A DNA stretch of 43,000 bases, taken from NCBI GenBank assembly GCA_020344055.1, contig CP070813.1, positions 1,108,548 to 1,151,547 of the forward strand. Direction: 5' to 3'. Below the pieces are notes generated by a model. That model ran no database searches, was not told where the DNA came from, and saw only the letters and a list, made by a program, of their open reading frames with translations. Positions 1-43,000 of the stretch are shown here, in pieces. How positions within the stretch are numbered: the stretch's first letter is position 1; each line of letters begins with the position of its first letter. The DNA comes from Candidatus Zixiibacteriota bacterium. GTDB taxonomy: Bacteria; Zixibacteria; MSB-5A5; UBA10806. Both the position numbers and the translations under genes were made by a program.

Positions 1-132
1 CTGCAAAGGAGGTTCAGGCCATTCAGGAAGTTCATAAATGCCAGAAGTGTTGATAGAATTGTCTTCGGATTAACGGCTTATGTGCTGGATACTCGGAAAA
101 ATGAAAATGAACCATCAATTTTACACAATTAA
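1..132 (+). CDS. C-terminal end of an unrecognised protein (5' end outside window)
   Basis: Frame 1 is open from the first base to a TAA at 130-132, giving 43 residues rich in Arg (six in the first 20) with a short hydrophobic patch (IVFGLTAYVL). I do not recognise the family. The basic, aromatic tail would fit the end of a transposase or another DNA-binding protein, but that is only a guess. A 43-codon open stretch can also arise by chance. A good promoter follows 38 bases later, so whatever this is, it ends before the next transcription unit. Confidence 0.35.
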   Translation: MQRRFRPFRKFINARSVDRIVFGLTAYVLDTRKNENEPSILHN

Positions 133-170
133 CTTGACGTGATCAAAATAAGCCAACTCCATAAACCCTA

Positions 171-199
171 TTGACATTGCCTGAGGCGTTGTATATATT
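171..199 (+). promoter_or_regulatory. sigma70-type promoter for the barrel/lipoprotein operon
   Basis: TTGACA at 171-176 and TATATT at 194-199 are separated by exactly 17 bases. The predicted start of transcription is about 20 bases ahead of the ATG at 227. The -35 is perfect and the -10 matches 5 of 6. Confidence 0.75.
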
Positions 200-226
200 A
201 TGATAAAGCGAACAAAAGGAGGATTA

Positions 227-766
227 ATGAAAAAAATTCTACTGTTTGTTTTAATGCTTTCGGCCCCGGTCTGGGCGCAGAAAGACATCTCGGTGGGGCC
301 CTTCGGCGGCTTCAATATTCCTATTCTTCAAAGCGACGCGGGAGCCGGATCGGATTTTGGGGTCAAAGCCAAGTTTTCGCCCATTCCTAAGATCGCCGGG
401 GCCGCGTTTTTTGAAGCCAGAACGTTTGGCGACGCCAGCAAGGAAGTCGTCGGCGAGGAACAGACCATCGACGGAGGGAATGTAACATCGTTCGGCGTGG
501 AAGCGTTGATAGGCAATACCGGTGGTGGTCCCGGAACGCATTTCTACTTTTTCGCCGGCCTCAGCAGCTATAAATGGACCCGGGACTACTGGGAGGACGT
601 GACCGAAGTGGGATTTCACTTCGGCCCCGGATTCGAGGTGGTTTTCCCGGCCAGTATCGGCCTGGAGTTCAGGGCCAAGTTGGAAATCGTTCCTACCGAC
701 GGCGGCGGCTCGCGGAAAAACGGAATCATATTGATCGGCGCAAACTACCATATCGGGTTAATGTAG
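227..766 (+). CDS. Secreted outer-membrane beta-barrel protein
   Basis: The protein has 179 residues: a Sec signal peptide (MKKILLFVLMLSAPVWAQ, cleavage after about residue 18), then alternating aromatic/Gly-rich strands typical of small 8-strand outer-membrane barrels, ending in a strand with YHIGLM. ATG 227 is chosen over an upstream in-frame ATG at 200 because AGGAGG (217-222) lies 4 bases before it and because residues 1-18 then form a clean signal peptide. It is the first gene of an operon with the lipoprotein downstream, whose ribosome site overlaps this stop codon. The ligand or role is unknown; the family is known for structural, adhesion or porin functions. The final residue is Met rather than the usual Phe. 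Confidence 0.8.
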   Translation: MKKILLFVLMLSAPVWAQKDISVGPFGGFNIPILQSDAGAGSDFGVKAKFSPIPKIAGAAFFEARTFGDASKEVVGEEQTIDGGNVTSFGVEALIGNTGGGPGTHFYFFAGLSSYKWTRDYWEDVTEVGFHFGPGFEVVFPASIGLEFRAKLEIVPTDGGGSRKNGIILIGANYHIGLM

Positions 767-776
767 GAGGGTTAAG

Positions 777-1301
777 ATGAATACTAAAACTTTAGCGCTT
801 GCGGCCCTCCTAATCGCAACTTTGATTATTGGATGCGGCATAATCACCGGTACTTTTACGATTGTATACGAGGTCGAAGGTTTGATCTCGTCTACTCAGG
901 CGGACCTCCAGTATGAATCCATCGATCTAAACACCATAGACGATTACCAGAAACACAAAGACAAGATAAAATCGGTGGATCATGTCGCCGTCGTGGGAAC
1001 CGTATTTAACTACGGAAACACACCGGTTTCCGGCGAGATATGGCTGGCTTATTCAGACACACTGGACACGCCGGCGGAAGTAAGAAGTGTCGGCACCAGA
1101 GTTTTCGTTTCGCCGGTCATTGAGCCTAGCGAGCTTTTAGAAATTGAATGGGAAGACGGTCTATCTTATATAGAAAACTTTCCCGCGATCCAGGACGCCG
1201 TTGAAGCAGGGGTGTTCGTGATCTATGGCCTGGGCGATTCGCAATTCTTCTATGTGGTAATGGACATAGATATCATCGTGACCGTTACCGCAGGTTATTA
1301 A
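777..1301 (+). CDS. Putative lipoprotein
   Basis: The protein has 174 residues. The N-terminus is a hydrophobic stretch ending in a lipobox-like IIGC (Cys20), so it is probably lipid-modified and membrane anchored. The rest reads as a beta-rich domain with alternating hydrophobic residues (VDHVAVVGTVFNYG, VFVIYGLG). No family was recognised. AGGAGG at 765-770 overlaps the TAG of the upstream barrel gene and sits 6 bases before the ATG, so the two are translated from one message and their products may work together in the outer membrane. Confidence 0.75.
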   Translation: MNTKTLALAALLIATLIIGCGIITGTFTIVYEVEGLISSTQADLQYESIDLNTIDDYQKHKDKIKSVDHVAVVGTVFNYGNTPVSGEIWLAYSDTLDTPAEVRSVGTRVFVSPVIEPSELLEIEWEDGLSYIENFPAIQDAVEAGVFVIYGLGDSQFFYVVMDIDIIVTVTAGY

Positions 1302-1320
1302 TCGGTAATCTCGAAAAATT

Positions 1321-1355
1321 AAAGCCCGGTGTCAAATTCGATGCCGGGCTTTTTC
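1321..1355. terminator. Bidirectional rho-independent terminator
   Basis: AAAGCCCGG (1321-1329) pairs with CCGGGCTTT (1344-1352), with a 14-base loop, followed by T's on the plus strand. Read from the other strand it ends in TTTAATTTTT. It lies between the converging lipoprotein gene and the PEP carboxykinase gene and can stop both. Confidence 0.85.
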
Positions 1356-1374
1356 TATTATTAACCAGGGATAA

Positions 1375-3240
1375 TTAACCGTCTCTAAAGCTTCGCGAAG
1401 GTCTCTTCACGGGCGGTGTATCCGAGAAAATGGAGCGCGGAACCGAAATATCAACCTTTAGCTTCTCTTCTTTCGTCTCGGGCTTCAACGCGGGGATTCC
1501 TACCGGCCTGGCTTTCTTTTCCGGGGCGATGGAAAACGATTCCTCGGCCGCTTTGATGATATCCTTGTCCAGCCCTTCCTCGATAATCTCCTCGGTAAAC
1601 TTCCGGCGCCCGTCCACCAGATCCGTAAGATATTTATCGATCTGCTCCCGGGAATAGTAGTTATAAGGATTGTAACGGGAAAGGTCGCCGCCTTCGCAAG
1701 CCACGATCCTCTCGGTGCCGAAAATACCGCGCTCATATTTATTGGTTCCCCTGAGGTCGCCTCTTTGAATGGCCGCCATAAGATTTATGGGAACACGCTC
1801 TACGTTGCGGATAACGTTTTTCACTATCCTGCCGTCCTCTTCGTATTTCTCCAGGATCTCCCCCATACCGCCGGTATTGTATTGGAAAAAATGAAGCTTG
1901 TCCGGGAATCGTTCCTTCAATCCCAGCAGAATTTCCCGGAACCTGTTCACCTTGAAAGCCCGGGAACCGACTATAAAGGGATCGGTGCCCACCGTGCGCA
2001 CCGACTCGCCCGCCTTGGCTGGTTCCGACGCGGCGCTGTGCGATGATTCCCCCCAGAGATAGGCCAGAACCGCCTGCTCCAGGCTGAGTTTCTGTGCGAA
2101 AGACATGATGGTGTTGCGTCGGGTAATGAAGGCGAATACGAGGCCGTCCAGCTCTTCAAGGGGCGGCAGGTTAATGCTGGGCGAGGCTATACTGACCAGT
2201 CTCCTGCCCGGTTTTATCCTGAGCTTATCTTTGCGTATCACCGCCCTGCCGTTACCGCAAAGCTGCTCATCGAGAAAATCAGGATTACCTGCGGAATCGA
2301 TCATGACATTCTCGTAAAGCGCGGACTTGTCTATAAGGGCGTAATACATCGCCTCCTGCATCCGAACATCGACGTCGGTCTTGACAAAAAATCCTCTCTC
2401 GGTACCCCAGGCCGACCCATCGCGGCGCAGCCAGACGATATCGTCCTGGGTAACCTCGGTACGTTCTCCCTCTTTATGATTCAATCCCAGCTGATGACAT
2501 GACCAGGTCGATTTGCCGGTCGCCGACAGCCCGAAAAGCAGTACCCCGAATCTTTTCAGCTTGCCGGATATCTGATCTTTGACATAGACGATCTTGGTGC
2601 CGGCGTGTAATCCCAGCATGCCCCGTTGATCGGCGGTCCACATGGACTGCCGCAGGAAACCTTTCTTATCCTCCCCCATGTAATCGGTGCCCAGGGCGAT
2701 ATTGATATTGTATTCGGGCAACGCCAGAACCTGCTGTCTTAGAGAATGCTCCTCTGGAATATGGATCATGGTGAATTCCGGGCCGGGTTTCTTGGACGAT
2801 GGTTTCGCAAGGGTATTTGCCCACATATAGGCGATCCGATAGTTCTTCTGATCGGCGACGGAAAAATAGAGGTTGCATATGGGATTATACTCCGGGTTGT
2901 CGCCCATCTGCCGCCGGACATGGATAAATGGCAATGTCTTCATAAGCTGAAGCACTTTATGTAGTTCCTCTGGGGCGTTGCTGATAATCTCCCGCATAAG
3001 GGGAGTTGTTTTGGTCAGCCTTATTTCAGGCGAACCGAGGTATACCGTCTTCGGCCCGATTCGGCTGGAGACCGCCGACCGCCAACCGTAGGAACCGAAT
3101 TTCGAACGGGTCCCGGTGTTGATGGCTAGCTTGCGATGTTTCCGCATGGAATACGATCTTATATTATCGCCCTTGAGAAGGGGTCTCAGATTCTCCGCGA
3201 ACCGGCGGTAGGCCGCCTCATCGTAAAGTTGCGAATTCAT
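1375..3240 (-). CDS. pckA: Phosphoenolpyruvate carboxykinase (ATP)-like protein
   Basis: PEP carboxykinase (ATP) converts oxaloacetate and ATP to PEP, CO2 and ADP, the first committed step of gluconeogenesis, in the cytoplasm. Recognisable blocks: an arginine-containing substrate loop near residues 42-48 (TGTRSKF), the GEDKKGF segment near 189-195 (kinase-1b region with metal-binding Lys), the P-loop GLSATGKST at 237-245, an Asp-Asp metal site (TQDD) shortly after, and MIDSAGNPDF. At 621 residues it is longer than the usual ~530-540, because of a hydrophilic Lys/Pro-rich C-terminal tail of about 60 residues. The motifs are spaced or spelled unlike the E. coli enzyme, so this is a divergent branch and could have altered activity. 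ATG start with AAAGGA upstream; single-gene unit. Confidence 0.8.
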   Translation of the reverse strand: MNSQLYDEAAYRRFAENLRPLLKGDNIRSYSMRKHRKLAINTGTRSKFGSYGWRSAVSSRIGPKTVYLGSPEIRLTKTTPLMREIISNAPEELHKVLQLMKTLPFIHVRRQMGDNPEYNPICNLYFSVADQKNYRIAYMWANTLAKPSSKKPGPEFTMIHIPEEHSLRQQVLALPEYNINIALGTDYMGEDKKGFLRQSMWTADQRGMLGLHAGTKIVYVKDQISGKLKRFGVLLFGLSATGKSTWSCHQLGLNHKEGERTEVTQDDIVWLRRDGSAWGTERGFFVKTDVDVRMQEAMYYALIDKSALYENVMIDSAGNPDFLDEQLCGNGRAVIRKDKLRIKPGRRLVSIASPSINLPPLEELDGLVFAFITRRNTIMSFAQKLSLEQAVLAYLWGESSHSAASEPAKAGESVRTVGTDPFIVGSRAFKVNRFREILLGLKERFPDKLHFFQYNTGGMGEILEKYEEDGRIVKNVIRNVERVPINLMAAIQRGDLRGTNKYERGIFGTERIVACEGGDLSRYNPYNYYSREQIDKYLTDLVDGRRKFTEEIIEEGLDKDIIKAAEESFSIAPEKKARPVGIPALKPETKEEKLKVDISVPRSIFSDTPPVKRPSRSFRDG

Positions 3241-3389
3241 TTTCCTTTCCGTACTTAACCAGTTTTAAAACGCGGCCGCTTCATAAAGGTAACGATTTTG
3301 CGGCCATAATAGCTTGAGAAAAATTACACAAACTCCATGCCCAAAGCAAGAGGATTCGTTAATCACGAATTATGGAGAGTGCCGAAGCT

Positions 3390-3424
3390 GTAGGTCCGGG
3401 GTTTATCCCCGACGCCAGGCCTAC
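3390..3424. repeat. GTAGG...CCTAC palindromic intergenic repeat
   Basis: The element begins GTAGGTCCGGGG and ends GGCCTAC. Inner arms GGGG and CCCC around TTTAT form a hairpin. Its core reappears in reverse orientation at 10004-10029, so it is a dispersed family. Confidence 0.6.
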
Positions 3425-3445
3425 TATAATGTATTACCGCAGGAT

Positions 3446-3679
3446 TTATTTCCTCGTCAGAAACTCCATAACCCTGTTGATCACATCGGTGGGGCACTGG
3501 CCGGTACTGGTCATATAGATTCCGCAGATGATAAAACCTATGGCCACGATGAACAGCCAGATCGAGAGGATAACGCCAAAAAGCCTCATTCCGCCCTCGG
3601 ATTTGCGGGACGAAAACAGCACAAAATATCCTACCGTAACCCAGAATGTAAACGGGATCAAAGAACACCAGAAACACAT
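3446..3679 (-). CDS. Small two-helix membrane protein
   Basis: The protein has 77 residues with two hydrophobic segments (about 5-23 and 32-55) joined by a short basic loop (SSRKSEGG), and a soluble tail (QCPTDVINRVMEFL). The start is well fixed: AAAGGAGGG lies at 3686-3694, 6 bases before the ATG. The first residues contain two Cys (MCFWC) and there are further Cys near 52 and 62. No family was recognised and no operon partner is obvious. The product is expected in the inner membrane with both ends on the same side. Confidence 0.65.
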   Translation of the reverse strand: MCFWCSLIPFTFWVTVGYFVLFSSRKSEGGMRLFGVILSIWLFIVAIGFIICGIYMTSTGQCPTDVINRVMEFLTRK

Positions 3680-4046
3680 AATAGACCCTCCTTTCCTACG
3701 GATCTGCAGGACGGGACAATAAAATCATGCCCAAACCTAATGGCGGGGGGCGGTTCTGTCAATAGAATTAGACAAGGACGTAGGTTGGGGGCTTGCCACT
3801 AATAACCTGGCCGCGGTGCCGCAGGTCGAGGGTTTTTTCCCCGGCAGTATGCGCTAAAGATTCCGGATCGCTACCTCGAATGATATCAATGCCTTTGGGT
3901 TGTCAATCGGCCACTTATATTAAATATAATTATATAATTTGGTTCGATTAATATAAAAAATACTTGACTTAAATACTCAACACAAGTTACTTAATTTTTG
4001 CTCGCTAAAAAACTGGTAAAAAAATTTTTTATGGAGGAACGCCGAA
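3680..4046. other. Intergenic region at the left edge of an AT-rich island
   Basis: These 367 bases hold no convincing gene. The left part is GC-rich with imperfect inverted copies of GCCCAAACCTA (near 3729) and TAGGTTGGGGGC (near 3781), probably a decayed palindrome. From about 3910 the sequence turns strongly AT-rich. Possible promoters for the TIR gene are TTGTCA at 3900 with TATAAT at 3925-3930 (19-base spacer) and TTGACT at 3964 with no good -10; neither is convincing. Confidence 0.5.
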
Positions 4047-5348
4047 ATGGTTAAAGAGGATTCTAACAAGATCAAACTGTTTTTGAGTTATTCTTCTCAA
4101 GGTAAATTCCAACAGGATTTCGTGAAGGCTATATGCGATTCCAATATCATGAAAGGCAAGATTGAATTCATAATGGATATTGACGGAAAGGCGTTTCTTC
4201 CAGGAGAGAATTGGAAAACTTGCTACAATGAAATAGTCAACAAAAAGAGAACGGGAATACTATTCTTTTTATCTCCTGAATTTCTCAAAAGTGAACCCTG
4301 CAAACATGAATTGGATAAGGCCGGTAAGTTCCTCTATCCAAGAGGAGTACCGCTTATCCCCGTCAAAATTAAGAATTGCAAAGTACCGCCGCCCTTTATT
4401 GATGCGACCATATATGTAGACATGGTAAAATTATTTAGTATCTTCAAATCGCGAAAGGGGGAAATTAAAGATATTCAGGAACTTAAGGGCAAACTAAAAG
4501 ACCTGATAAAGAAAATTATTAAGGTCGTAGATAAATATGAAAATAAAATCATCGTACATCGTGTAATCAATGAAAACGATCCCCTTTTAAAAGAATCTCA
4601 AGATTTATTCGAGGAATATCCCAAAAATTATAGAGATAAATTTAAGGATGTTTGTCAATGGATATTAGAAAGCGCCAATAGAATATCCGGATATTATGTT
4701 CATGAACACTATTATATAGCGTACTATCGCGCTACTCAAATTGGCATATTATATGCCACTTACTATCCATCGGATGAACATAACAAAGGATATTGCTTTA
4801 TATACCCCTTGATTATTAAAAGCGGACTTGATAAAGATCTTATTTCTGCAGCGTCGGAATCATTAATGAAAAAACTTACAGGAAACTTAAATAAAGTAAG
4901 GAAAGATCAAATGCTATACCTGACCGAGCTGCCCTTTGCCAAAAATGAAGAACGAAATATTATCGAGGAATGCATTAGAGGATGGGAAAATCTAACAAGT
5001 TGCAAACTTGGATGGTACAAAAACATTAAGTATTATAGTCCCGATATACGCGAGCTTAGAGATGAGATACGCCGGAACAATAAGAACGGATACCGTCCTG
5101 ATGAAATGTGTCTGATTGTCTATAACCCGGAAAATTACTATAATCAATTAACAATAAACGCTTTTGATGATATTTTAAAATTTGTGTATTTTGTATACCA
5201 GGGTGAAGCATACGTTAATCCATTTTGGCATGAAGACTGGTTCAAATGCATATGTAAATGGTACATGGAAAGCACCAACCTCCTTCCCGATAAGATAAAA
5301 ATCGAAAAATTCAATCCGGGAGATATCAAGAAAATATTGAAGAATTAG
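4047..5348 (+). CDS. TIR-domain protein with acetyltransferase-like C-terminal half
   Basis: The protein has 433 residues. Residues about 9-125 form a TIR domain: LFLSYSS (11-17), FIMDIDGKAFLPGE (41-54), GILFFLSPEFLKSEPCKHEL (70-89) and a strand PLIPVKI. Glu88 falls at the position of the catalytic glutamate of bacterial NADase TIRs. A Lys-rich linker (134-165) follows. Residues about 170-300 look like a GNAT-type fold (YYIAYYRATQIGILYATYYP, 222-241), but the usual R/Q-x-x-G-x-G acetyl-CoA loop is replaced by SGLDKDL, so it may bind something else or be inactive. The remainder (300-433) was not recognised. GGAGG at 4033-4037 supports the start. The gene is AT-rich against its surroundings and is followed 5 bases later by a canonical GNAT gene. 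TIR proteins act as NAD+-cleaving effectors or signal makers in phage defence; that role here is inference. Confidence 0.75.
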   Translation: MVKEDSNKIKLFLSYSSQGKFQQDFVKAICDSNIMKGKIEFIMDIDGKAFLPGENWKTCYNEIVNKKRTGILFFLSPEFLKSEPCKHELDKAGKFLYPRGVPLIPVKIKNCKVPPPFIDATIYVDMVKLFSIFKSRKGEIKDIQELKGKLKDLIKKIIKVVDKYENKIIVHRVINENDPLLKESQDLFEEYPKNYRDKFKDVCQWILESANRISGYYVHEHYYIAYYRATQIGILYATYYPSDEHNKGYCFIYPLIIKSGLDKDLISAASESLMKKLTGNLNKVRKDQMLYLTELPFAKNEERNIIEECIRGWENLTSCKLGWYKNIKYYSPDIRELRDEIRRNNKNGYRPDEMCLIVYNPENYYNQLTINAFDDILKFVYFVYQGEAYVNPFWHEDWFKCICKWYMESTNLLPDKIKIEKFNPGDIKKILKN

Positions 5349-5353
5349 CTCGA

Positions 5354-5893
5354 ATGAGTTATAGTCGGAACAAGATGCCGATATATATCAGGAAAATGAC
5401 GCCTGACGACATTGCCGCCGTCGTTAAAATTATCAGGGAACATGAAGATTTTGACGGCGATTGTTCTCAGGATTATTATGATGGCTATTTCGGCGACTCG
5501 AAAAGAACAGAATCCTCCCGCGAAGAAAATTTCGTGTCGTATGATTCTGAAAGTGGGCAGGTAATCGGCGTGTGCGGTTTTTGTCCCGACAAATATGACA
5601 CTCCCAATATCCTGTGGTTAAACTGGTTTTATTTGAGTGAAGACTATCGCGGTAAAGGGATTGGCGTCAATTTGTTGGAATTTACCATCAATAGGATACT
5701 AGATATGAAAATTAGTAAAGTATATCTTGATACCTCAAGCTATCATTCATATGCAAAAGCTATTCAATTGTATAAAGATTTCGGATTCGGAATTGAGGGG
5801 GATTTGAAAGATTATTACGGCAAAGGTGAAAATTTCCTGATTATGGGTCTGGATCTGAATCAATATAAACAGAAAATGGGGATCTCTCAATGA
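5354..5893 (+). CDS. GNAT-family N-acetyltransferase
   Basis: The protein has 179 residues. GNAT enzymes transfer an acetyl group from acetyl-CoA to an amine on a small molecule or protein. The acetyl-CoA loop is intact at residues 98-104 (YRGKGIG), preceded by the strand NILWLNWFYLSEDY and followed by the helix NLLEFTINRIL. The C-terminal strand/helix KVYLDTSSYHSYAKAIQLYK and GFGIEG are typical of the fold. It starts 5 bases after the TIR gene, so it is almost certainly co-transcribed. Neither ATG 5354 nor ATG 5375 has a clear ribosome site; 5375 gives the more usual short GNAT N-terminus (MPIYIRKM). The substrate is unknown. Base composition is closer to the chromosome average than that of the TIR gene. 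Confidence 0.8.
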   Translation: MSYSRNKMPIYIRKMTPDDIAAVVKIIREHEDFDGDCSQDYYDGYFGDSKRTESSREENFVSYDSESGQVIGVCGFCPDKYDTPNILWLNWFYLSEDYRGKGIGVNLLEFTINRILDMKISKVYLDTSSYHSYAKAIQLYKDFGFGIEGDLKDYYGKGENFLIMGLDLNQYKQKMGISQ

Positions 5894-5993
5894 ATCTGGA
5901 GAAAAACCGGGTAACTCACAGCTTGCTGTGGGAAATTATACAAGAATGATAATATTTCAACTTACCCGCACCAGGGTGTGGGCACCCCGTAGA

Positions 5994-6185
5994 TTATGCA
6001 AATACCCTCAAAAACGAATAGATCATATAGGCGATAGCGAGAGCTTTACCCAATATCTTCAGGAACTCCCAGAAATCGATACCCTCCTCCTTGGGCGGGT
6101 CCTTGATGCGATACTCCTCTTCAGGCTCCTTGTACTTCGCCATCACTTGGTCGTAAAACTCGCTATCTATCAGGGTCATGGGCAT
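5994..6185 (-). CDS. Small protein with C-terminal membrane anchor
   Basis: The protein has 63 residues: an acidic, Lys/Pro-rich N-terminal half (AKYKEPEEEYRIKDPPKEEG) and one hydrophobic segment at the very C-terminus (about 38-60), giving a tail-anchored layout. Codon use in the acidic half is GC-rich and gene-like. The start is uncertain: ATG 6185 or ATG 6179, with no Shine-Dalgarno site. A TATATT (6190-6195 region, minus strand) lies a few bases before the ATG, which could mean a leaderless message. No family was recognised. It lies between the GNAT and nuclease genes but on its own strand relation it need not belong with them. Confidence 0.45.
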   Translation of the reverse strand: MPMTLIDSEFYDQVMAKYKEPEEEYRIKDPPKEEGIDFWEFLKILGKALAIAYMIYSFLRVFA

Positions 6186-6214
6186 GGCTAATATAATAAA
6201 CAATTACTATGTTT

Positions 6215-6239
6215 GTCGGGTTTCTCATTACATTCGGAA
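6215..6239. repeat. Internally deleted copy of the 9045-9100 palindrome
   Basis: GTCGGGTTTCTCATT followed by CATTCGGAA matches the two flanks of the reverse complement of 9045-9100, but the inner hairpin (GTCCCGC...GCGGGAC) and the last arm are missing. It has the form of a solo remnant of the family. Confidence 0.55.
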
Positions 6240-6259
6240 AGACATCCAAAACTATTTAC

Positions 6260-6814
6260 CTATAATTCCCATCCGATACAGCGTACCACCTGATGTTCGG
6301 GGTGAACCAAACCGTTATAACATGATTCAATCCTCTGGCCTAATTTAATTTTTACAACTGCTTTCATTAAAACTTCAAATGAATTTATCAAAGGATCCAA
6401 GCTGATCTTCGCAGGTTTATGTTCATATCCTATTACAAATAATCCCTTATGTTTGTATTCAGTTAATTCTATTAATTTCATTGCATCACCTATTAAGCTC
6501 GTGTTTCCAGCATAAGGGTGCAATAAATTAACCGACCAATTCTCAGCCTCTTTACCATTATCGCCAAAAGGACGCACAATTTTGAACTCTATTGCCCACT
6601 CATATCCGATTTCTAAATCAGGGCATCTTCTCGTCTTTGCCAAAATCCCGCTTCTTGATAATTTTCTTGATATTATTTTTACAATCTGCGGTTCGCCATA
6701 TGGTCCAATACCAGGCTTAAATTTTTTAAAACGAGGATATTCACTATCGAAATCCTTTAGTATTTTGGCGATTATTTTAACAACATCATTATATGATAAG
6801 TTCACCTTTATCAA
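6260..6814 (-). CDS. PD-(D/E)XK nuclease-like protein
   Basis: The protein has 184 residues. A PD...EXK signature is visible: Pro65-Asp66, then Glu76-Phe-Lys78 (IEFK) after a beta-hairpin-length gap, as in restriction-endonuclease-fold enzymes. Downstream are a helix (SLIGDAMKLIEL) and a strand (HKGLFVIGYEH) expected for that core. The start is TTG at 6812-6814: AGGAGG at 6821-6826 (minus strand) sits 6 bases upstream and no ATG is near. The gene is AT-rich and stands alone, with no methyltransferase or specificity subunit beside it, so a classic restriction-modification pair is unlikely. It may be a solo nuclease of a defence island or a domesticated one; family assignment is by motif only. 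Confidence 0.6.
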   Translation of the reverse strand: MIKVNLSYNDVVKIIAKILKDFDSEYPRFKKFKPGIGPYGEPQIVKIISRKLSRSGILAKTRRCPDLEIGYEWAIEFKIVRPFGDNGKEAENWSVNLLHPYAGNTSLIGDAMKLIELTEYKHKGLFVIGYEHKPAKISLDPLINSFEVLMKAVVKIKLGQRIESCYNGLVHPEHQVVRCIGWEL

Positions 6815-6865
6815 TTAGTACCTCCTATTCAATACTGCAAATAGCCTTTATATTTTATATATTCC

Positions 6866-9022
6866 CTACTCCCCGAACATCCCCGCCTCCGACACAACAC
6901 CGTCCTCCACGTCCATGCCGACGCCGAAATTGCTGGCGCCGTAATGCGGGTCGTCTTTTGCCGGGGAATACCAGGTTTTGTTGTCGCCACACCTGATATT
7001 TGGAACAACTTTATCGCCTTCCTGCTCCCAATCCATATACTTATCGCTTCCGCCGATATCCAGAAGCAAAGCGAACGATTTGGCCAGGGCGTCATAGGGG
7101 GAGAATTTGTTGGGGTTATCGTACGTTTCCCGGTAGGTGGCGGCGCCGAAACCCTGCTGGCCTTTCTGCAGCTGGTAGTAGTCATCACCCCCGGTATCGA
7201 TCAGGAAGGCGTTGGAACGGATCTGCGCGCATCCCAGGGAGATTATCTTCGCCTCGTAATGGTCGTTGCCGCCCCTGTTAAGAAGCAGGGCATTAGTGTA
7301 GTCCCAACCGAACGCTATCCCCGCCCCGGCGGTCTCCCATAATTTGTGCGTATCGTTGCCGCCCTCGTCGACTATGGCGCCGATACAGAAATGCGCCCCG
7401 GAGGCCTGGGTGAAATATACCGATTCGTAGAGATCGTCCCCTTCCCCCTCATAGACCAGCCCGGTGCCGAACCAGTACCCGCACCCCAGCGTCCAGTTGC
7501 CGGAGTAGTAATGATCCTTACCCTTGATATCGATCAACACGCCGAGCCCGCCCGCCCAGGAATGGCCGTCGGAGCCGTCGCCGCGACGACCCATGCCTGC
7601 TCCCTGCGCGGCGTTCACGTTGATCTTATGCTCGGAATGGTAATCGCCGCGATGGGCGACATCCTCGAACGGCTCGGCGGTGTATTTGTCATCCCCCTGG
7701 TAATCGGCACAAACTCCCACTCCCCCCACGCCGCCGAAACCCTGCCCGTCGCCGAAGAGATAGCGGGTATCGTTACCGGATATATCGAAATTCATCCCGA
7801 TCCCGAAATAGCCGCATCCCTGCCCGGAGGTTTCCAGCCTGTAATCGTCGTCACCTTCGACATCAAGTAGAATCCCCATGCCGAACAGCCCGCACCCCTG
7901 CGCCATCTTCACCGCTTTGTATTCGTCCTTGCCCGCGGCGTCCAGAAGTATCCCCGCGCCGAGGATTCCGCACCCCTGCGACGGCAGGTTGGGATTTTCG
8001 TTCATATATTTATCATCACCGCCGCAATCGACCGCCACCGCGATCGGCACTTCATGCGATGACGTTCCCCCCGCGTTTCCGGTGTAGGTATCGTTGCCAC
8101 CCAGATCGACCAGTACGGCACAGTCGGTCCAGGTATGTTTATCGTTTCCAGTGCCGGCAAGTATGATTCGCCCGAACGGCCCGTAATAATCGAATGCGAT
8201 CTTATTCAGATCTTTCGGTTTGGTCTCCAGATAATTCTTCAGCTTCTTCGACGCCGTCTCCGCCGCCTGCGCCGCCTTCATGCAGCCGTAATAGAGCGAA
8301 TGAGCGTCGAGGGTCGAGGCGACATCGTCCACCTCGGGATAATACACCTGCCCGTCCCCCATGGTCTCGGCCATATCCTTGATAGCGTACGTGGCCAACA
8401 GATCCTCTGAATCGATATTGCGTACCGCGATCCTCCGCCACTTGTAGGCGTCGAACACGTTCAGTACAAGCTCGGCCATGATGATCTGCAATTCGAGGGG
8501 AATGTCCTTCAGCTTGGTCTCGATCTCCTCTTTATAATTGGGCCAGTCGGCCTGGCTGCCGAAGGTCATGAAATTGAGCTGTTTCCCTTCAGCCAGATAC
8601 ATCTGCTCGAAGGCATCCAGCATGGGGGCGGTGGAGTCGATCCGCGGAGCCAGGTTTACGGAGTAGTTGCGGAACCCGGTGATTATCCGGTCGACACCGA
8701 GCATGTATGACAGCCGGTGCAGGGAAACGTCGGATGTGTCGTAAAAGACCGGATCGAGATACTGCCTGACCGCGTTGCCCATGGCCTGGGTGTAATGGAT
8801 GGTCTGCAGAGGTTCGGCGAAGAGATCCTTGAAAAACGGCATCACATAGGGGATCTTATCGGGATTGGGAAAACGGTTCCAGTATCCCCTGGGATGATAC
8901 CCCAGGTCGGCCCTGGTAAATCCCACCGAATCGAGCGCGGCGGCGATTCTGTCGACATCATTCTCCTGCCCGAACGTAGATGATGAAAAAATAAGTGCGA
9001 ACATTATAATTTTCCTGATCAC
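6866..9022 (-). CDS. Large secreted protein with G-x-D-x-Y tandem repeats
   Basis: The protein has 718 residues. A signal peptide (1-19) precedes an alpha-rich region (20-280) of unknown type. From about 300 to 662 there are twelve imperfect repeats of about 25-35 residues, each centred on a turn such as GGNDTY, GGDDKY, GKDEY or EGDDLY (308, 334, 364, 390, 416, 442, 500, 527, 554, 584, 611, 657) and often followed by QGCGxFGxGxLLD. The pattern strand-turn(G-D-D-x-Y)-strand suggests a beta-solenoid with an Asp ladder that could bind metal ions. It lacks the GGxGxD nonapeptides of RTX toxins. The start is GTG at 9022, supported by AGGAGG at 9028-9033. It is a single-gene unit, probably exported to the periplasm or surface. 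Function unknown. Confidence 0.75.
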   Translation of the reverse strand: MIRKIIMFALIFSSSTFGQENDVDRIAAALDSVGFTRADLGYHPRGYWNRFPNPDKIPYVMPFFKDLFAEPLQTIHYTQAMGNAVRQYLDPVFYDTSDVSLHRLSYMLGVDRIITGFRNYSVNLAPRIDSTAPMLDAFEQMYLAEGKQLNFMTFGSQADWPNYKEEIETKLKDIPLELQIIMAELVLNVFDAYKWRRIAVRNIDSEDLLATYAIKDMAETMGDGQVYYPEVDDVASTLDAHSLYYGCMKAAQAAETASKKLKNYLETKPKDLNKIAFDYYGPFGRIILAGTGNDKHTWTDCAVLVDLGGNDTYTGNAGGTSSHEVPIAVAVDCGGDDKYMNENPNLPSQGCGILGAGILLDAAGKDEYKAVKMAQGCGLFGMGILLDVEGDDDYRLETSGQGCGYFGIGMNFDISGNDTRYLFGDGQGFGGVGGVGVCADYQGDDKYTAEPFEDVAHRGDYHSEHKINVNAAQGAGMGRRGDGSDGHSWAGGLGVLIDIKGKDHYYSGNWTLGCGYWFGTGLVYEGEGDDLYESVYFTQASGAHFCIGAIVDEGGNDTHKLWETAGAGIAFGWDYTNALLLNRGGNDHYEAKIISLGCAQIRSNAFLIDTGGDDYYQLQKGQQGFGAATYRETYDNPNKFSPYDALAKSFALLLDIGGSDKYMDWEQEGDKVVPNIRCGDNKTWYSPAKDDPHYGASNFGVGMDVEDGVVSEAGMFGE

Positions 9023-9044
9023 ATCAACCTCCTGTCTAATATCT

Positions 9045-9100
9045 GTAGGTCGGGTTCCGAATGAGTCCCGCCATAGCGGGACGAAATGAGAAACCCGACG
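9045..9100. repeat. Nested palindromic repeat (GTAGGTCGGGTT...AACCCGACG)
   Basis: Outer arms GTCGGGTT / AACCCGAC enclose an inner hairpin GTCCCGC / GCGGGAC. It lies just upstream of the repeat-protein gene. A copy without the inner hairpin is at 6215-6239. Confidence 0.7.
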
Positions 9101-9162
9101 TTTAAATTTTATATGTTTATAAAACGGCTTGCACCAAATGTAAAGATGGAATATGATATATG

Positions 9163-9190
9163 GTAGGAGCGTATTGCAATACGCCCCTAC
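9163..9190. repeat. Short palindrome GTAGG(A)GCGTATTG / CAATACGCCCCTAC
   Basis: A near-perfect 28-base inverted repeat with 14-base arms and no loop, with ends GTAGG and CCTAC like the other elements in this window. It lies 22 bases before the nitroreductase start. Confidence 0.7.
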
Positions 9191-9212
9191 GAGAGATAGG
9201 TAAATAATCTAA

Positions 9213-9998
9213 ATGCCCGACATCTTCAAAATACTGAGCTCCCACCGCTCGGTCAGGAAATACAAAGACAAGCCGATTCCGGACGACCTGCTCGACAAAA
9301 TACTCACCTCCGCCCGGCAAGCGCCGACTTCATCGAACCTGCAGGCCTATTCGATTATCGTAATTAAGGATAAAGAGAATAAGAAAACGCTGGCGCATCT
9401 TTGTGGAGATCAGCCCTGGGTGGAATCCTGCCCGGTGTTCCTGGCCATCTGCCCCGATCTTTACCGTCTGCAGAAAGTATGCGAACTACGCAATTACAAA
9501 TCCAACGATAAATATATGGAAATGTTTATCGTCGCTGTCGTCGATACTGCTCTGGTGGCGCAGAATATCGCGGTGGCCGCGGAGGCTTCCGGGCTGGGAG
9601 TTTGCATGATCGGCGGAATCAGGAATAATCCCGATCAAGTCTGCGAATTATTGAGATTACCTCAAAAAGTATTTCCACTGGTGGGGATGTGCCTCGGCTG
9701 GCCCGATCAGGACCCCATGATCAAGCCGAGGCTTATCAAAAACGCCATTATTCATAACGAATATTACGACGACAAGAATTTCGAAAAACTCATAGCCGAA
9801 TACGACGAGATCATAAAAAACACCGGCCTATATGACGGCCCCCGCAGAAAAGTCCCTTCCCCCGACGGCCGCGAGATCCCCGATGATGATTATAGCTGGA
9901 GCGAACACACCTCGCGGAGAATGGCATCGCAGGATCCCACCACGTTGCGAACTCATATGAAAAAATTCCTGCTTGATAGAGGATTCGGGCTGGAATGA
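9213..9998 (+). CDS. Nitroreductase-family FMN oxidoreductase
   Basis: The protein has 261 residues. Nitroreductase-fold enzymes use FMN and NAD(P)H to reduce nitro compounds, quinones or flavins. Visible are the N-terminal FMN motif HRSVRKYKDKPI (11-22), ARQAPTSSNLQ (34-44) and the C-terminal FMN-binding stretch around GLGVCMIGGIRNN, followed by LVGMCLGWPDQ. The arrangement and the C-terminal extension (IPDDDYSWSEHTSRRM) are nearest to the NfsA/Frp (NADPH-dependent) group. A weak ribosome site (TAGG) precedes ATG 9213. It is a single gene flanked by palindromic repeats on both sides. The substrate cannot be told from sequence. Confidence 0.85.
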   Translation: MPDIFKILSSHRSVRKYKDKPIPDDLLDKILTSARQAPTSSNLQAYSIIVIKDKENKKTLAHLCGDQPWVESCPVFLAICPDLYRLQKVCELRNYKSNDKYMEMFIVAVVDTALVAQNIAVAAEASGLGVCMIGGIRNNPDQVCELLRLPQKVFPLVGMCLGWPDQDPMIKPRLIKNAIIHNEYYDDKNFEKLIAEYDEIIKNTGLYDGPRRKVPSPDGREIPDDDYSWSEHTSRRMASQDPTTLRTHMKKFLLDRGFGLE

Positions 9999-10003
9999 CA
10001 ATT

Positions 10004-10069
10004 CGTCGGAGAATAAATCCCCGACCTACGACAGTTATCTTTCAGGAGCCCTGCGGGCTCCTGACCTAC
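10004..10069. repeat. Two palindromic repeats in tandem, each ending GACCTAC
   Basis: 10004-10029 is the reverse-oriented counterpart of 3390-3424 (GTCGGAGAATAAATCCCCGAC core). 10042-10069 has arms TCAGGAGCCC and GGGCTCCTGA and also ends GACCTAC. The shared end but different core marks them as related elements. The second could act as a hairpin between the converging genes. Confidence 0.65.
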
Positions 10070-10077
10070 CGAAAATA

Positions 10078-10767
10078 CTACTCCAATATCTCGTAATCGC
10101 TGAATTTAAACTCGCCGGAAAACCGCACCTTAATTATGCCCAGCACCGCCTTCACGAATCCCGTCATCCGCATTTCTGCAGGCACAAAGAGCCCTCCCTC
10201 CAGGGGCTCGAAATTTATGGCGATCGCAAACTCTTTTAACGCTCCCTCGGGATCGGGAACGACAAAATCGAAACTTCTAACGTAAAAATCCTGGCTGTCG
10301 ATCTCGATGATCCCCACATACTGCCCCTCCTTCGGAGGAGACGCCTTGGGACTCACAGATATTTTATAGGAGTCACCGGTAATTCCGGTCAAGGAAAAAT
10401 TATAGTCCGGATTATCGGGAGATAAAGAAATCTCCTGCTTTTCGCCTTCCGATTTCTTGGATTCGCCCTCCCCCGTCGATGAATAGACCACCTCTCTGGA
10501 TAACTCCTCGTCACCCTGCCTGGTTATTATCGCGATGGTGGTATCGGCTTTCTTGATCGAACCGTCCTTCTCCAGCCGGTTAAATACAGAAGACTGTTCG
10601 AACCTGTATTTCGTAATCGAGAGCAGCGAATCGTTTGCTTCCCCGACCGAGTGAGCCCTGGAAAGAATCTGTTCCAGACTTAATTCTGCAGCCGGTTCAT
10701 CCCGGGGAAGTATATCCGCAGCACTCAAGAGCAGGCCAATTACAATAAACAGACTTATCGTTTTCAT
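10078..10767 (-). CDS. Secreted protein, LolA-like
   Basis: The protein has 229 residues with a signal peptide (about 1-17), then a Glu/Ser-rich stretch and a C-terminal half with alternating strands (YVGIIEIDSQDFYVRSFDFVVP, EGGLFVPAEMRMTGFV, GEFKFSDYEIL). The pattern of a conversion-like statement of residual strands with a final F-x-DYEIL is typical of the periplasmic outer-membrane lipoprotein-sorting (LolA/LolB-fold) superfamily; this is a fold-level guess with no catalytic residue to check. Single gene, converging on the nitroreductase. It has no clear Shine-Dalgarno site beyond GGAAGA. Confidence 0.6.
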   Translation of the reverse strand: MKTISLFIVIGLLLSAADILPRDEPAAELSLEQILSRAHSVGEANDSLLSITKYRFEQSSVFNRLEKDGSIKKADTTIAIITRQGDEELSREVVYSSTGEGESKKSEGEKQEISLSPDNPDYNFSLTGITGDSYKISVSPKASPPKEGQYVGIIEIDSQDFYVRSFDFVVPDPEGALKEFAIAINFEPLEGGLFVPAEMRMTGFVKAVLGIIKVRFSGEFKFSDYEILE

Positions 10768-10895
10768 TTCAGGTTCTTCCTATCCTTCCCATCATCTATT
10801 TTTTCACCAATCCCCAATTATGTCAAGGGTTTTCAACTTGACCGGCGTTATTCGCCGTTATAGTTTGTCGTAAGCTTATACGCACCGGAGAGACA

Positions 10896-12308
10896 ATGAG
10901 CGATCCCGAATTCAATAAAATCACACCCGAAATTTACAAAGCGTTGAAAAATATCGTAGGGGATAAATACATTTTCACTGAAAAATTCGACCTCGAGCCC
11001 TATTCCCACGATGAGACCGAGGACCTGGTGTTTTATCCCGAGGTGGCGGTGCTGCCAGCGTCCACAAAAGATATCTCGGAGATAATGAGTCTTTGCCATG
11101 AGAATAATATTCCGGTTACTACCAGAGGAGGAGGCACAGGTCTTTCGGGAGGGGCTCTGCCGGTTTACGGCGGAGTTATTCTCTCCACCGAAAGACTGAA
11201 CAGGATAATCGAGATCGACACCGAAAACCTGATGGCGGTGGTGGAACCGGGTGTAATCACCCATAACCTGCACCAGGCGGCGGAGGAAAAAGGTTTGTTC
11301 TATCCGGTCGATCCGGCATCCAAGGAATCCTGCACCATCGGCGGCAATATCGCCGAGTGCGCCGGCGGGCCGAGAGCTCTGAAATATGGCGTAACCAAGG
11401 ATTACGTTTACGGGCTGACCTGCGTCCTTCCCGACGGCCGGGTATTCAAGACTGGCGGCAAACTTTTAAAAAACGTTTCGGGGTATAATCTTGCACAATT
11501 AATCGTCGGTTCCGAAGGCACATTATGCATAGCCACGGAAATAATCCTGAAATTGCTTCCTCTTCCGACACACAAACGGACCCTCCTCGCCCCATTCGAT
11601 TCTCTTCAGGACGCCGCAGAGGCTTTAACACAGATATTCATGAAAAAAATAATCCCCTCCGCGGCGGAGTTTATCGAGCAAGCGGCTATCAAAGCGGCCG
11701 AGGATAAATACGAGAAAAAATTCCCTCATTCCGATGCCGTCGCATTGCTTTTGTTCGAAGTTGATGGCGACCGCGAGGACGTCCTTGACGAGCAGGCTGA
11801 GAAGATCGGCGAGATCTGTGTAGAGTATGGCGCCGAGGACGTTTTCGTGGCCGACAACCCCGAAAAGCAGGAGGAGATGTGGCAGATGCGGCGCAATATA
11901 GGCGAGGCGGTAAAATCGATAGCGATTTATAAAGAAGAGGATACTGTCGTTCCCCGCGCCCGGCTGCCGGAGCTGGTGGAGAAGATCTCCGCCATATCGA
12001 AAAAACATGGAATCCTGACCATCTCCTACGGCCATGCCGGCGACGGCAATATCCACTGCAACATCATCAAGAAAGATATTTCCGACGAGGATTGGAACGA
12101 GAAGCTTCCAAAAGTGATCGAGGAGCTGTTCCGGGAGGTGGTGATTTTGGGTGGCTCCATCTCCGGCGAGCACGGTATCGGCTGGGTGCAGAAAAACTAT
12201 CTCCCCATCGCCTTGAGTAAAGTCGAACTGGAGTTGATGAAGAAGATCAAAGAGGTCTTCGACCCCAAAGGTATCCTGAACCCGGGTAAGCTGCTGCCGG
12301 ATTTATAA
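10896..12308 (+). CDS. glcD: FAD-linked oxidase, glycolate oxidase subunit GlcD / D-lactate dehydrogenase type
   Basis: The protein has 470 residues, the normal length for the family. It oxidises a 2-hydroxy acid (glycolate, D-lactate or similar) using FAD and passes electrons to a partner or the quinone pool. FAD-binding PCMH domain: TRGGGTGLSGGA (76-87), SCTIGGNIAECAGG (145-158), VSGYNLAQLIVGSEGTL (194-210). C-terminal FAD-oxidase domain: YGHAGDGNIH (378-387) and SGEHGIGW (423-430), where the His residues belong to the active site. CGGAGAG precedes the ATG. No glcE or glcF (FeS subunit) lies beside it, so the electron partner is elsewhere or the enzyme works alone. Confidence 0.88.
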   Translation: MSDPEFNKITPEIYKALKNIVGDKYIFTEKFDLEPYSHDETEDLVFYPEVAVLPASTKDISEIMSLCHENNIPVTTRGGGTGLSGGALPVYGGVILSTERLNRIIEIDTENLMAVVEPGVITHNLHQAAEEKGLFYPVDPASKESCTIGGNIAECAGGPRALKYGVTKDYVYGLTCVLPDGRVFKTGGKLLKNVSGYNLAQLIVGSEGTLCIATEIILKLLPLPTHKRTLLAPFDSLQDAAEALTQIFMKKIIPSAAEFIEQAAIKAAEDKYEKKFPHSDAVALLLFEVDGDREDVLDEQAEKIGEICVEYGAEDVFVADNPEKQEEMWQMRRNIGEAVKSIAIYKEEDTVVPRARLPELVEKISAISKKHGILTISYGHAGDGNIHCNIIKKDISDEDWNEKLPKVIEELFREVVILGGSISGEHGIGWVQKNYLPIALSKVELELMKKIKEVFDPKGILNPGKLLPDL

Positions 12309-12411
12309 CGATCAAATTACATTTGATATAATTAATATCAAGGTACATTCAGGCAACATTATTCTTATTATACCGTATTACGTTTATAATTAAAAAAACG
12401 GGAGGATCATA

Positions 12412-12810
12412 ATGGGCAACGAAACAGAATCTATCAAAAAGGCGGCGCTGGATTATATCGAGGGGTGGTATTCGGCCAGCCCGGAGCGGATGGAGCGGGC
12501 GTTGCATCCCGAACTCGCCAAAAGAATTGTGCTGAATATTGAAGGGACGGATAATCTGCGAGCCATAACTTCCGAACGATTAGTAGAGGCGGCAAAAAGC
12601 AGAAACGAGGACAAAGAGGCGCTGGATAAAATCGAGTGCGAGATACTGGATGCTCATGGCGACATGGCCTGCGTCAAAACCGTTTGCCCCGATTTTATCG
12701 ACTATATTCATCTGGCGAAATGGGATGGACAGTGGAAAATCATCAATGTTCTCTGGGAATTTACCCCGGAAGGCAGAAAGAGAATGGAAGCGGCGCAAAA
12801 GCAAAAGTAA
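12412..12810 (+). CDS. NTF2-like 'putative lumazine-binding' protein
   Basis: The protein has 132 residues. The order helix (ESIKKAALDYIEGWYSAS), helix (PERMERALHPELAKR), then strands ending MACVKTVCPDFIDYIHLAKWDGQWKIINVLWE is the SnoaL/NTF2-like fold in the form often called putative lumazine-binding. These cone-shaped dimers bind small ligands; members near this one have no proven reaction. GGGAGG 6 bases before the ATG fixes the start. A possible -10 TATAAT lies at 12385-12390, but its -35 is poor. Gene stands alone. Confidence 0.75.
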   Translation: MGNETESIKKAALDYIEGWYSASPERMERALHPELAKRIVLNIEGTDNLRAITSERLVEAAKSRNEDKEALDKIECEILDAHGDMACVKTVCPDFIDYIHLAKWDGQWKIINVLWEFTPEGRKRMEAAQKQK

Positions 12811-12839
12811 AACAGTTGCCGGTATCCTGTCGATATTAC

Positions 12840-12868
12840 TTGACAAAAAATTTCCGCAACATAATAAT
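12840..12868 (+). promoter_or_regulatory. Promoter upstream of the 19-codon ORF
   Basis: TTGACA at 12840-12845 and AATAAT at 12863-12868 are 17 bases apart. The -35 is perfect and the -10 matches 5 of 6. Predicted transcription starts near 12875, about 50 bases ahead of the small ORF and 230 bases ahead of rsgA. Confidence 0.65.
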
Positions 12869-12902
12869 ATCGATTGCGTATCAAACTCAGGCGAACTTTA
12901 AA

Positions 12903-13020
12903 CCCGGAAAGGAGGCTTGTACAGATGATTGTCGTAAATACCGATAATAATCGTACGTCTCGTCTCCGGGTGAGAAGCCGCTGAATTCTTAGTTGGTTTT
13001 TAATATAGATAGCCTTCTCA
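12903..13020 (+). promoter_or_regulatory. Candidate attenuator / structured leader RNA ahead of rsgA
   Basis: CCCGGA (12903-12908) can pair with TCCGGG (12965-12970), closing a loop that contains the ribosome site and start of a 19-codon ORF. Directly after it, TGAGAAG (12971-12977) can pair with CTTCTCA (13014-13020), which is the 5' arm of the terminator at 13011-13038. The two pairings exclude each other, as in transcription attenuators. I matched it against motifs of common riboswitch classes that I know and found none. Regulation of rsgA by it is inference. Confidence 0.4.
12925..12984 (+). CDS. 19-residue Arg-rich small ORF (leader peptide or small protein)
   Basis: The ORF encodes MIVVNTDNNRTSRLRVRSR. 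AAAGGAGG at 12908-12915 lies 9 bases before the ATG, stronger than the site of most genes here. Five of the last ten residues are Arg, written with five different codons (CGT, CGT, CGG, AGA, CGC; four kinds). The ORF has its own promoter (12840-12868), and its end overlaps a segment able to pair with the terminator that follows 26 bases later. It could be an attenuator leader for rsgA, or a stand-alone small message. An RNA element with a chance ORF is the main alternative. Confidence 0.45.
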   Translation: MIVVNTDNNRTSRLRVRSR

Positions 13021-13038
13021 TCGCGAGAAGGCTTTTTT
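13011..13038 (+). terminator. Rho-independent terminator before rsgA
   Basis: AGCCTTCTC (13011-13019) and GAGAAGGCT (13025-13033) form a perfect 9-pair stem with a 5-base loop, followed by a T run. Its position between a promoter/small ORF and rsgA is what suggests attenuation. Confidence 0.85.
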
Positions 13039-13104
13039 ATTGCGCGATACCTAAGTTTTCGCGTAATAACAACACCGGTTTTTTGAAATTGAAAGGTAAT
13101 TACG

Positions 13105-14208
13105 ATGAATTTAATAGATCTGGGCTGGAACGATTTTTTCGAGGCTCATTTTGAATCGATTGATATAAAAGATGTTAAACCCGCCAGGATAGCCGTCCAG
13201 CAGAAAGACAGGTATATCGTCTATTGCGAGAAAGGAGAGCTGCGGGCGGAGATCTCCGGCAAATTCAGGCATAAGGCCCTGTCGAAGGCCGACTACCCCA
13301 CCGTCGGCGACTGGGTGGCCGTTACGGTCAAGCCTGAAGGCGACGGTGCCGTTATTCAATCACTCCTACCCCGGAAAAGCAAATTTTCCCGCAAAGCGGT
13401 ATTGGCCGGCGGCCCTAAGTACGGCGACGGTAAAACCGAGGAGCAGGTGCTCTCCGCCAATGTCGATTCCGCCTTTATCGTTTCCGGCCTCGACGGCGAA
13501 TACAATCTCAGAAGGTTGGAACGGTATGTTGCCGTGGCCTATGACAGCGGTACCTCGCCGGTGGTGCTTCTGAATAAGTCCGATCTCTGCGAAGATGTCG
13601 ATAGCGTTATATCCGAAGTCGAGAGCACCGTGATAGGCGTATCGGTGCATTCCGTAAGCGCCATCATCAAAGATAGTCTTGAAATATTGAAAGACTATCT
13701 GGGAAAAGGCAAAACGGTATCTTTCCTGGGATCGTCGGGTGTCGGCAAATCGACAATTATCAATTCCCTGCTCGGCTACCAACGGCAAAGAACCGGCGAG
13801 GTGCGCGATTACGACGGTAAGGGGCGTCACACCACCACTTACCGGGAGTTGATTGTCCTCCCGGAAGAAGGCATTTTGATCGACACGCCCGGCATGAGGG
13901 AAATCGAGATCTGGGGCGATGAGGAAGGCCTGTCAAAAGCGTTCGATGACATCGATAAACTCACCGCTCAATGCCGTTTCAACGACTGCGGTCACGGAAA
14001 CGAGCCGGGGTGCGCAGTCAAGGAGGCGCTGGATAAAGGAGAACTGGATGCCGATCGCTACCAAAATTACCTGAAACTGCAAAAGGAACTGAGACGGCTG
14101 GCTTTGCGGAAAATGGGAAAGGAAGCTCATTATCAAAAGCTGCAGGGAAGAAAATTCGCCAGCATGGTGAAAGAGGTTAAAAAATTAAAAAACTTTAAGA
14201 GGAAATAA
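13105..14208 (+). CDS. rsgA: Ribosome small-subunit-dependent GTPase RsgA
   Basis: The protein has 367 residues. RsgA (YjeQ) binds the 30S subunit late in assembly and hydrolyses GTP to check or release it. Layout: N-terminal OB fold with YPTVGDWVAV (64-73), then a circularly permuted GTPase with NKSD (157-160) ahead of the P-loop GSSGVGKST (209-217) and DTPG (260-263), and the C-terminal zinc knuckle Cys290-Cys295-His297-Cys303. TTTYREL between is the switch region. AAAGGT precedes the ATG. It lies behind a terminator-bearing leader, so its expression may depend on read-through. The APH-like kinase follows 19 bases later and is probably co-transcribed. Confidence 0.95.
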   Translation: MNLIDLGWNDFFEAHFESIDIKDVKPARIAVQQKDRYIVYCEKGELRAEISGKFRHKALSKADYPTVGDWVAVTVKPEGDGAVIQSLLPRKSKFSRKAVLAGGPKYGDGKTEEQVLSANVDSAFIVSGLDGEYNLRRLERYVAVAYDSGTSPVVLLNKSDLCEDVDSVISEVESTVIGVSVHSVSAIIKDSLEILKDYLGKGKTVSFLGSSGVGKSTIINSLLGYQRQRTGEVRDYDGKGRHTTTYRELIVLPEEGILIDTPGMREIEIWGDEEGLSKAFDDIDKLTAQCRFNDCGHGNEPGCAVKEALDKGELDADRYQNYLKLQKELRRLALRKMGKEAHYQKLQGRKFASMVKEVKKLKNFKRK

Positions 14209-14227
14209 TCCCTAACAGGGCATAAAT

Positions 14228-15226
14228 ATGGACTGCAGAAGCGAACAGCTTTTTGAAAAACATCGCCATTATATACTCGCTAAAGCCGCCGAATTCTACG
14301 CAGTAACAACAAACGACCTGATAAAATTAGGCTCTTTCGAAAGCCTGGTATTCGAGTTCTCCCGCGGCACAGATAATTTTATACTTAAATTGACACACAG
14401 CTTACACCGCAGCCGGGACCAGATCATGGGAGAGGTCGAATGGGTCGATCATCTGAAAAAAAACGGCGTCTCGGTATGCGGGGTAATCCCCTCAAACAAC
14501 GGCAATCCCGTCGAAACCATTGAGATCGAGGATTCCTATTTTATAGCCTACGCGTTTGAAAAGGCGCCCGGGAATCACGCTGAAAAAGGCCAATGGAGCA
14601 ACGATCTGATCCTGGAATGGGGCAGAACGCTGGGACGGATTCACGCCGCCACCGGGGTTTTCAAGCCCAGCCGCGAGTCATACAGGAGATTCCACTGGTA
14701 CGAGGATGATACGTTAAACGCGAAAAAATATATCCCCGCCGATCAGCGAAAAGTGATAAGCAAAATCGAGGATCATAAAAACAAACTCCGTTCATGGCCC
14801 GTGGATGAGAAATCCTATGGCCTGATCCACAGCGACATACACAACTGGAATTTCTACGTTCATAACGGGGGACTGCGCGTTTTCGATACCGACGATTGCC
14901 ATTACAACTGGTTGGCCTATGATATCGGTATACCGCTCTATTACGCCCTGCGCACGGCCGAGATCGGCGATGACAATGTCGAATACGCACGGTACTTCTT
15001 CAAGCTTTTTATGGAAGGTTATAAAAAGGAAAACAAAATCGACCCCGTCTGGATTACCCGCATACCCGATTTCGTGAAATTGAGGGAGATGGACCTGTAT
15101 ATAGTTATCACCAGGGAGGGCATAGCCGACGCCAACGACTGGTGCCGGAGATTCATGAAAGGGCGACGGGAAAAGATTGAAAACGACGTGCCCTTCTTAG
15201 ATCTGGACTTCTCAGAATTCTGTTGA
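14228..15226 (+). CDS. APH-family phosphotransferase (aminoglycoside phosphotransferase fold)
   Basis: The protein has 332 residues. The family phosphorylates small molecules (aminoglycosides, choline, homoserine, sugars) with ATP. Visible motifs: Lys54 in FILKLTH and Glu69 in GEVEW (ATP site), the catalytic loop HSDIHNWNF (201-209) with Asp203 and Asn206/208, and the metal motif DTDD (220-223). The sequence is closest in flavour to the general 'phosphotransferase enzyme family' rather than to resistance enzymes, so an antibiotic role should not be assumed. It follows rsgA by 19 bases. The ribosome site is weak (CAGGG). Confidence 0.8.
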   Translation: MDCRSEQLFEKHRHYILAKAAEFYAVTTNDLIKLGSFESLVFEFSRGTDNFILKLTHSLHRSRDQIMGEVEWVDHLKKNGVSVCGVIPSNNGNPVETIEIEDSYFIAYAFEKAPGNHAEKGQWSNDLILEWGRTLGRIHAATGVFKPSRESYRRFHWYEDDTLNAKKYIPADQRKVISKIEDHKNKLRSWPVDEKSYGLIHSDIHNWNFYVHNGGLRVFDTDDCHYNWLAYDIGIPLYYALRTAEIGDDNVEYARYFFKLFMEGYKKENKIDPVWITRIPDFVKLREMDLYIVITREGIADANDWCRRFMKGRREKIENDVPFLDLDFSEFC

Positions 15227-15235
15227 TTCCGAATA

Positions 15236-15685
15236 TTAACGTCCATCTCCGGCATCTTTAATTGCGGTTTTAATCCCGAACGGTTCCAGGCATTTTGCCA
15301 GTTTGCCGTCAATCCTGCCTTTGCCATCGTGATTGATGAAGACTGCATTCAGCCCGCTTTTTTCGTAGATCCGCTTTTTAAGCTTTATCCTCTCCTTATA
15401 ATACGGCTGATGATTATATCCGCAGATCTCTATAAAAAGGTTGTAGTCGGGAAGGTAAAAGTCCGGCCGGAATTGCCGCCCTTCCAGAAGCATCAACGGC
15501 TCATATTGAAAGCTTACATTATTCTCGAACAACAGATCGGCACATTGTTTCTCGTAAGTTGACCTGACCCTGACTCCGGAATCGGTCTCGATAACCGCCT
15601 CGAACATCCTTTCGCGAACCAGTTTCTTTCCCGGAACGGGTCGCAAGCCTCTTTTGAGGTTTCTCTTCGGCTTCCTTCCTCTCAT
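15236..15685 (-). CDS. PD-(D/E)XK endonuclease-like protein
   Basis: The protein has 149 residues. After a very basic N-terminus (RGRKPKRNLKRG) comes VRSTYEKQCADLLF, where Glu57 or so would be the first acid, then RPDFYLPDYNLFIEICGY with the Asp and Glu of a restriction-fold active site, then KKRIYEKSGLNAVFI. The layout is like that of stand-alone phage-type or very-short-patch-like endonucleases. It starts 6 bases after the GT-C/TPR membrane gene, so the two form one message, an unusual pairing. Its DNA target and role are unknown. Confidence 0.65.
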   Translation of the reverse strand: MRGRKPKRNLKRGLRPVPGKKLVRERMFEAVIETDSGVRVRSTYEKQCADLLFENNVSFQYEPLMLLEGRQFRPDFYLPDYNLFIEICGYNHQPYYKERIKLKKRIYEKSGLNAVFINHDGKGRIDGKLAKCLEPFGIKTAIKDAGDGR

Positions 15686-15691
15686 TCCGCT

Positions 15692-17701
15692 TCATCCCGA
15701 ATCCGATTTTACCTCATTCATCACTTTCTCTACCTGTTCGATAAAATTCTTCGCCTGGCTGTCTGGATTGAATCTCAGGACCCTCTCCCAGATCTCGATA
15801 GCCTTCTCATACCGGCCCCTGGCGGCCTCGATGGCGCCGTATTCAAAATATGCCTGTTCATATTCGGGCATGGTCTCAATCGCTTTTTCATACCATACCG
15901 CCGCGGAATCGAGATCCCCGCCCCTGTGGTAGGAATTCGCCACCTGGTAAAGGAAATCCGTCATCATGGGCGCCAGGGCGGCCGCCTTTTTGTAATAATC
16001 GGCGGCGGAGGTATATTTCCCGTTAAGATAATATGCTCTTGCCAGAACGGCGCTGGTGGTGACCGACCCCGGAGATTGTTCATATGCGCGCAAAGCTTCC
16101 TCCACAATAATCGCAGTATCGGCCCGCTGAGTTTCCCGTCCCACGTATCCCGGCGCCAGAGGATCGATTTTATTGAAACCGTAGTTTTCCAGCCATCCCC
16201 GGTTATGTTCGTTTCTCATCAGGTAAACGACACTCTTATCATCGAAATAGCATAGCTGCCAGTCCGGCGAAACGGCGATGGCGTTCCGGATTTGCCATCT
16301 CATCTGGCCGATCGGTATCGCGACAGCTTCAGTGCCGCGCCCGGCGAGTCTCTCCAGCGCGCTGGCCTCGTTCTGCCGGATATAATGATATTCATTCAAT
16401 AAATCGGCCCCGTATACCAGTAACCTTCCATCGATAAACACCCTTAGATCGGGCCACCCGCTCCAGATCAGGTAACTGCCCCATCCCAGGGGAGCATATA
16501 TATTGCCCCTGTAATTTATTTCTTTCAGAAAAGCGGCGGCTCCCTGAGGGAAATCCCCCCCGATTCCCAGCCTCACACCGCGCCCACTCTTAATATAATC
16601 CGATGTATAGAGGCCGAATGATATCAAGAATATCAAGGTTACCAATACCCCGGTTGAGAAAAAGCGGCGGGAAATAGCTCCCATCGTGGCTACGGACGCC
16701 GCCACGGTTAATATGGCAAATTCGTAAGCATTTCTTATCGAGAGCAGGCTGGAGATAACGCCTATTAAAAGTATAAATGATATGGTAGGCCTCTTCTTCA
16801 AATTTCGAATCAACCCGTATACCGCGAATCCGATTACGACAATCAGCAATAGCCAGTACAATCTGTCGGTTGCGAGAATCTCAAAGGGCGAAACCATTTC
16901 CGCGATGGCGCTTTTGAAAACCGGGTCGGACGCCAGCAGGAACGGATACGTGAAGGCATTTACACCGTTGGGATTTATCAACGCGGCCAGGGATGCCACC
17001 GCTGGAGGTAACAAAAACTTTTTCAGGATTTCATAAAATGAAAGCCGGGATTTCGTTTTGTTGAACTTATCCTCTATCGCGGCGCCGATGCCGATTACCC
17101 AGTAGACTCCCAGCCCGATCATAAATCCCGAGTGTATGCTGGCCCAGAATAAAAACAACATCGGTATAAAAAGCAGAGTAACAATTTTACTTCTTTTAAA
17201 ATAAGAAGGAACGAATATGGTCACCGCGAGCGCCGCAAGGAACAGGTAGGTAAAAAGATGAGGCCTCGCAAATAGCCTATAGGAACCGATACAGATTGCG
17301 GCCATGAGCAGAATAAAAATCAAAGGGTTTTTATTATCGCTTTTATAAAAATTAAACAAAAGAATCGCCGCTATCAAAGCCGCCATCAGCACTTTAAATA
17401 TTATAAGCAGATCAAAACCTCCCGCGCTGTAAACCGCATAAAAAATAAGTTCCGCCAGCCATTCATGAGTTATCCAGTCGTTCCCCTCCGCTGTAAACGA
17501 ATAAATATCTGCGCCGGGAATCGATCTTTCGGAAACGATATATTCGCCGGTTTTCAAATGCCACCATATATCGTAATTATTGATGGGGAACAGGGACGTG
17601 ACGGCGACGATAATAACTATCCACAGGCTGAATAAGGCGTAAATATATTTGACTACATTTTCACGCGAAAAAAAACTTACGGCAGGATTTTTTGCGGACA
17701 C
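15692..17701 (-). CDS. Polytopic membrane protein (GT-C-like) with C-terminal TPR repeats
   Basis: There are about 10-12 hydrophobic segments in residues 20-400. The first outside loop carries NYDIWWHLKTGEYI and DWITHEWLAE, an Asp/Glu/His-rich loop like that of GT-C glycosyltransferases that use polyprenyl-phosphate sugars. A soluble domain (410-560) and at least three TPR units (ANSYHRGGDLDSAAVWYEKA, EYGAIEAARGRYEKAIEIWE and one before) follow. The longest frame opens at TTG 17722, inside the lon terminator hairpin, so I place the start at GTG 17701; neither has a ribosome site. It is probably an inner-membrane sugar or oligosaccharide transferase. The family is known in many phyla, but its substrate is not. 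Confidence 0.65.
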   Translation of the reverse strand: MSAKNPAVSFFSRENVVKYIYALFSLWIVIIVAVTSLFPINNYDIWWHLKTGEYIVSERSIPGADIYSFTAEGNDWITHEWLAELIFYAVYSAGGFDLLIIFKVLMAALIAAILLFNFYKSDNKNPLIFILLMAAICIGSYRLFARPHLFTYLFLAALAVTIFVPSYFKRSKIVTLLFIPMLFLFWASIHSGFMIGLGVYWVIGIGAAIEDKFNKTKSRLSFYEILKKFLLPPAVASLAALINPNGVNAFTYPFLLASDPVFKSAIAEMVSPFEILATDRLYWLLLIVVIGFAVYGLIRNLKKRPTISFILLIGVISSLLSIRNAYEFAILTVAASVATMGAISRRFFSTGVLVTLIFLISFGLYTSDYIKSGRGVRLGIGGDFPQGAAAFLKEINYRGNIYAPLGWGSYLIWSGWPDLRVFIDGRLLVYGADLLNEYHYIRQNEASALERLAGRGTEAVAIPIGQMRWQIRNAIAVSPDWQLCYFDDKSVVYLMRNEHNRGWLENYGFNKIDPLAPGYVGRETQRADTAIIVEEALRAYEQSPGSVTTSAVLARAYYLNGKYTSAADYYKKAAALAPMMTDFLYQVANSYHRGGDLDSAAVWYEKAIETMPEYEQAYFEYGAIEAARGRYEKAIEIWERVLRFNPDSQAKNFIEQVEKVMNEVKSDSG

Positions 17702-17710
17702 GATTACTTT

Positions 17711-17736
17711 AAAAAACAACAACCCGGAAAACCGGG
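17711..17736 (-). terminator. Terminator after lon
   Basis: On the minus strand CCCGG and CCGGG (17723-17727 and 17732-17736) form a 5-pair stem with a TTTT loop, followed by TTGTTGTTTTTT. It lies 34 bases past the lon stop. Confidence 0.6.
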
Positions 17737-17769
17737 CCGTTGATTGCTCATGTTAGGTTATTTCTATAC

Positions 17770-20274
17770 CTACCCTCTGCGAAATTCCTTTTTGGACTTC
17801 TTCCTCCCCACAGATTTCTTTCTGGCTTTGCTTCCGGTGGTTTTAATTTTCTTTTTCGACGGTTTCCCCGCCTGCTCGCGGGTAGACTTCTCCTGGTCGT
17901 CTTTCATTCTTATCCCGAAAGCATGATGAAAAACATCGCTGACCCGTTCGATAAATATGAATTTCACTTTGGATTTTATCTCTTTAGGAATCTCCTCCAG
18001 ATCGCCCTCGTTCTTTTTCGGAATAAGTACCTTCTTTATCCCCGCCCGATAAGCCGCCAGCGCTTTCTGCTTGAGCCCTCCTATGGGAAGGATATCGCCG
18101 CGAAGAGTGATCTCCCCCGTCATGGCAAGGTGCGGAGCTACCGGTTTATTCAATAAAACAGATGCCAGGGCGGTACACATGGTTATCCCCGCCGATGGGC
18201 CGTCCTTCGGCGTCGCCCCGGCAGGCACATGTATATGGAAATTATGAGTCTCGAATTCTTTCTGGGGAATTCCCATTTTATCGGCATTAGCCTGCAGGTA
18301 AGACATGGCTGCCTTTACCGATTCCTTCATCACGTCCCCCAGCTGACCGGTCAATTCCAGCATCTTCTTTCCGGGCATTTTGGTGGCTTCGATAAAAAGT
18401 ATATCGCCCCCGGCTGACGTATACGCGAGACCCGGGACAACCCCCACGCTGGCCCACTTTTCAGAGACCTCCCGTATAAATCTTTCCGGACCGAGGTATT
18501 TCCTTACCTGATTCGTATCCACCTTAATTCGATTCTCCTGCCCGGAGGCCACCGATTTCGCCACCTTGCGGCATATGGATCCGATCTCCCGGTTCAGATT
18601 GCGCAAACCCGACTCGCGGGTATAATCGGAAATTACCTTTTTGATCGCCGCGTCTTTCACCGCCAGGTTGTCGGAATTCAGGCCGTGTTCCATCAGGTTC
18701 CGTGGTATCAGGTACTTTTTCGCGATAGCGAGTTTTTCCATGTCGGTATAACCGGGAAGAGGAATAACCTCCATCCTGTCCAGGAGAACCGGGGGTATGG
18801 TCTCCACCATATTGGCGGTGGTGATGAACATCACCTTTGAAAGGTCAAAAATCACATCAAGATAATGATCCGAAAACGAATTATTCTGCTCCGGGTCCAG
18901 CACCTCCAGGAGTGCCGACGCCGGATCGCCGCGAAAATCCTGCCCTATCTTATCGATCTCATCCAGCATAAAGATCGGGTTGTTGGAACCGGCCTTACGA
19001 AGCCCCTGAATTACCCTCCCGGGAAGAGCCCCTATATAGGTGCGCCTGTGTCCCCTGATCTCAGCCTCATCCCTCACGCCGCCCAGAGATATCCTGTGGA
19101 ACTTACGGCCCATGGCCCTCGCAATCGATCTGCCCAGCGACGTTTTCCCGACCCCGGGAGGCCCCAGGAAACATAAAATCGGCCCCTTCAAATCGGATTT
19201 CAGCTTTCGGACCGCGAGATACTCCAGAATCCTCTCTTTGACCTTTTCCAGGTCGTAATGATCCTCGTCGAGAATTTTCTGGGCCTTCTTGATATCCAGC
19301 ATATCCTCGGTTGAAATCGACCATGGCAAGGTGACCAGCCAATCCAGGTAGGTCCTGCTTACGGTGTATTCCGCCGCCGAGGGATTCATTTTGGAGAGAC
19401 GATCGAGTTCTTTGTCGGCCGCTTCTTTAGCCTCCTCCGGCATTTTGGCCTCATCGATCTTCTTCTGAAACTCCTCCAGCTCCATGGTCTGGTCGTCGGC
19501 CTCGCCCAGTTCCCGTTTTATCGCCTTTAACTGTTCCCTGAGTATATATTCCCTCTGAGATTTGCCCATCTCGCTGGCAGCTTCCGTCTGGATCTTCTTG
19601 GACATCTCCAGGACCTCGATCTCTTTGGTGATTAACGAGGTCAGCCTCTTGAGCCGCTCGCGCACGTCGAAAACCTCGAGTATCTCCTGCTTCTGCTCGG
19701 TATCTATATTCAGGTTGGAGGCGATCAGATCGGCCAGCTTCGATGAATCCTCCGTATTCATGGCGGAAACCTGAAGATCGTCAGGCAGATACGGGGCCAG
19801 CTGAACGATTTTCTTGAGCTGCTCGTGGATATTTCTCACCAGCGCCTCTTCGGCCACGTCCCTGGAGGTCTCCTCCTCGACCAGGTTCACATAACCCTTC
19901 AGGTACGGCTCCTCCTGCGTGATCTTCTTGATTTTGACTCTGGCGATACCCTGAGTGAGGAATCGAACCGAGCCGTCCGGAAATCTGAGCATCTTCAGTA
20001 TCGAGCCGACCGTACCGACTTTAAAAATCTCGTTCCCTTTTGGAAATTCTACCTCCGGATCTCGCTGGGCAACCAGCACGATGGGATCGCCGGCCATCAG
20101 GGCGTCGTCGATGAGCCTGGCGTACCTCGCCTCGGTTACCATCAATGGCATGACCAGCGATGGGTAAACCACCGCCGATTTCAAAGGCAGAACCGCCAGT
20201 TCGGTTTCAACTATCTTTTTCCTATCTATATCCAGTGCGCTCTGGCTATCCGGTGAACCTGTCCGGTCAGACAA
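17770..20274 (-). CDS. lon: ATP-dependent protease Lon
   Basis: The protein has 834 residues. Lon unfolds and degrades damaged and short-lived regulatory proteins in the cytoplasm as a hexamer. Order: N-terminal substrate domain (25-215), coiled-coil region (220-300), AAA+ module with Walker A GPPGVGKT (371-378) and Walker B FMLDEID (435-441), arginine-finger region LDRMEVI, and protease domain with Ser694 (DGPSAG) and Lys737 (GGLKQK). It has an odd C-terminal tail of about 45 residues, Lys/Arg-rich (KKKIKTT, ARKKSVGRKKSKK). The start is TTG at 20272-20274, supported by AGGAGG at 20279-20284. It is the last gene of the run that begins at 23221. Confidence 0.96.
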   Translation of the reverse strand: MSDRTGSPDSQSALDIDRKKIVETELAVLPLKSAVVYPSLVMPLMVTEARYARLIDDALMAGDPIVLVAQRDPEVEFPKGNEIFKVGTVGSILKMLRFPDGSVRFLTQGIARVKIKKITQEEPYLKGYVNLVEEETSRDVAEEALVRNIHEQLKKIVQLAPYLPDDLQVSAMNTEDSSKLADLIASNLNIDTEQKQEILEVFDVRERLKRLTSLITKEIEVLEMSKKIQTEAASEMGKSQREYILREQLKAIKRELGEADDQTMELEEFQKKIDEAKMPEEAKEAADKELDRLSKMNPSAAEYTVSRTYLDWLVTLPWSISTEDMLDIKKAQKILDEDHYDLEKVKERILEYLAVRKLKSDLKGPILCFLGPPGVGKTSLGRSIARAMGRKFHRISLGGVRDEAEIRGHRRTYIGALPGRVIQGLRKAGSNNPIFMLDEIDKIGQDFRGDPASALLEVLDPEQNNSFSDHYLDVIFDLSKVMFITTANMVETIPPVLLDRMEVIPLPGYTDMEKLAIAKKYLIPRNLMEHGLNSDNLAVKDAAIKKVISDYTRESGLRNLNREIGSICRKVAKSVASGQENRIKVDTNQVRKYLGPERFIREVSEKWASVGVVPGLAYTSAGGDILFIEATKMPGKKMLELTGQLGDVMKESVKAAMSYLQANADKMGIPQKEFETHNFHIHVPAGATPKDGPSAGITMCTALASVLLNKPVAPHLAMTGEITLRGDILPIGGLKQKALAAYRAGIKKVLIPKKNEGDLEEIPKEIKSKVKFIFIERVSDVFHHAFGIRMKDDQEKSTREQAGKPSKKKIKTTGSKARKKSVGRKKSKKEFRRG

Positions 20275-20318
20275 AATCCCTCCTGGGTGAAAACACTAAC
20301 CTGCCGTAATCCCGATAC

Positions 20319-20624
20319 TTATCTTTCCTTTACTCCGCCGTATTCTCTTATCTGTTTATCGAGCCAGTCGGCGAATTTCTTTAACCTATCCTCCGTAGAG
20401 AACTTAACTACATATTCCCCTTTTTTGTTCGAGGGCGCGTCGAAGGGGTTCCACATGAACTTGAAATCCCCCTCCAGTTTCTTCCTGTCGCCGGTCGCCG
20501 TCTCCCAGCCGCCGCTATCGCTCTCGGTGCCGCCGGTAAACATGACCAGGTAGCTGTTGGGCACCGGACGGCTCTTTATCTCCATTTTGAAGGTCCTGAA
20601 TTCGTAACGGCCCTCGTTGATCAT
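20319..20624 (-). CDS. Uncharacterised small protein
   Basis: The protein has 101 residues with no signal peptide or membrane segment. It is rich in aromatic and charged residues: YEFRTFKMEIKSRPVPNSY, TESDSGGWETATGD, FKFMWNPFDAPSNKKGEY, then a helix RLKKFADWLDKQIREYG. AAGGAG precedes the ATG by 9 bases. It lies 44 bases upstream of lon and 112 bases behind ychF on the same strand, so it is likely part of the same transcript. No family was recognised. Confidence 0.65.
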   Translation of the reverse strand: MINEGRYEFRTFKMEIKSRPVPNSYLVMFTGGTESDSGGWETATGDRKKLEGDFKFMWNPFDAPSNKKGEYVVKFSTEDRLKKFADWLDKQIREYGGVKER

Positions 20625-20736
20625 TATCCTGAACTCCTTAAATTATTCAAAGCCTCTATTGTAAACTTACTTGAAAATGGCCAGTGCCGCAAATCAAATC
20701 GGGAAATTACTTCTTGCTCGAATTCTTCCGAATAAC

Positions 20737-21828
20737 CTACACATTAAACATAAACAGAATCACATCGCCCTCCTCGACAATATAATCCTTGCCGTGAAGG
20801 GCCAGTTTTCCCGCCTCCCGGGCCTTGGCCCAGCTCCCCAGCTTATCGAGATCCTCGAATTTCACCACCTCGGCCTTGATGAACCCGCGCTGTATGTCGC
20901 TGTGCACCGCCCCCGCCGCCTCGTGAGCGGTGGAGCCCCTGCGGATCCGCCAGCAATGGACCTCGTTCTCGTTGCCGGTCAAAAATGATAACATCCCCAA
21001 CAGCTCGAACGACTTTTTTATTATCTTCTCCGATGCCGCTATATCCAGCCCGAAATCCTTTATATACTCCTCGCGTTCGGATTCATCGAAATCGGCGATA
21101 TCCATCTGCAGCGAGGCGCAGATGCTGGCGACTCCGCTTTGCGGCATCCCGGCAAGATACGAGTATCCCTTTTCGATCTCCGCGCGCGACGGAACCTGCT
21201 CCTCGCCGAGATTCAATATATAGAGCATCGGCTTTAAGGTTAAAAATCCGTAACTGCTGATGGCCTTAAGATCGTCCTTTTCGATCTCCATCGATCTCAA
21301 CGGCTTTTCATCCTCCAGTACGATCTTAAGTCTTTCGAGGATTTTATACTCCGCCGCTTCCTGTTCCTTTTTGGTGACCTTCAAGGTCCTTTCGATCTTA
21401 TCCATGCGGTTCTCGATGCTGACCAGGTCCGCCAGGATCAGCTCCGAATCGACCTCGGTGATGTCTCTTTTGGGATCGACCGAACCGTCGGGATGAGGCA
21501 CGTTGGGATTCTCGAAACAGCGCACCACGTGAAGCAGGGCATCGGTCTGCCGGATAGCATGAATATAAGCCGCCTCTTTTTTGCGGTCCGATGATGCCCC
21601 CTTTGTCAACCCGGCGATATCTATATATTCGATCTCGGCGTTGACAATTCTGCCGGATTTGAAAATTTCGGCGATACGCTCCAGACGTTCGTCCGGAACC
21701 TTGACCACCGACATATTCGCTTTCTTGGAGGTCGAATAATCGCCTATCGAGGCATGCGATCCCGAAATGGCGTTAAAGACCGTGGTCTTACCGGATTGGG
21801 GAAGGCCTATTATGCCGAACGTCAACAT
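20737..21828 (-). CDS. ychF: YchF/OLA1-family GTPase/ATPase
   Basis: The protein has 363 residues, normal for the family. YchF binds ATP better than GTP and associates with ribosomes. P-loop GLPQSGKTT (8-16), D70-IAG switch motif, the family's HVVRCFENPNV-H-DGSVDP block, and a C-terminal TGS domain (RRGSTAHEAAGAVHSDIQRG to EEGDVILFMFNV). It is divergent: the usual GASxGEGLGN after the switch reads GASSDRKKEAAY. The start overlaps the 3' end of the methyltransferase gene by 7 bases, so translation is coupled. Confidence 0.92.
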   Translation of the reverse strand: MLTFGIIGLPQSGKTTVFNAISGSHASIGDYSTSKKANMSVVKVPDERLERIAEIFKSGRIVNAEIEYIDIAGLTKGASSDRKKEAAYIHAIRQTDALLHVVRCFENPNVPHPDGSVDPKRDITEVDSELILADLVSIENRMDKIERTLKVTKKEQEAAEYKILERLKIVLEDEKPLRSMEIEKDDLKAISSYGFLTLKPMLYILNLGEEQVPSRAEIEKGYSYLAGMPQSGVASICASLQMDIADFDESEREEYIKDFGLDIAASEKIIKKSFELLGMLSFLTGNENEVHCWRIRRGSTAHEAAGAVHSDIQRGFIKAEVVKFEDLDKLGSWAKAREAGKLALHGKDYIVEEGDVILFMFNV

Positions 21829-22439
21829 CTCTCAAATACCAATATATACGAAAAAAAGCCCCCGATTAAATCTTTTTTCAAAAATCCGGATCTCTCTGCC
21901 AGAATCGCGATCTGCTTCCAGCTATAAAATCGCCGGTCTCCCTGAACCGGAAAAATTTCCAGTACCAGATTGATTGCCTGACGCGGGCCCCATACAAACC
22001 TCGGCTCGCATATTATGAGAATACCCTTTTTTCTCAATACCCTGGCGACTTCATCAAAAACCTCCGACGGTTTTTCCAGGTGATGTAGGACGCCGGACAG
22101 AACGGCGGTGGAAAAACTCCCGCTTTTAAACGGAAGCGTTTCCATATATCCCTGCGCCAGGTCGACGATTTCCCTGTCAGTATTTTTCCCGGCGATGCCC
22201 AGGCAGGATTCCGAAATATCGATACCGTATAACTCCTTGTATCCCTTCTTTTCAAGTTTTCGCAGCAACCTGCCGGTGGCGCAGCCCAGATCGAGGATCG
22301 GCTCGGGAAGGGAAAGATCGATCAGATAATCATCCCATCCCTCGGTAATCTTATTTATAATCCATGAGGAGTCGTAGAAATCGGCCCAGCGGTTGAATGC
22401 GGTTCGGGAAACCTCGCCGGATGATTTCAAAAGACTCAC
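21822..22439 (-). CDS. Class I SAM-dependent methyltransferase
   Basis: The protein has 205 residues. S-adenosylmethionine binding: motif I ILDLGCATGRLLRKL (about 49-63), acidic end of strand 2 (YGIDIS), then VDLAQGYMETLPFKSGSF and AVLSGVLHHLEKP (motif IV/post) and RVLRKKGILIICEP. This is the Methyltransf_11 type, which methylates small molecules or lipids such as quinones; the substrate is not evident. It overlaps the HAD gene upstream by 4 bases and ychF downstream by 7. Confidence 0.85.
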   Translation of the reverse strand: MSLLKSSGEVSRTAFNRWADFYDSSWIINKITEGWDDYLIDLSLPEPILDLGCATGRLLRKLEKKGYKELYGIDISESCLGIAGKNTDREIVDLAQGYMETLPFKSGSFSTAVLSGVLHHLEKPSEVFDEVARVLRKKGILIICEPRFVWGPRQAINLVLEIFPVQGDRRFYSWKQIAILAERSGFLKKDLIGGFFSYILVFERC

Positions 22440-23221
22440 GCGGGAATATCCACCACGCTTTCGAGGATATAATCGGGACGATGCTTTTCCGGTATCTTCT
22501 TTACCATGCTTCGATCCTTCTGCGAACCGGTCAAGACCCAGCAGGTCGCCATGCCGATCTTCCTGGCGCCGACCAGGTCGGCGAAAGGATCGTCGGAAAC
22601 CATCAATACCCCGGATGGTTCGACATCCCAGCCTTTAAGACAGCTGAGGTAAAACCGCCGGTCCGGCTTGCCGCACAACGACGCCCGCACCAGGCAGGCG
22701 TTCTCCAGCGCCTTGGCGATGGGGCCGGATGACATCACTATCTCGCGGTTCTCATCTACAAAGCGTCGATTCCTGTGAAGTGTGTAAAGTTTCGCCCCGT
22801 TCTCGATTATGGCCCCTACCGCGGTATTAAGCTTTTTGTAGGTTACAGTGGGATCATGCCCGATCAATACCGCGTCCACTTTCTTCGAATTCAAGGGGAT
22901 GATGCCGTTTTGCCTGAGATATCGTTTCACGCCGGGATAGGCGAACGCCAGGCAACTCTTGACCCGGTTTCGTTTCATCCTAGCCAGCGCCACCGTCAGG
23001 CAGGTGAAGAAATCGCTCTTATCGAATTTGAATCCTTTTTTGCGAAGGATATTATAAAGATCCTCCGGCGACTCGGTGGTGTTATTGGTCACCAGCCGCG
23101 CCTTCACCCCCTTTTTCCCCAGCGAGTTGAACCACCGCACCGAACCCGGCACAGGGGTGTATCTCTTATCCAGTACGATTGTCCCCTCGACATCGAGGAG
23201 CAAGTATTTGTATTTTTTCAT
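22436..23221 (-). CDS. HAD-superfamily sugar phosphatase (NagD-like)
   Basis: The protein has about 261 residues. Motif I is DVEGT (10-14), with Glu where most have Asp; motif II VTNNTTESP follows the pattern of the NagD/4-nitrophenylphosphatase group, whose C2 cap lies between motifs II and III. Motif IV is VSDDPFADLVGARKIGMATCWVLTG. ATG 23221 is preferred to the in-frame ATG 23239, because the latter lies in the repeat at 23235-23258. It is the first gene of the run HAD, methyltransferase, ychF, small protein, lon. Phosphate ester substrate unknown. Confidence 0.82.
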   Translation of the reverse strand: MKKYKYLLLDVEGTIVLDKRYTPVPGSVRWFNSLGKKGVKARLVTNNTTESPEDLYNILRKKGFKFDKSDFFTCLTVALARMKRNRVKSCLAFAYPGVKRYLRQNGIIPLNSKKVDAVLIGHDPTVTYKKLNTAVGAIIENGAKLYTLHRNRRFVDENREIVMSSGPIAKALENACLVRASLCGKPDRRFYLSCLKGWDVEPSGVLMVSDDPFADLVGARKIGMATCWVLTGSQKDRSMVKKIPEKHRPDYILESVVDIPA

Positions 23222-23234
23222 GCCTATTTTTCCT

Positions 23235-23299
23235 GTCATTCCTGCGGAAGCAGGAATCCGCGTCGTCCTCTGTCCGTCATTCCTGCGAAAGCAGGAATC
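23235..23299. repeat. Two copies of GTCATTCCTGC-(GG/GA)AA-GCAGGAATC palindrome
   Basis: 24-base palindromes at 23235-23258 and 23276-23299 in the same orientation, differing by one base in the loop and separated by 17 bases. This repeat sequence is widely scattered in environmental bacterial genomes. Confidence 0.85.
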
Positions 23300-23357
23300 T
23301 ATCTTATTAGTTTATAATAGCATTTTTGGGATAATTCTGCAATATGCACGAAATTTG

Positions 23358-23421
23358 CTGCCGTCGGGTAGCATGCTTACCCTTTGGGAAAGCATGCCAC
23401 CCTGCCGAGCCTACCGACAGC
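23358..23421. repeat. Nested palindrome with GCATGC core
   Basis: The inner arms GGGTAGCATGCTT and AAGCATGCCACCC enclose ACCCTTTGGG. Flanks GCTGCCGTCGG and CCGAGCCTACCGACAGC also pair in part, giving a hairpin inside a hairpin, as at 9045. Confidence 0.6.
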
Positions 23422-23486
23422 CATCACACGAACCCCATCTATTAGTTTGCGTAAAAAAGCCGCAAAACATATATTGCGCCACTAAT

Positions 23487-24467
23487 ATGGGAGAGCCGTT
23501 GGAAAATTCGGTCGAAACTAAAAAGGTCGATCTCAAGAAGAATCTACTCAGCCTGCGGACGTTTCTGGGCTTCGCCGTGGGCGCGGTCGTAATCTACTAT
23601 TTCTTCAGGAACTTCGATTTTACCGCCGCCAGGGCAACCCTTTCCGGGGCGAAGTGGCATTTTTTCATAATCGGCGCCCTGTTTTTCTACGCCTCCATTC
23701 CGCTGCGAGGCCTCAGGTGGCGGCTGCAGATGAAGCCGATCGGGGTCGACGTGGACTACCGTCCCCTGACCCATTACTATTTCCTGTCCATGTTCGCCAA
23801 CGTCATCCTCCCGGCCCGCATTGGCGATATCTACAGGGCCTACCTCGCCAAAAGAAACCGAAACTTATCGATCTCCATGTCCCTCGGCGTCATTTTCTCC
23901 GAGAGGATATTCGACCTGGTGGTGATATCGGTTTTCGTGATTTTCTCCGGGGCCTATTTCTGGAAAGCGATCATCGGCACAAAAGAGGGAGACTATCTTA
24001 TCTTCGCCTTTATGGCGGTCGCCATGATAATCGTATTTTTTATAGCAGCCCTGGCCGGACTTCCCCATCTGCTGCGTTTTATGCCCCAGAAACTGGCTGG
24101 AAAACTAAGCCGATTCCACCAGGGCCTTTTCAGGTACCCGTCGAGAATTCCGATAATTTTGGGTATGACGGCCATTATCTGGATATGCGAGGCGCTAAGG
24201 CTGTATTTCGTGTTTCTGGCGCTGGGTGCGAACGCCGGTTTCATACTGGCGCTTTTCATCTCGCAGGCTTCCCTGATAATAATGTCGGTTCCCCTCTCTC
24301 CGGCCGGCCTTGGTTTCGTCGAGCTTCTGATGCTCAAGGTCCTGTCTGTCTCGGGCTTATCCACCGGCCTCGCGGGGGCCCTGACAATTTCCGATAGATT
24401 AATAAGTTACTGGAGCGTAATGGCTTTCGGCGGACTGTGCTACCTTTTTTCAACGAGGGTTAGATGA
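23487..24467 (+). CDS. Flippase-like integral membrane protein (UPF0104/AglD type)
   Basis: The protein has 326 residues with about 8 hydrophobic segments. The pattern LRTFLGFAVGAVVIYYFFRN, LRGLRWRLQM, FANVILPARIGDIYRAYLAK, LSPAGLGFVE is that of the lysylphosphatidylglycerol synthase/flippase-like transmembrane family. Members occur beside glycosyltransferases and are thought to move lipid-linked substrates. It overlaps the following dolichol-phosphate-mannose-type transferase by 4 bases (ATGA), a strong functional hint. The start ATG 23487 has no ribosome site; the open frame runs further upstream but crosses repeats and the HAD gene antisense, so the earlier frame is ignored. Confidence 0.8.
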   Translation: MGEPLENSVETKKVDLKKNLLSLRTFLGFAVGAVVIYYFFRNFDFTAARATLSGAKWHFFIIGALFFYASIPLRGLRWRLQMKPIGVDVDYRPLTHYYFLSMFANVILPARIGDIYRAYLAKRNRNLSISMSLGVIFSERIFDLVVISVFVIFSGAYFWKAIIGTKEGDYLIFAFMAVAMIIVFFIAALAGLPHLLRFMPQKLAGKLSRFHQGLFRYPSRIPIILGMTAIIWICEALRLYFVFLALGANAGFILALFISQASLIIMSVPLSPAGLGFVELLMLKVLSVSGLSTGLAGALTISDRLISYWSVMAFGGLCYLFSTRVR

Positions 24468-25195
24468 ATTTCCTGATCTGTATTCCCACTTACGACGAAA
24501 GAGAAAATGTCGAGAAAATTATCTCGGCTGTCCTGGCTCAGGGCGACGACATCGAGGTGCTGATAATCGATGACAATTCACCCGATGGCACTGCCGGAAT
24601 CGTGGAAAATCTTAAAAAGGATAATCCCCGAATACATCTTATAAAAAGACCGGGCAAGATGGGGCTGGGTACCGCCTATATCGATGGTTTCACTTATGGC
24701 CTATCCCTGCCGCGGATCGGGTACCTGATGGAAATGGACGCCGATTTTTCCCACGATCCCGAATACCTGAAAGATTTCAGGGAAACCATCAAAGACTGCG
24801 ATCTGGTTATCGGCTCAAGGTATATAAACGGAATTTCGATCGTAAACTGGCCCATTACCAGGCTCTTGCTTTCATATTTTGCGTCCCTTTATGTACGCTA
24901 TATTACCGGTATGCCGGTAAAGGACCCCACCAGCGGTTTCAAGTGTTTTCGGCGGGAAGTCCTTGAATGGCTTAACCTTTCAAAAATCAAATCCAACGGT
25001 TACGGGTTCCAGATCGAGATGGATTTTTATGTCTGGAGGGGCGGTTTCCGTATCAAGGAAATACCGATACTCTTCATCGACCGGCGGGCCGGAACCTCAA
25101 AAATGAATAAAAAAATCGTCTACGAGGCGATTTTCGGGGTCTGGAAACTGTTTTTCAAGAAACTGTTCGGCCGGGATCAGCTTAAAAGGAAATAG
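24464..25195 (+). CDS. Polyprenol-phosphate mannose/glycose synthase (GT2, DPM1-like)
   Basis: The protein has 243 residues. Enzymes of this type transfer a sugar from a nucleotide donor (GDP-mannose in DPM1) to polyprenyl phosphate at the inner membrane face. N-terminal ICIPTYDERENVEKI, then IIDDNSPDGTAGI, the acidic catalytic DxD motif in MEMDADFSHDPE, VIGSRYING, and KDPTSGFKCFRREVLEW near the acceptor site. There is no C-terminal membrane segment, as in the short soluble-type family. The neighbouring flippase-like gene and the GT-C protein at 15692 make a lipid-linked sugar route plausible. Confidence 0.88.
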   Translation: MNFLICIPTYDERENVEKIISAVLAQGDDIEVLIIDDNSPDGTAGIVENLKKDNPRIHLIKRPGKMGLGTAYIDGFTYGLSLPRIGYLMEMDADFSHDPEYLKDFRETIKDCDLVIGSRYINGISIVNWPITRLLLSYFASLYVRYITGMPVKDPTSGFKCFRREVLEWLNLSKIKSNGYGFQIEMDFYVWRGGFRIKEIPILFIDRRAGTSKMNKKIVYEAIFGVWKLFFKKLFGRDQLKRK

Positions 25196-25289
25196 AACCT
25201 GTTTCAAAATGAAAAAAGATCGCGTCCGGAAACCGCCAAATTTTATCGCACCGAGGCGTAATTTTTTTTCGATAAATTTATCTACTATC

Positions 25290-25318
25290 TTGCCCTTTTC
25301 ATTTCCATATCTTATATT
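25290..25318 (+). promoter_or_regulatory. Promoter for the barrel gene at 25363
   Basis: TTGCCC (25290-25295), a 17-base spacer, TATATT (25313-25318). The same TATATT -10 occurs in front of the barrel genes at 227 and 31157. Confidence 0.55.
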
Positions 25319-25362
25319 AGCCGGTGATAAATTTGGATATTGAGCGGTAAAAGGAGAGATCG

Positions 25363-25923
25363 ATGAAGAAAATTCTCGCCGCAGTTTTGATTCTATTATT
25401 TTCAGGATCTTCCGCTGCAGCCGATTACTGGAATCTTGGGGTGGGATTCAGGGGAACGGGTGTGATGCCGGGAGGATTTTACGAAAACACTCTGGGATTC
25501 GGTCTTTTGGCATCCCTTGGTGATCCGGATTCAAGATTCACGACTCAGCTCGAAGTAGATAGCTGGGAATCCGTCTATGATATTGGCGGATTTGAAAACA
25601 GATACTCCGGATTCGGGGTCGGATTTTTTGAAAAATTCAGACTTCTGAATTTTTCATCTCAACTGTCCACATACTTGATCGGTGGGATCGGGGGATATTT
25701 CCTGGACTTTAAACGCGAGGAAGATGTTGAAAACATAGGCATTGAGTTGCGTTCTCAATATCTTAATTCCCTGGTGATGATTGCCGAAGGCATAGGCTTT
25801 GATTTCAAAATGGGACAGCACCTAATCGTTTTTACCGAGGGGAGATATGTTCATTTCCCCAACGGGCATGATGTGGATAAGCCCTTGACTAATGGATACC
25901 TGGGCTTAAGATACCACTTCTAA
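25363..25923 (+). CDS. Outer-membrane beta-barrel protein
   Basis: The protein has 186 residues: signal peptide (1-20, ILLFSGSSAAA), then alternating strands with aromatic girdles and Gly (GVGFRGTGVMPGGFY, RYSGFGVGFFEKF, TYLIGGIGGYFLDF) and a C-terminal strand ending in YHF, the terminal Phe expected for BAM recognition. AAAAGGAG precedes the ATG. It forms a pair with the next gene but each has its own terminator. Role unknown; a structural or small-solute function is typical. Confidence 0.8.
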   Translation: MKKILAAVLILLFSGSSAAADYWNLGVGFRGTGVMPGGFYENTLGFGLLASLGDPDSRFTTQLEVDSWESVYDIGGFENRYSGFGVGFFEKFRLLNFSSQLSTYLIGGIGGYFLDFKREEDVENIGIELRSQYLNSLVMIAEGIGFDFKMGQHLIVFTEGRYVHFPNGHDVDKPLTNGYLGLRYHF

Positions 25924-25946
25924 AAGTAAAGCATAAATGACATCAT

Positions 25947-25974
25947 AAAACCGTCTTTTCAGGCGGTTTTTTTT
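25947..25974 (+). terminator. Terminator after the barrel gene
   Basis: AAAACCGTC and GGCGGTTTT (with a G-T pair) flank a short TTTTCA loop and are followed by T's. Confidence 0.8.
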
Positions 25975-26039
25975 GTTAAACACGGACGCTCTCCGGCCGA
26001 TAAACAAAATTGACATAAACATTATAAAGGAGGCTCAAT

Positions 26040-26582
26040 ATGAGCAGAATTATCTATGCCACTACAGTTTTTGTGCTTGTCTGTGCTTTTAGCGCTTATG
26101 CCAGCGTCGATTTCACTCATGGCGGAATCCGTGCCGGATACGTTATGCCGAATGATATCGACAACACCGTCGGGTTTGGCGCTGAAGTAGGTTTCGGTAT
26201 TCCTGTCCCCAACCTCAGCTTCAACATCGAAGCCGGATACTGGTCCAAGAGCTTCGAAGAGTCCCTTGCCGGCACTACCTGGGAAGCCAAATTCACAGAT
26301 TTGAATTTCGGCCTGTCTGGCAAATATGAAGTGCCCGCCGTTCCGAACCAATTCCATCCCTATCTCGGAGCCGGTATCGGTTATCATATGCTGACAGCCG
26401 AAACCGAGATCCTGGGCATAAGTATGTCGGTCGATGACAACAAATTCGGCGCCCATTTCTTCGGCGGATTCAGAGTGCCCTTCAATCCCATAGTCAGCGC
26501 TTTTGTCGAGGCTCGTTACACTGTGGTCGACCCCGATTATTTCGGCGTCTGGGGCGGTATTAACTACGGATTCGCAAAATAA
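26040..26582 (+). CDS. Outer-membrane beta-barrel protein
   Basis: The protein has 180 residues. A signal peptide (1-21, ending SAYA) is followed by strands such as GIRAGYVMPNDIDNTVGFGAEVGF, AGYWSK and LGAGIGYHML, typical of OmpA/OmpW-like small barrels. AAAGGAGG lies 6 bases before the ATG. The last residues are NYGFAK, so the terminal Phe is three residues from the end. It resembles the protein at 25363 in length and in the PND/GFG loop style, and may be a paralogue. Function unknown. Confidence 0.8.
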   Translation: MSRIIYATTVFVLVCAFSAYASVDFTHGGIRAGYVMPNDIDNTVGFGAEVGFGIPVPNLSFNIEAGYWSKSFEESLAGTTWEAKFTDLNFGLSGKYEVPAVPNQFHPYLGAGIGYHMLTAETEILGISMSVDDNKFGAHFFGGFRVPFNPIVSAFVEARYTVVDPDYFGVWGGINYGFAK

Positions 26583-26600
26583 GAGATCTAAAAGTTGTTA

Positions 26601-26630
26601 ATAAAACCCGGTCATGCGGCCGGGTTTTAT
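26601..26630. terminator. Bidirectional terminator between converging genes
   Basis: ATAAAACCCGG (26601-26611) and CCGGGTTTTAT (26620-26630) form a perfect 11-pair stem with an 8-base loop. The stop codon of the YcxB-like gene (26627-26629) lies inside the 3' arm. Confidence 0.85.
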
Positions 26631-27139
26631 TTTCCCTTTTTTACCCGTTCAAAAACAAATTTCTTGAATCGACTCCATTCCCTTTTCGACCCCAGGCAAC
26701 GCCGCGGAATAACATAGGCCAGTTTCGGCGATGTGAAAATCAACAAAATATTCCCGATATTTTTTATTTCCTTGATATCCGCCCAGGTTTTCTGCGCCCT
26801 CCTCCCCATGGAACTTATATGAATTCCAAAATCCGAAAATCTATAGACCCTTCTGGCCGTCAGGCTATCGTTCTTACCCGTCCTGGTCAAATAAATCTGA
26901 AGGATGATTATAAAAGGCTGTGAGAGACCTATGGCGAGCGCTATGGCGGTCCAGATAGATATTGTTCTCAATAACTCCCTGGTTCCCGGATCGGGATGAA
27001 AAAAAGAGACGTATACAATGTATAAAAATACTCCGAGGCCCAATATATCCAGAATTATAAGCCACCTGATATGATAAAAATTATATCTGGCCACTTCGGA
27101 TTTCGTTAACGTCACTTCAACTTCATAATCCATCGACAT
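26627..27139 (-). CDS. YcxB-like membrane protein
   Basis: The protein has 170 residues. Two membrane segments (about 25-48 and 63-85) are followed by a C-terminal cytoplasmic domain, RVYRFSDFGIHISS, TWADIKEIKNIGNILLIFTS, LAYVIPRRC, a layout seen in the YcxB family of unknown function. The start ATG 27139 (GAAGG before it) is preferred to the in-frame start at 27166. The nearest gene upstream, gyrA, is about 100 bases away on the same strand in the other direction, so the gene stands alone. Confidence 0.7.
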   Translation of the reverse strand: MSMDYEVEVTLTKSEVARYNFYHIRWLIILDILGLGVFLYIVYVSFFHPDPGTRELLRTISIWTAIALAIGLSQPFIIILQIYLTRTGKNDSLTARRVYRFSDFGIHISSMGRRAQKTWADIKEIKNIGNILLIFTSPKLAYVIPRRCLGSKREWSRFKKFVFERVKKGK

Positions 27140-27241
27140 AATTAAGCCTTCACCAATAAATTTCACGATATAAACAAATATCTATTCGCTTGTTATTAAA
27201 AATAAAAATCCCGATTTCCGTTCAATTTATCCAGGGAAACT

Positions 27242-29689
27242 CTACTCCATTACCTTTCCGGAGTTATTCGGCACTTTGGCAACGTCAATGACTTTGTCTC
27301 CCTTATCAAGCCTTATTAAACGCACGCCCTGGGTTGCTCGCCCCATGGCTCTTACGGAATTAACGGAAAAGCGATTCACAATCCCCTTAAGAGTAATGAT
27401 CAAAAGCTCATCGTCGTCCACAACCTCCTTAACCACAACGACTTCGCCGTTGCGTTCGGAGGCCTTGATATTGATTATGCCTTTACCCCCTCTGTTGGTT
27501 ACACGATAATCGGCGATATGCGAACGCTTGCCGAAACCGTTTTCCGTTACGGTCAATAGCGTCGACTCCCTTTTCACAACCACGGCGGCTACAACATAAT
27601 CATCTCCTACGAGGTTAATTCCCCGGACACCGTACGCGCTCCGTCCCATGGCCCTGACTTTATCCTCATGAAATCTTACGGCCTGCCCTTTCCTGGTAGC
27701 CAGAACGATATCGCATGTGCCTTCGGTATACCCGGCCTCGATCAAAACGTCGTCCTTCGGGATATTCATGGCTATTATCCCGTCCCGGCGCGGATTTGAA
27801 AAAGAATCCAGCGTGGTCTTCTTAATCTGCCCTTTACGAGTTACCAGTACGACATAGGCGTCGTCGCTGAAATTCCTGACGGGAACGAAAGCCGAGATAG
27901 AATCGCCTTTATCCAATCCTATCATATTTACGATGGCCTTCCCTTTGGCCAGCCGTCCGCCCTGAGGAATTTCATGCACCTTGAGCCAGTAACATCTGCC
28001 CCTCGAGGTAAAAAAGAGTATATATTGATGGGTGGAAGCGACAAACATATGTTCAACGAAATCCTCTTCCTTGGTCTCCATCCCCCTCACACCCCTGGTT
28101 CCGCGGTTCTGGCGCCGGTAGGCCGAGGTGGAAAGACGTTTAATATATCCCGCATGGGATATGGTAACGATCATATCCTCCTCGGCGATCAAATCCTCGA
28201 TCGAAAAGTCCTCGCTGATCTCTTCTTCGAGAATTACCGTCCGCCGCCCGTCCCCGTATTTCTCCCTCAGTTCATTAAATTCCGTTTTCAGAATCCCCAT
28301 CCTTAAATCTCTCGACTCAAGTATCTCCTTCAACTCCTTGATCAGCTTCTTGGTCTTTTTGTATTCCTCGATTATCTTCTCTCGCTCCAGTCCCGTCAGC
28401 CTCTGCAAACGCATATCCAGAACCGCCTGCGCCTGGATTTCAGTCAGTTTGAACCCCTTCATCAGGCCCTCTTTGGCGGATGCGGGATCCCTGGATTTTT
28501 TAATCAACTCGATTACGGCGTCGATATTATCCAGCGCTATCCTATATCCTTCTAGTATATGCGCTCTTTTTTCGGCCTCGCCAAGCTCGAATTCGGTACG
28601 CCTGATAACGACCTGGTGTCTGTGATCGATAAAATGCTGAAGAAGATCTTTTAAATTGAGAATGCGGGGCTGACCGTTTACAAGTGCCAGCATGTTCATG
28701 CCAAAGGTGGTCTGCATCTGCGTCATCTTGAATAACTGGTTCAGAACGATATCGGCCTTGGCGTCTTTTTTCATCTCGATAACGATCCTCATCCCGTCAC
28801 GATCGGATTCATCCCTGAGATCCGAAACCCCTTCGATCTGCTTGTTTCGAATCAGGTCCGCCATTTTTTCCAGAAGGTTGGACTTGTTGACCTGGAACGG
28901 TATCTCGCTTACGATAATCGATTCTCTTCCGCTTTTCTGGACTTCGATATTCGCTTTGGCTCTTAAAACAAATTTGCCCCTGCCCGAAACATAACCGTTT
29001 CTCATACCCGAGCGGCCTATTATTATGCCTCCCGTGGGAAAATCGGGGCCGCTGATATGCTCCAGGAGTCCCGCAATCTCCATTTCGGGATTATCTATTA
29101 ACGCGCATAAAGCGTCGACCGTCTCGGTCAGATTATGAGGCGGTATATTGGTCGCCATGCCGACGGCGATGCCGGATGATCCGTTACATATGAGATTCGG
29201 GAATTTGGAAGGGAGAATTTTTGGCTCCTCCCTGGTTTCGTCGTAGTTAGGCATCATCTCCACGGTGTTCTTATCGAGATTCTCCAGCATTTCTACCGCG
29301 ACGGGGCTCAGACGAGCCTCGGTGTACCTCATGGCGGCGGCCGAATCGCCGTCTATGGAGCCGAAATTCCCCTGACCGTCCACCAGCATATATCTCATAT
29401 TGAAATCCTGCGCCATCCTGACCAGGGTCGGATACACCACCTGTTCTCCATGGGGGTGATAGTTGCCGGAGGTATCGCCGGCTATCTTCGCGCATTTCCT
29501 GTGCGGCCGCCCCGGCGCCAGGTTGAGATCGTTCATGGCGATCAGGATTCTGCGATTGGAGGGCTTCAATCCATCGCGAACGTCCGGCAATGCACGGTTG
29601 GTAATTACCGACATGGAATAATCTATGTACGAGGACTTCATCTCCTCTTCTATATAGCGGGTAATGACTTTATCAGACTCAAACGGCAT
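27242..29689 (-). CDS. gyrA: DNA gyrase subunit A
   Basis: The protein has 815 residues. GyrA breaks and rejoins double-stranded DNA so the A2B2 enzyme can introduce negative supercoils. Catalytic Tyr122 lies in [10 protein letters not shown]. The winged-helix segment reads [20 protein letters not shown]; numbering coincides with E. coli, so position 83 is Gln (not Ser) and 87 is Pro (not Asp), positions that set quinolone affinity. The C-terminal region has six-blade-type repeats with a GyrA-box-like QNRGTRG (E. coli: QRRGGKG). A strong promoter and AAGGAG lie before the ATG. No terminator is evident. Confidence 0.95.
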
Positions 29690-29725
29690 TAAGTTACGCT
29701 CCTTCCAGGGTTTTACTCATATAAT

Positions 29726-29754
29726 ATTATAATAATAAAAACCCGCTAATTCAA
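29726..29754 (-). promoter_or_regulatory. gyrA promoter
   Basis: On the minus strand, TTGAAT (29749-29754), a 17-base spacer and TATAAT (29726-29731), a perfect -10. Transcription would begin about 30 bases before the gyrA ATG. Confidence 0.7.
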
Positions 29755-29884
29755 CTTTTTATTATTTTTTCTTCGCTTCTAATGCCTTTAAAAACAATAG
29801 GTTGCGGAGCCGGAATTCGGCCGGGCGGAAAAGCCCGATTTCCCGGATCGAGACCGGATAATGAGTGACCGGTAATAATTTAGA

Positions 29885-30442
29885 TCATTTTGGACCGAAT
29901 TGTATGACTATCCTGTAAATAACGCTATCGAAAGATACCGACGTCGAAACTCCCCGGTATATATTCTTGCCTCTTAGATCATACGCAACCGAAATCAGGC
30001 CTTTATTTTCCAGACCGAAAATCGAACCGCCCATTTGCAGGTCCACCTTGCCTCTTACAAGGAAATATCTGTCGAACCTGTAATACGGTTTTTTAATCCC
30101 GATTAATATTTGCCCGTTCTTTCCCGGTGAATACTTACCCGCCGGCGCGGATCTCAATAAACCATCGATGCTGATGGATGCGACATATCTCTCAGGGAAT
30201 AATCCCGTCAAGTTGCGGAGGTATGCGCGATCATCCCATTTCGCCTTCAGCGAAAACTCGTCATATACAATCATGCTGTCGGCGTAAAGAACATTCCCGA
30301 CTGAACGATTGATTTCCCCGCTCTCCCCTTTGACGACCATCTCCTTGCCGGAGTCATGGTCCTCCCGGACAATCCGATCCTCAAAGGGTATCTGGGATAG
30401 ATTGAAGACCGAGGTCAATAGAATCAATTTAAGAGTTGCCAA
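29885..30442 (-). CDS. Secreted protein of unknown family
   Basis: The protein has about 185 residues. A hydrophobic start (LATLKLILLTSVFNLSQI) suits a signal peptide. After a charged linker comes a region with alternating strands (SVGNVLYADSMIVYDE, LISVAYDLRGKNIYRGVSTSVSFDSVIYRIVIQFGP) that looks like a beta-barrel or an outer-membrane domain. Two starts are possible: TTG 30460 or TTG 30442; GGGGAG about 10 bases ahead favours 30442. No family recognised. It is divergent to none and sits downstream of the barrel gene at 30531, after a terminator. Confidence 0.6.
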   Translation of the reverse strand: MATLKLILLTSVFNLSQIPFEDRIVREDHDSGKEMVVKGESGEINRSVGNVLYADSMIVYDEFSLKAKWDDRAYLRNLTGLFPERYVASISIDGLLRSAPAGKYSPGKNGQILIGIKKPYYRFDRYFLVRGKVDLQMGGSIFGLENKGLISVAYDLRGKNIYRGVSTSVSFDSVIYRIVIQFGPK

Positions 30443-30494
30443 TACAACCGATCTCCCCAAACAAAGCTTTATAGTTAACTCTATGACGAAAATA

Positions 30495-30518
30495 AAAAAG
30501 CCCCCGAAGGGGCTTTTT
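30495..30518. terminator. Terminator after the barrel gene at 30531
   Basis: AAAAAGCCCC (30495-30504) and GGGGCTTTTT (30509-30518) form a perfect 10-pair stem with a CGAA loop. It works on both strands. Confidence 0.9.
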
Positions 30519-30530
30519 GCTCTTCTCAGC

Positions 30531-31157
30531 CTAATATCTCGGCGGTGCGTTCATACCTTTGGTGGAGAATGATATCTTTAAGCCGACGTATATGAAATCC
30601 CAGACGTCGGAATCGGAGAATCCCAGATCGTTTTCCGCTCTCGCGTAATTATATCTGACTTCAAATTCATAAAGCATCTTCATTTCGGTCTTGCTGATAA
30701 GCCCTATACCGCCGAAGTAATAAGTCCCGCTTTCGTCCGCCGCAATGGCATAGGAATTGCTGGGAGAGTAGAAATGAGCGCCGGGAGTGAATATCCCCCC
30801 GCCGCCGGTGAGGTAAAGCTTACCGTCGGAAATGCTTATAAAATTCATTTTGGCGATGCCGCCCATCTGGCTGAAATTATAGCTTACCCGACCCTGCGTC
30901 GATTCATATGTAGAGCCGAATCTCATATAGTTAATATTCCCTCCAATGGAAAACCCGCCGAAAATATAGTAACGAAGTTCAGCCTCCATCCCAAAACCCG
31001 AGCTGGCCGCGTATCCAATCGACTCATCCGCAAAATCGCCCTGCGCGGCGGTCAGCCCCAGGCCGACAGAGCCCACCAGAGAACCGCCCCTCTGAGCCCA
31101 TAGAGCAGAAGGAATAGCCACAACCGAAATCAATACAGCCAATAAGATTTTTCGCAT
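30531..31157 (-). CDS. Outer-membrane beta-barrel protein
   Basis: The protein has 208 residues: signal peptide (1-22, ending ALWAQ), then Gly-rich strands (GSLVGSVGLGLTAAQGDF, GFSIGGNINYMRFG, KLYLTGGGGIFTPGAHFY, FIYVGLKISFS). AAGGAG before the ATG fixes the start. The end is a short polar tail (STKGMNAPPRY) after the last strand instead of a terminal Phe. A promoter with TTGTCC-17-TATATT lies 40 bases upstream. Its partner ligand is unknown. Confidence 0.8.
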   Translation of the reverse strand: MRKILLAVLISVVAIPSALWAQRGGSLVGSVGLGLTAAQGDFADESIGYAASSGFGMEAELRYYIFGGFSIGGNINYMRFGSTYESTQGRVSYNFSQMGGIAKMNFISISDGKLYLTGGGGIFTPGAHFYSPSNSYAIAADESGTYYFGGIGLISKTEMKMLYEFEVRYNYARAENDLGFSDSDVWDFIYVGLKISFSTKGMNAPPRY

Positions 31158-31477
31158 TCAAATCTCCTTAACTACAATATCTCCGTAAAATCCGCGCCTA
31201 ATATAATAAAGAAAATCCGCCGGGACAATGAAAATTCCATCCTGATTATTCGATTTGCCGTCCGCCTGCATTCAAAATCGATTCATCCCGGCCGCTTTCG
31301 TCGATTTTTCACACATTAATTAACAGATATATCTCATCGCCGGTTTCAAAATCTTCATTATCCGATCGGTCAAGGATTTTGCGCTTCAATCTTATATCTT
31401 TTTTGAAGTTCGGGGATTAAAGGTACTAAAAAAGAAAGGTCAATAAATCAGACCAAAAGCGTTCTATTTATCAGACT
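31158..31477. other. Intergenic region between the barrel gene and spoVG
   Basis: These 320 bases hold no gene that I can support. They contain the barrel promoter at 31200-31228 and a second possible minus-strand promoter at 31416-31443 (TTGACC, 16-base spacer, TTTAAT), which would give a 5' leader of about 255 bases. No terminator with a clear stem was found after spoVG. Confidence 0.5.
31200..31228 (-). promoter_or_regulatory. Promoter for the barrel gene at 30531
   Basis: TTGTCC (31223-31228), a 17-base spacer, TATATT (31200-31205) on the minus strand, about 40 bases before the ATG. Confidence 0.55.
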
Positions 31478-31759
31478 TTATTTGATGTTTCCGGAAATTC
31501 CAGCCTTTTTGATCTCTTTTTCATAAGCTTCCAGAACCGCTCTTTCCATCATCCGTCTCATATCGGTATTTATGGGATGGGCTATATCTTGGTAAGTGCC
31601 GTTCGGCCGTTTTTTGGAGGGCATGCTAATAAAAAGCCCCTTGTTGCCGCTGATGATTTTCAGGCCCCTGACAACCAGGGCATTGTCGAAAGTTATGTTC
31701 GCAAACGCCTTTAACTTGTCCTCGTTACGTAGGGTTAGCCTGATTTCGGTGATTTCCAA
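31478..31759 (-). CDS. spoVG: SpoVG family RNA-binding regulator
   Basis: The protein has 93 residues, the standard length. SpoVG binds nucleic acid and modulates many genes, despite its name also in non-sporulating bacteria. The signature VVRGLKIISGNKGLFISMPSKKRPNG (29-54) and DIAHPINTDMRRMMERAVLEAYEKEI is intact. The start is TTG at 31757-31759, with GGAGG 4 bases ahead. It follows ispE by 91 bases, the same neighbourhood as in Firmicutes (ispE-purR-spoVG), here without purR. Confidence 0.95.
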   Translation of the reverse strand: MEITEIRLTLRNEDKLKAFANITFDNALVVRGLKIISGNKGLFISMPSKKRPNGTYQDIAHPINTDMRRMMERAVLEAYEKEIKKAGISGNIK

Positions 31760-31850
31760 AGTTCCTCCCGCGATTGAATTATGCTACGACATCTATGACT
31801 ACGTTCCAGTCCGATTGAAATTTGACTATATTATCAATATTTTTAGACCA

Positions 31851-32708
31851 TTAAAACGGTGGCAATAATATCGGCCTGCAAAAATATACTCGATAATTTT
31901 GCTTGATTTCTTCTTCCAGTTTGAAATCTTCGGTTTTGGTTGATCGAAAAACACCGAATACAGCCGATCCCGAGCCGGTCATTAGACTATTAATACAACC
32001 CGACCGGATTAGATGTTTTTTAATTTCTTCCAGTTCGGGCAGATCACCAAATACCGTCTCCTCCAGATCGTTACCAAATGATTTTAACATCCTGTAAAAA
32101 CTGGAGGATAGCATCTCCCTTTTTAATAAAATCTGATCTTGCCTGTTTGTCAAGTGATTTTTTAAACTCCCGTATACTTCGGCCGTGGAACTTGCTGCCG
32201 GAGGCGCGATTACGATTATTCCGTAGTCTAAGGGAAGCTTCAGCGGGCTAATTTTCTCCCCCCTGCCGGAGATAATTGCCTGCCCGCTCGACAAAAAAAA
32301 CGGTACGTCAGATCCAATTACCGACGCAAGTTCGAGCTTTTCCTCAAGCGACAGGTTTATATCATATAATTCTCCGATACCCCTTATCACAAAAGCGGCA
32401 TCCGAAGATCCTCCCCCCAGACCGGCGCCGACCGGAATATTCTTTTTCAGCACTATCTTCGCTCCCGGAAAATAGGCGCGCCGCTGCAACAATACCGCCG
32501 CCTTCAAAGCGAGATTGCTGTCATCGGAGGGCAAAGACGGTTCATCGCACTCAACTTCCAGTATATCCGATTTTTCGATGCTGATTTCGTCATACAGGTC
32601 AATGGCCTGCATCAGGCTTTCTATTTCATGGTAACCGTCTTCTCGTTTCCCCAGAACCTTCAAATAGAGGTTTATCTTGGCGGGGGCTTTTAATGATATT
32701 TTGTCCAC
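31851..32708 (-). CDS. ispE: 4-diphosphocytidyl-2-C-methyl-D-erythritol kinase
   Basis: The protein has 285 residues. IspE phosphorylates CDP-ME in the MEP pathway to isoprenoids. GHMP kinase motifs: KAPAKINLYLKVLGKREDGYHEIESLM (8-34), PVGAGLGGGSSDAAFVIRG (about 91-109, the glycine-rich ATP loop) and TGSGSAVFGVF near the end. The start is GTG 32706-32708, inside the 3' end of the Wzi-like gene (19-base overlap), so it is translated by coupling. The isoprenoid link suits the lipid-carrier sugar genes nearby. Confidence 0.95.
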   Translation of the reverse strand: MDKISLKAPAKINLYLKVLGKREDGYHEIESLMQAIDLYDEISIEKSDILEVECDEPSLPSDDSNLALKAAVLLQRRAYFPGAKIVLKKNIPVGAGLGGGSSDAAFVIRGIGELYDINLSLEEKLELASVIGSDVPFFLSSGQAIISGRGEKISPLKLPLDYGIIVIAPPAASSTAEVYGSLKNHLTNRQDQILLKREMLSSSFYRMLKSFGNDLEETVFGDLPELEEIKKHLIRSGCINSLMTGSGSAVFGVFRSTKTEDFKLEEEIKQNYRVYFCRPILLPPF

Positions 32709-34237
32709 AGAGGCAGGCCCAGGTCAAAAGTATAGGAAAAGGTCATATTGGCGTAAAATTGATCGAACGAAGAACCGTCCCGGTGATTATAATTCTCTAT
32801 GTTCTGAAATCCTACGGCGCATTCCAGGCAGGCTTTGCGTAACCCGTTCCAGGAAATCTTAACGGCGGCATCATTGGTCTTCTCCACCGTGCCGGATGGG
32901 AACTTCTCATGAAATGGCAATATATCAGGCGGCTTGTGTTCGGCGTAATATTCCCCTTTTTCACGATGTATAAACTCGGCGCCGACTTCGATATTATGGC
33001 GCGTGCGCCTGTAAACTCCGGAAAAGATCTCCAGCTGGTCGGAGTCGAGCCTGCCGATAGGCTGGCTCCAGTTTAGATAGGCATTCCGCCTTTGCACCTG
33101 GCCGAAAACGAAAGTATCCACAAAATTAAATTCAAGAATATACGACCATCCGGGAAATCTGCGGGGGACCAGAAATGCGCCCGCCTGCAGCGCGAATTTT
33201 TGCGGGCCGTTGGACTCGTACTGAATATCGTCCGCCACAAACTGCAGATAAACTCTGCCCAACCCGTTGATAACGTAAGAACCGTCCAGGGCCCAGATAA
33301 CATTATCGTCGATTTTACGGTTCTGGGCCTCCCAGTAAAACAGCAATACCGGAATACTGTAATAAAGTTCCGGCAACCGGTCGCGTCCCCCGTAAAGCAC
33401 TATCTCTGATACCGACAGCTCCAGGCTTTGCCCCGGTTTGAAAGTCAATCTGTGGCCGGATAAATAGCGGTTATTGCTAATACCCGAATCGGGATCCGAA
33501 TAATTGTCCAGCCTTGCCGTAAACCAGGACATTCGGAATGGTCTTAAATCGAAATTGACGGCTGCCATATCCAGGGGCGGCGAACCATCGTCCAGAAACA
33601 GGCTTCCCCTTGGAGAGGGTCCCCAGCTAATTCTATTCCTGCCCACCAGGAATTTAAAATAACCCGCATTATAATGCGCGTAGGCGTGATCGAACTGGCC
33701 CACGATTCGGGCGTTATGCGCCGTCCCGTAATACCACGGATAACCGGCACCATCCGAATCGAAAATTAAGCGGGAATCTATCCCCCATACACCGTCTCTG
33801 GAGATCCATCCTCCGGCCTTGTATACCGATCCGATCTCCCCTTTAAAACCCCGGTCGATATATCGTCCGCGATATATATAATACCCTTCTTTCCTCTCTC
33901 TCGATATCCCCCTGGCCTCGATTCCCAAATTAAATTCGCCGAACAGTCTTTTCGCTATTATCGCCTGCGGTGCTTTCAGGCGGTTCAGGATCGATTCCGC
34001 CAGCTTATCGCTTTCGGGATCAAATTGTGCCCTCTCATTAAGAATCGTCCTTACGACATCACCGGCCATCCAGGGCCTTTCGGTAACATGAATATCTCTC
34101 AAGTATCCCCTGTCGATGAGAGCGGTTATATCTTTATTTACAGGATCGAACGAAGGAATATATACGTTCTGGCCGCGGGATCTATCGCCGAACAAAAGAA
34201 TTAATATAACAATAAGCGCTGATAGACGATTACCCAT
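32690..34237 (-). CDS. Capsule assembly Wzi-like outer-membrane protein
   Basis: The protein has 515 residues. A signal peptide (about 1-22) leads into a short alpha domain (VNKDITALIDRGYLRDI, RPWMAGDVVRTILNE) and a long beta-barrel rich in aromatic strands: WYYGTAHNARIVGQFDHAYAH, YFKFLVGRNRISWGPSP, SYILEFNFVDTFVFGQ, ending TYTFDLGLPLWTKYH. This order is that of the Wzi family, which holds capsule polysaccharide on the cell surface. Genes for polysaccharide sugars lie within 5 kb (gmd, rmd, UDP-sugar dehydrogenase). Its 3' end overlaps ispE by 19 bases. ATG start; no ribosome site seen. Confidence 0.75.
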   Translation of the reverse strand: MGNRLSALIVILILLFGDRSRGQNVYIPSFDPVNKDITALIDRGYLRDIHVTERPWMAGDVVRTILNERAQFDPESDKLAESILNRLKAPQAIIAKRLFGEFNLGIEARGISRERKEGYYIYRGRYIDRGFKGEIGSVYKAGGWISRDGVWGIDSRLIFDSDGAGYPWYYGTAHNARIVGQFDHAYAHYNAGYFKFLVGRNRISWGPSPRGSLFLDDGSPPLDMAAVNFDLRPFRMSWFTARLDNYSDPDSGISNNRYLSGHRLTFKPGQSLELSVSEIVLYGGRDRLPELYYSIPVLLFYWEAQNRKIDDNVIWALDGSYVINGLGRVYLQFVADDIQYESNGPQKFALQAGAFLVPRRFPGWSYILEFNFVDTFVFGQVQRRNAYLNWSQPIGRLDSDQLEIFSGVYRRTRHNIEVGAEFIHREKGEYYAEHKPPDILPFHEKFPSGTVEKTNDAAVKISWNGLRKACLECAVGFQNIENYNHRDGSSFDQFYANMTFSYTFDLGLPLWTKYH

Positions 34238-34332
34238 ATCGAGAATGTATGCCGCCGCAAAAAAGATGTCAAGAATATAGAGGTCCCGGGCAGTGCCGCT
34301 GAATTCCGGCTAAACATTTGATCCCGGGCGAG

Positions 34333-35145
34333 CTAAAAACCGAGATGAACTCCGAAAGCCCACTTGTTGTTTCTGCGGCTCCGGATCGATTGATTGTCGA
34401 AGGGCCAGTGCCTGATATAAATCTCCATGGCGCCCCTGCTGCCATATAATATGAATTTAAGATCCAGGCGATGCTGACTTTCGAAATCGTTATCCTTCGT
34501 AACAACCCATAGATTATAAGAATCGAGCGCCGCCCCCATCCGCCCGTATCTCAAAACCAGATAGCGGAAATTGGTGTTGAAGGTTACCTCGTAATCATGA
34601 TTTTTCTGGAAAGATATGCCCCGGGGCGCGTAGAAGTTGACCATAAGATAATAATCCAGCTTGTTTTCCCGGATCAGGCCTTCTTTGTCGGGCCGCGGTA
34701 AATGGTATTTATATTTGGCAAGGTAATCCAGCGTCCCGAACCCCAGCCGGGGCGAGTTCCAGTATATAGATTTGTCGTCCCACCTGTCTATGGTATGAAA
34801 ACAGTCGTGATGCATCTGGGCCTCGAAAAAATGCCTGCTTTTTTCTATCCTGGCCGACAGACCGAACGACCAGTGCGCCCTGCTGGGATCGAAGACCATG
34901 TTGGAATTGAACTTCCTGCCCATGTGAGTCTCTTTAAAAAGATCAACCAGCAGGAAAAACTGCTTGTATCTGAAGGTTTCGACGCTGGCATTCAATTCCG
35001 TATCGATAAAGAAAACCTCATCCTGCTTAAAATAAATATAGGATTCTATATCGCCGTGTCCCTCGAATAGCAGCTCAAAATCGCCCCCCGCGGCCGGAAA
35101 CGCGGATGCTGATATTATAAGAGTCGTTATTAATATTAACCTCAA
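34333..35145 (-). CDS. Putative outer-membrane barrel-like secreted protein
   Basis: The protein has 270 residues. Signal peptide 1-20, then many aromatic/Arg strands: FELLFEGHGDIESYIYFK, FFIDTELNASVETFRYKQFFLLVDLF, LDYYLMVNFYAPRG, RYLVLRYGRMGAALDSYNLWVV, HRLDLKFILYG, and a C-terminal strand ending WAFGVHLGF with a terminal Phe. That end suits assembly by BAM. The start is a TTG at 35143-35145 behind GGCGGAT. It may form one transcript with the Wzi-like gene 95 bases downstream. No family identified. Confidence 0.65.
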   Translation of the reverse strand: MRLILITTLIISASAFPAAGGDFELLFEGHGDIESYIYFKQDEVFFIDTELNASVETFRYKQFFLLVDLFKETHMGRKFNSNMVFDPSRAHWSFGLSARIEKSRHFFEAQMHHDCFHTIDRWDDKSIYWNSPRLGFGTLDYLAKYKYHLPRPDKEGLIRENKLDYYLMVNFYAPRGISFQKNHDYEVTFNTNFRYLVLRYGRMGAALDSYNLWVVTKDNDFESQHRLDLKFILYGSRGAMEIYIRHWPFDNQSIRSRRNNKWAFGVHLGF

Positions 35146-35245
35146 GATCCGCCTTTCATCGCTGAACTCTTTTTTTACCTTTCCAACATTTCGTTAGAAC
35201 CCGCGGGTTTCATTAATAATCATTTGAAACGCGGATTTCCAGAAA

Positions 35246-35277
35246 TAAAAAAGCGCCGCTCGCATAAAGTGGCGCTT
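35246..35277 (-). terminator. Terminator after the UDP-sugar dehydrogenase gene
   Basis: AAGCGCC (35251-35257) and GGCGCTT (35271-35277), extended by a CT/AG pair, followed on the minus strand by TTTTTTATTT. Confidence 0.8.
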
Positions 35278-35289
35278 GAAAATCGGAGT

Positions 35290-36669
35290 TCAAATCTTAA
35301 ATATCTTATTCCGCCCATCGATCACGTTCTTGGTGGCGTTCCTGGTATCAACCACGACCCGGGAATTATCTACGATCCACTGGTAGTTAAAATAGGAATG
35401 GTCGGTCACGATGGCGGCGCAATCATACGATTTCAATATCTTCTCGTTCAAAGGGGACGCTTTAAGATCGGGACCGTGATCCATCTTGATAACCGGGACG
35501 AATTGATCGCAGTAACTGACCTTCGCCCCTTTTTCTTGAAGGATTCTGACAACGTCGAGGGCCGGCGATTCCCGCAGATCGGAAACGTCTTTTTTATAAG
35601 CCACGCCCAGAATTAAAACCCTGGCGCCGTTGATGGATAGCTTTCTCGAATTCAGGGCGGTGGAAATCTTCTGCACCACATATTCCGGCATATGAGAATT
35701 GATATCCCCCGCGAGCTCGATGAACCGCGCGTAATAGTTCAGCGATTTCAATTTCCATGAAAGGTAGTGGGGATCTATGGGTATGCAATGCCCTCCCAGG
35801 CCGGGTCCGGGATAAAAGGGCATGAAACCGAACGGCTTGGTGGCCGCCGCGTCGATGACCTCCCATACGTCTATTCCCAGCCGATCGCACATGAGGGCAA
35901 CTTCGTTAACCAGCGCTATGTTTACTGATCTGAACGTATTCTCCAGGAGCTTTACCATCTCGGCCGATTTCGTGGATGAGGTGGGTATCACCTGCGTGAT
36001 CACCTGCTCGTAGAATAGTTTCGCCGCCTTCAAACAGACCGGCGTGGTGCCGCCGACGACCTTCGGGGTGTTCCGGGTGGCATACTTTTGATTGCCCGGG
36101 TCAACTCTTTCCGGCGAAAACGCCAGCAGGAAATCCTTGCCTACCTTTAATCCGCTTTCCTCCAGTTTGGGCCTGATCAACTCTTCGGTGGTTCCGGGAT
36201 AGGTGGTCGACTCCAGGATAACCAGCTGACCCCTGTGCACGTACTTCGCTATCTCGTCCACGGCCGAAAGGATATATGAAACATCCGGGTCTTTGGTCTT
36301 ATTAAGGGGAGTGGGAACACAGATTATGACGACGTCGGAATTTTTCAAGACAGAAAAATCGCTTGTGCAGTAAAGCCTTTTTAGATCGACGAGCTCCTTA
36401 ACGTCAGAATTCTTTATATCATTGATGTCCGATTTCCCCGAATTAACGGTTCTTACCTTTTTCTCCAGGATATCGATCCCGGTAACGTTAAAACCGACCC
36501 GCCCTATCTCTATGGCGAGGGGAAGCCCCACATATCCCATACCTATCACGGCCACGATGGCGGAGCGCTCTTTAATCCTGCTCTCCAGACTTGATACTAT
36601 CCCTCCTCTCGGGGGCAATGATTTTGAACTGTTTCGCTTCGCTTTCTGCTTCGATGCTTTGGCAGCCAT
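35290..36669 (-). CDS. UDP-N-acetylglucosamine/mannosamine-type 6-dehydrogenase (nucleotide-sugar dehydrogenase)
   Basis: The protein has 459 residues. It oxidises C6 of a UDP-hexose or UDP-HexNAc to the uronic acid with two NAD+. NAD site VIGMGYVGLPLA (41-52), FSPERVDPG (184-192), Lys240/Asn244 (KLLENTFRSVN) and catalytic Cys295 in GPGLGGHCIPIDPHYL, then the C-terminal domain LGVAYKKDVSDLRESPA. This is the WbpA/WecC subgroup by its motif wording; exact substrate is not decided. A Lys/Ser-rich 33-residue N-terminal extension precedes the fold. CGGAG lies before ATG. Supplies uronic acids for surface polysaccharide. Confidence 0.9.
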   Translation of the reverse strand: MAAKASKQKAKRNSSKSLPPRGGIVSSLESRIKERSAIVAVIGMGYVGLPLAIEIGRVGFNVTGIDILEKKVRTVNSGKSDINDIKNSDVKELVDLKRLYCTSDFSVLKNSDVVIICVPTPLNKTKDPDVSYILSAVDEIAKYVHRGQLVILESTTYPGTTEELIRPKLEESGLKVGKDFLLAFSPERVDPGNQKYATRNTPKVVGGTTPVCLKAAKLFYEQVITQVIPTSSTKSAEMVKLLENTFRSVNIALVNEVALMCDRLGIDVWEVIDAAATKPFGFMPFYPGPGLGGHCIPIDPHYLSWKLKSLNYYARFIELAGDINSHMPEYVVQKISTALNSRKLSINGARVLILGVAYKKDVSDLRESPALDVVRILQEKGAKVSYCDQFVPVIKMDHGPDLKASPLNEKILKSYDCAAIVTDHSYFNYQWIVDNSRVVVDTRNATKNVIDGRNKIFKI

Positions 36670-36707
36670 TTATTTTCTCCGGGTGTATTATGTCTTATCG
36701 ATAGTAA

Positions 36708-37670
36708 TTACATTTCTTCAGCCAGATGATCGTACCAGAATTTCAATGAATCGGCCAGGGTGATCTCCATCTCTATTTCCGGCTCCCATCCGGTATCCTC
36801 TTTTATTCTCTTATTGGAACCCGTCAGTATAGGAATATCCACCGGCCTCATTCTCGATTGATCTCTCATTACCTCGATATCCTTCTTGGCCATGGACCTG
36901 TACCGCTCCAATAGATAGGAAAGCTTATACCCCTTCCCCGTACAGACGTTATACGGTTTTCCCGGTTTTCCCTTCTCGATTATATCCATGTAAGCCCTGA
37001 CCACGTCGCGTACGTCGGTATAATCGCGCTGCACGTTGAGGTTTCCTACTTTCAAAACCGGCGGGCTCAATCCCAGCTCTATCTTGGCGATCTGAAAAGC
37101 CCAGTCGGAAAGCACGCCCACAGTCTTCTGCCCGGGGCCGGAATGGGAAAAGGCCCTGGCCACATAAACGGGAAGTTTGTAAGCCTTGAAATACTGGTAG
37201 GCCATTAAATCCACGGCGGCCTTGCTCACGGCGTAGGGATTGACCGGCCTTAAAGGATGATCCTCGTCCACGGGACACTCTTCCGGATCGAGCTGCCCGT
37301 AAACCTCCGACGATGATATCACCAGCGTCTTTACCTCGTAGTCGAGTTTGCTGACAACCTCCAGCAGGTTCAGGGTGCCGAAAAGATTGTCGGAAAAGGT
37401 CTCCTGGGGATTCTCGAACGATATCTTCACCGACGATTGCGCCGCCAGGTGAAAAACGGCGTCAGGCTTGCATTCATTCATCACCTCGCTGACGATCTTA
37501 TCATCGCGAAGATCCCCCTCGTAGATCTTGAGCTTCTCCTGCGACTTGATATCATCGGGCAGCTCAATATCGGGATAATCTATCCCGGAAATCTCGTGGC
37601 CGCCGTAAATCAGGTAACGGGTGAGATGACACCCCACGAAACCGCCTATGCCTGTGATCAGGGCTTTCAT
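36708..37670 (-). CDS. rmd: GDP-4-keto-6-deoxy-D-mannose reductase (NAD-dependent epimerase/dehydratase family)
   Basis: The protein has 320 residues. An extended short-chain dehydrogenase fold: [10 protein letters not shown] (7-16), SSSEVYG (119-125), Tyr146-x3-Lys150 (NPYAVSK), and [11 protein letters not shown] with the signature loop of Rmd-type reductases, which yield GDP-D-rhamnose from the Gmd product. Epimerases such as GDP-fucose synthase or a GDP-talose enzyme are alternatives. It overlaps gmd by 4 bases (ATGA), so the two act on the same intermediate. Confidence 0.85.
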
Positions 37671-38626
37671 TTTGGTTTCAACCGCCCCATATCGGCGTCC
37701 ACCATCATCTCGATCATCTGCTTGAAGGAGACCTCCGGCTCCCAGCCCAGGGTCTTCCTGGCGTGGGAGGGGTCGCCCAGAAGCCTCTCCACCTCGGCGG
37801 GCCGCACGAACCGGGGATCGGATACCACGTAATCTTTATAATCGAGATCGAGATGCGCAAAGGCAATCTCGCACAGGTCCCGCACCGAATGGCTAATTCC
37901 GGTGGCTATCACGAAGTTATCCGGTCTTTCATGCTGAAGCATCATCCACATGGCGCGCACGTAATCGCCGGCGTAGCCCCAGTCCCTTTCGGCATCGAGA
38001 TTCCCGAGAGCCAGCTTTTCGGCCAGTCCCAGCTTGATCCGGGCCGCGCCGTCGGTGACCTTCCTGGTGACAAATTCCAGACCCCTCCTCGGGGATTCAT
38101 GATTGAACAGGATTCCGGATACCGCGAATATGTTATATGATTCCTTGTAATTTACCGTGATAAAATGCCCGTAAACTTTCGCCACGCCGTAGGGGCTCCT
38201 GGGGTAGAACGGCGTTTTCTCATTCTGCGGGACCTCCACCACCTTGCCGAACATCTCCGACGATGACGCCTGGTAGAATTTTATCTTGGTATCGACCTGC
38301 CTTATGGCCTCGAGCACCTTGGTGACGCCGAGGGCGTCGAACTCACCGGTCAAAATCGGCTGTCTCCACGAGGTCGGCACAAACGACTGCGCCCCCAGAT
38401 TGTAGACTTCATCCGGATGGATCTCATCTATAATCCGTAGTATCGAGAATTGATCCAGGAGGTCTCCGTGAACCAACGTCAACTTATCCCGGATATGGTT
38501 TATCCGCTCGAAATTCTCCGTGGACGAGCGTCGGACCATGCCGTAGACATCATACCCCTTCTCAAGCAGAAGATCGGCAAGGTAGGAACCGTCCTGTCCC
38601 GTTATTCCGGTGATCAAAGCTTTCAT
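37667..38626 (-). CDS. gmd: GDP-mannose 4,6-dehydratase
   Basis: The protein has 319 residues. Gmd converts GDP-D-mannose to GDP-4-keto-6-deoxy-D-mannose, the entry to GDP-rhamnose, fucose and related sugars. NAD(P) site [15 protein letters not shown] (7-21), MVRRSST, catalytic SSSE (121-124) and Tyr146-x3-Lys150 ([11 protein letters not shown]), [18 protein letters not shown] and the C-terminal [21 protein letters not shown] block are textbook. AGGGGA precedes the ATG and a promoter lies 20-50 bases upstream, so it leads the gmd-rmd operon. Confidence 0.95.
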
Positions 38627-38651
38627 CGTTTCCCCTTGTCAAAACCCGAAA

Positions 38652-38679
38652 AATATAGCCTGTGCCATCCAGAAGTCAA
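38652..38679 (-). promoter_or_regulatory. gmd promoter
   Basis: On the minus strand: TTGACT (38674-38679), a 16-base spacer, TATATT (38652-38657), leaving a leader of about 20 bases before the gmd ATG. Confidence 0.6.
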
Positions 38680-38831
38680 ACGAATACTAAATCTATACTT
38701 TATTCGACATAATTATACCAAGCTGTATGAAAAAACACGACGGTCGGGCGGGGTGGATAATATGGCGCTACAACTTATTGCATATAAATGGGATACAAAA
38801 AGAATATTTTTCAAAAAATACACTTTTACGC

Positions 38832-38860
38832 TTGAAATAGATCGAAATTTATGGTAAATT
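38832..38860 (+). promoter_or_regulatory. Promoter of the dciA-gyrB operon
   Basis: TTGAAA (38832-38837), a 17-base spacer, TAAATT (38855-38860), about 50 bases before the TTG start of dciA. The stretch 38627-38830 is otherwise AT-rich and empty apart from the gmd promoter. Confidence 0.5.
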
Positions 38861-38917
38861 ATAAGGTTAAGATAAAAACCGTAACCGGTTTTCGAAAAGA
38901 GAGTTAAGGAACGATAA

Positions 38918-41162
<2,245 letters not shown>

Positions 41163-41166
41163 AAAC

Positions 41167-41233
41167 GTAGGGCAGGAGTCTCCGACTCCTGCCAATTACT
41201 CAAGCCGGCAGGACCCGGGGAGTCCTGCCCTAC
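41167..41233. repeat. Two palindromic elements, GTAGGGCAGGAGTC...CCTGCCCTAC
   Basis: 41167-41192 (GTAGGGCAGGAGTC, then GACTCCTGCC) and 41207-41233 (GGCAGGACCCGG, then AGTCCTGCCCTAC) are inverse copies of a GGCAGGAGTC theme; the outer ends GTAGGGCAGGA and TCCTGCCCTAC also pair with each other. They end at the stop codon of the converging gene and may act as a terminator-like structure, though no T run follows. Confidence 0.65.
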
Positions 41234-42096
41234 TATTTATTCCGAACCGAACTGTACTCCCCGGCCGAATACCCCCGGTTCAATATCAACATCCTGTTTC
41301 TAATATTATAGCGGTAAACGGGCATACGGGCGACATCGAAACCCTCGCGGTAGCTTTTCAGGGCCAATTCTATCAATCCGACAAGATAATCGACCGGAAG
41401 CAGGTGATCGAATCTCGGCTCAATGTCAAACCTCAGATTTGACACCCCGCCCCGCGAATATTCCCAGATGGCATACTGGGCGAATTGATGGCTATACAAG
41501 CCAAGCTCAAGCAGCGATCTGCCCATATCGCAAAAAACCTTGATATAATCCACATAGAGTGGCGCCCGGCCCGTGGAATACAACTCGAACAGGGTCTTGC
41601 GGTTCTCGGGTATGATATACGGTCTTACCCTTACCTCGCCGTTATCGGATGATTCGATATACCCGGCGGTAATTATAAAATTGAAAATCTGCTCTTTCAT
41701 AACCGAATCGCTCCCGAGACTGAAAACCCGAAGAAAGGCTATCGTATCATCGGGCGATAGATCCCCGCAATCGGCATCCAATCCCAGAACGCTATGGTAA
41801 TCTATGGGAAACATCGCCAACGCCTCATTTCTGCTCTCCTGGCTCACGATCAAACCGCCCAGCACCAGCCTCTCCCCGCCTTCGGGCCAGGTTTCCTCAA
41901 ATGCCCAGGTGCCGTCCCCATTGTCGCAACCGTCCCGATAATAAAACCGGTGTTCCGATTCGGTGTCCTCGGCCTCGACTATAAAATAATGAGCGTTGGC
42001 CAGCTTCAAGCATTTCGATACCCGCGATTCAAAATCCCCGGCAAGAACCGGTACCGACCAGAGCGTAACCAACAAGAGACTTATTAAGTTTCGCAT
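41233..42096 (-). CDS. Secreted protein of unknown family
   Basis: The protein has 287 residues with a signal peptide (1-19, SVPVLAG). The body is mixed helix/strand without a motif I know: SRVSKCLKLANAHYFIVEAED, DGCDNGDGTWAFEETWPEGGE, DDTIAFLRVFSLGSDSVMKEQIFNFIITAGYIESS, then several helices. AAGGGGG lies before the ATG. It begins 7 bases after the sorting-domain gene, hence one transcript with that surface protein. The four Cys could form disulfides after export. Confidence 0.7.
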   Translation of the reverse strand: MRNLISLLLVTLWSVPVLAGDFESRVSKCLKLANAHYFIVEAEDTESEHRFYYRDGCDNGDGTWAFEETWPEGGERLVLGGLIVSQESRNEALAMFPIDYHSVLGLDADCGDLSPDDTIAFLRVFSLGSDSVMKEQIFNFIITAGYIESSDNGEVRVRPYIIPENRKTLFELYSTGRAPLYVDYIKVFCDMGRSLLELGLYSHQFAQYAIWEYSRGGVSNLRFDIEPRFDHLLPVDYLVGLIELALKSYREGFDVARMPVYRYNIRNRMLILNRGYSAGEYSSVRNK

Positions 42097-42103
42097 ATCC
42101 CCC

Positions 42104-43000
42104 TTACCTTAATAACACCAGTTTCCTCTTCGAGGATAGACGGGGCTCCCCCCACTGGCTGATCCTCGCGAAGTAAACCCCCGTGGGAAGATCGTTCCCC
42201 GCATCATCCCTGCCATCCCAGGTTATCGTATGCTGTCCCACCTCCTTTTTTTCATCCACCAGTTTCCTCACTTTGCGCCCCATGATGTCGTAGATATCTA
42301 TATTTATCCGGGCCGGTATCGGCCCGATATTAGCCACATAATAAACGATAGTCGTCTGCGAATTGAAGGGATTGGGATAATTGCCGGTTATGGCCGTTAT
42401 GTCCGGTCTCTCGACCCCCGGCTGGCCCCAAATAGACGTTAAGATTACCGCCAACTCCTCGGAGTAATCAGAGATGTTATCCTGGTTATCCACAGCGGCG
42501 ATGCGATAGTAGTAGTTGTGTCCCGGCTCCCAGTCCAGATCTATATAGAATGACGTATCCGGCTCGGCGATCATGTTGAAGACGTTGGGCGTAAAGCCCG
42601 ATAAAGTATCCCTGTGAAGCTGGTAGCGGCTGAAATCGGCCTCGGGATTGAATCGCCAGACCAGTATTATGGAATCGGCAACCACAGAGGCGGAAAGCGA
42701 ATCGGGTATGTTGGGAGGAAGATCGATATAGATATACGACTCCCCTCCGGGGCCGCCGTAACAGCCGATGTCCGATCTGGTGCCGTCGACATCCAGAATG
42801 GCCGGATCTCCAGCATCGATTAGGGGTGAAAAAGCCTGAAGATGATAATCATCACCTCCCATATACATGGGATACTCGTGGAGCAGGCCGAAAGAGGTGT
42901 CCACCTGGCTTGAAGGCGAGTCCACCACAAAATCAACCGGCGCTCGCCAGATATTGTTGTAACTGGCGTAAAGTGTTGAATTATAACCCCCGAACCATAC
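42104..43000 (-). CDS. Secreted parallel beta-helix protein with C-terminal sorting domain (5' end outside window)
   Basis: The frame is open to the window edge, so the start lies beyond 43000. Only about 298 residues are seen. They include the end of a beta-helix with AFSPLIDAGDPAILDVDGT and RSDIGCYGGPGG, a fibronectin-III-like domain (SLSASVVADSIILVWRF to YYYRIAAVDNQDNISDYSE), and a C-terminal domain NYPNPFNSQTTIVYYV ... IYDIMGRKVRKLV ... LPTGVYFARI, the FlgD-like/type A sorting domain of the type IX secretion route. The product is therefore likely a surface or secreted protein of an FCB-like bacterium. Followed by the secreted unknown 7 bases later. Confidence 0.8.
   Translation of the reverse strand, partial: VWFGGYNSTLYASYNNIWRAPVDFVVDSPSSQVDTSFGLLHEYPMYMGGDDYHLQAFSPLIDAGDPAILDVDGTRSDIGCYGGPGGESYIYIDLPPNIPDSLSASVVADSIILVWRFNPEADFSRYQLHRDTLSGFTPNVFNMIAEPDTSFYIDLDWEPGHNYYYRIAAVDNQDNISDYSEELAVILTSIWGQPGVERPDITAITGNYPNPFNSQTTIVYYVANIGPIPARINIDIYDIMGRKVRKLVDEKKEVGQHTITWDGRDDAGNDLPTGVYFARISQWGEPRLSSKRKLVLLR

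Follow-up and report, generated by a model that had tools for sequence, protein, structure and literature searches.

In the stretch of DNA analysed here (43,000 nucleotides, hereafter the window), a gene for an RsgA-family GTPase is preceded by a promoter, a short arginine-rich open reading frame (ORF) and a transcription terminator. Do these parts form a regulatory element, and if they do, what does it sense? The first-pass annotation had proposed a leader-ORF attenuator with mutually exclusive RNA folds ahead of rsgA, and permutation tests and folds support this proposal. The feature is very probably a ribosome-mediated transcription attenuator, in which early stalling on the leader is predicted to give the ON state and free translation the OFF state. 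The host genome is a single contig of 3.83 Mb, and the closest named relative of this rsgA is from Candidatus Zixiibacteriota.

The element and its near relatives

All the parts are on the forward strand. The promoter, Shine-Dalgarno (SD) sequence, ORF, terminator and match between ORF end and terminator arm, all annotated before, were confirmed to the base. The promoter for the leader and rsgA2 (12840-12868) is of the sigma-70 type and agrees with the consensus at 11 of 12 positions; its -35 TTGACA (12840-12845) and -10 AATAAT (12863-12868) are separated by a 17-nt spacer. The leader SD, AAAGGAGG (12908-12915), is a near-perfect complement of the 16S tail and is kept in relatives. It serves an ORF of 19 codons, MIVVNTDNNRTSRLRVRSR (12925-12984), that starts with ATG at 12925 and stops with TGA at 12982-12984. 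The CCCGGA/TCCGGG helix of the earlier annotation is present and is read here as P1, in which ACCCGGA beside the SD (element 1, 12902-12908) pairs with TCCGGGT (element 2, 12965-12971). The antiterminator strand, GTGAGAAG (12970-12977), lies in the ORF end and is complementary to the 5' arm of the intrinsic terminator T1 (13011-13038), TGAGAAG (12971-12977) being the reverse complement of CTTCTCA (13014-13020). T1 has nine perfect pairs (arms 13011-13019 and 13025-13033) followed by a U run, and its stem begins 26 bases past the leader stop. A hairpin without a U run (13037-13069, -14.3 kcal/mol) follows, and rsgA2 occupies 13105-14208. The upstream gene (12412-12810) encodes a putative lumazine-binding-family protein (PF12893), and it precedes the element in the same-genus genome G001 as well.

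The locus has the layout expected of an attenuator: promoter, SD and short ORF are followed by an intrinsic terminator and then by the regulated gene. It also has exclusive terminator and antiterminator folds with a strand inside the ORF, the pairing in the window being modest. Taken alone, promoter-like and terminator-like sites in the window are no more numerous than in shuffled sequences (2 versus 2.9 and 3 versus 2.5, respectively), and each 7-bp helix, taken singly, has a chance of about 2% in shuffles. Because these single signals are weak alone, the case for the element rests on comparison. The whole leader RNA folds at -58.9 kcal/mol, compared with -37.9 kcal/mol for dinucleotide shuffles (z -5.1). 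A scan of 12300-14300 found the 12840-12868 site as the only promoter-like site on the forward strand; a separate promoter at 13040-13105, which the annotation had named as grounds for abandoning its reading, was not found.

In G001 the core of the element is 94% identical. The -35 is kept, the -10 region is largely kept, and the SD, helix and T1 are retained; the stretch from the terminator to rsgA has diverged in length and sequence. A plain DNA similarity search recovered the element from G001 alone, which at first suggested that it was not conserved; a further DNA match, in G006 (L004), was rejected as a chance match of 25 nt within coding sequence. As described below, the ORF, the helices and their placement before this rsgA are conserved in relatives, as the annotation had asked, and this conservation confirms that the element is real.

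RsgA2 and its leaders across the class

The regulated gene encodes a paralogue of RsgA of 367 aa, here called RsgA2. It matches PF03193 (161 bits) and TIGR00157, and its nearest solved structures in the PDB are RsgA. The GSSGVGKS and DTPGM motifs and residues C290, C295, H297 and C303 are invariant, and the GTPase and zinc motifs are intact. The genome has its canonical rsgA at another locus, which makes the window gene a second RsgA. RsgA2 shares the GTPase domain, P-loop, DTPG and zinc motif with canonical RsgA/YjeQ (E. coli RsgA, B. subtilis YloQ/CpgA), but it forms a separate subfamily of about 350-370 aa that is an extra copy under leader control. In a maximum-likelihood tree, whose RsgA2 set came from Zixiibacteriota, Bacillota, Cyanobacteriota, Planctomycetota, Acidobacteriota and others, 45 RsgA2 and 13 canonical RsgA of the class were split with 100/100 support. 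The RsgA2 tree follows genome families loosely: the protein of L007, from the same family as the window, groups with L008, L015 and L113, and the window and G001 proteins cluster with that of L098. Such a mismatch between tree and families suggests that RsgA2 has been exchanged between lineages.

Other genomes of the class keep this plan ahead of their copies of this rsgA, in sequence that is unrelated. It consists of a sigma-70-like promoter, AAAGGAGGCGTR, an ORF mostly of 17-22 codons, T1 and usually a second terminator, T2. YACGCC(C) stands at the end of the leader ORF, in many cases with a GGGAGG-like run after it, and in most relatives the T2 5' arm (GCGGGCGTGAC) repeats the SD-side segment. 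The classical attenuator elements can thus be assigned in these relatives, with the SD side as element 1, the ORF end as element 2 and the arms of T2 as elements 3 and 4; the two-terminator relatives have a textbook 1:2/2:3/3:4 switch. T2 is recognisable in many class leaders and its 5' arm is intact in same-family L007, but some leaders (e.g. L133, L137 and L138) are without it. The T2 of the window's genus has probably decayed, and the hairpin at 13037-13069 is its probable counterpart, judged by position. The first-pass annotation had missed that the regulated RsgA is a second paralogue, that relatives have a T2 which copies the SD segment, and that the likely operon includes an amicoumacin-kinase-like gene (see below).

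Leaders were sought as ORFs within 600 nt upstream of 51 RsgA2 loci from 10 families of the class; two of these loci (L059 and L139) share an identical leader and count as one genome. An SD-led ORF of 14-26 codons was found at 47 of the 51 RsgA2 loci and at 4 of 30 canonical rsgA loci. Inspection by eye of the four loci missed by the scan revealed leaders in L110, with a weaker SD, and in L116 and L117. Both helices exceeded fixed thresholds at 30 of the 51 RsgA2 loci and at none of the 30 canonical loci. Of 45 class leaders, 33 had a promoter-like site ahead of the SD; the rate in shuffles was 5%. In L099, L106, L127 and L130 a further SD-led small ORF, possibly a second leader, lies between the leader and rsgA2 (MIDMRIYRVSPFPNGI in L099).

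Pairing within leaders was compared with permutations in which each leader's segments were paired with segments of other leaders. Permutation was used in place of a covariance model because the spacing of the elements is too variable and permutation is more direct; shared ancestry is not fully corrected in these tests, as related loci are not fully independent. The leaders' own 1:2 score was 18.28, compared with 15.16 (sd 0.41) when permuted, and their own 2:3 score was 23.04, compared with 19.08 (sd 0.45); none of 5000 permutations reached either value. In the 27 leaders with an anchored T2, 86% of the columns between ORF end and T2 arm were standard pairs, compared with 78% (sd 1.5) when permuted (0/5000), a conservative result given that a few rows are mis-anchored. 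Two-sided changes, C-G/T-A and A-T/G-C, occur in these columns. Pairing of the ORF end with the T1 zone was weaker but positive across the class (6/5000).

These comparisons bear on two readings that do not invoke the leader as a switch for rsgA2. The first is a free-standing small RNA, or a dual-function small mRNA, with its end at T1 and a coincidental position upstream of rsgA2. The RNA does have a stable fold with its own promoter and terminator, and the rsgA2 start is at a variable distance, 120 to 331 nt past the leader stop among class loci. However, the element is tied to RsgA2 and not to RsgA1, the association spans phyla, complementarity between ORF end and terminator is under selection, and there is no other promoter-like site ahead of rsgA2. 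The exact element pattern is also rare away from rsgA2: it had seven matches in 129 class genomes, four upstream of rsgA2 and three elsewhere that look like chance, the reversed control giving two. We regard a free-standing RNA as very unlikely. The small transcript of about 165 bases that the annotation had offered as an equal possibility is instead expected as the OFF product of the attenuator, and does not stand as a separate rival.

The second is a metabolite riboswitch or protein-binding leader. The strong structure would suit it, but the conserved part is the pairing around the ORF and not an aptamer-like unpaired core. Rfam covariance models had no match at the gathering score in the window or in the leaders of tested relatives, and at a relaxed E-value the single kind of match, CRISPR, was judged to be chance. 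A riboswitch or protein-binding leader is extremely improbable here.

Ribosome position and the switch

Under the preferred reading, ribosome-mediated attenuation, transcription would start from the 12840-12868 promoter and meet T1 before rsgA2. With free translation, a ribosome at the 3' end of the leader would mask the antiterminator strand and T1 would form, giving a short RNA and the OFF state. With a stall in the first codons (1-5), the ORF end is computed to pair with the terminator 5' arm, that of T1 in the window and of T1 and/or T2 in relatives, which would permit read-through into the rsgA2-kinase operon. Translation past codon 10 would lead to the OFF state. The product would be a second, inducible RsgA that, given the function of its family, probably acts on 30S subunits.

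This scheme was modelled with transcripts cut just past the terminator 5' arm and with pairing barred under a 30-nt ribosome footprint. In the 27 T2 leaders, the mean probability (P) of pairing between ORF end and T2 arm was 0.84-0.86 with the ribosome at codons 1-4 and 0.06 or less with the ribosome at codons 10-18. For T1 of the window, antiterminator P was 0.22 for early stalls, 0.98 at codons 10-11 only, and zero from codon 12; in G001 it was 0.6. In these folding models ribosome position thus switches the fold clearly in the 27 T2 relatives and less so in the window. The annotated mechanism holds in these computations: the terminator is released when the ribosome is close to the ORF end, and the antiterminator can form when the ribosome stalls earlier. 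The window copy is a simplified form that has lost T2, and how far it can switch is predicted with less confidence than for the relatives; with T2 gone and a T1 antiterminator that is weak at equilibrium, it may be leaky or partly decayed.

The same models address a sensor of ribosome availability, in which failed initiation on the leader, with few active 30S subunits, rather than stalled elongation would be the signal and would provide feedback on 30S maturation. The target is a 30S maturation GTPase, the SD is almost perfectly matched to the 16S tail, and one fold of the window's RNA accommodates both P1 and the antiterminator. The mean antiterminator P of ribosome-free T2 leaders is 0.66, suggesting that absence of initiation may also be an ON state. 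On the other hand, five leaders (L006, L104, L107, L126 and L142) are predicted to be closed without a ribosome (P 0.09 or less), and the 1:2 pairing is selected, which is sensible if the ribosome-free state must be OFF. Availability sensing is unlikely to be the main signal.

A trp/his-type attenuator that senses charged tRNA-Arg is suggested by the leader peptide, in which arginine makes up four of the last eight residues in the window and 14% of leader residues in the class. The Arg codons, however, lie in the pairing strand at the 3' part of the leader (90 in codons 11 to the end versus 26 in codons 2-10 in class leaders), where a stall would mask the antiterminator and lead to termination. 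There is no run of cognate codons placed to free the antiterminator, and the regulated gene is not in the cognate pathway: rsgA2 is not an arginine gene and its probable operon pairs it with an APH-fold kinase. The pairing segment is in another reading frame in L104, L107 and L111, all of one family, and lies past the ORF stop in L116 and L117, and arginine is only 5.5% of residues in leaders from Bacillota and cyanobacteria. Arginine supply, which the annotation had named beside translation state, is thus a highly improbable signal. Since Arg clusters in the pairing segment and is scarce in the other phyla, the abundance of Arg at the leader end is best explained as a side effect of the CACGCC/CGGGAGG pairing strand.

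A conserved peptide signal was also rejected, given the changes of frame and the segments outside the ORF. The RLR motif of macrolide leaders occurs in the window, is YLR in G001, and is missing from most of the 45 class leaders. Leader codons 2-5 are more alike, with Thr2, Ala3 and Val/Ile4-5 frequent (M-T-A-[IV]-V or a similar start); as speculation, early Ala and Thr might favour stalls by particular drugs.

Inducer, precedents and other phyla

The attenuator preferred here would respond to a block in elongation, and antibiotics that target the ribosome, or a similar failure of ribosomes, are its most likely cause. Amicoumacin has the 30S subunit as its target. The gene downstream of rsgA2 (14228-15226) starts 19 nt after it, probably in one operon, and encodes an APH-fold kinase that matches amicoumacin kinase (PDB 6sui, 6sum) over nearly its full length (6sui, E 3e-64), a homology by sequence that does not prove phosphorylation of an antibiotic. 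The kinase is present in 19 of 129 class genomes, every one of them RsgA2-positive, and in 12 of the 19 it lies downstream of rsgA2 on the same strand within 2 kb (nominal P 1e-8, relatedness ignored).

The best precedent is Listeria monocytogenes HflXr (lmo0762, leader rli80), a second ribosome-GTPase paralogue whose leader attenuator is induced by lincomycin and erythromycin and in which mutation of the leader start codon lowered read-through (PMC6310831). With rli80 and uORFC-6-1 before hflX of Bacillales (PMC8632094), the leaders described here share a short leader ORF, exclusive terminator and antiterminator, and control of a second paralogue while the housekeeping paralogue is outside control. 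They differ in that HflX splits 70S ribosomes whereas the target here is RsgA (30S) with a kinase in the operon, in the absence here of the conserved RLR, and in the two terminators and repeated SD-like segment of relatives. Leaders of ARE-ABCF genes (vmlR, cplR, lsaA) and erm-type leaders (PMC10201436) likewise use short uORFs for transcription and/or translation attenuation by stalled ribosomes, but ABCF leaders have 3-4 codons as compared with mostly 17-22 here, and here the regulated protein is an RsgA GTPase and the range spans Zixiibacteriota, Bacillota and cyanobacteria. The feature falls in the known class of leader-ORF attenuators, and is set apart by the RsgA target and the distinctive two-terminator layout of relatives; a search of the literature, mostly non-subscription papers, found no report of RsgA with attenuation, a leader peptide or a uORF.

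RsgA itself has been linked to drugs: its loss sensitises E. coli to gentamicin (PMC10295648), and in Streptomyces an RsgA paralogue (SCO6149) is among the WblC-activated genes under tetracycline (PMC7157823). The WblC/WhiB7-SCO6149 case likewise involves an RsgA paralogue switched on in translation stress (PMC7157823), but by a transcription factor and not a leader, and SCO6149 is compared here as an RsgA paralogue in general. On the strength of the downstream kinase homologue, the HflXr precedent and these links of RsgA to drugs, the inducer is probably a translation-inhibiting antibiotic. A role of RsgA2 in resistance to such inhibitors is suggested solely by the leader and the neighbouring kinase. 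RsgA has so far been viewed as a housekeeping 30S maturation factor; given that stall-sensing leaders recur on RsgA2 in phyla whose forms of attenuation differ, and that a drug-kinase homologue lies beside it, ribosome maturation or protection may have an inducible branch. More tentatively, and with somewhat less than even confidence, RsgA2 could be a widespread, so far overlooked GTPase that protects or repairs ribosomes against antibiotics directed at the 30S subunit. It would be the 30S equivalent of HflXr, with stalling as its inducer through leader attenuators in three or more phyla and, in Zixiibacteriota, with a drug-phosphorylating kinase as its partner. The multi-phylum attenuator class, missing from Rfam, supplies candidate genes and organisms for a possible defence of 30S subunits by RsgA paralogues.

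A crude leader scan at RsgA2 loci found leaders at 27 of 41 loci in Bacillota, 22 of 28 in cyanobacteria and 2 of 9 in other phyla. Nostoc, Fictibacillus and Brevibacillus are among the carriers that can be cultivated. Those nine loci, from Planctomycetota, Acidobacteriota, Spirochaetota, Ignavibacteriota and others, are mostly without a leader in the scan, and leader control is therefore not universal in RsgA2. Own 2:3 pairing exceeded permutation in Bacillota (0/2000) and cyanobacteria (6/2000); own 1:2 pairing in cyanobacteria was not significant (590/2000). In Bacillaceae, ACAGCCC of the leader is complementary to GGGCTGTG in the terminator arm, and the ORF contains CCCTC opposite the GAGGG of the SD. 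In Brevibacillus/Paenibacillus and in cyanobacteria the partner of the leader end is a segment immediately ahead of the rsgA2 start, a layout pointing to translation attenuation. Leaders of RsgA2 in Bacillota and in cyanobacteria follow a similar logic, frequently by attenuating translation. The rsgA2 of Listeria likewise comes after a short leader ORF, MAIVKMENLIINTGVFYL (L203:1343-1399), and its SD is covered by a GCTCC..GGAGC hairpin, which makes translation attenuation likely there too. On plasmid pMGMM7 of Lysinibacillus fusiformis (L204), the RsgA2 gene is followed by fosM, a fosfomycin-resistance gene.
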